Origin: Halorubrum vacuolatum
GTDB taxonomy: Archaea; Halobacteriota; Halobacteria; Halobacteriales; Haloferacaceae
Length of the DNA: 64,000 nt
Direction of reading: 5' to 3'
Assembly (NCBI RefSeq): GCF_900188065.1
Contig: NZ_FZNQ01000004.1
Span: 1 to 64,000, forward strand
Shown: one piece after another, positions 1 to 64,000 of the stretch
Layout: the number at the start of each line of letters is the position of its first letter
Position numbering within the stretch: the stretch's first letter is position 1
Notes under the pieces: model-generated
Databases searched by the model: none
What the model was told of the DNA's origin: nothing
What the model saw: only the letters and a program-made list of their open reading frames with translations
Position numbers and translations under genes: made by a program

Positions 1-90
1 AATATCCAGCAGTGCCATCGAGTGTGGTTAGTGGAGGCGTTGTCGGCTGTATCCCCGCCCTGAAGGGCGGGGTTTTAGCCTTGCAACTTC
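1..90 (-). mobile_element. Probable end of an IS200/IS605-type element (hairpin and flank)
   Basis: Positions 53-60 and 65-72 form a perfect 8-bp GC stem (ccccgccc/gggcgggg) with loop tgaa, preceded by ggctgtat and followed by ttttagcc. A diverged form of the same layout (gctgtatcccc, stem, gggggcttagc) lies at 7833-7887, upstream of the tnpB element, so I read this as the left end of a related element whose gene would run leftward off the window. The hairpin plus T-run could alternatively be a terminator for an upstream plus-strand gene. No transposase gene is visible here. Confidence 0.4.
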
Positions 91-127
91 CATAAACTTC
101 GACGGTATTCCTTCCCGTTCCACGCCC

Positions 128-133
128 TTTTAA
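128..133 (+). promoter_or_regulatory. TATA box of the thiolase gene
   Basis: ttttaa is centred about 28 nt before the ATG at 159, the spacing expected for a leaderless haloarchaeal transcript. Confidence 0.5.
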
Positions 134-158
134 GCCGGAGACGGCGCTGTATCCGGGT

Positions 159-1301
159 ATGACCGATGAGACCACGCCCGTGATCGCGGCCGCGTACCGA
201 ACCCCACAGGGGAAAGACGGCGGCGTCTTCGCCGACGTGCGCGGCGAGGACCTCTCGACGCGCCTGATCGACCACCTGCTCGCCGAAACCGGGCTGGAAA
301 GTGCGGACATCGATGACCTCATGTGGGGAGTCGCCCAGCAGCGTGACGAACAGGACAACAACGTCGCCCGCGTGATCGCGCTGCTCTCGGAGCTCGGCGA
401 GGGCGTCCCGGCGACGACGATCAACCGGTGGTGTGCCTCCTCGATGCAGGCGATCATCTCGGCGGCCGACGCGATCGCCGCGGGCAACCGCGAGTGCGTG
501 ATCGCCGGCGGCGTCGAACACATGAGCCGCGTGCCGATGGACGGCGACTCCTACGCGCATCTCCACCCGGAGCTCTCCGAGCGCTACAACGTCTTTCAGC
601 TGCAGATGGGGATGACCGCGGAGAAGGTCGCCGAGGAGTACGGGGTGAGTCGGGAGGCACAGGACGCCTACGCCGCCCGAAGCCAGCAGCGAGCGACCGC
701 CGCGACGGAGGAGGGTCGGTTCGACGACGAGATCGTTCCCGTCGAGACCGAGGCGGGGACGGTCACCGAGGACGAAGGGATCCGCCCGGGAACGACCGCC
801 GAGAAGCTGGCGGGACTGTCGCCCGTCTTCACCGGCGACGGCACGGTCACCGCCGGCAACGCCTCACAGATCTCCGACGGCGCTGCCATCACGCTCGTGA
901 CGAGCCGGGCGTTCGCCGCGGACCACGACCTCGACGTGCTCGCCGAGGTCGGCACGAACGCGGTCGCGGGCGTCGACCCGACGGTGATGGGGATCGGTCC
1001 CGTTCCCGCAACGCGGCGGCTGCTCGACCGCGCCGGCACCACCATCGACGACTACGACCTCGTCGAGCTGAACGAGGCGTTCGCGTCCCAGTGTGAGTAC
1101 TCCCGCCGCGAGCTCGGGATCGACGAGGACCGATTCAACGTCAACGGCGGGGCGATCGCCATCGGGCACCCGCTCGGCGCCTCCGGCGCGCGCCTCCCGG
1201 TCACCCTCCTTCACGAGATGGCGAAACGCGACGCCGACCGCGGGCTCGCGACGCTCTGTGTCGGCTTCGGGCAGGGTGCGGCGATCGAGTTCATCCGGTG
1301 A
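159..1301 (+). CDS. Thiolase (acetyl-CoA C-acyltransferase family)
   Basis: A 380-residue cytoplasmic enzyme expected to catalyse thiolytic cleavage or Claisen condensation of acyl-CoA. All thiolase landmarks are present: nucleophilic Cys92 in NRWCASSMQ, the [17 protein letters not shown] block with His337, and the second catalytic cysteine Cys367 in [10 protein letters not shown]. Length is normal for the family (380-400). The ATG at 159 follows a TATA box at leaderless spacing. The gene stands alone: the next gene has its own promoter. Degradative (FadA-like) versus biosynthetic role cannot be decided from sequence; no hydroxyacyl-CoA dehydrogenase is adjacent. Confidence 0.93.
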
Positions 1302-1363
1302 GGTGGCCGTCCGAGTCGCCTCCCGTCGACGCCGACTCACGGACCGGGTCGCCGGATCACGCG

Positions 1364-1373
1364 TTTTTAGATA
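1364..1373 (+). promoter_or_regulatory. TATA box of the hydroxyacid dehydrogenase gene
   Basis: tttttagata is centred 27 nt before the ATG at 1396. It supports that start rather than an upstream in-frame extension into the thiolase gene. Confidence 0.6.
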
Positions 1374-1395
1374 CCCCGCCGTGGGATGTCCTCCC

Positions 1396-2340
1396 ATGAC
1401 GTTCACGCTGGGGGTCCACGAGTCCGTCGAGGTGGTGTTTTCACCGGAATCGTTTCCCGACGTCCTCGATGTCCCCGAAGAGTCGGCCGTCGAGACGCGA
1501 ATTGTGGCACACGATGACGCGACAGCGCTCGACGACCTCGATGCGATCGTGACGTTCGCGTACGACGAGGCGTTTCTCGATGCGGACCTCGAATGGATCC
1601 ACTCGATCCAGACCGGTGTCGACCGGTTTCCCTTCTCCGACCTCGAGGCGGCCGGCGTCGCGCTCACGAGTTCGACGGGGATCCACGGCGACGCCGTCGG
1701 CGACACGGTCGCCGGCTACATGCTCTCGTTCGCGCGGGGACTCCACGTCTACCGGGACGCACAGGTCGACGGTCGGTGGGATCGCACGCCACCCGCACCG
1801 CCGTTCTCGCTCGCGGGCGAACGGCTCTGTCTCGTCGGGTTGGGCGTGCTCGGTCGCGGGATCGCCGCGCGGGCGGCGGGGCTCGGCATGGACGTCGTCG
1901 GCGTTCGGCGGACGCCCACCCCGGTGGCGAACGTGGACGAGGTGTATGGGCGCGACCGGTTGGCCGAGGCGATCGGTGGGGCCCGGTTCGTCGCGCTCGC
2001 GCTACCGCTGACGCCCGAAAGCGAGGGGCTCATCGGCCCGGCCGAACTCGATGCCATGCGTGAGGACGCCTACCTGATCAACGTCGCCCGCGGGCCGGTC
2101 GTCGACGAGGAGGCGCTCATCGAGGCGGTCTCGAACGGGACCATCGCGGGGGCCGCCCTCGACGTCTTCGAGACGGAGCCGCTTCCGGAGACGTCGCCGC
2201 TGTGGGACCTTCAAAACGTCATTCTCACCCCGCACGTCGCGGCCGCCCACCGCGAGTACGCCGCCCGGGTCGCGGCCATCGTCGGGGAGAGCCTCCGGCG
2301 GCGTGAGCGGGGCGAGGAGCTCGCAAACCGGGTCGTGTAG
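1396..2340 (+). CDS. D-isomer 2-hydroxyacid dehydrogenase family protein
   Basis: A 314-residue NAD(P)-dependent oxidoreductase that should interconvert 2-keto acids and D-2-hydroxyacids. It has the Rossmann motif GLGVLGRG (residues 148-155) and the family's catalytic triad: Arg232 in NVARGPVVDEEAL, Glu261 in FETEPLP and His280 in LTPHVAAAHRE. Length matches the family. The reading frame is open further upstream, but homology begins at this ATG and the TATA box is correctly spaced. Substrate (glyoxylate, hydroxypyruvate, phosphoglycerate or other) is not predictable. The adjacent convergent aminotransferase could act on the same keto acids, but that is only an inference. Confidence 0.92.
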   Translation: MTFTLGVHESVEVVFSPESFPDVLDVPEESAVETRIVAHDDATALDDLDAIVTFAYDEAFLDADLEWIHSIQTGVDRFPFSDLEAAGVALTSSTGIHGDAVGDTVAGYMLSFARGLHVYRDAQVDGRWDRTPPAPPFSLAGERLCLVGLGVLGRGIAARAAGLGMDVVGVRRTPTPVANVDEVYGRDRLAEAIGGARFVALALPLTPESEGLIGPAELDAMREDAYLINVARGPVVDEEALIEAVSNGTIAGAALDVFETEPLPETSPLWDLQNVILTPHVAAAHREYAARVAAIVGESLRRRERGEELANRVV

Positions 2341-2370
2341 GCTCCTCAGCCCTCGTACCGCTCCCCTCCG

Positions 2371-3531
2371 TCACCCCTCGTACGTCGCCAACCCGGCCTC
2401 GACCCGGTCGAACCCCTCCTCGATCCGCGCCGAGCTGTTCGCGAACGAGAGCCGAAGTCGCCCCCGGCCGGCCTCGCCGAAGCCGTCGCCGGGCGCGAGG
2501 ACGACGCCGTGTTCGGTGAGGAGGTGTTTCGCGAGCGGGAGGGCGTCGCCGTCGATGTCGGGATCGAGAAAGGCGTAGAAGGCCCCCTCCGGACGGGGAC
2601 ACGAGAGCCCGTCGATCGACTCGACGCGATCGACGACGAGGTCGCGGCGGCGTTTGAAGGCCCGATACATCTCCTCCGCGGGCTTCTGCGGCCCAGTGAG
2701 CGCGGCGATGGCGGCGTGCTGTGCGATGTTCGAGGCGCAGGCGGTCGTCGACTCACGGACCTTCACCACCTCATCGATCAGATGGGTGTCGCCCGCGAGC
2801 CAGCCGAGCCGCCAGCCGGTCATCGCGTAGGTCTTCGAACAGGAGCCGACCGTGAGGACGTGTTCCGGACGATCGGTGTAGCCCGCGATCGCCTCCGGCT
2901 CGCGGTCGTAGGTAAGTGCGAGGTAGACCTCATCGGCGATCACGTAGGCGTCGTGGTCGGCGGCGGCCTCGACGACGGCGCGGCAGGCGTCGGGATCGAA
3001 GACGCGGCCGGTCGGGTTCGAGGGCGTCGTCAACACGACCGCCCCCGTCTCCTCGCCCATCGCCTCGATCATCCGATCCGCGTCGAGGTCGAAGCCCGCT
3101 TCGGCGGGCATGGGGACCTCCCGGAAGCGACCATCCGCGAGGCTCGCTTGCGTCGCGTAGTTCGGCCACGTTGGGCCGGGGGCGACGACCTCCTCGCCCG
3201 GCGAGACGCTCGCGAGAACCGCGAGGTGTAACGCCTCCATCCCGCCGACGGTGACGACGATCTCCTCGCGGCCGTAGGCGACGTCGTAGTCGGCGGCGAG
3301 CCGCTCGCGGATCGCGTCGCGACACGCGGGCAGTCCGGCGTTCGAGGTGTAGCCGGTCGCACCCCCGCGAGCGGCCCGCATGGCGGCGTCGATGACGTGG
3401 TCAGGGGTGTCGAAATCCGGCTCGCCGACCTCCAGTCGGACGAGGTCGCCGTCGTGACGCTCGGCCAGATCGAACATCACGCGAATGCTCGACCGCTTCG
3501 TGCGACGGACGCGGTCGGTTGGGGTGGGCAT
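2371..3531 (-). CDS. Class I/II PLP-dependent aminotransferase
   Basis: A 386-residue fold-type I aminotransferase of the aspartate aminotransferase superfamily. Visible landmarks are TSNAGLPACRDAI in the N-terminal part, SNPTGRVF around residue 171, the PLP-binding Asp200 and Tyr203 in YVIADEVYLAL, the Schiff-base lysine Lys233 in SCSKTYAMTGWRLGW, and a C-terminal arginine in GRLRLSFANS. It is complete and of normal length. It is convergent with the hydroxyacid dehydrogenase, 30 nt apart. Which amino acid it uses cannot be told from these motifs. Confidence 0.93.
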   Translation of the reverse strand: MPTPTDRVRRTKRSSIRVMFDLAERHDGDLVRLEVGEPDFDTPDHVIDAAMRAARGGATGYTSNAGLPACRDAIRERLAADYDVAYGREEIVVTVGGMEALHLAVLASVSPGEEVVAPGPTWPNYATQASLADGRFREVPMPAEAGFDLDADRMIEAMGEETGAVVLTTPSNPTGRVFDPDACRAVVEAAADHDAYVIADEVYLALTYDREPEAIAGYTDRPEHVLTVGSCSKTYAMTGWRLGWLAGDTHLIDEVVKVRESTTACASNIAQHAAIAALTGPQKPAEEMYRAFKRRRDLVVDRVESIDGLSCPRPEGAFYAFLDPDIDGDALPLAKHLLTEHGVVLAPGDGFGEAGRGRLRLSFANSSARIEEGFDRVEAGLATYEG

Positions 3532-3633
3532 GGTGGGGAAACGTCGATCCGCAGCAAAAACGATCTGCTATCGGAAATCGCCGTATCGGGCACGTCCGTC
3601 CGTGGCGGACGGCCCCTCGTGCGGGTCGGTCGC

Positions 3634-3816
3634 TTACCGCTCGGGGTCGACGACGAGGTCGGTCGCGATCCACGCGTCGGTGTTCCCGTCCTCCAAAAAC
3701 ACGAGGCGCTCCGGGCGCGTCCGGCTCACCGTCACGGTCGGCCGATCGTCGTCGACGGACGGCTCCGTGACCGCGTCCCGCTCGCCGTCGGTTCCGATCC
3801 CGTCTCCGGTACTCAT
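3634..3816 (-). CDS. Small conserved haloarchaeal protein (about 60 aa)
   Basis: A 60-residue acidic protein whose C-terminal half reads RPERLVFLEDGNTDAWIATD, a motif I recall from small uncharacterised haloarchaeal proteins; the N-terminal half is low-complexity. An ATG two codons upstream (3822) is an equally good start. The frame stays open much further upstream, but only the distal part looks like protein. It is divergent from the Old Yellow Enzyme gene. No function is known to me. Confidence 0.6.
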   Translation of the reverse strand: MSTGDGIGTDGERDAVTEPSVDDDRPTVTVSRTRPERLVFLEDGNTDAWIATDLVVDPER

Positions 3817-3934
3817 TGTCATCCGTTCGGCACGGCGGGGGAATATAGGTTTCGGTCGGCCTAAACTACTGACGATCCCGATCCGATCGCCGACATCGGA
3901 GGCCATTAGGCGTCCCCGGCCATCCCCGTTGGTG

Positions 3935-5020
3935 ATGACACCGTCGCTTTTCACGCCGCTGTCGCTGCGCGGAACGGAGGTCCCGAACCGAGTCATGCTC
4001 TCGCCGATGTGCCAGTACTCCGCGACCGATGGCCTCGCGAACGACTGGCATCGGGTTCACCTCGGCTCGCGCGCCGCCGGCGGTGCCGGGCTCGTAATGA
4101 CGGAGGCGACCGCCGTGAGCCCCGAGGGGCGGATCACGCCGAACTGTCTCGGGATCTGGTCCGACGCCCACGCGGATGCCCTCGCGCCGATCACGGCGTT
4201 CATCCGTTCACAGGGGTCGATCCCGGGCATTCAGCTCGCCCATGCCGGCCGAAAGGCCTCCCATCGTCCGCCCGCGGAGGGTGGTGACGGCATCCCCGCC
4301 GACCACGAGGACGGCTGGGTGACCGTCTCCGCGACCGACGAGCCGTACCCCGAGGAACGTGAGGTCGCCGTCGAACGCCTCGATACGGCGGGGATCGAGG
4401 GCGTGATCGGGGAGTTCACCGCGGCCGCGGAGCGCGCGCTCGAGGCCGGCTTCGAGGTCGCCGAGGTCCACGCCGCCCACGGCTACCTCCTCCACCAGTT
4501 CCTCTCGCCGGTCACGAACGACCGTGAGGACGGCTACGGCGGCGATTTCGAGGGACGAACCCGGCTGCTTCGGGAGGTCGTCGGGGCGGTCCGCTCCGTC
4601 TGGCCCGACGGGAAGCCGGTGTTCGTCCGGATCTCCGCGACCGATTGGCTCCCCGACCGCGACTCGTGGGACCTCGATGACTCCGTCCGGCTCGCGCCGC
4701 TGCTTGTCGAGGCGGGCGCGGACCTGATCGACGTCTCCAGCGCCGGGATACACCCCGACCAGCAGCTTCCGGACACCGGCCCAGGGTATCAGGTTCGCCA
4801 TGCCGAAGCGATCCGGACCGAGGGCGAGGTTCCCGTCGCCGCAGTCGGCGGGATCACGGAGCCGACCCACGCCGACGCGCTCGTGCGCAACGAGCGGGCC
4901 GACCTCGTCGCGCTCGGCCGGGAGCTGCTCAGACATCCTCACTGGCCGCTTGAGGCGGCACATGAACTCGGCGAGGACGTCGAGTGGCCGGTGCAGTATC
5001 GTCGCGGTCGATTCGACTGA
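3935..5020 (+). CDS. NADH:flavin oxidoreductase / Old Yellow Enzyme family
   Basis: A 361-residue FMN enzyme of the YqjM-like (thermophilic-type) Old Yellow Enzyme class, expected to reduce activated C=C bonds with NAD(P)H. The N-terminal PNRVMLSPMCQYSA carries the cysteine (Cys26) typical of YqjM-like members. VHAAHGYLLHQFLSP supplies the substrate-binding histidine region, and AVGGITEPTHADALV plus ADLVALGRELLRHP form the phosphate-binding end of the TIM barrel. I chose the ATG at 3935 because homology begins there, although the frame is open 450 nt upstream. It ends 77 nt before the next gene, with a terminator-like hairpin between. Confidence 0.93.
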   Translation: MTPSLFTPLSLRGTEVPNRVMLSPMCQYSATDGLANDWHRVHLGSRAAGGAGLVMTEATAVSPEGRITPNCLGIWSDAHADALAPITAFIRSQGSIPGIQLAHAGRKASHRPPAEGGDGIPADHEDGWVTVSATDEPYPEEREVAVERLDTAGIEGVIGEFTAAAERALEAGFEVAEVHAAHGYLLHQFLSPVTNDREDGYGGDFEGRTRLLREVVGAVRSVWPDGKPVFVRISATDWLPDRDSWDLDDSVRLAPLLVEAGADLIDVSSAGIHPDQQLPDTGPGYQVRHAEAIRTEGEVPVAAVGGITEPTHADALVRNERADLVALGRELLRHPHWPLEAAHELGEDVEWPVQYRRGRFD

Positions 5021-5037
5021 GCGACCCGGGCCCAAAC

Positions 5038-5074
5038 GGCCGGCCCGCTCGATCGGACCGGCCGGCCTTTTTAT
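5038..5074 (+). terminator. Hairpin plus T-run: terminator that also supplies the next TATA box
   Basis: ggccggcc at 5038-5045 pairs with ggccggcc at 5060-5067 around a 14-nt loop and is followed directly by five T (5068-5072). The same stretch, ccttttta, is centred 27 nt before the ATG at 5098, so it can also be the TATA box of the following gene. Confidence 0.6.
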
Positions 5075-5097
5075 CCGTTCGACGCGAAGGACCGTGT

Positions 5098-6192
5098 ATG
5101 AGTTCCCGTGACCGCCCGCGAGACGACGACCTCGAGGAGCGGCTCGACGAGTTGGAGGACGTGCTCGCCGAGCTTCGCCGCGACCTCAAACGGGACGCCC
5201 GTGACCGTCCCACACGCAACCGCCGGACGCGTCCCCGCTCGACGGACCGACGGGATCCGCCCTTGCCGCCCCGTCCACCCCGATTTTCGGAGCTGCTGCG
5301 GTTCACCGAGCAGTACACCATTCCGACGCTCATCGCCCTTCTGGAGACGACGATCAAGTCGCTGGAGCTGTTGCGTGGGACCCTCCGGCTCGCGGACCCG
5401 GGTCGCGGCCTCGACCTCGACGACCGCTCCGGCGACGCCGTCGACCGTCTCGCCGACGTTCGTGACGGCGCGAGCGCCGGCCTCGCCCGGTCGCTCTCGG
5501 AGCTTCGGACCGCGCTTTCGGAGGCGGATCTCCCCGAGGACGCCGCTTCGCGGTCGATCATCGAGGACGCACGCGATCTGACCGCCGAGATCGAAGCCCG
5601 GATCGAGGAGGGTCGTCGGACGGCCGACCGTGCGCGCGACGGCCGGGACGGACGTGATGGGCGGAACGGGCGGGACCGTCGCTTCGATCGTTCCGACCGT
5701 CCCGACCGCGGCGACCGACGCGGAGGCGAGGACGACGTCGTCAGGATCGACGTGCTGGACCCCGACGAGGAACGCGACCGCGCCGACGAGTCCGATCCCG
5801 ACGATGGCGGGGATGCCGAGACGACCGCCGACCCGGAGCCCAAACCCGATCCGACGCCCGAAGTCGACGTGGAGTCCGAGTTGGAGTCGATCAAACGACA
5901 GCTCGGGCGGGACGATGAGCACGAGGCCGGCGATGCTGACGGCACGGATGACGGCGATACCGAGGGCGATGGTGCCAGCGAGGACGACGGCGACAGTGCC
6001 GGCGGAGACGACGGCGACAGTGTCGGCGGAGACGACAGCGATAGTGCTGAGAAGGACGATAACGACAGTGCTGAGAAGGACGACAGCAAGGACAACGTAA
6101 ACGGGGTCGATCACGCTCCAAACGGTTCCGCAGAACACAGTGATGCGACCACTGATGACGACGAGACCCCGTCATCCACCGATACCCGGTGA
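5098..6192 (+). CDS. Conserved haloarchaeal coiled-coil protein with a long acidic tail
   Basis: A 364-residue protein with no catalytic motif. Residues 8-35 are a charged helix (DDLEERLDELEDVLAELRRD). A conserved hydrophobic patch, PPRFSELLRFTEQYTIPTL, follows around residues 60-80, then helical segments to about residue 175. The last 150 residues are very acidic low complexity ending in imperfect repeats of GDD(G/S)DS(V/A)GG and DSAEKDD. This matches an uncharacterised haloarchaeal family. The tail has few constraints and its tandem DNA repeats may change length. The mRNA is probably leaderless. Function unknown. Confidence 0.8.
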   Translation: MSSRDRPRDDDLEERLDELEDVLAELRRDLKRDARDRPTRNRRTRPRSTDRRDPPLPPRPPRFSELLRFTEQYTIPTLIALLETTIKSLELLRGTLRLADPGRGLDLDDRSGDAVDRLADVRDGASAGLARSLSELRTALSEADLPEDAASRSIIEDARDLTAEIEARIEEGRRTADRARDGRDGRDGRNGRDRRFDRSDRPDRGDRRGGEDDVVRIDVLDPDEERDRADESDPDDGGDAETTADPEPKPDPTPEVDVESELESIKRQLGRDDEHEAGDADGTDDGDTEGDGASEDDGDSAGGDDGDSVGGDDSDSAEKDDNDSAEKDDSKDNVNGVDHAPNGSAEHSDATTDDDETPSSTDTR

Positions 6193-6243
6193 ACTACCCT
6201 ACCCTACTCGCTCACGGCTTTCGCCGTTCTTCCTTGAGGGTAG

Positions 6244-6293
6244 CGTGAGACCTCCGGTCTCACGGACCATGCGAACGGCGGCTTCGCCGCCGT
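6244..6293 (-). repeat. Paired-hairpin repeat, copy 2, at the 3' end of tnpB
   Basis: On the minus strand hairpin A is acggcggc/gccgccgt with loop gaa (6293-6275). A linker beginning tcgca follows, then hairpin B, cgtgagacc/ggtctcacg with loop gga (6264-6244). Layout matches copies at 6375 and 7781 although the stem sequences differ. The present tnpB stop codon lies inside hairpin B. Confidence 0.7.
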
Positions 6294-7561
6294 GAGCAGA
6301 TAGGGCTTCCTGCTTCCACGACGCGCTTTGCAGATACAGGTGTATCCGCAGGGAGCGCAGTCTCCACAGGCGTTAACGAATCGCGCAGCGATTCGTTCGC
6401 ACACCAGAAATCAGAGATTTCTGGGGACGTTGATTCGGAGTGTCCCACTCCTACGTCTTCGAGGCCGCGAGAAAGGATGTTCCACGCCGCATTCGCGTCC
6501 CTGTCCGCCTCAAACCCGCAGGCGGGACAGGAGTGTTCACGGACCCACAACGGCTTGTCGCTCGAAACGCCGCACGACGCGCACTCCTTGGTCGTCCCTC
6601 TCGGGTTGACTGCGACGAAGTGCGTCCCCTCCCGCTCGCACTTGTATTCGAGCAACGAGAGGAACGTTCGCCACGCGGCAGACGCCGTATTGCGGCTGTT
6701 CGACGGGCTTTCCATCATCCTCTTCACGTACAGGTCTTCGACCGCTACGAGGTCATATTCCCGAGCGTAGTACGCCGAGAGTTTGTGCAAGAAGTCGCGG
6801 CGCTTCCGGCGGAGGTCGGCGTGACACTCCGCGACCCGCCGCCGTTGATTCTCGTAGTTGTTCGACCCGTGTTGCTTCCGCGAGAGCTTCCGTTGCTCGC
6901 GCTCCAAGCGGTCGCGTTCGTCTGAGAGGTCGAGCGACCCGACCGCCGTGCCATCGGTGTCGTGGGCGTACTTGAGAATCCCCACGTCGATACCGACGCA
7001 GTTCTCGGGGTTCTCAGGCGGTTCGGGCGGTTCTCGGTCCAGTTCGACCCCGAACGTGGCGAACCACTCGCCCGTCGGTTCCTTCTTGAGCGTTACCTGC
7101 TTGAGTTTGGCGCTGTCGGGGATAGCGCGGTGGAGCCGAATCGGTATATCCGCGAGCTTCGAGAGTGACAACACAGTCTGACCGCCCTTCTTGTCGAGCT
7201 TGAAGCCAGACTGGCTGTAGGTGAAACTGCGGAACTCCCGTGGCGGCTTCCACTTGAGTTGACCGACGCCGTAGCCGTTCTCCTTGAGTTTGGAGAGTCC
7301 TTTGAGGTTGTCGAACAGGCGTTCCACGACCGTTTGGAGGACTTTCGAGTACACGTCCGAGAGGCCGTCCCACCACTTCTTGAGATCGGGTAGCTCCGAC
7401 CGGAGGGTGGTCATGGACGGTAGATCGCCGTGTTCGTCTTGGTACTCGTTGAGACGGTAGAGCGTGTGGTTGTAGAGTTGCCTACAAATGTCTCGGTGGC
7501 GGTCCAACTCCTCGCGGTGGACGCCGGACGGCTTGAGACGGTACTTGTAGGCGTAGTACAT
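6260..7561 (-). CDS. tnpB: TnpB RNA-guided nuclease / IS200-IS605 family accessory protein OrfB
   Basis: A 433-residue TnpB. Established knowledge: TnpB proteins are RNA-guided DNA nucleases using an RNA from the element's right end. Visible here are the RuvC-like catalytic residues Asp192 (GIDVGILKYA), Glu275 (LVAVEDLYVKRM) and Asp353/355 (EADRDANAAWNI), plus a zinc ribbon, CASCG at 327-331 and CPACG at 345-349. The core is therefore intact. The C-terminus is odd. Residues 379-396 (SPEISDFWCANESLRDSL) are encoded by a palindromic insertion between SEST and TPVETA. After GSP (420) the frame runs into a second palindrome and stops early; the original ending appears in another frame to about 6204. 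Confidence 0.93.
   Translation of the reverse strand: MYYAYKYRLKPSGVHREELDRHRDICRQLYNHTLYRLNEYQDEHGDLPSMTTLRSELPDLKKWWDGLSDVYSKVLQTVVERLFDNLKGLSKLKENGYGVGQLKWKPPREFRSFTYSQSGFKLDKKGGQTVLSLSKLADIPIRLHRAIPDSAKLKQVTLKKEPTGEWFATFGVELDREPPEPPENPENCVGIDVGILKYAHDTDGTAVGSLDLSDERDRLEREQRKLSRKQHGSNNYENQRRRVAECHADLRRKRRDFLHKLSAYYAREYDLVAVEDLYVKRMMESPSNSRNTASAAWRTFLSLLEYKCEREGTHFVAVNPRGTTKECASCGVSSDKPLWVREHSCPACGFEADRDANAAWNILSRGLEDVGVGHSESTSPEISDFWCANESLRDSLTPVETALPADTPVSAKRVVEAGSPICSRRRSRRSHGP
6375..6424 (+). repeat. Paired-hairpin repeat, copy 1, inserted in frame in tnpB
   Basis: Hairpin A is aacgaatcgc/gcgattcgtt (6375-6384 with 6388-6397, loop gca). A 6-nt linker cgcaca follows, then hairpin B, ccagaaatc/gatttctgg (6404-6412 with 6416-6424, loop aga). 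Both stems are perfect. The unit is bounded by cgt on each side (6371-6373 and 6428-6430), consistent with a 57-nt insertion that keeps the tnpB frame. Confidence 0.75.
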
Positions 7562-7565
7562 GACG

Positions 7566-7685
7566 CTACTCGTGTTTCTCGATGTACTCGTCAAGTCGCT
7601 CTCGGATGAACGACGAGAGATTGAGGTGGTGTTCCTGAACCCACTCGTGTTGGTCTTCTCGGAGCGTGATTGTGGTCCGTTTCAT
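7566..7685 (-). CDS. Small ribbon-helix-helix-like protein preceding TnpB
   Basis: A 39-residue ORF starting MKRTTITLREDQHEWVQEHH and ending in a helix rich in Arg and Glu, the shape of a minimal CopG/Arc-type ribbon-helix-helix DNA-binding domain. It ends 4 nt before the tnpB start, so the two are probably co-transcribed. An aatattttt TATA box near 7709-7717 is about 27 nt before its ATG. It may regulate the element; that is inference. Confidence 0.7.
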   Translation of the reverse strand: MKRTTITLREDQHEWVQEHHLNLSSFIRERLDEYIEKHE

Positions 7686-7780
7686 CGTATGCATAATATA
7701 TACTCTACGCACAAAAATATTGCGACTGTGTGGGCCTGTGGGCCTGCCACTGAATCGTGTATGGAAACCGTGCGGCGTGG

Positions 7781-7827
7781 ACGAATCGCTCCGCGATTCG
7801 TTCGCACATCAGAATCTTTGATTCTGA
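7781..7827 (+). repeat. Paired-hairpin repeat, copy 3, near the element's left end
   Basis: Hairpin A is acgaatcgc/gcgattcgt (7781-7789 with 7793-7801, loop tcc). Linker tcgcaca follows, then hairpin B, tcagaatc/gattctga (7809-7816 with 7820-7827, loop ttt), then ggacg. Relative to copy 1, stem B changes its outer pair and drops one, with pairing kept. Confidence 0.7.
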
Positions 7828-7832
7828 GGACG

Positions 7833-7887
7833 CTGTATCCCCTCCCTGCTCGCGCCCTCGGCGCTCGCTGAGGAAGGGGGCTTAGCG
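7833..7887. repeat. GC-rich hairpin at the TnpB-element end
   Basis: cccctcc (7839 on) pairs with ggaagggg around 7872, with one bulge, enclosing a smaller gcgcc/ggcgc hairpin. Flanks gctgtat and cttagc echo those of the hairpin at 50-80. The interior, ctccctgctcgcgcc...ggcgctcg, also resembles the right arm of the GC-rich repeat family at 9.6 and 42.1 kb. Confidence 0.45.
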
Positions 7888-8005
7888 CCTACTTTCAGCT
7901 CATAAAAGGAGCGCCGGTAACCCGTCGCTGACGGGCGATTACAGTCGTATCAGCGACCGGTGGTGAACACCGCGTCGTTGGCGGATGACGGTCGTGGCCG
8001 GCCGA
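7888..8005. other. Intergenic stretch with a small hairpin only
   Basis: I see no gene. cccgtc/gacggg (about 7921-7935) forms a 6-bp hairpin located past the end of the minus-strand gene at 8006, so it may help terminate that transcript. The rest shows nothing recognisable. Confidence 0.3.
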
Positions 8006-8410
8006 TCAGCCGAGCCGGAAGGAGGGTTCGTCCGGTTCGCCGTCGAGGTCCTCGAGCTGGATCACGTCGTCGTTTTCGTCCTCCAACTGCTCACGGAGGT
8101 AGTTGACGTACCGTTTGTGCTCCTCGAGCTGTTCGCGCAGGTGGTCGGCTTCGAGTTCGAGGCGTTCGTGTTCACGGACGAAGCTCTTCGGGACCTCGAT
8201 CTTCGGCGGGAACGAGGCGCCGCCCTCGCCCATGCTCTCCAGCTCCGACTCGGGGATGACCCGGACCTGACCGTCGTGGGCAACGAGGGTGTCGACGTAG
8301 TCGCGGAAGACGGCCGAAAGCGAGATGTCCCGCTCTTCGGCGATGTTACGAAGGGTCTCGAAGGCGTCCTCGTTGACGCGGAACGAGATCGTCTTGTTCT
8401 TGTTGCCCAT
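8006..8410 (-). CDS. Ribbon-helix-helix DNA-binding protein with coiled-coil tail
   Basis: A 134-residue protein. Residues 1-50 (MGNKNKTISFRVNEDAFETL, then a helix and SLSAVFRDYVDTL) have the beta-strand plus two-helix layout of ribbon-helix-helix repressors. Residues 70-120 are a charged coiled coil (HERLELEADHLREQLEEHK) likely used for oligomerisation. It is probably a transcriptional regulator; target unknown. GTG at 8413 is in frame one codon upstream, and the TATA-like ttaagt near 8440 fits a leaderless start at either codon. Confidence 0.8.
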   Translation of the reverse strand: MGNKNKTISFRVNEDAFETLRNIAEERDISLSAVFRDYVDTLVAHDGQVRVIPESELESMGEGGASFPPKIEVPKSFVREHERLELEADHLREQLEEHKRYVNYLREQLEDENDDVIQLEDLDGEPDEPSFRLG

Positions 8411-8802
8411 CACCGATCCGTTTGTTACGCGGACTACTTAAGTGTTTGTCAGACGGTGGCAACCGTTCATCGACGATTTTCCCGGAGTATATATAAACAC
8501 ACCACCGTGTGGCGCAGGTGAAACTGTGTGAGGTGGACACACATCTCTGTTCCATGTTCGAGCCGGAAACGTGGACGCGGGACGGCCAGGACGTACAGCA
8601 CGCGGACGAACGATGGCACAGCCATCGACATACCTGTTCGACCGCGAAAGCGGGATGGTTCGTCCGAGAGAGCAAGTAGTGTCGTAGACCAGCACATATC
8701 CCACCTGCGGTACGGGAAGCCCTGTCGTTTACGACGGGGAGGATGTCACTCGAGCGGTGCTGTGGTCGTTCAATACAGACATCCATTGACGGAACGTTTC
8801 GC
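8411..8802. other. Gene-poor spacer between RHH gene and toxin gene
   Basis: Nearly 400 nt without a convincing gene. It holds the RHH promoter (near 8440), an isolated strong TATA-like agtatatataaac at about 8486-8498, and an orphan transposon end at 8711-8749. Open frames here have no recognisable protein features. Confidence 0.5.
8711..8749 (-). mobile_element. Orphan IS200/IS605-type right-end remnant
   Basis: On the minus strand the sequence reads gtgacatcctcccc, a hairpin, then gggcttccc, a layout I recognise as the right end (omega-RNA region) of TnpB-type elements. The stem is ccctgtcg/cgacgggg (8720-8727 with 8732-8739, one G-T wobble). No transposase gene accompanies it. Confidence 0.45.
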
Positions 8803-9153
8803 TCAAATGCCGAGGCTATCTTTGATTGCCGAGTCGATTTGTACCATATCTGATGACGGGACAGATCCAATGTTCTTTTTTACACGTTCATTGATATCGA
8901 CAACCCGGATTTGGCTTAGATCTGCCACTGAATCGTGATCGAGGGCAGTATCCGAAGCCAGTATTTCCACCTCAAACGGGTACGTGTCTCCAGACGTGTA
9001 CTGCTTTGTGAGTGGCGCGATGATGGTTGTCGGTGAGTACTGGTTCCCGACATCGTTCTGGATGACAACACACGGTCGGCTCTTTCCTTGCTGCTCACTC
9101 CCCTTCGTGGGATTCAATTCAACGATGACAATGTCGCCACGGCGTACCTGCAC
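8803..9153 (-). CDS. MazF/PemK-family endoribonuclease toxin
   Basis: A 116-residue protein of the MazF/PemK/CcdB-like fold. It has RRGDIVIVELNPTKGSEQQG at the start, the core KSRPCVVIQND and the SPTTIIAPLT strand, all typical of MazF toxins, which cleave mRNA at short motifs. It follows the AbrB-type antitoxin by 15 nt in one transcription unit, the usual antitoxin-first order. Length is normal. No disabling change is visible, so the toxin is presumably functional and neutralised by its neighbour. The cleavage motif is not predictable. Confidence 0.92.
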   Translation of the reverse strand: MQVRRGDIVIVELNPTKGSEQQGKSRPCVVIQNDVGNQYSPTTIIAPLTKQYTSGDTYPFEVEILASDTALDHDSVADLSQIRVVDINERVKKNIGSVPSSDMVQIDSAIKDSLGI

Positions 9154-9168
9154 ACGTGACTCCAGAAT

Positions 9169-9438
9169 TTATTCGCTCCAGCCGGGCGCGTCACCGAGAT
9201 GCCCGGTTGCTTCTGAGGATGCTTCTTCCATTTCATCAGCCAACTCACGAGACCGCTCGGCTCTCTTTCGATATCCTTCAGCAAGCCGTTCCTCATCTGT
9301 CGGCGGTTTGAGTATGATCTCGTCATTCACTTCGACGAATTCAATTTCATCACCACCTTCGATGCCACGACGGTCCCGCAGCTCCTTCGGAATCGTCACC
9401 TGTCCCCGATCTCCGATTTTCCGTTTGTATTCGGGCAT
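9169..9438 (-). CDS. AbrB/MazE-type antitoxin
   Basis: An 89-residue protein. Residues 1-45 form a SpoVT/AbrB swapped-hairpin DNA-binding domain (KRKIGDRGQVTIPKELRDRR, then EFVEVNDEIILKPP). The C-terminal half is charged helix that would wrap and inhibit the toxin. It is the first gene of the pair with the MazF homologue. A 12-bp perfect palindrome overlaps its start codon, and a TATA-like tctatatga lies about 27 nt upstream, so the message is leaderless and autorepression at the start site is likely. Confidence 0.92.
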   Translation of the reverse strand: MPEYKRKIGDRGQVTIPKELRDRRGIEGGDEIEFVEVNDEIILKPPTDEERLAEGYRKRAERSRELADEMEEASSEATGHLGDAPGWSE

Positions 9439-9449
9439 ATGAATTCATA
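9438..9449. promoter_or_regulatory. Palindromic operator overlapping the antitoxin start
   Basis: tatgaattcata is a perfect 12-bp palindrome whose last base pair is part of the ATG. The motif gtatga recurs just upstream. Position at the transcription start is right for autoregulation by the AbrB-type antitoxin. Confidence 0.5.
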
Positions 9450-9514
9450 CTTTTTTCATACTCATATAGATGTCGGTGGCATGGTCGTTCAACTCGCAGG
9501 CTGATCCTCACACC

Positions 9515-9688
9515 CAGCCCTCCCCAGCCACACTCTCCTCCGCCTCAGCCCTCCCCAGCCACGCTCTCCTCCGCCTCAGCCCTCCCCAGCCTCGTTCGGG
9601 CGGGCCGCCGAGCGGTCCGGCGGCCCGCCCGAACTCCCTCGCACGCGCTCCTCGCACCCGGTGGGCGCTCGGAGGCGCGCGCCGACCG
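9515..9688 (+). repeat. GC-rich structured repeat, copy 1
   Basis: It begins with two full and one partial copies of a 31-bp unit (9515-9545, 9546-9576, then 9577 on). A 16-bp perfect stem follows (9595-9610 with 9618-9633; inner half gggccgccg/cggcggccc; 7-nt loop agcggtc). Then come actccctcgc and a second weaker GC hairpin ending at gcgccgaccg. The same modules occur at 18019-18154 (inverted) and 42036-42156. Confidence 0.8.
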
Positions 9689-9718
9689 CAAGCGGCCGGA
9701 TCAGCTGTTACTGGCTTT

Positions 9719-10363
9719 TTAAACGTATTCGGCGATCGTTTCGATCACCTTCCGCTCGGCTCGACGGAGATGGTCCTCGGCGGTTCGCCGCTCGACGCCG
9801 AGCGCCGCGCCGATTTCCGCGGTCGTGATCTCTCGTGGGATCCGGTAGTAGCCGCCCTCGACCGCGGCGAGCAGTGCCTCGCGCTGGCGGACGGTGAGGT
9901 CCGGGACGATCCCCGCGGGATCGAGCGTCGGGCCGCCGGTCGCGACGGCGTCGATCCGGCGTTTCGAATCGACGGTCACCGAATGGTCGTCCGCGAGGAG
10001 ATCCCGATAGACCGCCGAGAGCGCATCGCCGCTCAACGAGAGCACGCGGCAGACGCGCTCGCCGCCGACGTACCGGAGCGGGGGAAGCAGGAGACAGCCG
10101 TGTCGCCCGACGTACGCTTCGATGTTGTCATCCCGGCGGGCGGCGAGACAGCCTTCGGTCACCGCGACGCGCTCGTCGCCGTCGACGAGGCTGTCCGCGA
10201 TCCCGACTGACTCGGCCACGTCGGCGAGGACGGCCGCCGAATCCTCGCCGATCGCCTGCACCAAGTCGCTGTGATCGTTACACCAGAGGTCGACCCGCAC
10301 GTCGCGACCGGCCGTCGGAATAAGCTGTGACGCATCGCCGACGCGAAGCATCGCTTCGTACAT
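9719..10363 (-). CDS. Bat-type helix-turn-helix transcriptional regulator
   Basis: A 214-residue regulator. The C-terminal part (LTVRQREALLAAVEGGYYRI, then TTAEIGAALGVERRTAEDHL) is the HTH_10/bacterio-opsin-activator domain characteristic of haloarchaea. The N-terminal 150 residues are a likely ligand-sensing domain with no named motif. It is divergent from the hut operon with only 74 nt between start codons and a palindromic TATA element centred 27 nt before its own start. By position it is the probable regulator of histidine utilisation; that is inference. Confidence 0.88.
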   Translation of the reverse strand: MYEAMLRVGDASQLIPTAGRDVRVDLWCNDHSDLVQAIGEDSAAVLADVAESVGIADSLVDGDERVAVTEGCLAARRDDNIEAYVGRHGCLLLPPLRYVGGERVCRVLSLSGDALSAVYRDLLADDHSVTVDSKRRIDAVATGGPTLDPAGIVPDLTVRQREALLAAVEGGYYRIPREITTAEIGAALGVERRTAEDHLRRAERKVIETIAEYV

Positions 10364-10385
10364 GGGCCGCTATCCGATGCGGAGT

Positions 10386-10393
10386 ATTTAAAT
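10386..10393. promoter_or_regulatory. Shared TATA element between regulator and hut operon
   Basis: atttaaat is self-complementary, so it can serve as TATA box in both directions. It is 27 nt from the regulator start at 10363 and would give hutU a short leader. A cacatgtg palindrome (about 10410) lies between it and hutU and is a candidate operator. Confidence 0.5.
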
Positions 10394-10437
10394 GATACGC
10401 CATATGGCACACATGTGCTCTCACTCCGGGCACACCT

Positions 10438-12240
10438 ATGACCGGTATGGCCAAGAGCCGACAGCGAGCGACCGATCGGATCGGCGAACCGAGCGAGCAG
10501 TGGCGCGACTACCAGGGTTCCCCGACCGGGACCGACATCGAGTGTCAGGGATGGCGTCAGGAGGCCGCGCTGCGGATGTTGAACAACAACCTCGACCCCG
10601 ACGTCGCGGAGCGACCGGAGGACCTCGTCGTCTACGGCGGGACCGGTCGTGCGGCCCGGTCGTGGGACGCCTACGACGCGATCCTCGCGGAGTTGCGCGA
10701 ACTCGGCGACGAGGAGACGCTGCTCGTGCAGTCCGGCAAGCCGGTGGGACGGTTCCGGACCCACGAACGTGCCCCGCGCGTGCTCATCGCCAACTCAAAC
10801 CTCGTCGGCGCGTGGGACAACTGGGAACACTTCCACGAACTGGAGGCCGAAGGGAAGATCATGTACGGCCAGATGACCGCGGGGTCGTGGGCCTACATCG
10901 GCACGCAGGGGATCATCCAAGGGACCTACGAGACGCTCGGCGCGCTCGCACGCGAGGAGTACGGGGAGACCGATCTCACGGGACGGGTCGTGGTTACCGG
11001 CGGGCTCGGCGGGATGGGCGGTGCCCAGCCGCTTGCGGTGACGATGAATAAGGGGGTCTGTATCGCCGCCGAGGTCGACGAATCGCGGATCGACCGGCGG
11101 ATCGAAACCGGCTATTGTCAGGAGAAAGCGGCCGACGTCGACGAGGCGATCGAACGCGCGAAGGCGGCCGCCGAGGCCGGTGAGCCGTACAGCGTCGGCG
11201 TTCACGTCAACGCCGCCGATATGCTGGAAGGGATGTTGGAACGGGGGTTCATTCCCGATATCGTCACCGACCAGACGAGCGCCCATGATGCCCTTGAAGG
11301 GTACTATCCATCCGGACACACCGTCGAGGAGGCGGACGAGTTGCGCGAGCGCGACCCGGACGCCTACCGCGAGGCGAGCCTCGACACCATGCAGCGACAC
11401 GTCGAGGCGATCCTCGACATGCAAGCCCGAGGCAGCATCGCCTTCGAGTACGGCAACAACATCCGCGGGCAGGTCGAAACGGCACGGGGCGTCGAGAACG
11501 CCTTCGCCTTCCCCGGGTTCGTCCCCGCCTACATCCGGCCGCAGTTCTGCCGCGGCAAGGGGCCGTTCCGGTGGGCCGCGCTCTCCGGCGACCCGGCCGA
11601 TATCCGACGAACCGACGAGGCGATCCTCGAGCTGTTCCCCGAGAAGGAGCACCTCCGCCGCTGGATCGAACTCGCCGACGAGCAGGTCCAATTCCAGGGA
11701 CTCCCCTCGCGGGTCTGCTGGCTCGGATACGAGACCGACGACGATGGGCTCACCGAGCGTGCTCGTTTCGCGCTTCGGATCAACGAACTCGTCGCCGACG
11801 GGGAGATCGCGGCGCCGATCGTCGTCACTCGTGATCACCTCGACGCCGGCTCGGTCGCCAGCCCGAACCGCGAGACGGAAGCGATGCGCGACGGCACCGA
11901 CGCCGTGGCCGACTGGCCGATCCTCAACGCACTGATCAACACCGCCGCCGGCGCCGACATCGTTGCCGTCCACGACGGCGGCGGCGTCGGCATCGGCAAC
12001 TCGCTGCACACGAACAACCAGGTCGTCCTCGACGGGAGCGAGTTGGCCGCCGAGAAGGCCCGCGCCGTCTTCACCACGGATCCGGGGATGGGCGTGATCC
12101 GCCACGCAGACGCGGGCTACGAGGAGGCGATCGAGGAGGCCGAACGCTCCGGAGCACACGTGCCGATGGCCGAACACGCCGGGGGAGTCACCGGTAACGC
12201 TGATGCAGTCGACGTGAGAAACGGAACGAACGATGACTGA
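10438..12240 (+). CDS. hutU: Urocanate hydratase
   Basis: A 600-residue urocanase converting urocanate to 4-imidazolone-5-propionate, step two of histidine breakdown. It is about 50 residues longer than typical bacterial HutU (about 555). Recognisable blocks are [20 protein letters not shown] near the N-terminus, the NAD-binding [40 protein letters not shown], and the C-terminal [19 protein letters not shown]. An ATG three codons downstream (10447) is an alternative start. It is the first gene of hutUGIH and its stop overlaps hutG by 8 nt. Confidence 0.97.
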
Positions 12241-13276
12241 AATCGAGCCGACGGATCACCCGATAGCGAACCTCGTTACCGGCGGCTCGGACTGGGAGTC
12301 GCCCGCGACGGATCCAAACGACGAAACGTTCGGTGACGTCGTCGTCGGTATTTCGCCCGAGCGGGCTGACGACTCGACGCTCGCGGGCCACGATGTCGTT
12401 CTGCTCGGCGAGCCGTTCGACGCCGCGGTGATCGGACGGCGGGGTGCTGCCGACGGCCCGGATGCGATCCGGGAATCGCTCGCGGGTCTCAAACGCCATC
12501 GATTCGGATCCTCAACCGATGCGACTGACGCGACCGCGGCGATCGGCGACCTCGGAAACGTCGCTGTCGACCACGGGACCGTCAACTCCGACGACGAGCG
12601 AGACGCGATTCGGTCGGCTGTCGAGTCCGTCACCGGCCGACTCCACCGCTCCGAAGCCGTACCGATCGTTCTCGGCGGCGACAACTCTCTTACCGTCCCG
12701 AACGTCATGCCGCTCCTTTCGGAGACGGACGCGGACGAGACGGTCGGGGTCTGCAACCTCGACGCCCATCTCGACGTTCGGGAGGTTCAGGAGAAATACA
12801 CGAGTGGCACACCGTATCGGGAGCTGCTGGAGGCGGGGCTTGACGTCTACGTTGTCGCCGGCGCACGCGACTTCGAGACCGCAGCCAAGTACGCCGAGTT
12901 CGTCGACGACCACGACGGAACCGTCGTGACCGCAGATGAGCTCGGTCACCGCCCTGCAGCCGCACGTGACAGAATTCGGACGGCGATCGCGGACGTCGAT
13001 CACCTGTACGTCAGCGTCGACTGCGACGTTCTCGATGCGACCGCTGCGCCGGGCGTCAGCGCCCCAACCCCCGGCGGGCTCACGAGCCGGGAGCTGTTCG
13101 CGCTCATCGACAGTCTCGTCGCGGACCCCCGCCTCCGTGGATTCGAGATCGTCGAGTGTGCGCCCCCACTCGATTCGGGTGGACGAACCGTGGATACCGT
13201 CGCTCGTGCCGTCGCGCGGGTGCTCCACGCGGTAACTGGATCGGCGGACACAGAGAGCGGGGGCGTCGGCCGATGA
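12233..13276 (+). CDS. hutG: Formimidoylglutamase (arginase/ureohydrolase family)
   Basis: A 347-residue ureohydrolase-fold enzyme, the last step of the pathway: N-formimidoyl-L-glutamate to glutamate plus formamide. Manganese-site motifs are [10 protein letters not shown] and [16 protein letters not shown]. The usual GGDHS motif reads GGDNS here, so one His metal ligand is replaced by Asn; a comparable change is reported in some formiminoglutamases, which supports this substrate over arginine or agmatine. It overlaps hutU by 8 nt and hutI by 4 nt (ATGA), implying translational coupling. Confidence 0.93.
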
Positions 13277-14634
13277 GCCGAGACGTTTCCGGGCCCGATC
13301 TCGTCGTCCACGATGCCGCCGAGCTGGTTGTCGGTCCCGCACCGGGAACGACAGACGGTGATCACCCGGGCGCGAACGGGCCACCCAAAGATCCCGATGC
13401 GGTCCTCGCTCGGATCGAGAACGGCGCGGTCGTCATCGACGATGGGCGGGTCGTCGCGGTCGGTCCGACCGACGAGGTCGTCCGTGAATATCCGCCCGAG
13501 AACGCCCACGCGGCGATCGACGCGACCGGTTCGGCTGTGATCCCGGGCTTCGTCGACTCGCACACGCACGCGGTCTTCGCCGGTGACCGCTCCGACGAGT
13601 TCGCCGCGAAGCTCCGTGGACGCAGCTATCAGGAGATCATGGCCGAGGGTGGCGGAATCCTCCGAACCGTGCGCGCGACCCGCGAAGCCAGCGACGCCAC
13701 GTTGCTCGCCGACCTGCTCGATCGACTGGACGTCGCGCTCGCCGCGGGTGCGACGACCGTCGAGGTAAAATCGGGGTACGGGCTCGACACCGAGACGGAG
13801 CGTCGATTGCTCGACGTTATCGCACGGGCAAACGATCGACATCCGGCCCGGATCGTCCCGACGTTCATGGGCGCACATGCCGTTCCGGAGGAGATCGACT
13901 CGACCGAGGCGTATGTCGATCACGTGGTTGACGAGCAGCTTCCGACGATCGCCGCGGACGGGACGGCAACCTTCTGTGACGTCTTCTGTGAGGCCGGTGT
14001 CTTCTCCGTCGAGGAGTCCCGACGGGTGCTGGAGGCCGGCCGCGAGCAGGGACTCGTCCCAAAGATCCACGCCGAGGAGTTCGAACGGATCGGCGGGGCT
14101 GAACTGGCAGCAGAGCTGGGAGCGACAAGCGCGGATCACCTCCTGCAGGCCACCGATACCGATGCCGAGGCGCTCGCGGGAGCGGGTGTCACACCGACGC
14201 TGTTGCCCGGCACCGCGTTCGCGCTCGGCACCGACTACGCCGACCCCAGACGGTTTCTCGCGGCCGGCTGCGAGGTCGCCGTCGCCACCGATCTCAACCC
14301 GAACTGCTATGCACCCGGAATGGGCTTCGCGGCGACGCTCGCATCGGTCGAGATGGGACTCTCACCTGCCGAGACAGTCAGAGCCTGCACGTACGGCGGC
14401 GGGCTCGCGCTGGGGGCAGAACGGATCGACGATCGGACGGTGTCATCCTCGAACGGCTCCGATCCGGTTCCACCCGAAACGGGGACCCTCCGTGAGGGGG
14501 CTCCCGGTGACCTCCTCGTGCTCGACGCGCCGACGCATGCACACGTCCCGTATCGGTTCGGCGAGTCGACGGTCGCTCGGGCGGTCGTTGGCGGCGAGCC
14601 GGTCTACCGCAGACACTCGGGGGTGAAACGATGA
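13273..14634 (+). CDS. hutI: Imidazolonepropionase
   Basis: A 453-residue amidohydrolase opening the imidazolone ring of 4-imidazolone-5-propionate to N-formimidoylglutamate. The metal-binding HxH lies in VIPGFVDSHTHAVFAGD. MAEGGGILRTVRATR and VKSGYGLDTETERR are HutI signatures, and VATDLNPNCYAPGMGF carries the conserved C-terminal Asp. Two poorly conserved acidic loops (near residues 25-40 and 395-410) make it longer than bacterial HutI (about 405). ATGA overlaps join it to hutG and hutH. Confidence 0.96.
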   Translation: MSRDVSGPDLVVHDAAELVVGPAPGTTDGDHPGANGPPKDPDAVLARIENGAVVIDDGRVVAVGPTDEVVREYPPENAHAAIDATGSAVIPGFVDSHTHAVFAGDRSDEFAAKLRGRSYQEIMAEGGGILRTVRATREASDATLLADLLDRLDVALAAGATTVEVKSGYGLDTETERRLLDVIARANDRHPARIVPTFMGAHAVPEEIDSTEAYVDHVVDEQLPTIAADGTATFCDVFCEAGVFSVEESRRVLEAGREQGLVPKIHAEEFERIGGAELAAELGATSADHLLQATDTDAEALAGAGVTPTLLPGTAFALGTDYADPRRFLAAGCEVAVATDLNPNCYAPGMGFAATLASVEMGLSPAETVRACTYGGGLALGAERIDDRTVSSSNGSDPVPPETGTLREGAPGDLLVLDAPTHAHVPYRFGESTVARAVVGGEPVYRRHSGVKR

Positions 14635-16238
14635 CGATGGTGCTCGACGGGGAGACCCTAACGATCGAGGATGTCGTCGCCGTCGCCCGCGAGGACGAAC
14701 CGGTTCGCGTCGCTGACGCGGCCCGCGAGCGTGTCATCGAATCCCGTCAACGGGTCGACTCGGTCGTCGAGGCCGGCGACCCGGTCTACGGCGTCAACAC
14801 GGGGTTCGGTGAACTCGTCGACGAGCGGATCGAGCGGGACCGCCTCGTCGATCTCCAGACGAACCTCCTCCGCAGCCACGCCGCCGGCGCCGGTCCAACG
14901 GTGCCGCGGGAGGCGGTCCGCGCGATGATGGTGACCCGGATCAACGCCCTCTGTAAGGGATATTCGGGCATCCGTCCGGTCGTGATCGATCTGCTGGTCG
15001 CCATGCTGAACGAACGAATCCATCCCGTCGTCCCCTCTCGTGGGAGCCTCGGCGCCTCCGGTGACCTCGCGCCGCTTGCACACCTCGCACTCGTGCTCAT
15101 CGGCGAGGGCGAGGCGACCGTCGACGGCGAGTCGGCCGTCGACGACGGGGAGGAAACGACCGCACTCGTCGGCGCCGACGCGCTCGCGACGGCCGGACTC
15201 GAACCGGTCGACCTCCGCGCGAAGGAGGGGCTCGCGATGATCAACGGCACGCAGCTCACGCTCGGCGTCGCGGCACTCCTCGTCGCCGACGCGGAGCAGC
15301 TCTGTCGGGCCGCCGACGCGGCCGGCGCGCTCACGACCGAGGTGACGATGGGAACGACTGCCGCCTGTGCGGAGCCGATCCACCAAGCACGGCCGCACGC
15401 CGGACAGGCGGCGAGCGCCCGAACCGTTCGGCGTCTCGCCGCCGACAGCGAGGTCGTCGAGTCACACCGGAACTGTGACCGTGTTCAGGACGCCTACTCG
15501 ATCCGCTGTCTGCCGCAGGTACACGGCGCGGTTCGGGACGCCGTCGCACACCTCCGCGAGGCGGTCACCGTCGAACTCAACGCCGCGACCGACAACCCGC
15601 TGGTCTTCCCCCGAGACGCCCTCGGCGATCAGGCCTCAGGAACCGAGGACGCCGCAGTCGTCTCCGGTGGCAACTTCCACGGCGCTCCGCTCGCCCACCG
15701 GCTCGATTACGTGATCGCCGCCCTGACTGATCTCGCTGCGGTCGCCGAGCGTCGAACCGACCGGATACTCAACCCGAACCTGCAGGAGCCACACCTGCCG
15801 CCGTTTCTCGCGGGGGCCTCCGGCGTCGAGTCCGGGTTGATGATCGCCCAGTACACCGCCGCGTCGCTCGTCGCCGAGTGTCGAAGCGTCGGCCGGGCGG
15901 CGACGGACAACACGCCCGTTTCCGGCGGCCAGGAGGACCACGTGAGCATGAGCGCGACCGCCGCGTTCAACGCCCGACGGGTGCTCCAGCGCGCACGGCA
16001 GGTCGTCGGGATCGAACTGCTCTGTGCGGCGGAGGCGGCCGAGTATCTCGATGACGACCTCGCGCTCGGCAAGGGAACGGCGGCCGTCCACCGCGTCCTC
16101 CGCGGGGTGGTCCCCGCGCTCGAAGGTGACCGGCGGCTCGACGGGTCGATCAGCGACGTGGAAACCCTGATCGCGGCGGGACTGCTCGACGAAGCGATAG
16201 CCGACAGCGTCGAGGATCTCGGCCGACCCGATCGGTGA
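14631..16238 (+). CDS. hutH: Histidine ammonia-lyase
   Basis: A 535-residue enzyme converting histidine to urocanate and ammonia, the first pathway step although encoded last. The Ala142-Ser143-Gly144 triad in SRGSLGASGDLAPLAH cyclises to the MIO cofactor. VYGVNTGFGEL (Tyr53 region) and QDAYSIRCLPQVHGA are further family motifs. It is complete and slightly longer than bacterial HutH (about 510) through acidic inserts. The ATG at 14631 overlaps the hutI stop; a second ATG two codons later is possible. Confidence 0.97.
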   Translation: MTMVLDGETLTIEDVVAVAREDEPVRVADAARERVIESRQRVDSVVEAGDPVYGVNTGFGELVDERIERDRLVDLQTNLLRSHAAGAGPTVPREAVRAMMVTRINALCKGYSGIRPVVIDLLVAMLNERIHPVVPSRGSLGASGDLAPLAHLALVLIGEGEATVDGESAVDDGEETTALVGADALATAGLEPVDLRAKEGLAMINGTQLTLGVAALLVADAEQLCRAADAAGALTTEVTMGTTAACAEPIHQARPHAGQAASARTVRRLAADSEVVESHRNCDRVQDAYSIRCLPQVHGAVRDAVAHLREAVTVELNAATDNPLVFPRDALGDQASGTEDAAVVSGGNFHGAPLAHRLDYVIAALTDLAAVAERRTDRILNPNLQEPHLPPFLAGASGVESGLMIAQYTAASLVAECRSVGRAATDNTPVSGGQEDHVSMSATAAFNARRVLQRARQVVGIELLCAAEAAEYLDDDLALGKGTAAVHRVLRGVVPALEGDRRLDGSISDVETLIAAGLLDEAIADSVEDLGRPDR

Positions 16239-16300
16239 CGGGGTGGGCAGCGGTCGGCCCCCGGGCAGCCGCCTGCTGCCGATCAGCCGCCTGCTGCCGA

Positions 16301-16915
16301 TCAGACGCCCGCCGGCGAGCCCGCCGTCTCGCCGGCGAGTTCGTCGCTCTCGTCGAGGTCCTCAAGCGCCGCAAGCGCCGAGGCCTTGTACGTCGTGGGA
16401 TCGGACTCGTACTGCTCCCGGGCCATTCGGGCGTACTCGTTGGCCTCGTCCTCGAAGGCGGCGACGCGTTCGAGGGTCCGTTCTGCCGTCTCGACGACCC
16501 AGCGGTCGCGGACGGCCGCGTCGACCTCCGTGATCGATTCGGGTCGGACGGAGACGCGGATCGTCCCGTCGTCGGTCTCATAGGTCCGTGGCTTCCCGAC
16601 GACCGCGACGTAGGCGGGGGCCTCCAGATCGCGGATCGTCGAGGCGGCCTCGGGCTGGTACTGGCCGGCGTAGACGAAGAACGTCCCCGTGGGGTCCACG
16701 ATCCGGGCACGCCAGTACTCGGCGTCGTCGCCGACGTCGTCCTTCTCCGTCAGCGTCCCGACGAAGAAGACGCGGTTCGCGGACGCGCCCGTCGGCAACA
16801 GCGCGTAGACGGGTGCGCGCTCGTCGTCGGACTCCTTGAACGTGTAGCCGGCGTCGTTGAACTCGGTCGCGAAGACGCGCCGGGCGACCTCTCGGGTGGG
16901 GGTACTCTGGCTCAT
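16301..16915 (-). CDS. rpap3: RPA-associated protein
   Basis: A 204-residue protein of the RPA-associated family (COG3390), which in Haloferax is encoded with, and functions with, a matching single-stranded-DNA-binding RPA. The OB-like first half contains ARRVFATEFNDAGYTFKESD and YWRARIVDPTGTFFVYAGQY. The C-terminal helical region has WVVETAERTLERVAAFE and an acidic end. It starts 1 nt after the stop of the RPA gene, so the pair is one operon. Assignment to the RPA3 rather than RPA1 pair rests on protein size and is moderately sure. Confidence 0.9.
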   Translation of the reverse strand: MSQSTPTREVARRVFATEFNDAGYTFKESDDERAPVYALLPTGASANRVFFVGTLTEKDDVGDDAEYWRARIVDPTGTFFVYAGQYQPEAASTIRDLEAPAYVAVVGKPRTYETDDGTIRVSVRPESITEVDAAVRDRWVVETAERTLERVAAFEDEANEYARMAREQYESDPTTYKASALAALEDLDESDELAGETAGSPAGV

Positions 16916-16916
16916 G

Positions 16917-17882
16917 TTAGATCGACCTCGCTTTGATCAGCGCGCTCTCAACGTCGACCGGACCGGGTTCCTCCTGCTCGTCGACGAGCACGTAGCGCCC
17001 GAAGGTGGGGCCGGTCACCCGGTAGTAGCGGCCGAGGATATCCCCGGCCATCTCCTCGGCGACGACGGTCGTATCGAGCGCGTCCATCGCCATCTCCTTC
17101 GCCTCCGCGAGCGTCATCCCGGTGAGCTCCTCGGTCGCCTCGCGGTCGAAGATGACCTCCGTGACGGTGCGGCCGTCATCGAGGACGCCTTTGATCCGGA
17201 GGTCGAACTCGCCTTCGACCTGACCGTGTTCGGAGCACCGGCCGTTCTGGAGGACGCGGGTGCAGTCCTCCTCGGGACAGCGTTTGATAAGCCCGGAGCC
17301 GGACTGGATGTCGACGAGCGCGCCCTCGACGGTTTCGGCGTTGTCGCCGACCTCGATCGCCTCGTCGATCTCGGTGATCGTGGTGGTCCGGTTGAGTTTG
17401 ACCGAGTATCGGCCCTCGTATTCATCGGTGACGACGTTCGAGAGCCGATAGGACGCCCCTTCCTCCAGTTTCGGGAGTTCGGAGGTCTCGAAGGCGACGA
17501 ACTTGATCGTCCCCGACTCGTCGCCGAGCAACCCGACCTGTGAGATGGAATCGCTGCGCGGCTCCCAGAGGTCGACCAGCTTCACGCGGAGGTCGACCCA
17601 CTGCTCGTCCCGATCGATGTCGTTGACGAGCACCTGTTCGCTCCCGCCGCGGCCGATCTCGTCGCGATCCATGCCGGCGTCGTCGAGGTAGCTGTTCGTG
17701 ACGCTCCGGCGCGCCTCGTCGAGTGGGACGCGGTATTCGTTGACGAGGTTTTCGAGTCGCCCTTCGACCTCGTCGGCGTCGACGTTCAGATGGTCCGAGA
17801 ACTGTTCCGCTATCGCTTCCGCTTCCTGTCGCAGTTCGCTCATGGGTGTCTCTGCCTCCGGTCGTGTTTCAATGGGAGGCAT
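16917..17882 (-). CDS. rpa3: Replication protein A (single-stranded DNA-binding), RPA3-like
   Basis: A 321-residue RPA. Residues 14-70 are a helical N-terminal domain (QFSDHLNVDADEVEGRLENL). OB folds follow (VDLRVKLVDLWEPRSDSISQ and later blocks), with a zinc finger formed by CPEEDC and CSEHG (the motif begins KRCPEEDCTRVLQNGRC). It binds ssDNA during replication and repair. Two starts are possible: the ATG at 17882, which is 27 nt from a TATA box and so fits leaderless initiation, or the ATG at 17843 (MSELRQEAEA), where strong homology begins. I prefer the former. Confidence 0.92.
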   Translation of the reverse strand: MPPIETRPEAETPMSELRQEAEAIAEQFSDHLNVDADEVEGRLENLVNEYRVPLDEARRSVTNSYLDDAGMDRDEIGRGGSEQVLVNDIDRDEQWVDLRVKLVDLWEPRSDSISQVGLLGDESGTIKFVAFETSELPKLEEGASYRLSNVVTDEYEGRYSVKLNRTTTITEIDEAIEVGDNAETVEGALVDIQSGSGLIKRCPEEDCTRVLQNGRCSEHGQVEGEFDLRIKGVLDDGRTVTEVIFDREATEELTGMTLAEAKEMAMDALDTTVVAEEMAGDILGRYYRVTGPTFGRYVLVDEQEEPGPVDVESALIKARSI

Positions 17883-17903
17883 ACGCTGATTGGTTCGGTA
17901 TGG

Positions 17904-17911
17904 TATTAAAA
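17904..17911 (-). promoter_or_regulatory. TATA box of the rpa3-rpap3 operon
   Basis: On the minus strand ttttaata is centred about 26 nt before the ATG at 17882, which favours that start. Confidence 0.55.
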
Positions 17912-18018
17912 GGTATGTGAGCGCGGTGGAAGTGGTCTGCACGCGGGTGATCACGGGACGGTAGCGGGGGTCAGTCGATCGGCCATGGACGATCGCCGCG
18001 ATCCGCCACTTCCACCGC

Positions 18019-18154
18019 GGTCGGCGCGGTCCGGCGAGCGCCTTTATAAGGCGCGAGCCGAGCGCGAGGGAGTTCCGACGGGCCGCCGAGCAGTCCGGCG
18101 GCCCGTCGGGACGAGGCTGGGGAGGGCTGAGGTTGCAGAGAGCGAGGCTGGGGA
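18019..18154 (-). repeat. GC-rich structured repeat, copy 3 (inverted)
   Basis: Stem 18073-18088 pairs with 18096-18111 (16 bp; one G-T wobble as read on the plus strand; 7-nt loop). It shares the gggccgccg/cggcggccc core. On the minus strand it has the same left module (cagccctccccagcctcgt, preceded by part of a second copy of the 31-bp unit) and right module (ctccctcgcgc, then gcgccttataaaggcgc). It fills most of the 325-nt gap between the rpa3 promoter and the next gene. Confidence 0.8.
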
Positions 18155-18207
18155 CTGTCGATGGACCGTGATCCCGTCCCGTCAGCGACGACGCTTATAA
18201 AACAGCA

Positions 18208-18696
18208 TCACTCCGACGCGTTGCGCGCGGTGTACGCCGCGAGCGCGGCCTCGATCGCATCGAGCGAACGGTTCACGCGGGAATCGGCGACCCGCATGAA
18301 TCCGGGCGTGTAGGTGGCCGAATAGTCGAAGATACGATTGACCCCACGCTTGGGGACGCTGATCGGCTCGAACGACTCGATCGTATAAATACGGGTGGCG
18401 GGGAACGCCGTCCAGAAGGTCCCGCTTGCCCAGCGATCCTCGTCCTCGAAAGTGGTGCCGACGCGCCCGCTCGCGACGTATCGCTCGTCGTGATAGAACA
18501 GCAGAAGATCCCCCGCGGCCATCCGCTCGAACGTCGACCCGTTCCCGCTGTCGTCGGCGACCGCCCACAGCCGCGCCTCCTCGGCGTTCGCGAGCGGCTC
18601 CGGCCGGTTGGGATAGTCCGTGAGGTCGACCGGCGACCGCACGGTTCGATCGAAGTTCTCCGGGTTCACGGGGATCAGGAAGACGTTCTGACTCAT
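18208..18696 (-). CDS. EVE/PUA-like domain protein
   Basis: A 162-residue stand-alone protein that looks like an EVE or PUA-like fold: MSQNVFLIPVNPENFDRTV, then a Trp-containing strand (RLWAVADDSG), ERMAAGDLLLFYHDERYVAS, and GRVG followed by an acidic turn and Trp. Related folds bind modified bases or RNA, and in haloarchaea such domains often accompany restriction or modification proteins. No restriction gene is adjacent here. Fold assignment is from pattern only, so function is uncertain. Confidence 0.6.
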   Translation of the reverse strand: MSQNVFLIPVNPENFDRTVRSPVDLTDYPNRPEPLANAEEARLWAVADDSGNGSTFERMAAGDLLLFYHDERYVASGRVGTTFEDEDRWASGTFWTAFPATRIYTIESFEPISVPKRGVNRIFDYSATYTPGFMRVADSRVNRSLDAIEAALAAYTARNASE

Positions 18697-18820
18697 GCGA
18701 CGTGGATTTCACGGGCAGAGGTTTAAAAGCGTCCGTTGCGCCGTCGGCGGAGGCCACCGACCCAGTCAAAACGGGCGTCGGGATCGGAGACCGCTTCGGC
18801 TTCCGTTTTCCGGACGCGAT

Positions 18821-19177
18821 CTACTCCTCGGGTGCGTACTCCTCGTGGATCCGGTCCATCCGCGCCGCCATCACGAAGTCCGCTTTATGAAGGCCGTCGA
18901 TCTTGTGTGTCCACATCTCGACGCCGACCTCACCCCACGCGAGGTGGATGTCGGGGTGGTGCCACTCCTCCTCGGCCAGCTCGCCGATCTCATACGTGAA
19001 CTCCAACGCGTCCCTGAAGTCCTCGAAGGAGTAGGCCGCCTCCAGGTGATGGCCGTCGATCACGTCCCACACGTCGTCATCGAGTTCGGCGAGGTACTCG
19101 GCGTACTCGTCCTCGGTCAGCGGTTCGTCCTCAGAGGTACACGCCTCACACGGTTCGTCCGCGAGTGTTCCGGACAT
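18821..19177 (-). CDS. 4a-hydroxytetrahydrobiopterin dehydratase (PCD/DCoH), paralogue 1
   Basis: A 118-residue protein with the signature [20 protein letters not shown] followed by TH, matching the PCD active-site histidines. It should dehydrate 4a-hydroxy-tetrahydropterins to quinonoid dihydropterin. An N-terminal extension ([20 protein letters not shown]) is acidic with two cysteines. I chose MSGTLADEP as the start; an in-frame ATG six codons upstream exists. A second, shorter PCD is at 24164-24439. Neither neighbours an aromatic amino-acid hydroxylase, so the pterin substrate is unknown. Confidence 0.9.
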
Positions 19178-19288
19178 GTTCACCTGTTCGTCCACGAACC
19201 CCTTAGCTTCCGCGTTTGCGAGGGAGTGGGAGCGACCCCGCCGTCGTATTGGAGGTCACCTCAACGTCGCCAGAACGGACGCCGACGA

Positions 19289-19807
19289 CTAGTCCCGCTC
19301 GGGATCCCTCCCGTAGAACGTCCGATGGACCGCCATCGCCGCGTCCGTCGCGACGGGTCCCTCGACCGTTGTCCCCGCGGGGCTGCGACGGATCACCTCC
19401 GTACAGGGGATCGTCACGACGCCGCCGCTCACCGCGTCGAGCGTCTCGCCGGCGACCCCGAAGACGACCCGGCCGAGCCCCGCATACGCGATCGCCGTTG
19501 CACACATCGGGCAGGGCTCCGTGCTCGCGTACATCGTGCAGGCGGCCCGTTCGTCCCTATCAAGTTCGCGAGCGGCCCACCGGGCGAGTTTCAACTCCGG
19601 ATGGGCGGTCACGTCCCCGTCGGTTCGCGTGGTGTTTTTTGCCTCCCGGACGACCTCGCCATCGACGACGAGGAGCGCGCCGAACGGGGTGTTTCCCGCG
19701 TCGACCGACTCGCGAGCGAGTTCGATGGCCCGGTCGATGTGTGCCCGATCCGGACGCTCACCGCCGGGACCGTCGTTACGATCAGGACCGTCGTCACGAT
19801 CGGACAT
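19289..19807 (-). CDS. Nucleoside/guanine deaminase (CDA fold, zinc-dependent)
   Basis: A 172-residue cytidine-deaminase-fold enzyme with the zinc motif HPE (TAHPELKLARWAARELDR) and PCPMC (YASTEPCPMCATAIAYAG). NTPFGALLVVDGEVV and the preceding helix are typical of the guanine deaminase and TadA branch. It is most like bacterial guanine deaminase or a generic nucleoside deaminase rather than tRNA TadA, which archaea do not need. The first 20 residues are low-complexity Asp/Arg. Substrate is uncertain. Confidence 0.88.
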   Translation of the reverse strand: MSDRDDGPDRNDGPGGERPDRAHIDRAIELARESVDAGNTPFGALLVVDGEVVREAKNTTRTDGDVTAHPELKLARWAARELDRDERAACTMYASTEPCPMCATAIAYAGLGRVVFGVAGETLDAVSGGVVTIPCTEVIRRSPAGTTVEGPVATDAAMAVHRTFYGRDPERD

Positions 19808-20001
19808 AGGGAGGCCTCCGATCTGCGTCGTCGGTTACACGTGATCCGTCGGTCCAGTCGATCCAACGGCGATCAAAGCGGGTATCTGACACGGGTTCTC
19901 AAGCGAATGCTCGAGCCCGGCGGACAAAAACGTCCGGGCCGGGGGCTTTCGGTGGTCCACCCATGAGGATCTTATATCTCCCGGACGGCGTAGGTGGAGG
20001 C

Positions 20002-20150
20002 GTGTCCAGCGTCACCATTCGCATCGACCCGCACGTCCACTTCGCGGACAGCTACGACGGTCATGAGCCGATCGAACTGATCCTCGAACACGCGGCCGAC
20101 ATCGGGTTGATGCGGTCGTCATTACCGACCACGGCGAAGTTGGCTACCTT
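20002..20150 (+). pseudogene. Truncated, frameshifted PHP-domain protein
   Basis: GTG at 20002 opens the frame [20 protein letters not shown], with the H-x-H of PHP-domain phosphoesterases, and a TATA box (ttatatc, 19971-19977) sits 27 nt upstream. After DIGL a single-base loss (ttgatgcg where ttggatgcg is expected) breaks the frame. In the next frame AVVITDHG continues the family motif, then homology stops and stops appear. The full-length protein would be over 200 residues, so only the first fifth remains. Confidence 0.7.
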
Positions 20151-20154
20151 CTGT

Positions 20155-20217
20155 CGGCCACCTCGACCACTAAGGTCGGCCATCTCTGCCACTAAGGTCG
20201 GGGCGCTTCGGAGCGCC
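20155..20217 (+). repeat. 22-bp tandem repeat plus hairpin at the broken end of the PHP gene
   Basis: Two 22-bp units (20155-20176 and 20177-20198) match at all but a few positions and both end ccactaaggt. A perfect hairpin follows at once, ggcgct/agcgcc (20202-20207 with 20212-20217) with loop tcgg. Repeats of this kind at a truncation point suggest recombination or slippage. Confidence 0.6.
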
Positions 20218-20347
20218 TGCCGGGCCGCACGGATCGTCCCATGGGTGCGATGAGTCGCCACGCGCGACGATCGGTCGATACCTTATTGGATCCTACCGCG
20301 CGCGAAGGGAAACGCCTTAATGGACTACGCACGCAGAATCTCCTATT

Positions 20348-21910
20348 ATGAGCAACGGCGAGGACGACCCGGCCGATGCCCCCGATGAGGCCGGCGCCCC
20401 GGAGGAGGCCGACGACGCGGAGGAGCAGGCGGCCGAGGAGGCCGTCGAGGAGTCGCTGCCGGCTCGTCCGGACGAAGCGACCGAGGAATCCATCACCGAG
20501 TATCTCGACGAGATCGAGGCCGTCCTCGAGGCGGCGGAGACGGAGGCCGACTGTGATGACGTCGAGGCGTTGTTGGACGACGCCGCCGACGTACTCGATG
20601 GGGCCGACCTGCCCGAACCGGACGAGGACGACGATGACGCTGACGACCCCCGTGGCGATCTCGAAGCCCGGGTCGAGGCGCTTCGCGACGCGTTAGAAGA
20701 GACGCGGGGACCATATGCCACGGACGTCATCGAGGCGATCGAAGCCGCGAGCGAGACCGTCTCGGGGACCGAATGGACCGCCGCGGGACACGAGGACGTC
20801 CACGGGGCGATCGAGACGTTCGTCGGCGAGGCGGCCGATGCGATCGACGACGATGCCCTCGATGTCGGCGATCTCGAGGACCTCGGCGACGCGGTTGACG
20901 CGGACGAGCAGGCAACGGACGACGAGCAAGCAACGGACGACGAGGTATCCGACGGCGACGAGGTATCCGACGGCGACGAAGGGACGGCGGAACGCGATGA
21001 GGACGCAGCCGACAGCGACGTGGAAGTCGACGAGGACGAATCCCCGGACGATGAGGCCGGATCGGCGAGCATCGAGGACCTCACGGCCGCGTTATCGGCT
21101 GTCGCTGTCGGGATCGAGGACGCCGGACTCGACCCCGACGAGGACGCGGAAGCCATCGCTGCCCTACTGGAGGCGACGGACGCGTTGGAGACGGGACTCG
21201 AGGACGCCGAGGAGTGGGACGACCTCGAGACGCACGAGCAGCTGTACGCGCAGGGCTTTTATGACGTCCTCGGCCACTACAAGGACTATCCCGTCGAGTG
21301 GTCGGCGCTGAAGGAGCACGAGAAGCGCGGCAACGTCGACATGGTGCTCCTCGCGCTCGATTCGCTGCAGTCTGACTTCATGGAGCGACACTCCCTGGAG
21401 GCGCTCGAACGGATGGGCAAGCGGGCCAAAACCGAGGAGTCGCTGGAGGTGCTGCTCGGCCGGGCCGGCAAGCGCGATCAGTTCGCCATCCGAATCCTCG
21501 GAAAGATGGCCGCCGAGGAGGCGACGGAGACGCTCATCGAGTACATCGATGAGGACTCCAACCCCGGTTTGCAGAAGGCGACGTTCAAAGCCCTCGGCGA
21601 AATCGGCGCGACGGAGGCGGTCCAGCCGCTCGCGAACAAACTCGAGATGGAAAACGATCACGTGCGTCCCTACGCGGCACGCGCGCTCGGACTGATCGGG
21701 GACACGCGTGCGGTCGAACCCCTCGCTGAGACGCTCGCGTCGGACGGCTCCGATGACGTCCGCGCGGCCGCCGCCTGGGCGCTCAGACAGATCGGGACCG
21801 AAGCGGCTCTGGAGGCCGCCGCCGAGTACGCCGACGAGCGGGTGTACCTCGTCCAGACGGAGGCGGAAAAGGCCACCGAGACGCTCGAGGCCGAGGCACG
21901 ATCCGCCTGA
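20348..21910 (+). CDS. Acidic HEAT-repeat protein
   Basis: A 520-residue protein. Residues 1-260 are extremely acidic, mostly Glu/Asp/Ala, with short tandem repeats (DEQATDDEQATDDE and EVSDGDEVSDGDE) encoded by near-identical DNA. Residues from about 300 on include LYAQGFYDVLGHYKDYPVEW and then at least three HEAT/PBS-lyase-type repeats (FKALGEIGATEAVQPLANKL, AARALGLIGDTRAVEPLAET, AAWALRQIGTEAALEAA). Such arrays act as protein-binding scaffolds. A cttaatgg TATA box about 28 nt upstream supports this start. Partner unknown. Confidence 0.88.
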   Translation: MSNGEDDPADAPDEAGAPEEADDAEEQAAEEAVEESLPARPDEATEESITEYLDEIEAVLEAAETEADCDDVEALLDDAADVLDGADLPEPDEDDDDADDPRGDLEARVEALRDALEETRGPYATDVIEAIEAASETVSGTEWTAAGHEDVHGAIETFVGEAADAIDDDALDVGDLEDLGDAVDADEQATDDEQATDDEVSDGDEVSDGDEGTAERDEDAADSDVEVDEDESPDDEAGSASIEDLTAALSAVAVGIEDAGLDPDEDAEAIAALLEATDALETGLEDAEEWDDLETHEQLYAQGFYDVLGHYKDYPVEWSALKEHEKRGNVDMVLLALDSLQSDFMERHSLEALERMGKRAKTEESLEVLLGRAGKRDQFAIRILGKMAAEEATETLIEYIDEDSNPGLQKATFKALGEIGATEAVQPLANKLEMENDHVRPYAARALGLIGDTRAVEPLAETLASDGSDDVRAAAAWALRQIGTEAALEAAAEYADERVYLVQTEAEKATETLEAEARSA

Positions 21911-21990
21911 ACGGCAACAGAACCCTGGTCCTTTTTATCAGACCGTGATGCGTCCGTCAGCTTAAGTCGGATGACGGCGCCAGAGCCCCC

Positions 21991-23706
21991 GTGCGCTCAC
22001 GAGCCGCCGGCTGGACACGAACGGTTATCCTCACGCTTATCGTTCTCACGGGGGTCACAGCGATACCCGTGGGATCGGCGAGTGCGATAACCGTACCCGT
22101 ACAGTCGATGGATGGCTCCGGAGTAGCCACGCCGTCGGGAATCGAGAGGATCACGGCGGGCGGATCGACAGGGAGCGTCGAAGCACTCATCGAGGCGGAC
22201 GACGCATCACGGCCCGCGAACGCGTCCCCGGCCATCGTCGAACTCTATCCCAACCCGGTGACGGAGCGAAACCGTGGCGAGTACCTGATCGTTCGGCTGC
22301 CGGGGCCGGGTAACTGGTCGCTCTCCGATGGGTATCACCGTGCGACGGTTCCCGAGGAGGCGAACGGGACGGTCGCGTTGAGCATGCATCCCTCGAAGGC
22401 GAGCGACCATGTCGACGAGGAGGTGCCGATCCGGCCGCTTTCGGATCACTTCCCGCTCGCGGCCGACGGCGACCGGATCGTACTTAAAGAAGACGGGGAG
22501 CCGGTCGACGTCGTCGAGTACGGGCGCATCAGGGAAGGGTATCGCTGGCGGGTCGACTGGGCGGAGTGGCGACCGGACGGCTACGAGCCGCGGGACCCGG
22601 TCGCGTTCTCCGACGCCGAACTGACGCCGTTCGTGTTGCCGGACAGCCCCGAACGGTCGATACGACCCATCGAGACGGCGTCCGAACGCGTGCTCGTTGC
22701 GGGGTACACCCTCTCTTCCGAGCGTGTCGTGGAGGCACTCATCGAGGCCGCAGACCGCGGCGTGACGGTACGCGTACTGATCGAGGGGACGCCGGTCGGC
22801 GGGTTCTCCGAACGGGGAGCGACGGCCGCGGATCGCCTCGATGCGGCCGGCGTCGAGGTTCGGGTGCTCGACGGCGAGCCCGATCGATTCCGGTTTCATC
22901 ACGCGAAGTACGCGGTCGCCGACGACGAGGCGATCGTGCTCACCGAAAACTGGGAGGAATCGGGGACCGACGGCCGCTCAAACCGTGGTTGGGGGGTGAC
23001 CGTGACCGAGCCGCGGGTCGCGGACGAACTGGCCGCGTTGTTCGCTCACGACGCGGCGGCACACGACGCACAGCCGTGGGAGGCGTTTCGTGCGAACACG
23101 ACGTTTCACGAGTCGGGGGTGGCGAACGGCACGTATCCCACACGCTTCGATCCGCCGAACCCCTCGGCCGCGGACGTGACACTCCTTACGGCACCCGGTA
23201 ATGCGGACGATGAACTGGTCGCGCGGATCGACGCCGCCGAGGACCGAGCGCTGGCGATCGTCCCGCGAACCGGTGGTGCCGACGAGCGGATCGTGGCCGC
23301 GCTCCGCCGAGCGGCGGAACGGGGCGTGGAGACGCACCTGCTCCTCTCGGGCGCGTGGTACGATGAACGCGAGAACAGAGAACTCGCCGACGAACTCGCG
23401 GAGGAGCCGATCGAGGTCGCCATCGCGGACCCGCGAGGGCGATTCGACACGGTTCACGCCAAGGGAGTCGTCGTGGACGAAACCGTCGTCGTCGGCAGCC
23501 TCAACTACAACGAGGTGGCACGGACGGAGAACCGGGAGGTGTTGCTCGCCATCGACGATCCGGAGGTCGCGGACTTCTACGCGCGTGTCTTCGCGGCCGA
23601 CTGGCGGGGCGGTGGTGTCCAGTTACCGATCGGCTTCCTCGGTGGCGCGGTCGCCGCCCTCATCATCGCCGGCGGCGTCGCCCGCCGGGAGGTCGAGTTC
23701 ACGTGA
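21991..23706 (+). CDS. Secreted, membrane-anchored phospholipase D-like protein with lamin-tail-like domain
   Basis: A 571-residue exported protein. Residues 1-31 are a signal peptide (MRSRAAGWTRTVILTLIVLT). Residues about 70-165 (IVELYPNPVTERNRGEYLIV, then TVALS) resemble a lamin-tail domain. Two PLD domains follow with HKD-type motifs HHAKYAVADDE (about residue 304) and VHAKGVVVDE (about 488, with GSLNYNE). The C-terminus is a transmembrane anchor (LPIGFLGGAVAALIIAGGVA). The start is GTG: no in-frame ATG fits, and cttaagtc at 21961-21968 is a TATA box 27 nt upstream. It should act on phosphodiesters outside the cell; substrate unknown. Confidence 0.88.
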   Translation: MRSRAAGWTRTVILTLIVLTGVTAIPVGSASAITVPVQSMDGSGVATPSGIERITAGGSTGSVEALIEADDASRPANASPAIVELYPNPVTERNRGEYLIVRLPGPGNWSLSDGYHRATVPEEANGTVALSMHPSKASDHVDEEVPIRPLSDHFPLAADGDRIVLKEDGEPVDVVEYGRIREGYRWRVDWAEWRPDGYEPRDPVAFSDAELTPFVLPDSPERSIRPIETASERVLVAGYTLSSERVVEALIEAADRGVTVRVLIEGTPVGGFSERGATAADRLDAAGVEVRVLDGEPDRFRFHHAKYAVADDEAIVLTENWEESGTDGRSNRGWGVTVTEPRVADELAALFAHDAAAHDAQPWEAFRANTTFHESGVANGTYPTRFDPPNPSAADVTLLTAPGNADDELVARIDAAEDRALAIVPRTGGADERIVAALRRAAERGVETHLLLSGAWYDERENRELADELAEEPIEVAIADPRGRFDTVHAKGVVVDETVVVGSLNYNEVARTENREVLLAIDDPEVADFYARVFAADWRGGGVQLPIGFLGGAVAALIIAGGVARREVEFT

Positions 23707-23726
23707 GTGACGTCCGGGCGTCGACG

Positions 23727-24101
23727 TCATCGGACGTGAATCGACGAGCCGAGATAGTTGTTGAGGACTGCATCGACCGAATCAGTATTGAATCGTCCGA
23801 GGTCGTCGGCGATCGCCGATCGAAGCGCGGTGAGGTACGCCTCGTCGGTTCGAAGCTCCGCGAACTCGGCGGAGACCACGTCGACGCCGGGGCCGAGGCC
23901 GAGGCGGTCGCGTACGAACCGGCGGAAGGTCGGCGGATCCCCGACCTTCCCGCGCCAAAGCCGATCACGGAAGAGGAGCCAGCCCGGCTCCGGGGGCGCT
24001 ACGGCGGGGATCGACATCGTCGTGTCGAACCGATCGGGGTCCACGCGGGCGTCCCGTGGGCGCAGGCGGACGGTGACACGGAAGCGGTATTCGGCGTCCA
24101 T
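23727..24101 (-). CDS. LWR-salt protein
   Basis: A 124-residue cytosolic protein of the haloarchaeal LWR-salt family: starts MDAEYRFRVTVRLRPRDARV, carries the invariant LWR in LFRDRLWRGKVGDPP, and ends with NNYLGSSIHVR, the conserved family terminus. Its role is unknown. It overlaps no neighbour and lies just downstream of the second pterin dehydratase on the same strand, so the two may be co-transcribed. Confidence 0.88.
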   Translation of the reverse strand: MDAEYRFRVTVRLRPRDARVDPDRFDTTMSIPAVAPPEPGWLLFRDRLWRGKVGDPPTFRRFVRDRLGLGPGVDVVSAEFAELRTDEAYLTALRSAIADDLGRFNTDSVDAVLNNYLGSSIHVR

Positions 24102-24163
24102 CGATCAACGTTCGTCGCTCATTGGTCGGGGTTCGACGGCCGTCGACCGGTCGTCGGGGTCCA

Positions 24164-24439
24164 TCAGTACTCCTCGTTACAGATGGCGGCGAGCCGAAGG
24201 TCCCGCTTCGTGACCCCGTTCGCCTCGTGCGTGGTGGTGCGGACGGTCACCGTGCGGAAGGCGATCTCGATCGTCGGGTGATGGTGCTGTTCCTCGGCGA
24301 CCTCCGCGACCGCGTTCGCGAAGACGACGCCATCGAGGTACTCGTCGAACTCATAGGAGCGGACGAGCTCGTCGCCGTCGTGGCGCCAACCGGTCGGCAG
24401 GTTCCGGTCGATCTCCGCATCGGAGAGCACGTTCGTCAT
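24164..24439 (-). CDS. 4a-hydroxytetrahydrobiopterin dehydratase (PCD/DCoH), paralogue 2
   Basis: A 91-residue minimal PCD with EEQHHHPTIEIAFRTVTVRT followed by TTHEANGVTKRD, matching the catalytic His-His...His pattern. Normal size for the family, unlike the extended paralogue at 18821-19177. The expected reaction is dehydration of a 4a-carbinolamine pterin. It is divergent from the cis-prenyltransferase gene and upstream of the LWR-salt gene. Confidence 0.93.
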   Translation of the reverse strand: MTNVLSDAEIDRNLPTGWRHDGDELVRSYEFDEYLDGVVFANAVAEVAEEQHHHPTIEIAFRTVTVRTTTHEANGVTKRDLRLAAICNEEY

Positions 24440-24577
24440 GCACGATACTCCGTCGGGCGGGCGTTAACCGTTTCCCCGTCACGCGCACGCGACGACGCCG
24501 GCGTGAAGAGCGATCGGGATCCTGCGCCACGAACGACACGGAAAGGTACATACTCGCGGGTGCGCTTGACTCAGAAC

Positions 24578-25585
24578 ATGTTGACGCGGCTCCGTGAGAC
24601 CCTCGATCGTGTCTATCTCCGACACCTTCGGGGGAACCTCGACCGGATCCCGACACACGTCGCCGTGATCCAGGATGGAAATCGACGGTATGCCCGCGAG
24701 CGGGGTCGCCCCGCGCCGGACGGCCACCGCGCGGGCGCGGACACCACCGAAGCGGTCCTCGACTGGTGTGCCGACCTCGGGGTCGAGGAACTGACGCTGT
24801 ATGCGTTCTCCACGGAGAATTTCGCCCGGCCGGCCGGGGAGTTGGAGCCGCTTTTCGAGCTGCTCGAAACGAAGATCCGCGAGTTTGCGTCCGCGGATCG
24901 CGTCCATGAACGCGGGGTTTCCATCCGTGCCATCGGGGATCGCAGCCGGTTCCCGGCGTCGGTACAGGAGGCGATCGCCGACGCCGAGCGCCGGACGGCC
25001 GGCTACGACACGTTTCGGCTGAACATCGCGTTGGGCTACGGCGGCCGAAACGAGCTGCTCACCGCGGCCCGTGCGATCGCCCGTGACGTCGAGGAGGGGA
25101 CGCTGGAACCCGCGGACGTCAACGTCGAAACCGTTGAGGAGCATCTCCACGATCGGCCGGTGCGCGATGTCGACCTCATCATTCGAACGGGCGGCGACGA
25201 GCGAACCTCGAACTTCCTCCCGTGGCATGCCAACGGGAACGAGGCGGCGGTCTACTTCTGTGCCCCGTACTGGCCGGCGTTCTCGGAGGCCGATTTTATG
25301 CGCGCCATCCGGACGTACCAAGCTCGCGAGGAGTCGTGGCGATCTGCCCGTCGGGAGCGGGCGGTGGCGCTCATCCGGGCGGCAGCAGCGGTCGAACTGG
25401 AGGAGGCCCGGACGGTCGCGGCGCGGCTTCGCGATCGACTCCCTCGGGGCGATCGCGAGGCGATCGCGGCCGCGGTGCCGGACGGACGTGGCCTGGATGG
25501 AGGTGGGCCGGACGGGACCGGCGGCGAGCTTGATGGGGGAAGCGTCACCGTCCGCGGAGAGGACGGGGCCGAACCGCTCGGATAA
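24578..25585 (+). CDS. uppS: Cis-prenyltransferase (undecaprenyl/polyprenyl diphosphate synthase)
   Basis: A 335-residue enzyme that elongates allylic diphosphates with isopentenyl diphosphate in cis, giving the polyprenyl carrier used for protein N-glycosylation in haloarchaea. Signature motifs are HVAVIQDGNRRYARERG (catalytic Asp33), YAFSTENFARP, and DLIIRTGGDERTSNFLPWHA. The catalytic part ends near residue 265; the last 45 residues are a Gly/Asp-rich disordered tail. I used the ATG at 24578 because the family homology begins within 25 residues of it, though the frame is open 450 nt upstream. Confidence 0.95.
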   Translation: MLTRLRETLDRVYLRHLRGNLDRIPTHVAVIQDGNRRYARERGRPAPDGHRAGADTTEAVLDWCADLGVEELTLYAFSTENFARPAGELEPLFELLETKIREFASADRVHERGVSIRAIGDRSRFPASVQEAIADAERRTAGYDTFRLNIALGYGGRNELLTAARAIARDVEEGTLEPADVNVETVEEHLHDRPVRDVDLIIRTGGDERTSNFLPWHANGNEAAVYFCAPYWPAFSEADFMRAIRTYQAREESWRSARRERAVALIRAAAAVELEEARTVAARLRDRLPRGDREAIAAAVPDGRGLDGGGPDGTGGELDGGSVTVRGEDGAEPLG

Positions 25586-25633
25586 CCGATCCGGCACGTC
25601 CGCCGGACCAACGATCCGGACGGAGGAAGCCAG

Positions 25634-26092
25634 TCAGATCGGGTTCTTTCTTGTCAGATCGCTACCGCAGATCGGACACCGATCCCGGTTTTCATCGAAC
25701 GTTCGGCTACAGCCGACGCACTGAAACCGCCACTCGCGTGCCTCGGTGATCCCTTCGCGAGCGATGGGTTTGACGGGGATGTCCAGCCGCTCGGCGACGT
25801 TCTGCATCGCGTAGTCGTCGGTGACGAGCGTCGCGTGAAGCTCTAGAGCGGCCGCGAGTAAGCGGACATCGGTGTCGGAAAGTTCCGCGGCGTCCCCGGA
25901 GCCGCGCGCGGCGCGTTCGACCTGTTGGATCGCTTCCGGAGCAGGAACGTGGATCGTCATCCCCGAACCCTCCATCGCGTCGAATCGGAGCGCGTGTTCG
26001 GCTTCGAGTTCGTCGTGTACCTCGGGGACCGAGACGACGTCCTCGTCAGTGGTGTACTCGTGGATGAACGCGGACGAATCGAGGATCTGCAT
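25634..26092 (-). CDS. NOB1-type PIN-domain endoribonuclease with zinc ribbon
   Basis: A 152-residue protein. Residues 1-110 are a PIN domain with acidic metal-binding residues Asp5 (QILDSSAFIHEY), Asp74/Asp76 (LSDTDVRLLAAA) and Asp92/Asp93 (LVTDDYAMQN). The C-terminal zinc ribbon uses Cys125, Cys128, Cys139 and Cys142. NOB1 cleaves the 3' end of 16S rRNA during small-subunit maturation. Its ATG overlaps the TGA of the PRC-barrel gene by one base, and aIF-2 is divergent next door, so it lies in a translation cluster. Confidence 0.93.
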   Translation of the reverse strand: MQILDSSAFIHEYTTDEDVVSVPEVHDELEAEHALRFDAMEGSGMTIHVPAPEAIQQVERAARGSGDAAELSDTDVRLLAAALELHATLVTDDYAMQNVAERLDIPVKPIAREGITEAREWRFQCVGCSRTFDENRDRCPICGSDLTRKNPI

Positions 26093-26337
26093 CAGCGCGT
26101 GACGACGATGTAGTCTTTTACCGCCTGCACGTTCGCGACCGGAACCTCGAGTTGGCCGGCGTCGTTGAACTCGAACGTCGAGCGCGCGACGTCGAACTGT
26201 TCATGGGGGCTGACGAGCAGGTGATGAAGCGCCCCGGATTTCAGGTCCATCGTGATGTTGTACAGGTCGCCGATCTCCGTGCCGTCGGCACCCATGACGG
26301 CCTTCCCGGAGAGGTTTTCCGCGAGGATGTCTCCCAT
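26092..26337 (-). CDS. PRC-barrel domain protein
   Basis: An 81-residue PRC-barrel protein (MGDILAENLSGKAVMGADGT, then EIGDLYNITMDLKSG and HHLLVSPHEQFD). Archaeal single-domain PRC-barrel proteins of this type have been linked to RNA or ribosome processing, and more recently CdpB-like members to cell division; which applies is not decidable. It is immediately upstream of and coupled to the NOB1 gene. The start follows the homology; the frame is open upstream without protein features. Confidence 0.9.
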   Translation of the reverse strand: MGDILAENLSGKAVMGADGTEIGDLYNITMDLKSGALHHLLVSPHEQFDVARSTFEFNDAGQLEVPVANVQAVKDYIVVTR

Positions 26338-26497
26338 GCGCGGATCCACCCGGCGTATCGTCTTAAACGCCACGGGGCGTCCGACGTGTGACCGACGCCG
26401 AGGACCGCATCGGGGCTGCGGAGGACGCCCGCGTTCTGAAACACTTAACTCACGTCCGGGTCGTACGGAAGGTAACGACCTTTTCGGGGCGATCTTC

Positions 26498-28288
26498 ATG
26501 ACTCAGGATACACGAACGACCCTTCGAACGCCGATCGTCGCCGTGCTCGGACACGTCGATCACGGGAAGACGAGCCTCCTCGATAAGATCCGGGGCTCGG
26601 CCGTGAGCGAGGGTGAGGCCGGCGCGATCACCCAGCACATCGGGGCGACGGACATCCCGCTCGAAACCATCTCGACGATGGCCGGCGAGTTGGTCGATCC
26701 CGACGACTTCGATCTGCCCGGATTGCTCTTCATCGACACGCCGGGACACCACTCCTTCTCGACGCTCCGTGCGCGTGGCGGAGCGCTTGCGGACATCGCC
26801 GTCCTCGTCGTCGACGTCAACGACGGGTTCCAGCCGCAGACCGAGGAGGCGATAGACATCCTCAGACGGACGGGCACCCCGTTCGTCGTCGCCGCCAACA
26901 AGGCGGACACGACGCCCGGCTGGAACCCACAGGAGGGTGAACCGATCCAGCGGAGCCTCGCCGCCCAGTCCGACCGCGCGGAGTCGATGCTCAACGAGAA
27001 TCTCTATGAGATCATCGGCCAGCTCTCGGACGTCGGCTTCTCGGCCGACCTCTACTGGCGCGTGCAGGACTTCCAGAAGAACATCGGGGTCGTCCCCGTC
27101 TCCGCGATGACCGCCGAGGGGATCCCGGACCTTCTCACGGTCCTCATGGGCCTCTCACAGCGATTCATGCGCGAGGAGATGGCGATCGACGTTCACGGCC
27201 CCGGCGAGGGAACCGTGTTGGAAGTGAAAGACGAGCGGGGCTTCGGTGCGACCGTCGACGCGGTGATCTATGACGGCGTGCTCCGAAACGGCGATACGGT
27301 CGTCATCGGCGGCCAGAACGAGCCGATCGTCACCGAGGTCAGGGCGCTCCTTCGGCCACGACCCCTAGCGGAGATCCGCACCGAAAAGAAGTTCGAGAAG
27401 GTGGCGGAGGTGACCGCGGCGGCCGGGGTGAAGATCGCCGCGCCCGACCTCGATGACGCGATGGCGGGCGCGCCGATCCGCGTCGTCCGCGACCGCCCCG
27501 TCGAGGACGTGGTGGCGGAGGTGAAAGCAGAACTTGCGGAGATCGAAGTCGAGACCGCCGAGGACGGCGTCGTCGTCAAAGCCGACACGCTCGGTTCCTT
27601 GGAGGCGATGGCGGACGCGCTTCGGGAGTCGGAGGTGCCGATCATGCGCGCGGAGGTCGGAGACATCGCCCCGCGGGACGTCGCCATCGCCGAGACGGCA
27701 AACCAGCAGGAGCACAAGGCGATCCTCGGATTCAACGTCGACGTGCTCGCGAACGCGAAGCGTGAACTCGAGACCGCGGACGTGACACTCTACTCGAACG
27801 ACGTGATCTACCAACTCATCGAGAACTACGAGACGTTCGTCGAGGAGCGCAAGCGCGCCCAACAGGAGACGGTGCTCGATAAGGTCGTCCGGCCGTCGCG
27901 CTTCCGCCTCCTGTTGGATCACACCTTCAGACAGAACAACCCCGCGGTCGTCGGCGTCGAAGTGATCTCCGGGACGCTCCAGAACAACCGCAACGTCGGC
28001 TACTTCGAGGGCAACGAGTTCGAACGCGTCGGCAGCCTTTCGGGGATTCAAAAACAGGGGGAGGACGTCGATGAGGCCCGTGCCGGCGAGCGCGTGAGCA
28101 TCGCCATCGACGGGCCGACGATCGGCCGCGACATCGAGGAGGGCGACACGCTCTGGACGGAGGTGCCAGAGAAGCACGCGAAGATCCTCGAACAGGAACT
28201 TCGCGAGCAGATCACCGCCGACGAGCGCGAGGCGCTCGCGGCCTACCTCGATACGCGACGGAAGCGGGACCCGTTCTGGGGCAAATAG
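26498..28288 (+). CDS. infB: Translation initiation factor IF-2 (aIF-2 / aIF5B)
   Basis: A 596-residue GTPase of the IF2/eIF5B family that promotes subunit joining. Visible are the P-loop GHVDHGKT (residues 18-25), the DIAVLVVDVNDGFQPQTEE segment, LFIDTPGHHSF with switch II, and NKAD at about 136-139. C-terminal domains run to DTRRKRDPFWGK. It is intein-free; some archaeal copies carry an intein at the P-loop. It is divergent from the PRC-barrel/NOB1 operon, with 160 nt between. Confidence 0.97.
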   Translation: MTQDTRTTLRTPIVAVLGHVDHGKTSLLDKIRGSAVSEGEAGAITQHIGATDIPLETISTMAGELVDPDDFDLPGLLFIDTPGHHSFSTLRARGGALADIAVLVVDVNDGFQPQTEEAIDILRRTGTPFVVAANKADTTPGWNPQEGEPIQRSLAAQSDRAESMLNENLYEIIGQLSDVGFSADLYWRVQDFQKNIGVVPVSAMTAEGIPDLLTVLMGLSQRFMREEMAIDVHGPGEGTVLEVKDERGFGATVDAVIYDGVLRNGDTVVIGGQNEPIVTEVRALLRPRPLAEIRTEKKFEKVAEVTAAAGVKIAAPDLDDAMAGAPIRVVRDRPVEDVVAEVKAELAEIEVETAEDGVVVKADTLGSLEAMADALRESEVPIMRAEVGDIAPRDVAIAETANQQEHKAILGFNVDVLANAKRELETADVTLYSNDVIYQLIENYETFVEERKRAQQETVLDKVVRPSRFRLLLDHTFRQNNPAVVGVEVISGTLQNNRNVGYFEGNEFERVGSLSGIQKQGEDVDEARAGERVSIAIDGPTIGRDIEEGDTLWTEVPEKHAKILEQELREQITADEREALAAYLDTRRKRDPFWGK

Positions 28289-28345
28289 CGACGCATTCGC
28301 GGTCGTGAGCATCGCAAGCGGTCCGCAAACGAGCGCCGACCGCAC

Positions 28346-29581
28346 CTACGCCACCGCTCCCTTCGAATACCGAACCCACAACAGCGCCGCGAGGCCGGCA
28401 CCGACGAGCGCGAAGGACGAGAGGACGGCGAAGAAGGCCGCGAGGGTGAACGAGCCGAGGATGAACCCGCCGACGGCGATCGAGCTGGACGCGAGCCCGA
28501 ACTGCCCGAGGTAGGTGTAGCCGTACGAGAGCCCGCGGCCCTCGGCCGGCGTGTACACGGCAACCGCGAGTTGATAGAACGGCTGGATCGCGAAGAGGAA
28601 GAAGCCGATGACCGCACAGAGCACGACGAGGGGACCGAGCCCGAGCGACGCCACCGGCACGAACGCGAGCGCGAGCAGCGCGAGCACGACGAAGATCCCC
28701 ATGAGCCCCTTCTCGACGGCGACGTAGTTCGTCGCCCGACCGCCCGCATACTGCCCGGCCATCCCGATGACGAGCAGGCCGACGTAGAGGTAATCACCGG
28801 GCTCGATCCCCTCCAAGCCAAGCCCGGGGTCGAACCCGGTGAGCGCGGGCAACCCCTGCAGGATCTCGGGCAGGTAGGTGAGAATACCGCGATAAAAGAG
28901 TCCCTCGAAGGTGACGAGCACGAAGACGACCGCGAAGGCGCTCGCAAAGAGCGTCCGCGAGTCGGCGATCAGGTCGGAAAGCGACGCCTGCACGGTCGCA
29001 TCGTCGAGCTCCTCGGTCGCCGCGACCGGATCGAAGTCGGTTGAGAGCCCCCAGAGTGCGGCGAGCAGGCCGGGAACCGCGAGCGCGGCGGCGACGAGCG
29101 ACCAGTCGAGGAAGATCAACAGGGTGGCGGCGACGAACGGCCCGAGCGCGATCCCCGTGTTGCCGGCGATCCCGTGCCACGCGAACACCGTCCCGCGGTC
29201 CTCGACCCCCGTCGAGATGAGCGAGAGCCCCGCGGGGTGATAGATGCTGGCGGCGACCCCCCAGATCAGGAGCCCGACCGCGATGAGGTAGATCGAGTCG
29301 GCGAACGAGAGCACGAGGAACGCGCCGCTCATCCCGAACAGACAGACGATGATGAGCCGCTTCGTCCCGTAGCGATCCGCGAGGATCCCGCCCGGAAGCG
29401 CACCGATCCCGAACGGCGCGTAGCCGAGGGTGATCACGAGCCCCAGCAGGGCGACGGAGACGTCGAACTCAGCGAGCCAGACGACGAGGAAGATCGGAAT
29501 GGACGTCTCGAACCAATGGACGAGCGCATGGCCCGTCATGGTGAACCCGGCGATCGACCGGTCGTTCTCGGAGAGACCCAT
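28346..29581 (-). CDS. Major facilitator superfamily transporter
   Basis: A 411-residue membrane protein with 12 predicted transmembrane helices, the MFS loop-2/3 motif GGILADRYGTKRLIIV, and a cytoplasmic acidic loop in the middle (FDPVAATEELDDATVQASL). Start MGLSENDRS chosen at the first conserved Met; ten upstream codons are in frame. It is a stand-alone gene convergent with infB. Substrate is not predictable. Confidence 0.9.
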   Translation of the reverse strand: MGLSENDRSIAGFTMTGHALVHWFETSIPIFLVVWLAEFDVSVALLGLVITLGYAPFGIGALPGGILADRYGTKRLIIVCLFGMSGAFLVLSFADSIYLIAVGLLIWGVAASIYHPAGLSLISTGVEDRGTVFAWHGIAGNTGIALGPFVAATLLIFLDWSLVAAALAVPGLLAALWGLSTDFDPVAATEELDDATVQASLSDLIADSRTLFASAFAVVFVLVTFEGLFYRGILTYLPEILQGLPALTGFDPGLGLEGIEPGDYLYVGLLVIGMAGQYAGGRATNYVAVEKGLMGIFVVLALLALAFVPVASLGLGPLVVLCAVIGFFLFAIQPFYQLAVAVYTPAEGRGLSYGYTYLGQFGLASSSIAVGGFILGSFTLAAFFAVLSSFALVGAGLAALLWVRYSKGAVA

Positions 29582-29691
29582 CCGATACACGGGAGACGAC
29601 ACCCGACGCACTTAGCTTCACGCGCTTCGGCCACGATCGCCGTATGACGGCGGGTCGGGATCGACACGAAAGGGACCGATCCCCGACCGAT

Positions 29692-31419
29692 CTACCGTCG
29701 TCGATCGAACCCCGTCGCCAGCGACGACTCCGGGACCGAGAGCACGGTCGGCCGCCCGTGCGGGCAGGCGAACGGTCGCTCACACTCCCCGAGCCGATCG
29801 AGCAGGGCGTGGAGGTCGTCGGTCTCGAGGCCATCCACGTCTCCCCGCTTCAGCGACGGATGACACGCGAGGTCCGCGAGCAGCGTCTCGCGGGCATCCC
29901 GAGGAGCATGGGTCTCCGTCGCCGTGAGCGCGTCGAGGGCGTCCCGAAACGCCGCCTCGTCCGCGACGCGGCCGAACGGGGCCGGAACCGTCCGAAGCCG
30001 ACGGGTCGACCCGCCGAACGGCTCCGTCTCGAAGCCGAGCGTCGATAACGCCGATTCGAAAGCGGCGACAGCGGCGGCCTCGTCCGCCGACAGCGAGAGC
30101 GTCGCCGGCGGATCGAGCGGGACGGTCGGGACCGGCTCGTCGGCGAACGCCCGCTGAAGACGCTCGTAGTTCACCCGCTCGTGGGCGGCGTGGGTATCGA
30201 TGACGAGGAGATCGTCGTCCGCCTCACAGAGTACGTACAGATCCCGAAAGGTCCCGATCGGCGTCGCCTCCGCGAGGACGGAGGATGCCGAACCGTCCGC
30301 CTCCCCGACCGGGGACAACGCCGTGTCGAGGTCGGTCGCCGTCTCCGCTTTCCGGCGAAGATCCGCACCGGTGAGCGCGTCCGCGACGGCCCGCTCAACC
30401 GCCTCCGCGATCCGATCGCCGTCGCGAAGCCCGACCTCGCGTTTCGCGGGGTGGACGTTCGGGTCGATCCGGTCGGGTGGAATGTCAACCGAGACGACGG
30501 CGATCGGCTGGCGACCGTCCGGGAGGAGTCGACCGTAGCCCGCGCGAACCGCGGCCGCAAGGTCGGGGGCGCGCACCGGGCGCCCGTTCACCGCGAGGCG
30601 GATGTGATCCCGCGTCGAACGGCTGATCGAGGGATAGACGAGCACCCCGGAGAGGTCGACCGTGACGGGATCGATGTCGACCGTCGCATCGAACGTCGTC
30701 GACTGGCTCGCCGTCTCGCGGTCGTACACCCCGAAGAGCGCGTCAGTTCGACCCGTTCCCGACGTGGAAAGCGTTCGAGATCCGTCGTGAACGAGTCGAA
30801 ACGCGACGTGGGGGTTCGCCAGCGCGTAGTCCGCGACGAGCCGGGAGATGTGTGCGAACTCGACGCGGGGGGCCGAAAGCGACGCCAGCCGGGCCGGCCG
30901 GGAGGCGAACAGATCGGTCACGGTGACCGTCGTCCCACGACCTCGACCGGCATCCGCGGTGGACACCTCGCCGTCGGCAGCCACCGTCACCCGCGTCCCG
31001 ATCGTGTCGCCGTCGGCGGTACACAGTTCGAGGGTTCCGGCCTCCGCGATCGCCGCGAGCGCCTCCCCCCGGAAGCCGAGCGTCTCGACGCCAACGGGGT
31101 CGCCGTCGGGGGCGAGTTTGCTCGTCGCGTGTCGCTCGACGGCGAGCCGGGCGTCGGCGCGGCCCATTCCACACCCGTCGTCGGCGACACGGATCCGATC
31201 GGTCCCATCGCCGTCGACGCCGACCTCGATCGATGTCGCGCCCGCATCGAGCGCGTTGTCCAGCAGTTCCCCGACGACACGGGCCGGCCGGGTGATCACC
31301 TCGCCGGCGGCGATCCGATCGACCGTCTCGCGATCGAGTCGACGGATCGTGGCGTCCACGTCGTCGTCGAACGAACCGGTTCGCTCCTCGGATCCCGTCG
31401 GGTCCTCACGCATCGTCAT
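29692..31419 (-). CDS. mutL: DNA mismatch repair protein MutL
   Basis: A 575-residue MutL. The GHKL ATPase domain has [42 protein letters not shown] and [15 protein letters not shown]. The C-terminal domain carries the metal-binding endonuclease motif as [12 protein letters not shown] (canonical DQHAxxExxxxE, with Thr for Gln), plus [11 protein letters not shown] and CPHGRPT. It is therefore probably a nicking MutL. Start overlaps the mutS stop as ATGA; a second Met two codons on is possible. Confidence 0.96.
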
Positions 31420-34166
31420 CGATCCGCTCCTTCGCCGACCCGGCTTTGCAGGTCATACAGCGCGTTCAGCGCCTCGATCGGCGTCATCCGCGCGAGGTCG
31501 AGCTCGCGCAGCGTCGATTCGACCTCGGTAGGTCCGTCCTCGCGCTCCTCCGCGAGGAATTCACGGAGCGAGCGATCCGTGGGTTCCGTATCCGGATCCC
31601 CCGATCCGGTGGGTGGCTCGTCGCCGTTGGAACCGCGGGGTGTCGAATCGTCGTGCGAGTCGGCATCAACCAGCTCCCGGGAGCGCTCGACGACAGCCGG
31701 CGGAACCCCGGCCAACTCCGCGACCTCGACGCCGTAGGACGACGAGGAGGCCCCACGGGCGACCCGATGGAGGAACGTCACGGTGCCGTCCTCGCGGGTC
31801 GCCGTGAAATGGAGGTTAAAGACGCGCTCATGGGTCGTTTCGAGGTCGATGAGATCGTGATAATGGGTCGCAAAGAGCGTCGTCGCGCCGAGTTCGTCGT
31901 GGATGAACTCCACGGCGGCGCGGGCGATCGCCTTGCCGTCGGTGGTCGCGGTGCCGCGACCGACCTCATCGAGCAGGACGAGCGATCGTTCGTCGGCATC
32001 GTGGAGGATCTCCGTCAGCTCACGCATCTCGCGCATGAACGTCGACTGGCCGCCGGCGATGTCGTCCGCGGCGCCGACCCTGGTGAACAGCCGGTCGATT
32101 ACCGGCAGGCTCGCGGCCTGGGCCGGGACGAACGAGCCGATCTGTGCGAGGACGACGGCGAGCGCGACCGAGCGCATATACGTCGATTTCCCGCTCATGT
32201 TCGGCCCGGTGATCACCGCGATCGACCCCCGCGGGAGGTCCGCGTCGTTCGGGACGAACGAGGGCTCGGTCCGTTCGACGACGGGATGTCTTCCGCCTTC
32301 GATCCGGATCGGCGCAGCCGGATCGGTGGCGACGGCGGGCCGCACGTAGTCGCGCTCGACGGCGATCGTCGCGAAGGTCCGAAGCACGTCGAGCTCGGCG
32401 AGCGCATCCGCGAGGGCCTGAACGCGTTCGGTCTCCGCGGCGACCCGATCGCGAACCTCGACGAACAGCTCGTACTCGAGGGCAGCCGCCCGTTCCGTGG
32501 CGGCGAATATCTCCTCCTCGCGGCGTTTCAATTCGGGGGTGACGTACCGCTCGCTGTTTTTAAGCGTCTGCCGCCGGCGATAGTCCTCGGGCACCCGATC
32601 GCGGTTGGCGTCGGTCACCTCGATGTAGTAGCCGTGGACCTGGTTGTGTCCGACCGAAAGCGAGTCGATCCCGGTCCGTTCACGCTCCGTCTCCTCCAGC
32701 GTCGCGACCCACTCGCGCCCCTCCCGCTCGGTCGCGCGGAGGTCGTCGAGATCGGCGTCGAAGCCGTCGCGGATCACCCCGCCGTCGGTGGTCTCCCGCG
32801 GCGGATCGGTCGCGATCGCCTCGTCGATCAGCTCGCCGATCTCGGACAGCGCATCGAGTCGGCCGTGGAGGTCGCGAAGATGGTCGGAGCGGGGTGCGTC
32901 GGCGGGTTCGTCGGTCTCACGGTCTCCGTCGCCGCTCCCGCCCGCAAGCAACGACTTCACCTCGGGCACGGCCGTGAGCGTGGCGTGAAGCGACCGGAGA
33001 TCGCGTGCATCGGCCCGTCCGCGTGAGATCCGGCCGACGAGCCGTTCGAGGTCGTAGGCGGTCGCGAGCGTCTCGGCGATCCCCTCACGAACCAGCGTTC
33101 GGTCGGCCAGTTCCGCGACGGCGGCGTGTCGCGATCGGATCGCTTCGGCTTCCACGAGCGGCCGTCGCAGCCATCGTTCCAGTCGACGACGGCCGAGCGC
33201 ACAGCTCGTCGCATCGAGGGTGTCGAACAGGGTGTCGCCCGCGCCGAGCCCGCGGTTCTCGAACAGCTCCAGGCTCCGTTGGGCGGCGGCATCGAGCCGC
33301 AGGTGGTCTCGCGGGTCGTATCGACGGATCCGCGAGACGTACGCGAGGGGGCCGTCGTCGCCCTGCGTGTACTCCGCGTACGCCAACAATGCTCCCGCCG
33401 CGCGGATCGCTGCCTCGTGATCGAACCGGCGATCCGGCGCGGCACAGTACGGCCGGAGCCGCTCTCGGGCCGTTTCGGGCTCGAACGCCGTGGGATCGAA
33501 CCGGTGAGCGTGCCAGCCCCGGTCGGCATCGGCGGGGGTGAAGTCGGGTGCATCGGGGGAGCTGAGGAGTTCGGCGGGCTCGATCCGATCCAACTCGGTG
33601 GCGATCGTCTCGCCGTCGCCCGCGGTGACGAGACACTCCCCGGTGGCGACGTCGATCGCCGCAAGGCCGACTGGCGAGCCGTCGACGTCATCAGCCCCAT
33701 CAGCTTCGTCGCCTCCGCCGGCGACGGCCGCGACGTAGTTCGTCGTGCCCGCCTCGAGCAGGTCCTCCTCGACGATGGTGCCCGGCGTGATCACCTCGGT
33801 GATCGCTCGGTCGACGAGCCCCGTCGCTTCGGCGGCGTCCTCGACCTGATCGCCGAGGGCGACCCGGTAGCCCGCATCGAGCAGCGCCTCGAGATACGGT
33901 GCCGCGTTGTCGATGGGGATGCCGGCCATCGGATACTCGCCGGTCGAGTCCGACCGTTCGGTGAGCGTTACCTCACAGATCCGTGCGACGACCTCGGCGG
34001 CCTCACAGAACGCCTCGTAAAAGTCCCCGACCTGGAAGAGGACGAGTGCGTCCTCGTGGGCCGCACAGAGGTCGGCGTACTGTGCGAGCATCGGCGTGAG
34101 TTCCTCGCGGACGGCCGCGATGCCGGGGGGCATCCCGAGCGCCACCTCCGGTTCCGCCGGTGACAT
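31416..34166 (-). CDS. mutS: DNA mismatch repair protein MutS
   Basis: A 916-residue MutS1. The mismatch-binding motif is [10 protein letters not shown] (Phe-x-Glu type) near residue 43. The clamp and lever domains follow, then Walker [17 protein letters not shown], Walker [15 protein letters not shown] and [12 protein letters not shown]. Acidic linkers between domains and before the C-terminal helix account for extra length over bacterial MutS (about 855). It is the first gene of mutS-mutL. MutS/MutL in archaea is mainly haloarchaeal and thought to derive from bacteria. Confidence 0.97.
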
Positions 34167-34286
34167 ACCTCGGATCCGGACAGCCGAAGGTATAAACGGT
34201 GCGGAGCGGCCGACGCCTGCTCGGCCGAGCGACCCCGACCGTCGTGAGCCAGCAAGCACTTACCGCTGGCCGAGAGAGGACCCGGT

Positions 34287-34862
34287 ATGTCCCTCACGGA
34301 CCGTCTCGGAGCGCGGAGTATCGCTGCCGGCGGGGTCGGCGGGGTCGCCGCGTACGTCCTCGGCTACCTCTTCGTTTATATCACCCAGCGTAGCGGGGTC
34401 GAGGAGCAGTTGGAGGCGTTCAACGCGATCGCCGACCTCTTCGGCGGCGACCCGATCCCCGCATGGCAGGCGATCGGCTGGCTCTTTTATAACGCCCACT
34501 TCGTCGCCACCGAGGTCCCCCAGCCGCTCGGAGGCGTCCGGGTCGAGAACTTCGTCGCGAGCGCGGACGGGTTGAGTTACCTCTACGTCGTTCCGCCGCT
34601 CCTGCTCGTGATCGCCGGGGTCGCGACCGCACGGGTTGCGGTCGCAGAGACGCCGACGGACGGGGCCGCCGCCGGCGCGCTCGTCACGGCCGGATACCTC
34701 CCCGCGGCGATCGCCGGCGCGTTCCTCTTCCGGTACGCCGTCGGCGATGCGACCGTCACACCCGACCTCGTCACCGCGGTGCTGCTCGCCGGTGCCGCCT
34801 ATCCGCTCGTGTTCGGCGCGATCGGTGGCGCGGCCGCCAGTCTGCTCGGTGGACGGGAGTGA
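34287..34862 (+). CDS. Conserved haloarchaeal membrane protein
   Basis: A 191-residue protein with about five hydrophobic segments: residues 14-34, a long central part containing IPAWQAIGWLFYNAHFVATE, then YVVPPLLLVIAGVATARVAV, AGALVTAGYLPAAIAGAFLF and LAGAAYPLVFGAIGGAAASL. The pattern matches an uncharacterised haloarchaeal membrane family. It is divergent from mutS and convergent with the next gene. No functional motif. Confidence 0.8.
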   Translation: MSLTDRLGARSIAAGGVGGVAAYVLGYLFVYITQRSGVEEQLEAFNAIADLFGGDPIPAWQAIGWLFYNAHFVATEVPQPLGGVRVENFVASADGLSYLYVVPPLLLVIAGVATARVAVAETPTDGAAAGALVTAGYLPAAIAGAFLFRYAVGDATVTPDLVTAVLLAGAAYPLVFGAIGGAAASLLGGRE

Positions 34863-34871
34863 AGGAACCGG

Positions 34872-35348
34872 CTACGGTAGATATCGGACGCTTATCAGCC
34901 CCGGTTCCGAGCGGATCTCGACGCGGTTCACGCCGAGCCGTGCCGCCCGCGCGAGCGTCGTCTCGCGATCCTCGATCACGTCCGAGACGGCCTCCTCGGT
35001 CCGCGCTTCCGGCGGTGTCAGGACGTGGATCTCGCCGATCCCCGCGCGTGGCTCGCGGGCCAACTCGCCGACCGACAGATCGGCGGCCAACTCGCGTTCG
35101 TGGACCGTCGGCGGCTCCTCGCTCTCCTCGATCGAAAGTGACCACCGTTCGGCAACCTCGACGGCTCGGTAGGTGACGTTGAGCGGCGGCTCGGGGGCGA
35201 CCGTTGCTTCGACGGCCTCGTCGACCGCCAACCCAGGGTTCGAATCCAGCGTGTGGATCTGCCCGTCGTGGACGTCCCGCAACACCGCCGAATCGGGCTC
35301 GACGTGGGTGACGAGGAACGTGCTTTCCTTTTCGGTCTCGTCGGTCAT
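34872..35348 (-). CDS. Conserved haloarchaeal protein (DUF5812-like)
   Basis: A 158-residue soluble acidic protein starting MTDETEKESTFLVTHVEPDS, with DVHDGQIHTLDSNPGL, LNVTYRAVEVAERWSL and IGEIHVLTPPEARTEEAVSD. I recognise the layout as the haloarchaeal DUF5812 type, no function known. The last third (VSDVIEDRETTLARAARLGV) is helical. It lies between two membrane protein genes. Confidence 0.75.
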   Translation of the reverse strand: MTDETEKESTFLVTHVEPDSAVLRDVHDGQIHTLDSNPGLAVDEAVEATVAPEPPLNVTYRAVEVAERWSLSIEESEEPPTVHERELAADLSVGELAREPRAGIGEIHVLTPPEARTEEAVSDVIEDRETTLARAARLGVNRVEIRSEPGLISVRYLP

Positions 35349-35420
35349 TGCCGCCGCTACGGCGGCGAGCCTTTTTCAGGTTTCGAGCGGGGACGCGGGA
35401 GGAATGGCTGCCTTCCGAGC

Positions 35421-37148
35421 CTACCGTGTGGGTTCGACCCGATCGACCGGGGCATCACCGACCTCGCCGTTCGGGAGTTCCCCACCCCCGCCGCCCGATG
35501 CGGCACCGACGGTAAAGTCGTCGAGCAGGGAACGGAGGTCGTCGGACCGCTCGGAGAGCTCGCGGGCGCTCGCCGTGACCGTCGAGACGGTCGCGGTCTG
35601 TTCCTCGGTGGCCGCCGCGACCGTCTCGGCCTCGGCGGCCGTCTCCTCGCTGATGGCGGCGACCTCGTCGACCATCGCGACGACGTCTTGGGTGGTGTGT
35701 GCCTGCCCGTCCGTCGCGTCGCTTATCTCTTGGATCGTGGTGTTGACCGTCTCAACGGACTCGACGATGTCCTCGAACTCGGTGAGCGCCGTCCCGATCG
35801 TGTCGATGCTCTCGGCCACCGTCGCCTCCATCGCCTCGACATCGTCCCGCGTCCGCTCGGAGGCCTCCTGAACGGCCTCGATGCGGGCGGAGATGCGTCC
35901 GGCGGACGCTTTGGTCTCCTCGGCGAGGCCTTTCACCTCGTCGGCGACGACGGCGAAGCCCTCGCCGCTCCGGCCCGCGCGGGCGGCCTCGACGGAGGCG
36001 TTGAGCGCGAGTAGGTTCGTCTCCTCGGCAAGTCCATCGATGAAGGAGACGACCGTGTCGATCTCGGCGACCTCCTCGGCGAGGGCGTCGACCGCCGTGG
36101 CCGTCTGTTCGATCCGGGCCTCGAACTCGTCAAGTTCGGCGAGCGCCTCCTCGGCGGCCGCCGCGCCGATACGACCCCGTTCCGCGGTCCGTTCGGCCAT
36201 GTCCGCCGCGCTCTCGCCCGAGGCGGCGATCTCCTCGACGGTCGCCGAGAGCGTGTTCATCTCGGCGACGACCGCCTGCAGGTCCTCGGTCTGTCGGGCC
36301 GCGCCGTCGGAGATCTCCTGAACCGAGCGGGCGACCTCGTCGCTGGCGTCGTCGACCTCGGTCATGCCCGTCCGGAGCTGCGTGCTCGCGTCGTCGACCA
36401 CCCGAGCGAACCCCTTGACGTCGGCGATGGTTCCGTCGAGGGTTCGAACGAGGTCGTTGTAGTTCTCGGCGAGGTCGCGGTACCGTTCGTCCGCGATCGC
36501 CCCCTCGCCGGCGTCGATCGTCGCCGTGAGATCGCCGTTACGGGCACGGTCGGCGGCCTCGGAGAACGTGTCGACGAGCGCTTCGAGCTGCGTGGAGCGG
36601 CTTTCGAGCTCCCGCGTGTAGGCCTCCAGGCTCTCGGCCATCCGGTCGAGCGACCGCCCGAACTCCCCGGGAACCGTCTCCGCAAGCGCCGGGTCGTCGA
36701 ACTCCTGGCGTGCCAGCGCGTCGGCCTGCGCGGCGACGGTTTGTAGGGACCCCTGCATCTCGGCGAAGGCGTTCGTGAGGCTGCCCACCTCGTCCGGCTG
36801 GTCGCTGGGCTCGACGGTGACGTCGAGGTCCCCGGCGGCGATCCGATCCGTGCTCGATTCGAGCGCGAGCAGCGGGCCGGTGAGGTCCCGCCTGACGATA
36901 AGCAGGGTGTTCACGAACGCGACCACCGCGGCCACGAACAGTACCGCAGCCAGCGTGTAAAAAAGCGGCCCGTGGGACAACAGGACGGCCAGCGCGAAGA
37001 TGGTCACCGTCACCGCGAACTGGATCCCCACGGCGGCGCCCACCTTCCGTTCGACCGATTCGGTCACGCCGAGGAGGTCCATCGAACCCCACAGCAGGGA
37101 CTGATAGCGTCGCTGGAGGCCCGTGGACACCGATTTCGTCCCGCTCAT
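35421..37148 (-). CDS. Methyl-accepting transducer (HtrI-like topology)
   Basis: A 575-residue signal transducer with two membrane helices (about 36-58 and 60-85) joined by only a few residues, so no extracellular sensor domain. A HAMP domain follows (about 86-140), then a second HAMP-like segment near 215-240, and the signalling hairpin with its tip in [18 protein letters not shown] and [15 protein letters not shown]. It should control CheA. The topology resembles HtrI, which pairs with sensory rhodopsin I, but no rhodopsin gene is in the window. A ggaggg Shine-Dalgarno motif (37156-37161) precedes the ATG, and ttaaaa (37189-37194) is the TATA box, so this mRNA has a leader. Confidence 0.93.
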
Positions 37149-37252
37149 TTATATGCCCTCCATGATCTAACGGCGAGGGGTATGCTACTTAAAACCGCCA
37201 CAAAGCGGTGATAAAAGATCCGTGACAGGACGGCAGCGGGCAACCGGCCGGC

Positions 37253-37954
37253 TCACTCGGACCGGGTCGGACGGCCCGTTTCCGGGTTCGCCGTCGCTGA
37301 ATCCCCGTCCGCCGCGACGTTCGGATCGTTCCCCTCCGTTTCCATGTTCACGGTCCGTGAGTCGTCGTCCACCCCTACCTCGGGCTCCGCGGCCGGCCGA
37401 TCGACGGAGGACCCAGCATCCGAACCGACAGCATCCGAGTCAGTTGCGTCCGGACGCCGGAGTCGTCGATGTGCGACGAAGACGAGCGTTCCCGCGAGTA
37501 CCGGCGGAACGAGTCCGGCGAGCGGCGGGAGCGCATACAGCGCGTTGACGATCACGGAGCCCGAGGGATCACGGAGATCCGCCGGTGCCGAGATCACCAT
37601 GCCGACGTACAGCGAGACGAGGAAGACGAAGCCGGTGTACGCGAGGACTCGGTCGTAGTTGTCCGCGACGGGGTCGTCCCGGCGGTGTCGCCGCGCGACG
37701 AAGAGCATGGGGGCGATGAGCGGAGCCACCGCGGCGAAGCCGGCGATGACGTACAGCGAGCGCGAAAACAGGAAGAGCCCGCTGTCCATCTCGGCGGTCT
37801 CGCCCATCCAGACGACGAGCGCGAGCGTCACCACGAGGGAGATCAACGCCGCCGCCAACGCGCCGACGACGCCGTACACCCGCATCGTCCACGAGTCGGT
37901 GTGGCGGATCGCATAGGGGATCGCCCCGAAGACCCCGCGATAGCTGTCGGCCAT
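37253..37954 (-). CDS. Four-helix haloarchaeal membrane protein with acidic tail
   Basis: A 233-residue protein: four transmembrane helices (VVGALAAALISLVVTLALVV, YVIAGFAAVAPLIAPMLFVA, FVFLVSLYVGMVISAP, ALPPLAGLVPPVLAGTLVF) and a 65-residue acidic disordered C-terminus. Start MADSYRGVFG is where the conserved part seems to begin; 18 more codons are in frame upstream. It precedes the transducer gene on the same strand, with about 100 nt between. It is not a rhodopsin (four helices, no retinal lysine pattern). Function unknown. Confidence 0.75.
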   Translation of the reverse strand: MADSYRGVFGAIPYAIRHTDSWTMRVYGVVGALAAALISLVVTLALVVWMGETAEMDSGLFLFSRSLYVIAGFAAVAPLIAPMLFVARRHRRDDPVADNYDRVLAYTGFVFLVSLYVGMVISAPADLRDPSGSVIVNALYALPPLAGLVPPVLAGTLVFVAHRRLRRPDATDSDAVGSDAGSSVDRPAAEPEVGVDDDSRTVNMETEGNDPNVAADGDSATANPETGRPTRSE

Positions 37955-38079
37955 TGGCGCGTATAGGGGCGAGACGTGATTAAATCCCGCGACATCCGGC
38001 TGTGACACGCTGAGAGAGAGGGCGAGGACAAGTCGACACGCGCAAGAAGCCTTTTCAATCTCGACCGCACAGCCGAACT

Positions 38080-38544
38080 ATGACCCGTGCCGTCACTCCT
38101 ACCGCCGAGGAAGCCCTCCACACGACACTTGAGATGTCCTTCGAGGATGCCGTTCCGTTCGTCCAGATAGAACACGAACTCGCGGACTTCGAGACGGTGA
38201 AAGTGACTCGGTTGGACGCGATGATCGAGGGAATGCTCGGCGAGGACGACATCGAGCGGACCGCGCTGATCGTCGTCTGCCACCCGGAGGTCGCTCGCGA
38301 TGCGATCGCCATCGATCAGACGCTCGCGGGATTGCTTCCCTGTACGACCGTCGTGTATGAAACCGAGAGCGACGACGTCGTCCACGTCCATCACGTCTCC
38401 GCGACGAAGGCGATCCGTGATCTCGGCTGTACACCGGGTGACTGTGGAGAGGAGATCGACGCCCTGATCGAACTCACCGGCGAGCGTATGCGGGTCGTCT
38501 GGGAAAACATCGAGAAACACGGCGCGGTGGCCGCGGACGACTGA
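38080..38544 (+). CDS. DUF302 family protein
   Basis: A 154-residue soluble protein with DUF302 features: the start (TLEMSFEDAVPFVQIEHELA), then TALIVVCHPEVARDAIAIDQ and GLLPCTTVVYETESDDVVHV. DUF302 proteins have an unusual beta fold and often occur near metal- or redox-related genes; function is not established. The TATA-like ccttttcaat is 27 nt upstream of the ATG. Convergent with the NikR-like gene 20 nt away. Confidence 0.88.
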   Translation: MTRAVTPTAEEALHTTLEMSFEDAVPFVQIEHELADFETVKVTRLDAMIEGMLGEDDIERTALIVVCHPEVARDAIAIDQTLAGLLPCTTVVYETESDDVVHVHHVSATKAIRDLGCTPGDCGEEIDALIELTGERMRVVWENIEKHGAVAADD

Positions 38545-38564
38545 GGAACGAACCAGCTAACCGG

Positions 38565-39023
38565 TCAGTTTCCGTGTCCGTGACCGTGGCCGTGGTCGCT
38601 CTCGATGGCGCCCGGACCGAACTCGTCGACCGGCATCACGCTGTAATCGACCGTGAGCGTGTCCTTCGTGGCGCGAACCTTCCCGACGAACGTCGAGATA
38701 TCCGCCAAGCTTCCCTCGAGGACGAACAGCTCCATGCAGTAGTGCGGGCCGACGTGGCTGTGGAAGTTCGAGGCGACGAGCCGCTCGTGTTCGTGGCGCA
38801 GATGCATCATCCGTTCCTCCACGCTCGTCGTCTCGTAGTTGAAGAGGACGGTGACGATGGCCATCAGGTCACGGTCCTCCAACTTGGCGTCCTCGAACTC
38901 CCCCAGCAGGTTCCGGGAGGCCTCGCGGACGACCTCGCTGCGGCCCGTATAACCGTGTTCGTCCGCAAACTCGTCGATCCTGTTCAACAGCTCCTCCGGC
39001 ATCGAGACGCTCACTACGGCCAT
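38565..39023 (-). CDS. nikR: NikR-like ribbon-helix-helix metalloregulator
   Basis: A 152-residue CopG/NikR-type regulator. Residues 1-45 are the DNA-binding ribbon-helix-helix ([20 protein letters not shown]). Residues 60-135 are an ACT-like NikR C-terminal domain with the nickel-site pattern [21 protein letters not shown] tail HGHGHGHGN adds possible metal binding. A ttattaat TATA box lies 27 nt upstream, at 39046-39053, inside the end of the PadR gene. No nickel transporter or hydrogenase/urease gene is adjacent, so the metal could be another. Confidence 0.9.
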
Positions 39024-39048
39024 ATGTTAACGTAATCGGACGAACTTA

Positions 39049-39384
39049 TTAATCTTTGAGATCCGGATCGGCGGACGGGTGTGCGGCACTGTCGAGTCCC
39101 TCCTCTCCGCGAGCGACGCAGTCGGAGAGCCACGCGTGGTGATCACGAAGTGCCCGTTCGCCCCCGTCGGTGAGTCGATACACGTCGGCGATCCCCTCGG
39201 TCCGGCGCTCGAGGTGGCCGGCATCGACGAGCGCGGAGAGCGTCCCGTAGAACGAGCCGGGATCGATCCGTTCGTCGTAGTGCGATTCGAGCCGGTTTTT
39301 AAGCGACTGGGCTCGCATCTCGCCGGCCGCATACAACAGCGCACAGAGGTCACGCCGTCTCCCGCTGTGAAACCACTTCGTCAT
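39049..39384 (-). CDS. PadR-family transcriptional regulator
   Basis: A 111-residue winged-helix protein: AQSLKNRLESHYDERIDPGS, then YGTLSALVDAGHLERRTEG and VYRLTDGGERAL, the PadR winged-helix pattern. The short C-terminus lacks a long dimerisation helix, as in PadR subfamily 1. It lies immediately upstream of nikR on the same strand. Target genes are unknown. Confidence 0.87.
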   Translation of the reverse strand: MTKWFHSGRRRDLCALLYAAGEMRAQSLKNRLESHYDERIDPGSFYGTLSALVDAGHLERRTEGIADVYRLTDGGERALRDHHAWLSDCVARGEEGLDSAAHPSADPDLKD

Positions 39385-39450
39385 AAGCGGGCGTTCTCGG
39401 CCGTCGGGGACGTAGATTTCGATCGACGGAGTCGGCCCCCCGATCCGGTC

Positions 39451-40074
39451 TCACCGACGCAACAGTTCGTACGCCTCGGTAACCCGTTTGAACGCCTCCT
39501 CGTCGCCGTCCTCGCGGTCGGGATGGACCCGTTTGACCCGCTGTCGGTACGCGGAGCGCACCGCGTCGCCGTCGGCGGACGGCTCGAGCCCGAGCGCCGC
39601 ATAAGCCTCCCGCTCGGTCATGGTGTTGACGCGAGGAGCCCGCTCCCGGGGGTCGCCGGTCGAACCGTTCCAACCGCCGCCCGCGCTGGCACCCGCGGTA
39701 CGGCCGGTCTCCGTGCGACCAGCCCCGGATCCGGCGGTCGTCCCGGCGGTCCGATAGGCCTCACGACGGTTGCTCGCGGCCCGCGCCCGCTGTCGGGCGC
39801 GTTCCCGCTCCGTCGGCCCCGCGGTCGCGGCCTCCCGTCGAGCCTTGGCGTGGAGGCGCCCGCTCGCGTGGTACCAGAGGAAGTACGTGACCGCGCCGAA
39901 CGGGACGGCGATCGCGAGCAGCAGCGGGTTGACGACGATCCCGGCGACGACTAAGAGGGAGGTCAAGCCGACGAAGGCCGCCGCCATGCCGACGAGGATC
40001 GTGCGGTTGCTCACATCCCGGATCAGGCCGCCAGGATTGTAAGGTTCTCGGGCGTCATCGACGGCGGTCGACAC
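39451..40074 (-). CDS. Membrane-anchored J-domain (DnaJ-like) protein
   Basis: A 207-residue protein with two N-terminal transmembrane segments (about 27-47 and 49-68), a Gly/Ala/Arg-rich linker, and a C-terminal J domain (TEREAYAALGLEPSADGDAV) with the HPD motif in KRVHPDRED. It could recruit DnaK to the membrane. The start is GTG at 40074, chosen because no in-frame ATG precedes the conserved region; the frame continues upstream into antisense of the transporter gene. It ends 67 nt before the padR start region. Confidence 0.85.
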   Translation of the reverse strand: MSTAVDDAREPYNPGGLIRDVSNRTILVGMAAAFVGLTSLLVVAGIVVNPLLLAIAVPFGAVTYFLWYHASGRLHAKARREAATAGPTERERARQRARAASNRREAYRTAGTTAGSGAGRTETGRTAGASAGGGWNGSTGDPRERAPRVNTMTEREAYAALGLEPSADGDAVRSAYRQRVKRVHPDREDGDEEAFKRVTEAYELLRR

Positions 40075-40096
40075 CGCGAGTCGGGGAATCGGCAGC

Positions 40097-41020
40097 TCAG
40101 GGGGTCCCAAGTCCACGCCGGCGGAGCTCCGCACGGATCGCCGTCCGTTTGACGAGCGCGAAGCCGACACAGATACAGAGGAATCCGACGACCGTCGTCG
40201 CCGTGAGCCCCTCCGAGAGGAAGATCCATCCGGAGAGCGCGGCGAAGATCGGCGCGACGTACGAGACCAGATTGATCTCGATCGGGCCGAGCCGGTCGAG
40301 GAGGTCGAAGTAGATGAGAAACCCGAGCGCGCTCGCGGCGAGCGCGAGGTAGGCCAACGCGAGGACGGCCTCCGTCGTCCAGACGATATCGGCCATCGAC
40401 TCGCCGAGTCCGACCGCGACGACGTGCATGATGAGCGCCCCGAGAAGCATCGACCACGCCTCCATCGTCTCGATGGGCAGTTCCGCCTCGACGGTCCTCG
40501 TGAGCACCGATCCGAGCGCGAACGCCGCCGCTGCACCGAAGACGAGCAGCTTCGCGACGGTTCCGTCCCCCGTCAGGTTGCCGGGGTCCGGGGCGGCGAG
40601 AATGACTGCGCCGAGCAGGCCGACGAGGAGGCCGACGATCCCGAGCGCGGTTAGCCGCTCGCCGGGAAGCAGCAGACGCGCGAAGACGGTCGTCAACACC
40701 GGCGAGAGGCTGACGATGACCGCCGCGATGGCGCTCGTCACCGCCGGGTCGGACTCCCCGATGAACAGGAGTGCGTGATAGGCCGCGATGATCAGGGTCG
40801 CCCCGATGACGACGACCGTCCACTGCCCGCGGCCGCGTGGGATCGGGTCATCGACGACGGACGCGGCGTACGCGAGCATGACGACGGCGGCGATGTCGTA
40901 CCGGAGCGCGGCGAACAGCACCGGCGGGAAGTAGGCGAGCCCGGCGTTGATCGCCATGAACGCCGATCCCCAGACGGCGGCGAGGACGAGAAACAGCGCG
41001 AGGTTTCGGTACCGGGTCAC
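40097..41020 (-). CDS. EamA/DMT-family transporter
   Basis: A 307-residue membrane protein with ten predicted helices arranged as two EamA repeats (ALFLVLAAVWGSAFMAINAG in the first, LLVFGAAAAFALGSVLTRTV in the second). DMT-family members export or import small metabolites; substrate unknown. I chose the GTG at 41020 (then TRYRNLALF) because cttttgc near 41048 is a TATA box 27 nt upstream; GTG 41026 and ATG 41047 are also in frame. Confidence 0.9.
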   Translation of the reverse strand: MTRYRNLALFLVLAAVWGSAFMAINAGLAYFPPVLFAALRYDIAAVVMLAYAASVVDDPIPRGRGQWTVVVIGATLIIAAYHALLFIGESDPAVTSAIAAVIVSLSPVLTTVFARLLLPGERLTALGIVGLLVGLLGAVILAAPDPGNLTGDGTVAKLLVFGAAAAFALGSVLTRTVEAELPIETMEAWSMLLGALIMHVVAVGLGESMADIVWTTEAVLALAYLALAASALGFLIYFDLLDRLGPIEINLVSYVAPIFAALSGWIFLSEGLTATTVVGFLCICVGFALVKRTAIRAELRRRGLGTP

Positions 41021-41142
41021 GCCCACGCTCCGTCGTCCGGGGAGCAAAAGCTTCCGAAAGCGGTCGGGGACGCCGGGTGTCGGGGCAGAACGAGACGGTC
41101 ACCGGGTCTTGACAGGAACCCCGCCGGATCCTGACGGGAACC

Positions 41143-41802
41143 TCAGCGGATCCGGTAGCGATCGCCCTCGCGGGCGACGACGCCGACGTCGGCCAGTCGG
41201 GCGAGCGCGTCGAGGACCGCGTCCTCTGGAGCGCCGACGTCCTCGGCGACCGCATCCGGCGTCCCGTCGGTCTCGACGAGTGCGGCGAGGGTGGCGGCGA
41301 AAAAACGGCTGTCCGCCTCGGTGCCGAGCCGCTCATCGAGGGCCGCGAGCGTGTCCTCGACCCGGCCGTGCACCCAGCGCTGGGCCAACGACAGCTCGCG
41401 GTCGAGTTCCTGGAGGCGACCGTACTCGGTCGCGAGGTCGGCGAGATCGTTCGAGGAGTCGCCGACGGACGGCAGCTCCATCGAGAGATGCGGGCAGCGA
41501 CCGGACATATCGAGGCTGCGCTTCGCCGGATAGGCGCTTTTCGCGCCGAAGCCGTACGGCGAGACGCTCACCTCCAGACGGAGGCTGCGGGAGATGTGGA
41601 AGTACTTCCGGCGCTGGTCGTCGGTCGTCGATTCGATCAACCCGGCGTTCTCCAGCTTCCGTAGGTGATCGATGACGGCCTTCGGGCTCACCCCGAGATA
41701 CTCGGAGATCTCCGTCACGTAACAGGGTTTGTGGGCGAGAAGCCGGAGGATGCGCCGGCGGTTCTCGTTGCCGAGGAGATCGAGCAGTACCGCGGAGTCC
41801 AT
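41143..41802 (-). CDS. ArsR-type winged-helix transcriptional regulator
   Basis: A 219-residue regulator. The N-terminal ArsR domain is VLLDLLGNENRRRILRLLAH, then YVTEISEYLGVSPKAVIDHL and RRKYFHISRSLRLEVS. A central Ser/Cys region (DMSGRCPHLSMELPS) and a helical C-terminal part follow, ending in a second small winged-helix-like segment (DAVLDALARLADVGVVAREG). The TATA box cataaaac at 41825-41832 sits 27 nt before the ATG, excluding a longer frame. Target unknown. Confidence 0.87.
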   Translation of the reverse strand: MDSAVLLDLLGNENRRRILRLLAHKPCYVTEISEYLGVSPKAVIDHLRKLENAGLIESTTDDQRRKYFHISRSLRLEVSVSPYGFGAKSAYPAKRSLDMSGRCPHLSMELPSVGDSSNDLADLATEYGRLQELDRELSLAQRWVHGRVEDTLAALDERLGTEADSRFFAATLAALVETDGTPDAVAEDVGAPEDAVLDALARLADVGVVAREGDRYRIR

Positions 41803-41947
41803 TAACGTGGGGTAAGTCTTTGCGACATAAAACGTTGCCTTCACCGCGACGATGCTGTCGGCGCGATGACCCGTCGCCCCGCGGTTTCGGTTGACGAGGG
41901 CAGACACGGCAGGGGGGATTTATAAACGAAGGAGCGATCATACGTGG

Positions 41948-41959
41948 GTAATATATAAA
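41948..41959 (+). promoter_or_regulatory. Strong TATA-like promoter upstream of GC-rich repeat copy 2
   Basis: gtaatatataaacggcg gives a predicted start near 41980, reading rightward through GC-rich repeat copy 2 toward gpmI. A similar string, acgtggtggtatataaacggcg, is at about 49743-49763. Confidence 0.4.
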
Positions 41960-42234
41960 CGGCGAGGGCAGGGACGGGCGGGGAGTCGGGGGAGTTGCGC
42001 GTGGGGGCTGTCCCCCGTCGGCCCCGGGCCGTCGTAGCCTCGGCCCTCCCCAGCCTCGTTGCGACGGGCCGCCGGAGCACTCGGCGGCCCGTCGCAACTC
42101 CCTCGCGCGTCTCTCCTCGCGCCTTTAAAAAGGCGCTCGGAGGCGCGCGCCGACCGGGAGGGGTCGGTGGACCATCGACCGGCGAGGTTCGTCCGAAGCG
42201 GAAGTCTCGTTAGGTCGGGCGGAGGAGACCGGGT
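41960..42234. other. Intergenic region with GC-rich repeat, upstream of gpmI
   Basis: No gene is visible between the ArsR start and gpmI. Besides repeat copy 2 the region contains a ggggg...ccccc hairpin (about 42003-42016). A weak TATA-like tcgttagg near 42208 sits 27 nt before the gpmI start. Confidence 0.5.
42036..42156 (+). repeat. GC-rich structured repeat, copy 2
   Basis: Left module cggccctccccagcctcgt, a 16-bp perfect stem (42059-42074 with 42082-42097, 7-nt loop gagcact), then ctccctcgcgcg and a second hairpin gcgcc/ggcgc around tttaaaaa, ending gcgcgcgccgaccg. The inner half of the stem is identical to copies 1 and 3; outer pairs differ with complementarity kept. Confidence 0.8.
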
Positions 42235-43764
42235 ATGGATGCGGCGCTCATCGTGCTGGACGGCTGGGGGCTCGGCGATCACGACCGACGGGACGCGGTA
42301 CGGGGGGCCGACACGCCCACGTTCGATGGGGTCGCCGAACGGGGCGCATACGGCGAACTCGTGGTTCACGGCCGGCGCGTCGGGCTGCCGGACGGACAGA
42401 TGGGCAACTCGGAGGTGGGCCACCTCAACATCGGCGCCGGGCGCGTCGTGAAACAGTCCTACACGCGGATCGTCGACGCGCTTGCGGACGGCTCCTTCGC
42501 CGAGAACGAGGCGCTCGCCTCGGCGTTCGAGCACGCCGCGGCGACCGGCGGCCGCGTCCACTTCATGGGGCTGGTCTCGGACGGCGGGGTCCACTCCGAC
42601 ATCGCCCACCTCAAGGCGCTCATCGACGCCGCCGCGACGGCGGACGTGCCCGCGACGACCCACGCGTTCACCGACGGCCGCGACACCGCCCCGAAGATCG
42701 CCGACGGCTTCCTCGAGGAGATCGAGGCACACGCGGCTCAGCGGGGCACCGGCGAGGTCGCCACCGTGATGGGCCGATACATCGCGATGGACCGTGACGA
42801 GAACTGGGACCGTACGAAGCGGGCCGTTGACGCCATCGTCGAGCGCGAGACACCACACGAGGCGGCCTCGGCGGTCGAGGCGGCCCGGGAGGCACACGCC
42901 CGCGGCGAGACGGACGAGTTCATCGAGCCGACGCGGATCACGGGCGGTCGCGCGCTCGAAGACGGCGATGCGGTCGTCTTCTTCAACTTCAGGGCCGACC
43001 GGGCGCGCCAGCTCGTCCGAATGTTGACCGACACGGATCCGACATGGGGGGTCGCCGTCGACGCACCCGATATCGAGCTGGTGACGATGACCGAATACGA
43101 CGAGACCTACACGTTCCCGGTCGCGTTCCCGCCGACGATCCCCGAGGACACGATCGGGGAGGTCGTCTCCGAGGCGGGGCTGACGCAACTGCGGATCGCG
43201 GAGTCCGAAAAGTATCCGCACGTCACCTACTTCCTCAACGGCGGTCGCGAGGTGAAGTTCCCCGGCGAGAAACGCGAGATAATCAAAAGTCCCGGCGTGC
43301 CGACGTACGATCTGCAGCCGGAGATGTCGGCGCCGGAACTCACCGACGCGGCGATCCGGATCATCGAGGGGGAAGATCCCTCGCTCGTCGTGTTAAATTA
43401 CGCGAACCCCGATATGGTCGGACACACCGGCGACTACGAGGCGGCCATCGAGGCCGTCGAGGCAGTCGACACGCAGCTCGGCCGGCTGCTCGAAGCCGTC
43501 GCCGAGGCGGGCGGCGAGGCGGTCGTCACCGCCGATCACGGCAACGCGGACGACATGGGCACGCCCGAGGATCCACACACCGCCCACTCGTTCAATCCGG
43601 TCCCGTTTATCAGCCTGACGCCAGCCGGTGACGACGGCGGCCGGTCGATCCGCGAGGACGGCTCGCTGTGTGACGTCGCGCCGACGGTCCTCAAGCTGAT
43701 GGGGATCGAACAGCCGGCGGCGATGACCGGCGAGAGCCTGATAGAGTATTCGAGTGACGAGTGA
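42235..43764 (+). CDS. gpmI: 2,3-bisphosphoglycerate-independent phosphoglycerate mutase
   Basis: A 509-residue metal-dependent enzyme interconverting 3- and 2-phosphoglycerate. The alkaline-phosphatase-fold start is MDAALIVLDGWGLGDHDRRD. The phosphoserine nucleophile is in LPDGQMGNSEVGHLNIGAGR, and later metal ligands lie in NYANPDMVGHTGDYE and VVTADHGNADDMG, with the last His in DPHTAHSFNPVPF. Normal length. The message may be leaderless or may begin far upstream and include the GC-rich repeat. Confidence 0.96.
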   Translation: MDAALIVLDGWGLGDHDRRDAVRGADTPTFDGVAERGAYGELVVHGRRVGLPDGQMGNSEVGHLNIGAGRVVKQSYTRIVDALADGSFAENEALASAFEHAAATGGRVHFMGLVSDGGVHSDIAHLKALIDAAATADVPATTHAFTDGRDTAPKIADGFLEEIEAHAAQRGTGEVATVMGRYIAMDRDENWDRTKRAVDAIVERETPHEAASAVEAAREAHARGETDEFIEPTRITGGRALEDGDAVVFFNFRADRARQLVRMLTDTDPTWGVAVDAPDIELVTMTEYDETYTFPVAFPPTIPEDTIGEVVSEAGLTQLRIAESEKYPHVTYFLNGGREVKFPGEKREIIKSPGVPTYDLQPEMSAPELTDAAIRIIEGEDPSLVVLNYANPDMVGHTGDYEAAIEAVEAVDTQLGRLLEAVAEAGGEAVVTADHGNADDMGTPEDPHTAHSFNPVPFISLTPAGDDGGRSIREDGSLCDVAPTVLKLMGIEQPAAMTGESLIEYSSDE

Positions 43765-43889
43765 ACTGTACCCCGTGTCCGTTGAGCTCGTAAACGGCCA
43801 CGTGTTCGGACGGTCGGGCGCTTGCACCGCCGTGCGATCCGCGGGACGGATCCGTGCCTACAAAGTAGGGTGAGCGCTGACGGTGGCGT

Positions 43890-44303
43890 ATGGATCCGCA
43901 GGCGTTTATGAAGGCACGGCTCGATCGGGGAGCGGTGCCGTTGGCCGTCGGCGACGTGCTCGCGCTGATCGTGTTGTTGACCGTCGGCACGTTGAACCAC
44001 GTCCCGGCGTCGTTCCTGATCGACAACCCGCTTCATCTCCCCGAGGTGTACGCGCCGTTTCTGATCGGCTGGCTGCTCATGGCCCCGCTCATCGGGGCGT
44101 ACTCCGCCGGGGCCGTCGAGACGGCGAAGTCGTCGATCCCGCTCGTGATCCGTTCGTGGATCCCCGCGGCGGCCATCGGGTTCGTCCTCCGGGAGTTCGT
44201 CTTCGCCGGCGGCGCGAGCCCCGTCTTCGTCGGTATCATCTTCGTTACGGGCCTGATCGCGCTGGCCGGCTGGCGCGCGCTCTATTTCAAGCTCCGCGGG
44301 TGA
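43890..44303 (+). CDS. DUF3054 family membrane protein
   Basis: A 137-residue protein with four transmembrane segments, matching DUF3054: VGDVLALIVLLTVGTLNH, YAPFLIGWLLMAPLIGAY, then SSIPLVIRSWIPAAAIGFVL and VGIIFVTGLIALAGWRALYF. No function is known. Located 125 nt downstream of gpmI with no obvious link. Confidence 0.85.
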   Translation: MDPQAFMKARLDRGAVPLAVGDVLALIVLLTVGTLNHVPASFLIDNPLHLPEVYAPFLIGWLLMAPLIGAYSAGAVETAKSSIPLVIRSWIPAAAIGFVLREFVFAGGASPVFVGIIFVTGLIALAGWRALYFKLRG

Positions 44304-44411
44304 AGCTCACATCCCGGGTGCGTTCCCGGGAGGATGACCACCCCGTGGTCGTCAGGCGGCGGGCATGTGAAACACTTACAATCAAGCGTCTGAGAGCCTC
44401 TCGGCACTATA

Positions 44412-44434
44412 GTTACTCATAACTTATGAGTAAC
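44412..44434. promoter_or_regulatory. 23-bp palindrome upstream of a small membrane protein gene
   Basis: gttactcata/tatgagtaac is a perfect 10-bp inverted repeat with spacer act, 81 nt before the ATG at 44515 and about 45 nt before its TATA box (tttataata, 44480-44488). It is in the right place for an activator or upstream operator. Confidence 0.4.
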
Positions 44435-44514
44435 CATCGGATATTGGCCACCCTCGTAACGGCACAGGTATGGGAAATGTTTATAATAACCCCACACATA
44501 GTATAGAGTGTATT

Positions 44515-44754
44515 ATGACTGGATACTACGACTACGTGCTCGGGCTCATCCCGGCGGTGCTGATCGGAATCACTGCGGTCTTGACTCTGGTCGGCTTGTC
44601 GACGCCGTTCGCCGTGTCCGTAGGCGCGATCATCGCGGTAGGCCTGATGGGCCACGCGATGTTTGTCAAGGGTCCAGTCGTCGACGTCGGCGCACCGACG
44701 AACCACACGGACGGGGCGAACGGCACCCACCCGGGAACCGGTACGTCCGACTGA
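44515..44754 (+). CDS. Small two-helix membrane protein
   Basis: A 79-residue protein: MTGYYDYVLGLIPAVLIGIT starts the first helix, and FAVSVGAIIAVGLMGHAMFV is the second. The last 25 residues are polar. Similar small proteins are widespread in haloarchaea. I used this ATG, not the one 15 codons earlier, because the TATA box at 44480-44488 would place the transcript start near 44511. Function unknown. Confidence 0.75.
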   Translation: MTGYYDYVLGLIPAVLIGITAVLTLVGLSTPFAVSVGAIIAVGLMGHAMFVKGPVVDVGAPTNHTDGANGTHPGTGTSD

Positions 44755-44855
44755 ACCGCTCGATTTTCGCGACGCCGTCGGTCGAACACACCATCCCAGC
44801 GACGCGTTTCGCCGTAGCCTGCAACGTTTAGCCGTCCGCTCACGAATGTCGGTGT

Positions 44856-45854
44856 ATGACCGACGCCCTGTTCCTCACGAGCGCCGACGTCGACGACCTC
44901 GCCGAGCCCGCCGACTACGTGACCGCCGTCCGCGACGCCTACCGGCAGATTGGGGAGGGAGCACCCGCGGAGCCCCGAACCAAGCTCATCTCCCGTTCCC
45001 CGCCGGGGATGCTCACGACCTACGCCGCGGTGCTGCCCGAGACGGGCGCGATGGGCGGTTACATGTATTCGGCCGGCTTCGACGCGCGTGACGCGTGGTT
45101 TATGACCCCGCTGTTTGATGCCGACTCCGGGGAGCCGCTGGCGCTCATCGACGGTGCCTCGATGAATCCGTTTAAGACGGGTGCGGCCGGCGCGGTCGCC
45201 GTCGACGCGCTCGCCCGCGAGGACGCCACCTCGCTCGCCGTGATCGGCAGCGGCGCGCAGGCGCGTGGCCAGCTCAAAGCGACCGCCACCGTCAGGGCGT
45301 TCGAGACGGTCCGCGTCTTCTCGCCCACCCCCGAGAACCGCGAGGCGTTCGCGGCCGCGTTCGACGAGGAGCTGGACGCCGACGTGCGGGCGGTTTCGGA
45401 CGCAAGCGAGGCGGTCTCGGGTGCGGACGCGGTCATCACCGCCACGAACGCGAGCGATCCGGTGATCGACGACAGCGATGTCGAACCCGGCACCCACGTG
45501 ACGGCTATGGGGCAGTACCATCGCGAACGCAACGAGCTCCCGCCCGAACTGATCGCGCGAGCGACCTACGTCCCGGACCTTCGGGCTCGCGCGACACACG
45601 ACGCCGGGTCGTTCCTCGCCGCGTTGGAGGCCGGCCTGATCGACGAGGATCACGTCGCTACCGACCTCGGGGAGGTCATCTCGGGGAGCCACGCCGGTCG
45701 AACCTCGGCGGAGGAGGTGACCGTCTTCGACTCCGGTGGAACCGGGATCGAGACGGTTGCGGCCGCACACATGCTCTACACTCGAGCCGTCGACGCGGGA
45801 CGTGGCGAGTCCATCTCGTTCGCGCCGGCAAGCGAGGCGCTGACGGGGGAGTGA
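44856..45854 (+). CDS. Ornithine cyclodeaminase / mu-crystallin family protein
   Basis: A 332-residue NAD(P)-binding enzyme of the ornithine cyclodeaminase, alanine dehydrogenase and ketimine reductase family. It has the Rossmann motif SLAVIGSGAQARGQLKA, the preceding conserved ASMNPFKTGAAGAVAVDAL with active-site Lys, and VFDSGGTGIETVAAAHML at the end. Reaction could be ornithine to proline, alanine dehydrogenation, or imine reduction. No proline or arginine gene is adjacent to decide. Confidence 0.92.
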   Translation: MTDALFLTSADVDDLAEPADYVTAVRDAYRQIGEGAPAEPRTKLISRSPPGMLTTYAAVLPETGAMGGYMYSAGFDARDAWFMTPLFDADSGEPLALIDGASMNPFKTGAAGAVAVDALAREDATSLAVIGSGAQARGQLKATATVRAFETVRVFSPTPENREAFAAAFDEELDADVRAVSDASEAVSGADAVITATNASDPVIDDSDVEPGTHVTAMGQYHRERNELPPELIARATYVPDLRARATHDAGSFLAALEAGLIDEDHVATDLGEVISGSHAGRTSAEEVTVFDSGGTGIETVAAAHMLYTRAVDAGRGESISFAPASEALTGE

Positions 45855-45885
45855 CCGGTTCAAACCGGGATACGCCCGTCGGAGA

Positions 45886-46362
45886 CTACGGCCGCTGGCT
45901 CGGGTGACGGGTCGTCGCGCCGTGGATCGCTCGATAGACCCTGGGGAACGCGGCATAAGCGATCGTCGGAACGATGATCCCGCCGAAAAACGCAACGAGC
46001 AGGGACCCGATCGCTGCAGCGACGGCTGCGACACCGAACGTCGCCGCGAGGAACGTCGCGGAGAAGTAGGTCGCGCGGAGCGGGACGCTCGAGAGTTCGC
46101 CGAGACGCGGCCACGGACCGAGGTCGATCGCCTGGGCCCGAAGGACCGCGAGCGAGAACGACCCGACGATGAGCGCCGCAAGCCCCGCGAGCGGGATGGC
46201 GTCCGGATAGAGGTGCTGGAAGAGCACGACCGGAACGAACGCGGGCGTGGAGAGGGCGGTGATCTCGATGCCGGCATAAAAGTAGCGTTCGACCCACAGA
46301 CCCACACCCTCCTTCTGTTGGGAGTAGTGTTTCTCGTCGTAGCCACGCGGTTCCTTGCTCAT
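45886..46362 (-). CDS. Membrane protein co-transcribed with pelota
   Basis: A 158-residue protein with four hydrophobic helices (around residues 28-50, 58-75, 95-115 and 117-142), starting [20 protein letters not shown]. Its ATG overlaps the pelota TGA (ATGA), so the two are coupled. No functional motif; conserved membrane protein of unknown role. Confidence 0.8.
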
Positions 46363-47426
46363 GAGAGGCGGTATCTGAGGATGGCGGCGATGCCGCCGAG
46401 GTTCGAGAGCTGTTCGCCCGGCGCGAACGCCGCGGAGAAGACGACGACGTCGCCGCCCTGCCGTTCGACCGTCTCGATCACCTCGTCGACGTCGACCGAC
46501 CAGTCGCCCTCGCCCTGTCGCTCGGTTCGGAGGCGCTCGTCGACGACGAGTAACGTCTCGACCGCGCCGAAGGAGGCCGCCTCGGCGACGTCCTCGGGTC
46601 CGTACGTCGCCTTCGCGCCGCGAGCGATGTTCTCGGTGAGCTCGTCGATCAGGTCGGCTTCCCGGGCGATCCGCGTCTCCTTTTGGACCTCGTCAACGGC
46701 TCCGCGTTTAAGCACCTCGTGGACCCCACGATCGCCCGCCGCTGAGGTGTCGACGACGGCGGCCGAATCGAGGACCCCGGGGAACGACTCGGCGATGTAG
46801 TCGCGCGCGTCGTTCTTCGTGAACCCCGGGCCGGCGAGGATGACCGCGTCCGAATCGAGGTGGGTGAGCGCCTCGCCGAGCTCCGCGAACAGCTCGGTTC
46901 GCGGACGGGAGTACTCCCCCTTGCCGGTGGGTTTGGTGAAGGAGGCGTACTCCTCGGTCCCGTACTGTTGAACCGTGTGGATGTAGGCGGCCCCCTCCTC
47001 GACGGTCACGATGGCGACATCGGGGTTTTCGGCGGCCTCCGTCGCCTCCTCCAAGCGATCGGTCTGGTCCGGTTTGAAGTGTTTTTCCACCGTGATCTCG
47101 TCGTGTTCCTCGACGTTGATCGTGTGGTGAGCGCCGAGTTGGTCCTCGCGCGAGCAGCCGACGATGACCCCGGAAACGCGTAGGCGGTTGGCGAAGCGAG
47201 CGAACTCGATGTCCTCGATTTCAAGCGTGACGTGGAGGTGTTCACGCTGGCCGCCGGTGTCACGCATGTGATCCTCGTCGCGTTGGATCCGGCGGGTGGT
47301 GTCCCCGTCGACCAGATCACCCGGTTCGAGGACGTGTGCGAGATGCCAGAGGTCGTCGACGTTCTCGGGGACGAGCGTGAGTCGCTCACGGCCCTCCTGG
47401 CCATCGCCCCGATTCGCGATGCGCAT
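46359..47426 (-). CDS. pelA: mRNA surveillance protein pelota (Dom34)
   Basis: A 355-residue pelota, which releases stalled archaeal ribosomes together with ABCE1. Landmarks are the Sm-like first domain ([20 protein letters not shown], then [19 protein letters not shown]) and the eRF1-like central and C-terminal domains ([20 protein letters not shown], and a final [12 protein letters not shown]). The GGQ motif of eRF1 is absent, as in all pelota proteins. The start matches the family; 27 upstream codons are in frame but unlike protein. Confidence 0.95.
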
Positions 47427-47503
47427 GGCTGGGGGTTCGATTCGTGACCTATCAACCCTTGTCATCTCTGTTCGGTGGGCGAGGGTGGGAGCCGAGTCTG
47501 GGC

Positions 47504-48709
47504 TCATCGCTCCTCGACGGTCGGATCTCGCTGCTCAACGGGCGGACCCCACTGGAACGCGGACTCCCCGTCGTCCGGTTTTTCGGATGAGGTCTTGTCG
47601 CCCCCGCGGTCATCGTGACCAGCCGAATCACCGCCTGCCCGCGCGCCACCGACCGGACCGACGGTCCGACCGACCTGGACGGCCGGCGGCGCTTCGGCCG
47701 CGGACCGGCGGGTGCGGGCGGTGACAGGGGACGACACATCCCGATCGGGGCCGGGCGAGGCTTCGTCGTGGGGTCCACCGCCGTCGGTCGCCTCGATGGA
47801 ACTGACGGGCGTCTCGACGGATCGATCGATCGCGTCGTCGGCGACCGGTTGCGATGCCGGCAAGTCGGGCTGAACCGTGGGTGGGTCGGGGTGCGCCCCG
47901 GCGTCGGAGCCGGCACGCATGGCCCCCGCACCCCGGCCGTAGAGCGCGTGGACGGCGACACGGATCGTGAACACGAACGTGATCCCGACGAGCAGCGGGA
48001 CGAACGGCGTGGCGAGCGCGTATCCGACCAGAGCGGTTGCGAGCGCGAGGAGCCAGGCGACGGCGTATTCGCCCGAGGCGGCGACACGAACCGCCCGACG
48101 GGGTCGGATCGCATCGCGGAGCCGGCCCGTCTCGGCCAACACGGCGAGCGCGGCGGGCCGAACGTAGACGAAGAAGACGAGGTAGCCGAGGACGGCGACC
48201 CCGGCAACGCCGCTGAGAAGCCCGGCGATGACCGAGAGGGCCGACTCCTCGCCCACCGGCGTGCCCTCCCCGACGGTCGTCTCGGCGATGGGATCGAGGT
48301 CGACCGGCGCGGGATCGACGATCACCGAGTCGATCCGGCCGGCGTCCGCGAGCAGGCCGATCGCGACGACGACGCCGACGACGATGATAACGGGCAGGAG
48401 ATACCAGACGGTGAGGCAGACGGAGCGAACCCCGTCGCGGTAGAGCGTCCCCCAGCGGACGAACGACGGCGCGCCGGCGGCGTTGCCGTCGTGGACGCCC
48501 TCACGGACCACACGGAGGAAGTAACCGCGGGTAATAAGCGCGGGTGCGAGCGCGACCGGAGCGAGGAATAAAAAGACGGGAACGAGCACCGAGACGAGGA
48601 GCCAGATCGGCACGATGATCCACGAACAGAGCGTGAGAACCGTCCCGACGATGGCCACGCCCGGGGCGTCGGCCGTCCGAAACGGCGTCGAGAGGGCCTC
48701 ACGAAGCAT
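47504..48709 (-). CDS. DUF4013-type membrane protein with long disordered tail
   Basis: A 401-residue protein. Residues 1-270 contain about six membrane helices in a DUF4013-like arrangement ([60 protein letters not shown]). Residues 275-401 are polar, Pro/Asp/Glu-rich and without fold. DUF4013 proteins are common in haloarchaea and of unknown function. It starts at 48709 after an upstream in-frame stretch that looks non-coding. Confidence 0.82.
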
Positions 48710-48866
48710 ACCGGGTACACGGGCGGCAGCATATAAAGGATCACGCGATCCGGATGGGGGTGGCCGGCGCGATTCGGGTCCCATCGACGATCGATCCCGG
48801 CCGTCACTCACCGATCGATCCTGAAAGCCACTCAAGTATTAATCCCGGCCGGACACAACACCGTGT

Positions 48867-49661
48867 ATGCGCATCGGCTGTACCGTCGGCGTCGACCTCG
48901 ACCTCGTCTCGGCGTCCTCTGACGCCTTCGATTTCGTCGAGATCGGCGTCGGCGACGGAAGCCTTCCACCCGAAACGATCGACCCCGATCGCCTCGCAAC
49001 CGACCTCGCGGGTCGCGACCTCCTCGTCCACCTTCCTTACAGCGGCACGCTCACGAGCTACGCTCCGGAGCTCAACGACGGCTTCGTCGCCTCCCAGCGC
49101 CGGCTGCTCGAGACGGTCGGCGATCTCGGCGCGGAGAAGGCGGTGTTACACGCCACGACCGCCGACCGCGACGACGTCGAGTTTCGCGAAATCGCCGCCG
49201 AGCAGCTTCGACGCGTCGCCGACGCCGGGTGGGATGCGGGCGTGGAGGTCGTCGTCGAAAACGTCGGCCATCACCACGACGGGGTGCAGCTCTCGATTCT
49301 CGGTGACCTCGTCCGCGAGACGGACCTCCCGGTCTGTTTCGACATCGGCCACGCCTATATGGAGGGTGGAAACGACGCGATCAAGCGGTTCCTGCGGAGC
49401 CACGCCGACCGGATCTCCCACTTGCACCTTCACGACGTGCGTCGCCGGGGCGACACCCACCTGCCGATCGGTGCGGGCGAGATCGAGTATGACCCGGTAC
49501 GTGAGACGCTCGCCGACTTCGACGGCACCGTCGCATTGGAGGTGTTCACCGACGACACGCGGCTACTGGCGGACTCCGCGGAACGGGCCGCCGAGATGCT
49601 CGGGACGACGTTTCCGACGCCCGAGGGGAACGGCACACACACCGTGATCGACGACGGCTAG
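48867..49661 (+). CDS. Xylose-isomerase-like TIM-barrel protein (sugar phosphate isomerase/epimerase family)
   Basis: A 264-residue AP-endonuclease-2-type TIM barrel: FDFVEIGVGDGSLPPETIDP, LLVHLPYSGTLTSY, EVVVENVGHHHDGVQLS, PVCFDIGHAYMEGG and ISHLHLHDVRRRGDTHLPIG hold the metal-ligand Glu, Asp and His residues of the family. It is an isomerase, epimerase or endonuclease-IV relative; substrate unknown. A tattaat TATA box (48837-48843) is 27 nt before the ATG. Its last codons and stop lie inside a 25-bp direct repeat. Confidence 0.9.
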   Translation: MRIGCTVGVDLDLVSASSDAFDFVEIGVGDGSLPPETIDPDRLATDLAGRDLLVHLPYSGTLTSYAPELNDGFVASQRRLLETVGDLGAEKAVLHATTADRDDVEFREIAAEQLRRVADAGWDAGVEVVVENVGHHHDGVQLSILGDLVRETDLPVCFDIGHAYMEGGNDAIKRFLRSHADRISHLHLHDVRRRGDTHLPIGAGEIEYDPVRETLADFDGTVALEVFTDDTRLLADSAERAAEMLGTTFPTPEGNGTHTVIDDG

Positions 49662-49688
49662 GTCACACACCGTGATCGACGACGGCTA
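49636..49688 (+). repeat. Tandem duplication across a stop codon
   Basis: A 25-bp sequence at 49636-49660 (starting cacacaccgtg, ending gacggcta) is repeated exactly at 49664-49688, offset 28 bp. The first copy encodes the last residues and begins the stop codon of the TIM-barrel gene. Confidence 0.85.
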
Positions 49689-49822
49689 CGTTCACGATTT
49701 GAGAGCTGGAATTTCGCGTGAGAGGAGGAATGCTATATCAACCGACACGTGGTGGTATATAAACGGCGTGTGGGGAAGTTCCCGATCCACGTCCAACGGT
49801 GATCGGCGACTCGGAGTGGGCG

Positions 49823-50188
49823 TTAGGTTCGGAACGACTCCCCGCAGCCGCACTCGGAGACGACGTTCGGGTTCTCGACGTGGAAGCCCGCAGCCTGCAG
49901 GCCGCGTTCGTAATCGAGCCTGCTCCCGCCGATGTAGTTCTTACTCGCCGGATCGACGAACACCCGAAGGCCGTGGTGCTCCACGACCATGTCGTCGTCC
50001 TCCGGTTCGGTGTCGAAACGCATGCCGTACGAGAGGCCCGCACAGCCGCCCTGCTGGACGAAGAGCCGCAATCCCGCCACGTCGGTGTCGAGGCCCTCGC
50101 CCGAAAGCAGCGCAAGCGCCTCCTCGGCGGCGTCCGGTGTCACCTCGATCGCCGTCTCGTCGCTCGGCTGGGCCGGTTCGGTGCTCAT
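49823..50188 (-). CDS. IscA/ErpA/HesB-type iron-sulfur cluster assembly protein
   Basis: A 121-residue A-type carrier. It has the conserved FVQQGGCAGLSYGMRF and C-terminal CGCGESF, supplying the three cluster-binding cysteines, and VFVDPASKNYIGGSRLDYE between them. It transfers Fe-S clusters to target proteins. The start is MSTEPAQPSD, since upstream in-frame sequence is not conserved in type. Isolated gene. Confidence 0.94.
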   Translation of the reverse strand: MSTEPAQPSDETAIEVTPDAAEEALALLSGEGLDTDVAGLRLFVQQGGCAGLSYGMRFDTEPEDDDMVVEHHGLRVFVDPASKNYIGGSRLDYERGLQAAGFHVENPNVVSECGCGESFRT

Positions 50189-50459
50189 GGCAGCCTGTTC
50201 CTCCCGCAGGAGCAAAACCCTGACGGCGGTCAGTTTATAATCGATGTCGGCTCCAAAACCCCTCGTGTGCACCATCGTTGCCGCACGGGGGAACGCGGGT
50301 GTGTGGTGCGGTCCCGTGCGGTTTCGTGGCCGTTACCGACCCGGCCCGCGGTGAGACACGCACCACCTGCCCGCAATCCCATGCCATCCGTCGGCTGAAC
50401 TGGGCCACACAACGACACCGAGGCGGGAGCGCTCAGTACACCATTATCACGGGTTTCGG
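50189..50459. other. Intergenic region without recognisable features
   Basis: 271 nt between the IscA-like start and the hisD stop region. I find no gene, tRNA or clear hairpin-T terminator here. Confidence 0.4.
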
Positions 50460-51740
50460 CTACTCCTCAAGCCGTTTCCGGACGCTCTCGGCGTGGGCCT
50501 CCAGCCCCTCGGCCGTTGCCAACGTCGTGATCGTCTCGGCGAGCGACGCAAGGTCGTCCCGATCGAGGCGCTGAACGGTCGAGGAGCGGAGGAACGTGTC
50601 CGTGGAGAGCCCGCCGTACCGTTTCGCGCCGCCGTTCGTCGGCAGCACGTGGTTCGTCCCGGCGGCGTAATCGCCGGCTGCGACCGGCGAGTACGGCCCG
50701 AGAAAGACCGATCCCGCGTTCGTGATCCGGTCCAACAGCGCCTCGTCGTCCGCGGCGATGATCGAGAGGTGCTCGGCGGCGTACTCCTCGGCGAAGAGCA
50801 CGGCCTCCGATATCGACCGCGCGAGGAGGACGCCGGACGCGTCGTGTGCGAGCGCCGCCCGGATCGTTTCGCTCCGTGTCCGCTCCTCGATGCCGGCATC
50901 GACCGCCTCGACGATCGCACTCGCCAGATCCGCATCGTCCGTGACGGCAACGACGGAGGCGTCCGGATCGTGTTCGGCCTGAGCGAGCAGTTCCGCGGCG
51001 ACGAGTTCGGGATCCGCGGTGTCGTCGGCGAGTACCAACACCTCGCTCGGCCCGGCGAGGAAGTCGATCTCGACGTCCCCCTGAACCGCCGCTTTCGCCG
51101 CGGTCACCCACTTGTTTCCGGGGCCGACCACCTTCTGGACGCGTGGAACCGTCTCGGTCCCGTACGCGAGCGCCGCGATGGCCTGCGCGCCGCCCACCTG
51201 ATAGACGGCGTCGGCGCCGGCCTCGTGAATCGCCGCGAGCGTCACCGGGTTCAACTCGTCGGCGGGAGGGGTCGCGACCGCGACGTGCTCGACGCCGGCG
51301 ACGGTCGCCGGGATCACACCCATCAGCGCGCTCGACGGATACGCCGCCGAACCGCCGGGGACGTACACGCCGGCTCGGGCTATCGGCCGAAATCGCCGTC
51401 CGAGTTCGCGACCGTCGAACTCCGCCCGCCAGTCCTCCGGTCGCTGCCGCTCGTGGAACGCCCGGATGTTCGCCGCCGCGTTCCTGATGGCGGTGAGAAC
51501 GGGATCACTCGCGTCCTCCAATTCGGCGTGGGCGCGCGCGGCGTCGTCGGTGACATCGATGTTTCCGACGGTCGTGTCGTCGAACTTCGCGGCGAACGCA
51601 CGAAGTGCCGCGTCGCCCTCCTCGCGGACCCGATCGATGATCGACTGTACGTCCCCGCGGACGTCCTCGACGCCGGCGTCGCGTTCGAAGAAGGCGCGCC
51701 GTTCCCCCGGCGAGAGGTCGGCGACGGCTCGTACCTGCAT
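50460..51740 (-). CDS. hisD: Histidinol dehydrogenase
   Basis: A 426-residue NAD-dependent zinc enzyme that oxidises histidinol to histidine, the last step of histidine biosynthesis. Landmarks are GVYVPGGSAAYPSSALMGVI, VGGAQAIAALAYGTETVPRV, KVVGPGNKWVTAAKAAV, IDFLAGPSEVLVLAD, the zinc and catalytic region LLAQAEHDPDASVVAVT, and the catalytic His pair in YAAEHLSI and GTNHVLPT. Complete. As usual in haloarchaea it is not in a his operon. The same window encodes the opposite catabolic pathway. Confidence 0.97.
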   Translation of the reverse strand: MQVRAVADLSPGERRAFFERDAGVEDVRGDVQSIIDRVREEGDAALRAFAAKFDDTTVGNIDVTDDAARAHAELEDASDPVLTAIRNAAANIRAFHERQRPEDWRAEFDGRELGRRFRPIARAGVYVPGGSAAYPSSALMGVIPATVAGVEHVAVATPPADELNPVTLAAIHEAGADAVYQVGGAQAIAALAYGTETVPRVQKVVGPGNKWVTAAKAAVQGDVEIDFLAGPSEVLVLADDTADPELVAAELLAQAEHDPDASVVAVTDDADLASAIVEAVDAGIEERTRSETIRAALAHDASGVLLARSISEAVLFAEEYAAEHLSIIAADDEALLDRITNAGSVFLGPYSPVAAGDYAAGTNHVLPTNGGAKRYGGLSTDTFLRSSTVQRLDRDDLASLAETITTLATAEGLEAHAESVRKRLEE

Positions 51741-51802
51741 AGCCTCCCTCGGGGCCGAGGTTAAAAGGACGTTCCGGCTCGGTGGTACGGTCCGCTCGCG
51801 AC

Positions 51803-52012
51803 TTACTCCATCGGTCGGATCCCGGTCACATCGAGCGTCGCGAGGAGGACCAGCCCAGCGATCAACAGGACGCTTGCGAACAGAAGCGGCGCGGAAAGCA
51901 TGACCGCGAGCTCGTATGAGGCGACGAGTCTGGTCGTTCCGCGCACGACGAACGACGCGAGGACCAATCCGAACGCGAGAAGCGTCAGTTGGACGAACCG
52001 TGACCGATCCAT
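51803..52012 (-). CDS. Small two-helix membrane protein downstream of crtB
   Basis: A 69-residue protein that is nearly all membrane: RFVQLTLLAFGLVLASFVVR and LAVMLSAPLLFASVLLIAGL. It begins 11 nt after the crtB stop and so is probably co-transcribed. A role in carotenoid membrane assembly is possible but unsupported. Confidence 0.75.
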   Translation of the reverse strand: MDRSRFVQLTLLAFGLVLASFVVRGTTRLVASYELAVMLSAPLLFASVLLIAGLVLLATLDVTGIRPME

Positions 52013-52023
52013 GATCCGACGGA

Positions 52024-52983
52024 TCAGTCGGTTCGGAGGATCGCCGAGTCCCGCGGACCGTGCCGACGGGAGCCGGACTCGCCGTCGAATCCGTGGCTCA
52101 CCTCGTAGAAGACGGCTTCCGGGTCACGGTTCCACTGCCACCGCCAGCGCGTGTGTGCGAGCAACCAGAGCTTTCGTGGGGTCGAAAGCTGTGGCGTCGC
52201 GGTCAGCGTATCGTAGCCACGCCTCCGAATGAGTCGATGGTGATCGGCATAGAGCACGGCCGCGAGAAGCACGGCGAACTGACAGTCAGCCGGGAGGTAC
52301 TTGATCCCCGCGACGCCCTCCTCGTAGAGCCGCTCGGTGCGGGAGAGCTCGTCACGCATGACGGCGGCGACGTTCGAATCGAAGCGTCGGTCCAGGATCT
52401 GTTGCTCGTCGACGCCGTGCTGTCGAAGCGACTCCAGCGGGAGATAGATCCGCTGCCGTTCGATCACGTCCTCGCCGACGTCACGGAGGAAGTTCGTCAT
52501 CTGGAACGCCTCACCGAGCTTCGTCGCGTGTGGCAGCGCGGCGTCCTCGTTTTCGACCTCCATGATCGCCGTCATCATTCGGCCGACGGCCGCCGCGGAG
52601 CCGTTCATATACGCCTCGAGGTCCGCATACGTCTCGTACCGGTCGGTGTCGATATCGCTCGCCATCGCGTCGATGAACGCGTTCACGTCCGCATCCGCGA
52701 TCCCGTACTCCTCACGGACGGTGGAGAACGCATCGAGGATGGGATCGTCCGTCGGCTGTCTCCCCAAGGCGGCAAGCCGCAGCCGCTCAAGTTCCTCGTG
52801 CTGCACCTCCGGCGGCGGTGTCTCCTCGGCGTCGACGACCTCATCGGCGATGCGAAAGAACCCGTAGAGCACGTACGTCGGATGGCGGGTCCGCTCCGGG
52901 AGCACCCGCGTGGCGACGTGGAACGTCTTGCCCGTCCGACGCTGGATCCGCTTTCCCTGGGCAACCTGTGTGTCGTCTACCAT
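52024..52983 (-). CDS. crtB: Phytoene synthase
   Basis: A 319-residue squalene/phytoene synthase family enzyme joining two geranylgeranyl diphosphates to phytoene, first step to bacterioruberin carotenoids. The first Asp-rich motif is RIADEVVDAEE, the second FLRDVGEDVIERQRIYLP. YGFFRIADEV and EAFQMTNFLRDV are typical of CrtB. A squalene synthase identity is less likely from the N-terminal pattern and length. Followed by a small membrane gene in the same unit. Confidence 0.93.
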   Translation of the reverse strand: MVDDTQVAQGKRIQRRTGKTFHVATRVLPERTRHPTYVLYGFFRIADEVVDAEETPPPEVQHEELERLRLAALGRQPTDDPILDAFSTVREEYGIADADVNAFIDAMASDIDTDRYETYADLEAYMNGSAAAVGRMMTAIMEVENEDAALPHATKLGEAFQMTNFLRDVGEDVIERQRIYLPLESLRQHGVDEQQILDRRFDSNVAAVMRDELSRTERLYEEGVAGIKYLPADCQFAVLLAAVLYADHHRLIRRRGYDTLTATPQLSTPRKLWLLAHTRWRWQWNRDPEAVFYEVSHGFDGESGSRRHGPRDSAILRTD

Positions 52984-53144
52984 GGTGTCCTCGGACCAAC
53001 GGCACGGAGGATTGCAAGCGGGTCGCCAGACATATCTTCCAGTTCGGTCTCCACGGTCATAACAGTTCGCACACCCCTACGGTTTCTCGTTTCAGTGGAC
53101 GAACTCCGGACGATTTCCCGTCCACCGTCCCTGCCCCGAAGGGC
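52984..53144. other. Short intergenic region, crtB promoter side
   Basis: No gene seen. It should contain the crtB promoter near 53010 but I do not see a convincing TATA box. Confidence 0.3.
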
Positions 53145-53333
53145 TCAATAAAACGTGTCGCTGCAGTCGTAGACGACCCCGTGACTGGGGCAAACGTACT
53201 TGCAGTGTCTGTGATACATCGGCGTTCCACAGAGCGGGCAGGGACGCCCACCTGGACCGTCGCGTCGCCCGCGCGTTTTGGACGTCCCGGCCGTCCGATC
53301 GTCCGTCCGGGTCGTTGAGTCGTCGTTAGGCAC
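53145..53333 (-). CDS. HVO_2523-family zinc finger protein
   Basis: A 62-residue protein ending in a four-cysteine zinc finger: RPCPLCGTPMYHRHCKYVCP, then SHGVVYDCSDTFY, matching the haloarchaeal HVO_2523 family almost throughout its C-terminal half. The N-terminal 28 residues are polar low complexity. Such small zinc-finger proteins are thought to be regulatory; role unknown. Confidence 0.88.
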   Translation of the reverse strand: MPNDDSTTRTDDRTAGTSKTRGRRDGPGGRPCPLCGTPMYHRHCKYVCPSHGVVYDCSDTFY

Positions 53334-53377
53334 CGTTTATTAACGTCCGCCTCCGGGAAGTTAACTCCGTCGTCGGC

Positions 53378-53881
53378 TTACATCCCCGCGAGGGCTTCGT
53401 AGACGTCCTCGGCGAGGTCCTCGTCGACGAACGGCAGCGTCACCACGCCCTCCCACTCTTCATCCGTGAGCGCGTCGACGGTCGGGCCATCGAGGGATAC
53501 CTCGCGAACGACGGCCCCATCCAGCGTCATCACGATCTCGAACCCGTCCGGATCGGCCTCCGCTCCGGCGGCGGCAAGCTCGTCCTGAAACCGCTCACGC
53601 CCCGTCTCCGTGAGTTCGATGAAAACGAGGTACTCCTCATCGTCGGGATGGACGCCCTGGACGTGTACGAGGTCGGCGGCCGTGAAGAGTTCCCGGTCCC
53701 CGTCGTCGTCGACCAATCGCGCGATGAAGGGGGTTTCCGGGTCCACCTCGACGTAGTGTGCGTCCGTTTCGTCCTCGTCCGTCGCCGGATCGTCAACCGC
53801 GGATGCGCCCATGAACCCGACGGCTCCGACCGCGCCGATCGCCGCCAGCCCGCCGAGTGCCCCGCGTCGAGAGAGTTCCAT
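53378..53881 (-). CDS. Predicted Tat-exported haloarchaeal protein
   Basis: A 167-residue protein with a twin-arginine-type signal, MELSRRGALGGLAAIGAVGA, then an acidic mature part (FIARLVDDDGDRELFTAADL, HPDDEEYLVFIELTETGRER). No lipobox cysteine follows the signal. The start is chosen for the SRRGAL motif; 23 upstream codons are in frame but not signal-like. Function unknown; reminiscent of SecDF P1-like accessory domains in its repeated VFIELTETGRERF motif. Confidence 0.75.
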   Translation of the reverse strand: MELSRRGALGGLAAIGAVGAVGFMGASAVDDPATDEDETDAHYVEVDPETPFIARLVDDDGDRELFTAADLVHVQGVHPDDEEYLVFIELTETGRERFQDELAAAGAEADPDGFEIVMTLDGAVVREVSLDGPTVDALTDEEWEGVVTLPFVDEDLAEDVYEALAGM

Positions 53882-53970
53882 GTCCGACCGGTCGGGAAAC
53901 CGAAATAAAAGGCTTTCACGCCGATTCACGACGCTGATAACTGCGGCCACCGATCGGATGCTCCCGCGCC

Positions 53971-54549
53971 TCAGGCGTCGCTTTCGAACGAGATCGCCTC
54001 AAGCGTCGTCGTCTCCCCGAAGAGCCAGTCGGCGTGGTCGATCGCGTACGATTTGTGGTCGGCGGTGATGTAGCCCAGCGCGTCCGTCACGATGACGGGG
54101 CGATAATCCCGTAACCCGGCGCTCGCGGCGGTGTGAAGGACACAGACGTTCGCGAGCGTCCCACAGATCAGGAGATCGTCGATCCCGTGGGCATCCAGGT
54201 AGCCCTCGAGTTCGGTCCGATGGAAGGCGTCGTAGGTGTGTTTCAGTACGACGTGGTCGTCCGCGTGAACGTCGAACCCATCGACGAGTTCCGCCTCCCA
54301 GGAGCCTTCGATGACGTGTTCGCCCCATCGCTCGAACTCGTCGTAGTAGTGGTTCCCCTCGAACTGTTCGGGCGGATGGACGTCTCGGGTGAAGACGACG
54401 GGCGCGCCGGCCTCGTGGGCCCGGTCGACGAGCGTGCTCACCGGCCCGATCGCGGCCTCGCTCGGGTCCGCGTGGAGGCTTCCGTCCGGATGACAGAAGC
54501 CGTTCTGCATGTCGATGACGACGACGGCGGTGCGGGTCGGATCGTACAT
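53971..54549 (-). CDS. pncA: Isochorismatase-family cysteine hydrolase, probable nicotinamidase
   Basis: A 192-residue cysteine hydrolase. The catalytic triad is Asp13 (VVVIDMQNGF), Lys103 (VVLKHTYDAF) and Cys136 (GTLANVCVLHTA). Metal-binding Asp56 and His58 lie in TRDVHPPEQFEGNH. This matches nicotinamidase, which makes nicotinate. The nicotinate phosphoribosyltransferase gene lies 1.8 kb away, supporting an NAD-salvage role, but the family also contains other amidases. Confidence 0.82.
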   Translation of the reverse strand: MYDPTRTAVVVIDMQNGFCHPDGSLHADPSEAAIGPVSTLVDRAHEAGAPVVFTRDVHPPEQFEGNHYYDEFERWGEHVIEGSWEAELVDGFDVHADDHVVLKHTYDAFHRTELEGYLDAHGIDDLLICGTLANVCVLHTAASAGLRDYRPVIVTDALGYITADHKSYAIDHADWLFGETTTLEAISFESDA

Positions 54550-54642
54550 GTCGGTCGATTGTATCCGAGCACCAATAAGCGTCGGCGTGGCCTCCGCTCC
54601 ATCCATGACGCCACCGGCAAGGTACTTACGCAGGCGCTCGCT

Positions 54643-56298
54643 ATGGATCGCATGGGACGGATCCGCAGCCCGTCGGGCACGCTCCCCGCGGTCCTCGTCT
54701 TTCTCCTCGTCGCCCTCACAGCCCTCACGCTTTCGACCGCCGGGGTCGGCGCGGCGACCGCCCCGGTCGTGGACGCCGCCGAGTGTACCGACGGGAGCGA
54801 GAACGAACTCGTCGGCTGCTGGAACGGGATCCATCACACGGCGGATCCGGACGGCGATCTCGGCATCGATCAAGCCGACGGGCTGAGCGATGAGGAGTTG
54901 GCGGACCTCACCTCGCTCAAGATGGCTCGCGTGGAGGCGATCCGTGAGCGACCGTTCGAGGCCGAAGTGGCCGTCGATGTCCTCACACGGGAGGAGTTCG
55001 CGGACCAACGGACGGAGACGGATCGGGACCCGGAGTTCGACCGCTGGAACGATCAGGTCTGGAAGGCGCTCTTCGTCATCGGTGAGGACGAATCCAGCGG
55101 GGAGGTGATCGACGAGGTCTTCTCCGGGGCGGTCGCCGGATTCTACTCGCCGGCCGACGATCGGATCGTCATCGTCGTCGACGACGATGAGAACGTGCAG
55201 GTTTCGCCGTCGACGCTGTTACACGAACTCGGCCACGCGATGCAGGACCAGTACGACGATTTGAGTGACGAGCGGTTCACCGGCGAGACCCAGGACGCCG
55301 ACCTCGGCATCGACGGGGCCGTCGAGGGCGAGGTGGTCTACATGGAGGAGGTGTATGCCGAACGCTGTGCGGACGAGTGGGCCTGTACGCCGGAGCCGTC
55401 AGGGACCGGCGGCGGGGGTGGTGAGGAGAACCTCGGCGTGTTGCTTACCGTCCTCCAGCCGTACTCCGACGGCGCACCCTACGTCGACGAACTGATCGAG
55501 GCGGACGGTTGGGAGGCCGTCGATGACCTGATGGCCGATCCGCCGGAGACGACCCGCGAGACGATCCATCGGGAGCCGTTCGAACCGACCCCCATTGACC
55601 TCAACGATACCGCCGAGGAGGGTTGGGAGCGGTACGACGAGCAGGGCGTCAACGGCTCGGATACGGTCGGCGAGGCGTCGATGTTCGTCTCGCTGTGGTA
55701 TCAATCAAGCACCTACGATGCGGGTGTAATGGCACACGACGATCTGTTTCCAAGCGAGGATGCACATCCCTATCAGACCTATAACTACTCACACCCGGCG
55801 ACGAACGGCTGGGCGAACGACGTCCTCTACCCCTACCGGAACGACGAGGGCGACGAGGAGCGGGACGGCTACGTGTGGCGGATCGAGTGGGAAAGCGGCG
55901 CGGACGCCGAGCGGTTCCACGAGGCGTACCTCCAGATCCTCGACGCCCACGACGCCGACCACCGACCCGACGGCATCTACGAGGTCGCCGACGGCGACTT
56001 CCGGGGGGCCTACGGGATCGAACGCAACGACACGACGCTGACGATCACCCACGCGCTGGCGCCCGACGAGGTGTTCGAGATCCGCCCGGATCTCGACCCG
56101 ACGGACACACCTGCGAACGTCGAGCCCGACGATTCCTTTGACGAGCCGATCGGGGACGACCTCGGCGGCGTCGATCCCGACGGGTCGCCCGAGGCGGACG
56201 ATGTCGGTGACGACGCGCCCGGATTCGGTGTCCTCGTTGCGCTCGCGGCGGTGCTGTCGGCGGCCACACTCCTCGCCCGCCGAAGCCGGACCATTTAG
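54643..56298 (+). CDS. Hvo_1808-family surface protein with HExxH motif and PGF-CTERM
   Basis: A 551-residue exported protein. The signal peptide is in residues 1-38 (LPAVLVFLLVALTALTLSTA). The putative zinc-protease motif is LLHELGHAMQDQYDDLSDE, with a downstream Glu-rich helix. The C-terminus has a PGF-type sorting signal (DDAPGFGVLVALAAVLSAAT then LLARRSRTI), a substrate for archaeosortase A that is cleaved and lipid-anchored at the S-layer. It is therefore a likely extracellular metallopeptidase. Start could also be the ATG at 54652. It is divergent from pncA. Confidence 0.9.
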   Translation: MDRMGRIRSPSGTLPAVLVFLLVALTALTLSTAGVGAATAPVVDAAECTDGSENELVGCWNGIHHTADPDGDLGIDQADGLSDEELADLTSLKMARVEAIRERPFEAEVAVDVLTREEFADQRTETDRDPEFDRWNDQVWKALFVIGEDESSGEVIDEVFSGAVAGFYSPADDRIVIVVDDDENVQVSPSTLLHELGHAMQDQYDDLSDERFTGETQDADLGIDGAVEGEVVYMEEVYAERCADEWACTPEPSGTGGGGGEENLGVLLTVLQPYSDGAPYVDELIEADGWEAVDDLMADPPETTRETIHREPFEPTPIDLNDTAEEGWERYDEQGVNGSDTVGEASMFVSLWYQSSTYDAGVMAHDDLFPSEDAHPYQTYNYSHPATNGWANDVLYPYRNDEGDEERDGYVWRIEWESGADAERFHEAYLQILDAHDADHRPDGIYEVADGDFRGAYGIERNDTTLTITHALAPDEVFEIRPDLDPTDTPANVEPDDSFDEPIGDDLGGVDPDGSPEADDVGDDAPGFGVLVALAAVLSAATLLARRSRTI

Positions 56299-56322
56299 AG
56301 TCCCGGCCCGGCTAGCCCGTGT

Positions 56323-57486
56323 ATGACTGATTTCGACATCGTCGGGCCCGAAGCGATCCGAGAGGGTCGCGCGACCGACGCCTACTTCGAACGGACCGAG
56401 ACGACGCTTCGGGAGGCAGGCCGGAACCCCCGGGTCGTCGCGGAGGTGACCGCGGACCAGTTCCCCGACGGCGAGTTCGAGCTGTTCGCCGGGTTGAAGG
56501 ACGCGGTCGCCCTGCTCGAAGGTCGGCCGGTAGACGTCGACGCGCTCCCCGAAGGTCGGCTCTTCGACGGGGGACCGGTGATGCGGATCGAGGGCGAGTA
56601 TCGGTCGTTCGCCCGCTTCGAGACCTCGCTTCTCGGGTTCCTCTCACACGCCTCCGGGATCGCGACCGCCGCGCTCGACTGCCGGGTCGTCGCCCCCGAT
56701 GCGACCGTGTTCTCCTTCGGCGCCCGCCACGTCCACCCCGCGATGGCCGCGACGGTGGAACGCTCCGCGCTGCTCGCGGGCTTCGACGGCTTCTCACACG
56801 TCGCCGCCGGCGACCTCCTCGGTCGGGAGGCAGCGGGGACGATGCCGCACGCGCTCGTCCTCTGTTTCGGCCCCGGCGAACAGGAGGCAGCGTGGGTCGC
56901 CTTCGATGAGGCCGTCGACGACGATGTCCCGCGGATCGCGCTCTGTGATACCTACACGGACGAACGCGACGAGACGCTCCGGGCGGTCGCTGCACTCGGA
57001 GACCGGCTCGATGGAGTCCGGATCGACACCACCGGCTCCCGGCGGGGCGATTTTCGCCACATCGTCCGGGAGGTTCGCTGGGAGCTTGCGGCCGCCGGCC
57101 GGCCCGAACTGCCGATCTACGTCTCCGGCGGGCTCGGCCCGGACGACCTGCGCGAGCTTCGCGACGTCGTCGAAGGGTTCGGCGTCGGCGGATACGTCTC
57201 GAACGCCGACCCGGTCGACTTCTCGCTCGACCTCGTCGCCGTCGACGGCACGCCGGGGGCGAAACGGGGGAAGCTCTCCGGCGTGAAGGAGGCATACCGG
57301 ACCGCCGACGGCGCACATGCGGTTCGCCCGTCGGCCGATCCCGCACCCGACGACGCCGAGCCGTTGCTCACGCCGGTCCTCCGTGACGGCTCGCTCGTCG
57401 ACGGCGCGGACGACCTGTTCGCGCTCGAATCGGGCATCGAGCGCGCCCGCTCGGACGCGTCGCTCGTCGGGTATGGCGAGGCGTGA
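56323..57486 (+). CDS. pncB: Nicotinate phosphoribosyltransferase
   Basis: A 387-residue enzyme of the short archaeal NAPRTase branch, converting nicotinate and PRPP to nicotinate mononucleotide. It has EVTADQFPDGEFELFAGLKD, FETSLLGFLSHASGIATAAL, VFSFGARHVHPAMAATVERS and VSGGLGPDDLRELRDVVEGF, which correspond to the PRTase active-site regions. It starts 24 nt after the surface-protein stop and shares the NAD-salvage theme with pncA on the other side of that gene. Confidence 0.92.
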   Translation: MTDFDIVGPEAIREGRATDAYFERTETTLREAGRNPRVVAEVTADQFPDGEFELFAGLKDAVALLEGRPVDVDALPEGRLFDGGPVMRIEGEYRSFARFETSLLGFLSHASGIATAALDCRVVAPDATVFSFGARHVHPAMAATVERSALLAGFDGFSHVAAGDLLGREAAGTMPHALVLCFGPGEQEAAWVAFDEAVDDDVPRIALCDTYTDERDETLRAVAALGDRLDGVRIDTTGSRRGDFRHIVREVRWELAAAGRPELPIYVSGGLGPDDLRELRDVVEGFGVGGYVSNADPVDFSLDLVAVDGTPGAKRGKLSGVKEAYRTADGAHAVRPSADPAPDDAEPLLTPVLRDGSLVDGADDLFALESGIERARSDASLVGYGEA

Positions 57487-57507
57487 AAATCCGGAGACGA
57501 TCGGCGC

Positions 57508-58110
57508 TTACAGCTCCTCAACGGCGCCGCCGTCAACGCGCTCGCGGAACACCTGTCCCTCGATCAGCGTCACCATCGTGTCGTCGTCCTGCCAGGCGTT
57601 CGGCGGGAGTTTGGCCTTTCGGCAGGCGCGCGAGAGGAACTCGGCGCCGGACCAGTCGTTCTCGACGGGAAGCGTCGGGTAGAGCCAGCCGTGGGCGTTG
57701 CCGCGGTCGACCGCGACGCCGTGAGTACCGATCTCGAGGTCCGCGAGGGGATCGTTCGTGATCACGGTGTTCGAGACGATACAGACGGAGACGACGATGT
57801 TGTCGAGCTCCTTCGGTTCGACCTCCGAGCCACAGGAGTCGCCGGAGGCGGCCTGGATGGCGGCCTCGACGATCGCGTGTCCGAGCTGCTCGGTCGTGTC
57901 CCACGCGCCGGCACAGCCACGGAGCCGGCCGCGTCCCCGCGTCGATTGAAGCCTGACGAACGCGCCGGTCCGCGCGTAGAACGCCTCGCGCATGCTTCCG
58001 GGCTGTTCCCGCTGTCCCTGTCGTACGAACGATTCGACCGCCTCCCGCGCGAGTTCGACCGCTCGTGCTCCGTCGTCGTATGAGAGATGAACGGTCTGGG
58101 CCTCGGACAT
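57508..58110 (-). CDS. AMMECR1-domain protein (TIGR00296 family)
   Basis: A 200-residue protein with the AMMECR1 fold: GAFVRLQSTRGRGRLRGCAG, HAIVEAAIQAASGDS, HGWLYPTLPVENDWSGAEF and KLPPNAWQDDDTMVTLIEGQ followed by VFRE. Members are universal in archaea and eukaryotes with no agreed function, often genetically near the MEMO-type dioxygenase. None is adjacent here. It is convergent with pncB. Confidence 0.93.
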   Translation of the reverse strand: MSEAQTVHLSYDDGARAVELAREAVESFVRQGQREQPGSMREAFYARTGAFVRLQSTRGRGRLRGCAGAWDTTEQLGHAIVEAAIQAASGDSCGSEVEPKELDNIVVSVCIVSNTVITNDPLADLEIGTHGVAVDRGNAHGWLYPTLPVENDWSGAEFLSRACRKAKLPPNAWQDDDTMVTLIEGQVFRERVDGGAVEEL

Positions 58111-58301
58111 ACCTCACATTGCGCTGCCGTGAACTTGAACGCTTCCCTTGGCGGTGAAGGTTCATGAGGAACCCTGATCGGACGTGAGAGCGCTGAAAAA
58201 CCCGGATTTCGGGGCGTTCCTTCCGGCTTCGATCCCGTGGCCACGGCGGTCCAGTCGGATCACATCCGGTCAACCGAACGATCACACCCGATCGACCGAA
58301 C

Positions 58302-58311
58302 GGCTTATTCG
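58302..58311 (+). promoter_or_regulatory. TATA box of the RNase P RNA gene
   Basis: ggcttattcg is centred about 27 nt before position 58331, the predicted 5' end of the RNA. Confidence 0.5.
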
Positions 58312-58330
58312 GACACGCCGGGTACGTTAT

Positions 58331-58703
58331 GGCGGACAGAGGGAGCCCGACTCCCGTGCATCCGCATGAGGAAAGTCCCCCCACCGGCCGGACGGGCGAC
58401 CGGGCTCACGCCCGGAGTCGGAGACGGCTGGCGCTGGAACAGCAACGAGACCCCCCGCCCCGACCGATGAGGTGCGTCAGGTCGCCATCGGCGACCGGCG
58501 ACGTCCGTAGCCTCGCTATGGCCGTGCGAACCGACTCGTAAGAGGAGGGAGCTAACCCACCGAGGGCCCACGACGGGCGGGAACGGATGGAACGGCGAAT
58601 CCTCGCCGGTGCAAGTCCGTGCCATCAGGTAGTCCGGCCACGGCGCGGACGCTGAGCCGAATGTCGGGACGAACCGAAGGGGGCTTACTCCCCTCAGTCC
58701 AGC
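58331..58703 (+). ncRNA. rnpB: RNase P RNA component
   Basis: Archaeal type-A RNase P RNA, the catalytic RNA that matures tRNA 5' ends. Conserved region I is gaggaaagtcc at 58368-58378. The matching conserved region V, accgaagggggctta (58673-58687), fits the ACNGAANNNGGCUUA consensus; together they form the P4 helix. ggac at 58334-58337 can pair with gtcc near 58697-58700 as the terminal helix, and gggag/ctccc (58341-58354) is a local hairpin. Ends are estimates, supported on the 5' side by the TATA box. Confidence 0.95.
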
Positions 58704-58790
58704 TCACCCGTGGAGCGACGGCGATATCCTGTGACATCCGTGGTCGCTTTACCGATTCGACGAGGGCCTCACGGTCCACCGACCGTACAC

Positions 58791-59153
58791 TCAGTCGACG
58801 GCCGCAAGTCGCCGGCGGATCGTCTCTTCGACCCGTTCGATGCATCCACGCTTGCCGAAGCCGAAATGGACGGTATTCGTATCGACCGGGGTTGAAAACA
58901 GGCTCTCGCTGTCAGCGGTGATTCCGTCCTGTTCGATCTGGAGGTAGCTGATGACGAGTCGCTTCGAGTACGTCACGCCGGTGATCTCGGATAGGGGGAT
59001 CCACCGATCGGTGAACTGTGACTTCGGGGCGCGTTCGATGAAGACGCCGTCGGGGTAGACGTGGACGGTGCCGTCTTGACACTCACAGGTAACGAGGATC
59101 TCGTCCTCGCGAGGAGGTCCTGTCGGGGGCTCATCGGTACGCTCGGACTCCAT
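58791..59153 (-). CDS. Haloarchaeal PH-like domain protein
   Basis: A 120-residue acidic-start protein with a beta-rich core: EDEILVTCECQDGTVHVYPD, FTDRWIPLSEITGVTYSKRL, VISYLQIEQDGI and a C-terminal helix (CIERVEETIRRRLAAVD). The pattern resembles bacterial PH-like domains but I cannot name a family. It is convergent with rnpB, close to its 3' end. Function unknown. Confidence 0.75.
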   Translation of the reverse strand: MESERTDEPPTGPPREDEILVTCECQDGTVHVYPDGVFIERAPKSQFTDRWIPLSEITGVTYSKRLVISYLQIEQDGITADSESLFSTPVDTNTVHFGFGKRGCIERVEETIRRRLAAVD

Positions 59154-59242
59154 TACAGGTCCGTTTCGGGAGTTGATATAAAAAGGCTGGCGCCGTGTGC
59201 ATCCGTTTCAGGGACAAGCAACTCCGACCCGTCCTCTCTCGT

Positions 59243-60214
59243 TCAAAACGGAAGCGGTAAGACAGCCATCTCGGCGAACTCCTCGATTTCGTCGGCGAAC
59301 GTGACCGAGATGTAGAGGATGGTGAAGATCACGGCGTTGTGGAGGCCGTGGAGCAGCGACGGCACGACGATGTTCTCGGTGTACTCATAGACCGCCCCGA
59401 AGACGAGGCTCGGGAAAAAGAGGATGGCGACGGTCGTCAGACGACCCTCGACCCCGCCGGTGAGCGCGACGACGTGGATGAACGCGAAGACGGCGGAGGC
59501 GATGACGATCGACGGCGCCGCGGGGAGGCGCTCCCTGAGCCGCCCCTGAACGACCCCGCGATACAGGATCTCCTCACAGGGGCCGATCACGAGGAACGAC
59601 GCGAGGATGAAAAGCGGGATGATCGCGGGGTTGTCGATCGCGAGCTCCGCGCTCTGGTTCGCCGCCGTCTCCACGCCGAGCAGCTGGACGATAAACGAGA
59701 TGCTGAGCACCGACGCGAGGATCACCACCCAGCCGACGACGACGAGGCCCAACTCGAAGGGGGTCGGCCAGCGCACGCCGAGATAGGAGACGATCCTCGA
59801 GCGGTCGAACCCACGCCAGGCGAGGTAGGCGATGGCGAGCCCGGCGAAGGCGACGTACTGGCCGACGATGAGCGTGAGGACTAGGTTCGCGACGAGCGGG
59901 AGTCCACCCACCGCCCAGTCGACGGCGAAGATCCCGAATCCACCCACCACCGCGATAAGCGGTCCGAGAAAGCCCAATCCGACGGCAACGATGACGGCGA
60001 CTGCCGCGGAGTCGTTCGTCCCGCCTCCATCGTCGTCGACGACAGTTCCCTCGGGCGGATCGGGTGTGGGGCCCCGTGTGTCGTCGGCACCCAGCGTCGT
60101 CGTCTCGACGCCGCCGTCCGGCGCCGATTCGTCCTCGCTGTTTGCCGAGCGGGTTTCGTCCCGCCGATCGGCCGGCGCACGTCCGTCCCCGTCGTTGCGG
60201 GAGGTGTCGGTCAT
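59243..60214 (-). CDS. CPBP-family intramembrane metalloprotease
   Basis: A 323-residue membrane protein: 65 disordered acidic residues, then about eight helices with the CPBP (CAAX protease / Abi) motifs VIGPCEEILYRGVVQGRLRE, the FIHV-containing helix (AVFAFIHVVALTG) and SLLHGLHNAVIF. Members cleave within membranes, for example prenylated or bacteriocin-related proteins; substrate here unknown. Isolated gene. Confidence 0.92.
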   Translation of the reverse strand: MTDTSRNDGDGRAPADRRDETRSANSEDESAPDGGVETTTLGADDTRGPTPDPPEGTVVDDDGGGTNDSAAVAVIVAVGLGFLGPLIAVVGGFGIFAVDWAVGGLPLVANLVLTLIVGQYVAFAGLAIAYLAWRGFDRSRIVSYLGVRWPTPFELGLVVVGWVVILASVLSISFIVQLLGVETAANQSAELAIDNPAIIPLFILASFLVIGPCEEILYRGVVQGRLRERLPAAPSIVIASAVFAFIHVVALTGGVEGRLTTVAILFFPSLVFGAVYEYTENIVVPSLLHGLHNAVIFTILYISVTFADEIEEFAEMAVLPLPF

Positions 60215-60287
60215 TATTCACCCCTAGGCGATGGAGGTTGAAAAGGGCCTTCGTCGTGACGCTCCGGGAGCGTCCGCTCCGTTCGGC

Positions 60288-60833
60288 TCACCGGCTGATC
60301 AGTTCGTAGTACACCAGCGCGGTGACGGCCCGGCCGTCGCGGAGTTCGCCGTCGATGGCGGCGCTCACGAGTTCGTCGTACTCGACGACGGTGACCCGTA
60401 TCGACTCGTTGTCATCGAGGTTTCGCTCCCCGATCGGTCGGCAGCCCCGGGCGACGAAATGATGATGGACGGCGTTCGACACCCCGTTCGTCGGTTCGAT
60501 GGTGAGGAGATGTTCGAAGGAGTCGGCTTCATACCCGGTCTCCTCGGCGAGTTCGCGGGCGGCTGCGCCCACCAGGTCGTCGCCGTCGGCGTCCTCGACC
60601 GAGCCGGCCGGCAAGCCACGGTTGACCCGGCCGACCGCCTGTCGCCACTCGTCGATGGCGACGACGTCGCCCTCGGGCGTGAGCGGAAGGACGACCACGG
60701 CCGGCGGCTCCTCGACGGAGTGGTACTCGTCGGCGGTTCCGTCCGGAAACCGCACGTCGTCGCGGCGGATCTCGAACCCCGGACAGCGGTACTCGATCTC
60801 GGTGTCCGTCGTCTCCCAAGCGAGGTCATCCAT
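60288..60833 (-). CDS. Nudix hydrolase (ADP-ribose-pyrophosphatase-like)
   Basis: A 181-residue Nudix enzyme. The upstream strands (PPAVVVLPLTPEGDVVAIDE, EWRQAVGRVNRGLPAGSVED) and the box DLVGAAARELAEETGYEAD match ADP-ribose pyrophosphatase-type proteins. The spacing from the first Gly to the RE pair is two residues longer than the standard GX5EX7REUXEEXGU, through an Asp/Gly insertion (EDADGDD), and the first Glu is effectively Asp. It should hydrolyse a nucleoside diphosphate linked to another group. Confidence 0.9.
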   Translation of the reverse strand: MDDLAWETTDTEIEYRCPGFEIRRDDVRFPDGTADEYHSVEEPPAVVVLPLTPEGDVVAIDEWRQAVGRVNRGLPAGSVEDADGDDLVGAAARELAEETGYEADSFEHLLTIEPTNGVSNAVHHHFVARGCRPIGERNLDDNESIRVTVVEYDELVSAAIDGELRDGRAVTALVYYELISR

Positions 60834-61015
60834 GCCGGGTTCTCCGCCTGCGGACGGATAAAACCGACCGGGTTGGACCCGTATCGAACCGCCGCCGTAT
60901 CCGACCGCGTGTCCGGTTGAACCGACTCATCCCTCCGCAGTCATGCGGTTTAATCCGGCTAAATTCGGGACAAGGGTCGTCCCGTATGAAGTCTCGGGGT
61001 GGCATATGGACGTGT

Positions 61016-61258
61016 ATGTCACCGTGGGAGCGACGGTACGTCGGGGAACTCATCGATGCATTGGAACGACACGATCGGATCCCACCTGCCGTCGCCACGG
61101 AGGCGCGTCTGGCCGTCGATGAGGATCGGTACCGCGACGCACTCGATACCGTCCTCGCCGTTGCTTTCGAGGATACCCCCCCGACCGGGATCGACCTCGA
61201 CGGCGATACCTACGGGTACACGGACGGTACGTGCCGTCCCGTCGCCGGGGAGGAGTGA
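61016..61258 (+). CDS. Small haloarchaeal hypothetical protein
   Basis: An 80-residue acidic protein: MSPWERRYVGELIDALERHD, then PPAVATEARLAVDEDRYRDA, a helical first half, and an Asp/Gly/Thr-rich end. No family recognised. In-frame ATG codons at 60986 and 60917 could extend it; a weak ctaaattc TATA near 60962 favours a start around 60986-61016. It is convergent with the Usp gene, 11 nt apart. Confidence 0.55.
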   Translation: MSPWERRYVGELIDALERHDRIPPAVATEARLAVDEDRYRDALDTVLAVAFEDTPPTGIDLDGDTYGYTDGTCRPVAGEE

Positions 61259-61269
61259 ACCGCGGACGG

Positions 61270-61761
61270 CTACGCCCCGTCCTCGAGGCATGCGACGACC
61301 GGACGGTCCGCCCCGTACAACACGTCCTGTGTCACGTCGCCGAAGACCGCCTTTCCGACCGGCGATCGTCGGGTTCCGCCCACGACGAGCAGGCTCGCGT
61401 CGACGTGGGCTCCATGTTCCATGATCGTCTCGGCTGGGTCGCCGATGAGCCCGACGTGATCGACGGCCGATGGAACCGTCCCGGGCCCTGCGGTGTCCAC
61501 GGTCCCGCCGTCGGTGGGTATCGTTTCCTCGCGCGTCCCGTCGAACGCCCGTTCGAAGGCGGCGGCCGCGACCTCCGCCGCCGCGTCGCGGACGGCCCCG
61601 AACGTCGGCGTCCCCTCGCCACCGTTCCGGTCCTCGAATCGCTTCTCCGATCGGACGTGGACGACGTGGAGGGGCTCATCGAGGCCGACGGCGAGTCGGG
61701 CCGCCTCGCGGATCGGTTCCGGCCGACAGTCCTCCCCCGGAACGCCGACGACGACGGTCAT
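61270..61761 (-). CDS. Universal stress protein (UspA family)
   Basis: A 163-residue UspA-fold protein: TVVVGVPGEDCRPEPIREAA, and the C-terminal ATP-binding-type loop GTRRSPVGKAVFGDVTQDVL, where G-2x-G-9x-G(S/T) is nearly matched. Archaeal Usp proteins respond to stress by unknown mechanisms. It overlaps surE by ATGA. Confidence 0.9.
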   Translation of the reverse strand: MTVVVGVPGEDCRPEPIREAARLAVGLDEPLHVVHVRSEKRFEDRNGGEGTPTFGAVRDAAAEVAAAAFERAFDGTREETIPTDGGTVDTAGPGTVPSAVDHVGLIGDPAETIMEHGAHVDASLLVVGGTRRSPVGKAVFGDVTQDVLYGADRPVVACLEDGA

Positions 61762-62663
61762 CGCTCCACGCGGGGGCGGCCCCCTGGCTCGTCGGCGCCC
61801 GATCCCGCATCCTCCATCCCTCCATCAGCGTCCGGATCGGTCGGGGACAGCGCCTCGCCGGCGTGGTCGCCCGCGATCGCCCGGGAGGTCGCAAGCGGGG
61901 AGACGCTGATCTCGCCGTCGATGGCCGCTCGTCTGTCGGAACCGGCGTCGTCTGCGACGTCACCACGGAGGAACTCCCGCCAGAATCGATCCCGAAGTTC
62001 GAGGCCCATCTCGCCGCGTCGTTCCTCGGCGCCGGCCTCCGAGGCGGCCGTCTCGCCGGGGCGGAACTCGATCACATCGAACCCACGCGCGGGCTCCGTG
62101 ATCCGATAGGTCGGGGCATCGGCGGCCTCGTCGCTCGCGGCCGGCACGTTGACGTTGATCACGTCGGCGCCTAAGGGGAGTCCGTCGCGTTCGAACCGTT
62201 CGACGAGCGCCACGGCCACCCGCCCGGCGAGCGCGAAGTCGTCCCGCCCCGTCGTCGGCGACACCGGGAGGTTCCCCCGATCGTACATCGAGACGGCGAT
62301 CCCCGGCGTGCCGAGGAACGCGGCCTCCATCGCCGCGCCCACCGTCCCCGACTGCCCGAGGATGTGCGCGCCGATGTTCGGGCCGTGATTACAGCCGGAG
62401 ACGACGAGGTCGGGATCAAGCCCGAGCGCGACGTCCGCGACCGCGACGCAGTCGGCGGGAGTTCCCTCCACCGCGTAGCCGAACGGCGTCTCCGCGTACT
62501 CCACCGTCGTCTCCCACCAGGACCGCCGGCCGCCGACGCCGGACTGGTTCGTCGCCGGCGCGACCACGGTCACGCGGTGGTCGGCGGCGAGCGCGTCGTG
62601 AAGCGCCCGGAGGCCGGCGGCGTCGATGCCGTCGTCGTTCGTGAGGAGAATATCAACGCTCAT
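61758..62663 (-). CDS. surE: 5'/3'-nucleotidase SurE
   Basis: A 301-residue metal-dependent phosphatase acting on nucleoside monophosphates. Signature motifs are DILLTNDDGIDAAGLRALHD (metal-binding Asp-Asp), VVAPATNQSGVGG, DLVVSGCNHGPNIG and SGTVGAAMEAAFLGTPGIAV. The last 50 residues form an acidic extension not present in bacterial SurE (about 250). It overlaps the usp gene by ATGA. Confidence 0.95.
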   Translation of the reverse strand: MSVDILLTNDDGIDAAGLRALHDALAADHRVTVVAPATNQSGVGGRRSWWETTVEYAETPFGYAVEGTPADCVAVADVALGLDPDLVVSGCNHGPNIGAHILGQSGTVGAAMEAAFLGTPGIAVSMYDRGNLPVSPTTGRDDFALAGRVAVALVERFERDGLPLGADVINVNVPAASDEAADAPTYRITEPARGFDVIEFRPGETAASEAGAEERRGEMGLELRDRFWREFLRGDVADDAGSDRRAAIDGEISVSPLATSRAIAGDHAGEALSPTDPDADGGMEDAGSGADEPGGRPRVER

Positions 62664-62743
62664 ACTCCTCTCTGGTCACCGCGGGTAAAAACCTCGGCGA
62701 AACGCGATCCGCGGTCGGCCGAGTCGCCGGAGACTGCCGACCC

Positions 62744-63805
62744 TCAGTCGGCAGCGACGCGGCGACGGGCGTCCGCCATCGCCAACACGTCATCGAAGAA
62801 CCCGAGCGAGTCGTGCGGGCCGGGGTTCGCCTCGGGGTGGTACTGCCGCGTGATGACCTCCAGTTCCTCGCTGTCGAGTCCCTCGACGGTGTCGTCGTTG
62901 ACGTTCACCTGGGTCACCTCCAGCGGGCCGGTGTCGTCGACGGTGTAGCCGTGGTTCTGTGTCGTCATGACCACCTGCCCGGTGCGGAGGTCGCGGACGG
63001 GCTGGTTGACGCCGCGGTGACCGAAGGCCATCTTCTTCGTGGAGCCGCCGAGTGCGCTCGCGATGATCTGCTGGCCGAGACAGATTCCCGCAAGGGGCAA
63101 CTCGCCCGCGAAGGCGTCGACGACCGCCTGCGCGTCGACGAAGTTCTCCGGGTCGCCGGGGCCGTTCGAGATGAAGAGCACGTCCGGGTCGATCGCCTCG
63201 ACCGCCTCCGGTGTCGCGTCGTACGGAAGGACGTGGACGTCCGCGCCGCGCTCGGTCAGCGAGCTGATGATCGAACCCTTCGCGCCGCAGTCGATGAGCG
63301 CCACGTCGACCTCGCCGCCGCCCTCGTGGACGGTCGGCTCCGCGATGGTGACCTGCGCGCCGATGTCGGTATGGTCGCTCATCGGGACGCAGGCCTCCAT
63401 CTCCGCGACCGCGTCCTCGGGTGTGACGTCCTCGCCGGCGGCGATCCCGCAGGCCATCGCACCCTCCTCGCGGACGGTCGTGACGATCTCGCGGGTGTCG
63501 ACGTGGTCGACGGCGGGAACGTCCTCGCCCGCCAGCCATTCGGCGACGTCGTCGGTCATCTCGCGGGCGATCGCCGCGCGGGGATGAACCGTCTCGGATT
63601 CGAATCGCTCCGCTCGGACGCCGTAGTTCCCGATCAAGGGGTATGAGAAGGTCAGGATCTGTTCGGCGTAGGAGGGATCGGTCAGCGATTCCTCGTAGCC
63701 GGTGTACGCGGTCGTGAACACCAGTTCACCACGTGTACGCCCCGGCACGCGGGTGCGTGCTTCGAGCACGCGCCCGTCGGCCAGCGCGATGTAGGCGTCC
63801 GACAT
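62744..63805 (-). CDS. carA: Carbamoyl-phosphate synthase small (glutaminase) subunit
   Basis: A 353-residue CarA, which hydrolyses glutamine and passes ammonia to CarB for carbamoyl phosphate, feeding arginine and pyrimidine synthesis. The N-terminal domain has YEESLTDPSYAEQILTFSYP. The class I glutaminase triad Cys is in LAGICLGQQIIASALGG, with QYHPEANPGPHDSLGFF at the end. carB is not downstream. TATA tttatta at 63830-63836 gives a leaderless start at 63805. It is divergent from the Lrp gene. Confidence 0.96.
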   Translation of the reverse strand: MSDAYIALADGRVLEARTRVPGRTRGELVFTTAYTGYEESLTDPSYAEQILTFSYPLIGNYGVRAERFESETVHPRAAIAREMTDDVAEWLAGEDVPAVDHVDTREIVTTVREEGAMACGIAAGEDVTPEDAVAEMEACVPMSDHTDIGAQVTIAEPTVHEGGGEVDVALIDCGAKGSIISSLTERGADVHVLPYDATPEAVEAIDPDVLFISNGPGDPENFVDAQAVVDAFAGELPLAGICLGQQIIASALGGSTKKMAFGHRGVNQPVRDLRTGQVVMTTQNHGYTVDDTGPLEVTQVNVNDDTVEGLDSEELEVITRQYHPEANPGPHDSLGFFDDVLAMADARRRVAAD

Positions 63806-63829
63806 TACGAGATACGTATGCATGTTCGC

Positions 63830-63836
63830 TAATAAA
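63830..63836 (-). promoter_or_regulatory. TATA box of carA
   Basis: Minus-strand tttatta is centred about 27 nt before the carA ATG. Confidence 0.55.
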
Positions 63837-63853
63837 TGCGTCGTTCGTAGATT

Positions 63854-63872
63854 CGTTACGATATTCGTAACG
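63854..63872. promoter_or_regulatory. Palindromic operator between carA and the Lrp gene
   Basis: cgttacga/tcgtaacg is a perfect 8-bp inverted repeat with spacer tat, lying between the two divergent promoters, 30 nt before the Lrp start. Lrp-type regulators bind such short dyads. Confidence 0.5.
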
Positions 63873-63901
63873 GGTAAGTCGGACGCGCCGTACGTGACGA
63901 C

Positions 63902-64000
63902 ATGGACGACCTCGATCGACGGATCCTCTCGATCCTCCGACGGGACGCCCGAACGCCCTATACCGAGATCGCCGATCGCGTCGGGACCTCCGAGGGCACC
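63902..64000 (+). CDS. Lrp/AsnC-family transcriptional regulator (partial, runs off the window)
   Basis: The first 33 codons are MDDLDRRILSILRRDARTPY followed by TEIADRVGTSEGT, the N-terminal helix-turn-helix start of Lrp/AsnC proteins. It is divergent from carA, which suggests amino-acid-responsive control of carA; the effector is unknown. The remainder lies beyond 64000. Confidence 0.85.
   Translation, partial: MDDLDRRILSILRRDARTPYTEIADRVGTSEGT

Follow-up and report, generated by a model that had tools for sequence, protein, structure and literature searches.

The hairpin-bearing sequence at positions 18019-18154 of the window (the 64,000 nucleotides of Halorubrum vacuolatum contig NZ_FZNQ01000004.1 analysed here) is one of many copies of a repeat that lies between genes and in which near-invariant boxes surround hairpins that stay paired although their letters vary. 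At one and the same site, the element is present in some genomes, missing in others, and retained in many. We read it, with a probability of roughly 45%, as a dispersed, non-coding intergenic repeat of haloarchaea whose hairpins would be formed by a DNA single strand, recognised by a protein, and exchanged among copies.

Repeat copies in the Halorubrum vacuolatum window

The preliminary description of this DNA had placed an inverted copy of a GC-rich repeat at 18019-18154, and the comparison with the other two window copies bore this out, with inverted-repeat pairs at 9552-9647/18059-18154 (82% complementary) and 18062-18132/42038-42108 (90%). Stem pairing in this copy was assigned by eye (Table 1). 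The P1 stem does contain the one non-Watson-Crick pair that had been claimed, T18074/G18110, which reads as U-G on the plus strand and as A-C on the minus strand. In the following, R denotes the plus-type strand (plus in the 18019-18154 copy) and F the minus-type strand (minus in that copy). The AT-rich stretch meant as the TATA region next to the repeat (~17905-17913) is present, but it lies ~110 bp from the repeat copy and probably serves the minus-strand rpa gene as its promoter. No TATA-like box occurs in the 60 nt before position 18023 on the plus strand, and when the sequences were read, none was found at the element ends of the window copies; the third hairpin module described below is absent from all three of them.

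Table 1. Repeat copies, their parts, and neighbouring genes in the window.
Feature	Position	Strand	Basis
Element core of the 18019-18154 copy: GGCGCGG, P2, box, P1, box	18023..18132	+	bounds from copy comparison
Hairpin P2: CGGC-GA-GCGCC...GGCGC-GA-GCCG; internal loop GA/GA on plus, TC/TC on minus	18032..18060	+	letters
Box CGCGAGGGA between P2 and P1	18063..18071	+	invariant or nearly so in 41-sequence alignment
Minus-strand reading of 18063-18072: CTCCCTCGCG	18063..18072	-	
Hairpin P1: 17 pairs, 7-nt loop, single T-G pair 18074/18110	18072..18112	+	
Box GAGGCTGGGGAGGGCTGAGG (minus: CCTCAGCCCTCCCCAGCCTC) after P1	18113..18132	+	alignment and letters
Partial duplicate of box GAGGCTGGGGAGGGCTGAGG	18141..18154	+	
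First window copy, orientation opposite to the 18019-18154 copy	9552..9647	-	inverted-repeat pair
Third window copy, located upstream of an iPGM gene (42235-43764)	42038..42139	-	
Replication factor A-type gene (rpa3 of the preliminary description)	16917..17843	-	NCBIfam PRK07217, E = 1.4e-145
Gene on the other flank of the 18019-18154 copy, without a family match	18208..18696	-	

Pfam gave no match for the replication factor A-type gene. Three tandem repeats of a 31-bp unit with a CCTCCCCAGCC-type box (9505-9597) precede the first window copy, and a TnpB-type gene (6260-7594, PF07282 match at 6476-6673) lies ~2 kb from it. The window also contains an archaeal RNase P RNA gene (58335-58699, 157.6 bits).

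Copy number and phylogenetic spread

Only three copies had been claimed for this DNA, a number that falls far short. With the 18019-18154 copy as query, BLAST located 31 places in the same genome (E <= 0.01), among them half copies and palindromic self-matches, a number well beyond chance, and 26 copies were cut out with a loose expression applied to the BLAST places and pattern matches. The exact two-box pattern matched this genome 13 times, compared to 0 for the reversed pattern. All 30 sampled genomes of the genus contain the exact pattern (4 to 106 matches per genome), as do 42 of the 148 sampled at family level, with the reversed control giving 0 in each; in the richest genome, G135, a shorter pattern matched 122 times. 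At least 117 stretches match in the contigs of named genomes, and among the 80 matches listed, 75 are labelled Halorubrum and the others uncultured archaeon, Halorussus (two), Halobellus, and Haloprofundus.

A covariance model built from 41 copies, with up to 10 matches counted per genome, identified the repeat in 108 of the 391 genomes sampled across the class, comprising 46 of the same genus and 62 from 27 other genera. A fuller model search of twelve of these 62 genomes gave 1 to 103 matches each (E <= 0.01, these E-values being rough). Among 72,556 plasmid records, three matched a hand-composed query and none matched the window copy. BLAST gave 0 matches in phage records, and the exact two-box pattern 0 in a viral contig collection. 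Searched against Rfam at gathering scores, the window matched RNase P only, and six repeat loci at E <= 1 returned only one tRNA and a weak overlapping match. No published description of the repeat was found in the literature searched, outside which most subscription journals lie, and the repeat may already be described in print.

Architecture of the repeat family

In an alignment of 41 copies, picked for a simple P1 (from 48 of 121 eligible), two boxes are near-invariant and both hairpins are variable. The boxes framing the hairpins are purine-rich on R. Changes on both sides of a pair occur in 17 of 23 pairs, and the covariation score is 0.386, versus 0.134 in shuffles and 0.028-0.081 with the pairing partners slid; a conserved DNA hairpin would be expected to give this result just as a structured RNA would. 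P2 often has a 2x2 internal loop, and of the 103 P2 hairpins with such a loop, 85 read TC/TC on F and GA/GA on R; 81 of 184 copies have no P2 of this exact form, and the GA/GA loop is mostly missing in the copies from other genera among those listed. Many of the copy sets mix copies of the genus with a few from other genera, and from one set, 6 of 189 copies were dropped before counting.

A third hairpin module, framed by the boxes CTCCAAAGCCCCAG and CTGCCCCTTTGAG, lies within 200 nt of the core in 185 of 261 cores and is joined to it by a linker that is C-rich on F. Its stem varies in pairs, with C-G in 88 and T-A in 35 cases at one position. We considered and rejected an autonomous parent that would carry a gene between the core and this module, as only 2 further cores have the module at a greater distance and 74 have none in 5 kb or in the examined DNA. 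In L493 (~2911-3139, reverse strand), five third-module boxes follow each other with an exact period of 57 bp, and TATA-bearing third-module units stand in tandem ahead of several elements.

Within the genus, many copies have a TATA-like box at each end, so that the earlier argument from module order in favour of the minus strand was not confirmed. On the plus-type strand, 81 of 155 anchored copies contain a TATA-like box in the 60 nt before the core (28 of 183 copies were left out for want of an anchor). Such boxes are also found between convergent genes, at the right end in 14 of 17 and at the left end in 10 of 15 cases (800-kb sample of one genome). As the neighbouring genes need no promoter in these regions, we read the boxes as parts of the element. 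On the side of the third module, 125 sites have a TATA within 70 nt of the CCAAAG box, and in 92 of these the box lies 37-38 nt from the TATA start; 112 of 237 CCAAAG boxes have no TATA inside that range.

Copies from other genera were read in 80 loci of three genomes, in which 79 cores were found. In many copies of the G259 and G267 loci, the boxes are followed on R by a run of GCGGT-type repeats and then by a CTAGC-bearing motif (e.g. CGGCAGTAGCTAGC), possibly a further module outside the genus.

Position between genes and turnover at orthologous sites

None of 185 cores overlaps a gene in our own gene calling. In 800 kb of one genome, 56 copies lie in 54 intergenic regions and 1 of 57 matches falls in a called gene, probably by chance, judging by its letters. 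The element occupies 16 of 122 convergent, 6 of 124 divergent (p = 0.026), and 32 of 352 tandem regions in this sample. Between tandem genes, the two orientations occur 17 and 16 times, and a terminator or leader was rejected on this lack of preference. In an earlier context count, convergent regions made up 69 of 163 regions with the element versus 83 of 339 control regions from the same loci, which seemed to indicate a strong bias toward gene 3' ends; the bias is weaker in the 800-kb sample. An apparent strand polarity along one chromosome among the matches listed was set aside as an effect of the listing.

The element lies upstream of the rpa gene, always in the same orientation, in 8 of 12 genomes of the genus, including H. 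vacuolatum itself, and the letters of P1 differ in each of these eight sites; in the other four, it is absent from the examined flank. The third window copy has no counterpart before the orthologous gene in any of the 29 other genomes read (38 matched), one of which has a box further away and in the opposite orientation. At one site of G135, the 30 genomes read (37 matched) comprise 14 with the element (P2 being replaced in two of these), one with a remnant, 10 with only 43-104 nt, and one with an unclear 851-nt stretch, while in L463, L464, L467, and L473, another sequence of ~410 nt, perhaps a small gene, replaces the element. These states were judged by reading the sequences, since the automatic flag over-calls. 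In L477 and L459, other palindromes (CGCCGGCG...GCCAGAGGGACC) stand in place of P2 and its box, as if haloarchaeal palindromes had been inserted into one another. The empty orthologous sites are too diverged for the junction to be read.

Among 10 P1 hairpins from the 14 occupied orthologues of the G135 site, the median identities of each to its orthologues are 0.57-0.66. A paralogue in G135 is a better match than any orthologue for 5 of the 10, an equal match for 1, and a worse one for 4, a result that is only suggestive because the paralogues compared outnumber the orthologues (57 vs. 9). Exchange of hairpins between copies would be the simplest reading of these sequence comparisons.

Mismatch spectrum and folding energy of the two strands

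Mismatches were counted in hairpins unique by their letters, and only where isolated. On R, the raw numbers of G-U versus A-C mismatches are 19:8 in P1, 10:4 in P2, and 31:13 in the third module, amounting to 60:25 (p = 0.0002 if independent). Of the 31 G-U pairs in the third module, 26 share one stem position and are thus inherited or copied, so these counts are not independent. When only distinct contexts are considered, the ratios are 12:7, 8:4, and 8:11, respectively, with a sum of 28:22 (p = 0.48), and three genomes of other genera gave 4:3 (P1 3:1, P2 1:2). As a control, the acceptor and T stems of 43 unique tRNAs from the examined loci, recounted by position because a bracket count may hide A-C pairs, contain 19:2. 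In distinct contexts, the element departs from the tRNAs (Fisher, p = 0.006), but in raw counts the difference is not clear (p = 0.09). G-U pairs on R make up 17 of 1592 P1 pairs (1.1%) versus 51 of 941 tRNA pairs (5.4%) and are thus fivefold rarer, which could reflect young, recently copied hairpins.

The preliminary description had taken the single wobble pair as a pointer to the plus strand. Its polarity recurs across the family in the raw counts but not in the distinct contexts, and the plus-strand reading stands as a hint; as proof of strand, we rejected wobble polarity on the latter counts. Folding energy, which makes the plus-type strand the stabler one in 231 of 233 copies (mean difference 7.2 kcal/mol), was likewise rejected as proof. 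Compared to its own shuffles, the plus-type strand is not stabler (mean z -3.7 vs. -4.2, 60 copies), so the energy gap is largely one of composition.

A DNA or an RNA hairpin

In our preferred reading, the hairpins would form in single-stranded DNA that becomes exposed during replication or recombination or by cruciform extrusion. A putative protein may recognise the boxes together with the hairpin shape on this strand, the arms would serve purely as shape, and recombination anchored in the boxes may swap hairpins between copies, as the pattern of variation suggests. We consider a DNA single strand slightly to somewhat more likely than RNA to be the hairpin former because the distinct mismatches lack the G-U preference seen in tRNAs, and the low share of G-U pairs also counts for DNA. 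Against the DNA reading, the TATA-like boxes at fixed distance, also between convergent genes, suggest that the element is transcribed, the GA/GA loop and the raw wobble excess point to one used strand, which RNA would easily explain, and no protein partner was found. The TATA boxes thus speak for transcription and the mismatch spectrum rather for DNA. The two-sided covariation, the boxes between convergent genes, the GA/GA loop on R, and the raw excess of 60:25 would also fit a multi-copy structured small RNA that is transcribed from the plus-type strand from its own TATA box, with P2 before P1, and acts in trans or on a protein, an alternative that we regard as tentative and yet worth serious consideration. 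However, the distinct mismatches (28:22) and the few G-U pairs argue against it, as does the position of the promoter: halovirus HF2 promoters are reported to have a TATA starting at -26 (PMC8707807), and at this spacing, transcription would start ~6-9 nt inside the conserved GGCGCG arm. Furthermore, the box is missing at the 18019-18154 copy and not evident at this place in most copies from other genera among those listed, the GA/GA loop is no general feature beyond the genus, and neither the window nor the six loci yielded an Rfam family for the repeat. That the family represents a new haloarchaeal class of structured RNA, with up to ~100 copies per genome, promoters at both ends, exchanged hairpin letters, and boxes fixed throughout the class, appears somewhat doubtful. 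Transcription of the minus-type strand from the TATA before the third module, through its hairpin, P1, and P2, is improbable: although the 37-38 nt spacing would put the start just before the hairpin and tandem copies of the TATA unit exist, 112 of 237 CCAAAG boxes lack a TATA within 70 nt, that strand reads TC/TC in the internal loop, and the three window copies have no third module.

Two further explanations place the repeat among mobile or regulatory DNA. As high-copy, heterogeneous intergenic palindromes with conserved short flanks, the copies resemble the palindrome-associated elements (PATEs) of Haloquadratum (PMC3119063) and could be PATEs mobilised by an IS605-type transposase, or REPs of a REP-associated tyrosine transposase. 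A Y1 transposase match was found in 5 of 6 genomes searched, but G259, a draft of 80 contigs with 103 model matches to the repeat, has none (E <= 0.001). Of 39 loci around TnpA/TnpB matches, only 4 contain an element-like core somewhere in ~3 kb, and the element is frequent in any case; the flanking boxes have no GTAG, the invariant flanks of P1 being GAGGGA and GAGG. Such an origin is accordingly quite unlikely. The excess in convergent over divergent regions might be cited for a role in cis, as a regulator or transcription insulator of the adjacent genes, but such a role is very unlikely: orientation between tandem genes shows no preference, most convergent regions are without the element, and avoidance of promoters explains the convergent bias.

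A repeat that occurs in all genomes sampled from one genus, often in dozens of copies, and in genera scattered through the whole class must either carry a cost or serve a purpose. Since its hairpins vary and its boxes stay constant, every genome offers a natural mutagenesis series. The counts also call for caution, as one G-U pair is poor evidence of strand and jointly inherited copies inflate such counts.

Comparison with known repeat systems

Bacterial REP/BIME and REPIN sequences are high-copy intergenic palindromes with conserved flanking letters, and REP elements have a GTAG-type tetranucleotide beside the hairpin. The haloarchaeal repeat is likewise a high-copy intergenic palindrome with conserved flanking letters. 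In contrast to these systems, it has no GTAG in its boxes, a Y1 match is lacking in the many-copy genome G259, and each element combines two to three different hairpins with near-free letters and TATA boxes at the ends. With the PATEs and small mobile repeats of Haloquadratum (PMC3119063), it shares a haloarchaeal host, the lack of a transposase of its own, and a palindromic, heterogeneous build, but it differs in its scattered genera and its retention at orthologous sites, and no link to IS605-type elements was found. PATEs derive from IS605-type transposons, share their ends, and have neither a target duplication nor terminal inverted repeats. The repeat thus resembles REP and PATE as an intergenic hairpin repeat, while membership in either group fails on the transposase and on shared ends.

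The intergenic promoter repeats of HF2 (PMC8707807) are similarly short, contain a TATA box, lie between genes, and belong to a Halorubrum system. Unlike the repeat studied here, they are viral, whereas our two-box pattern and BLAST searches gave 0 matches in viral contigs and phages. A different kind of likeness is offered by STAXI, a covarying motif that (PMC2864571) forms pseudoknots, unlike our repeat, and to which we claim no sequence link. Both systems show covariation, and the authors of that study weighed the same choice between single-stranded DNA and RNA that the present repeat poses.
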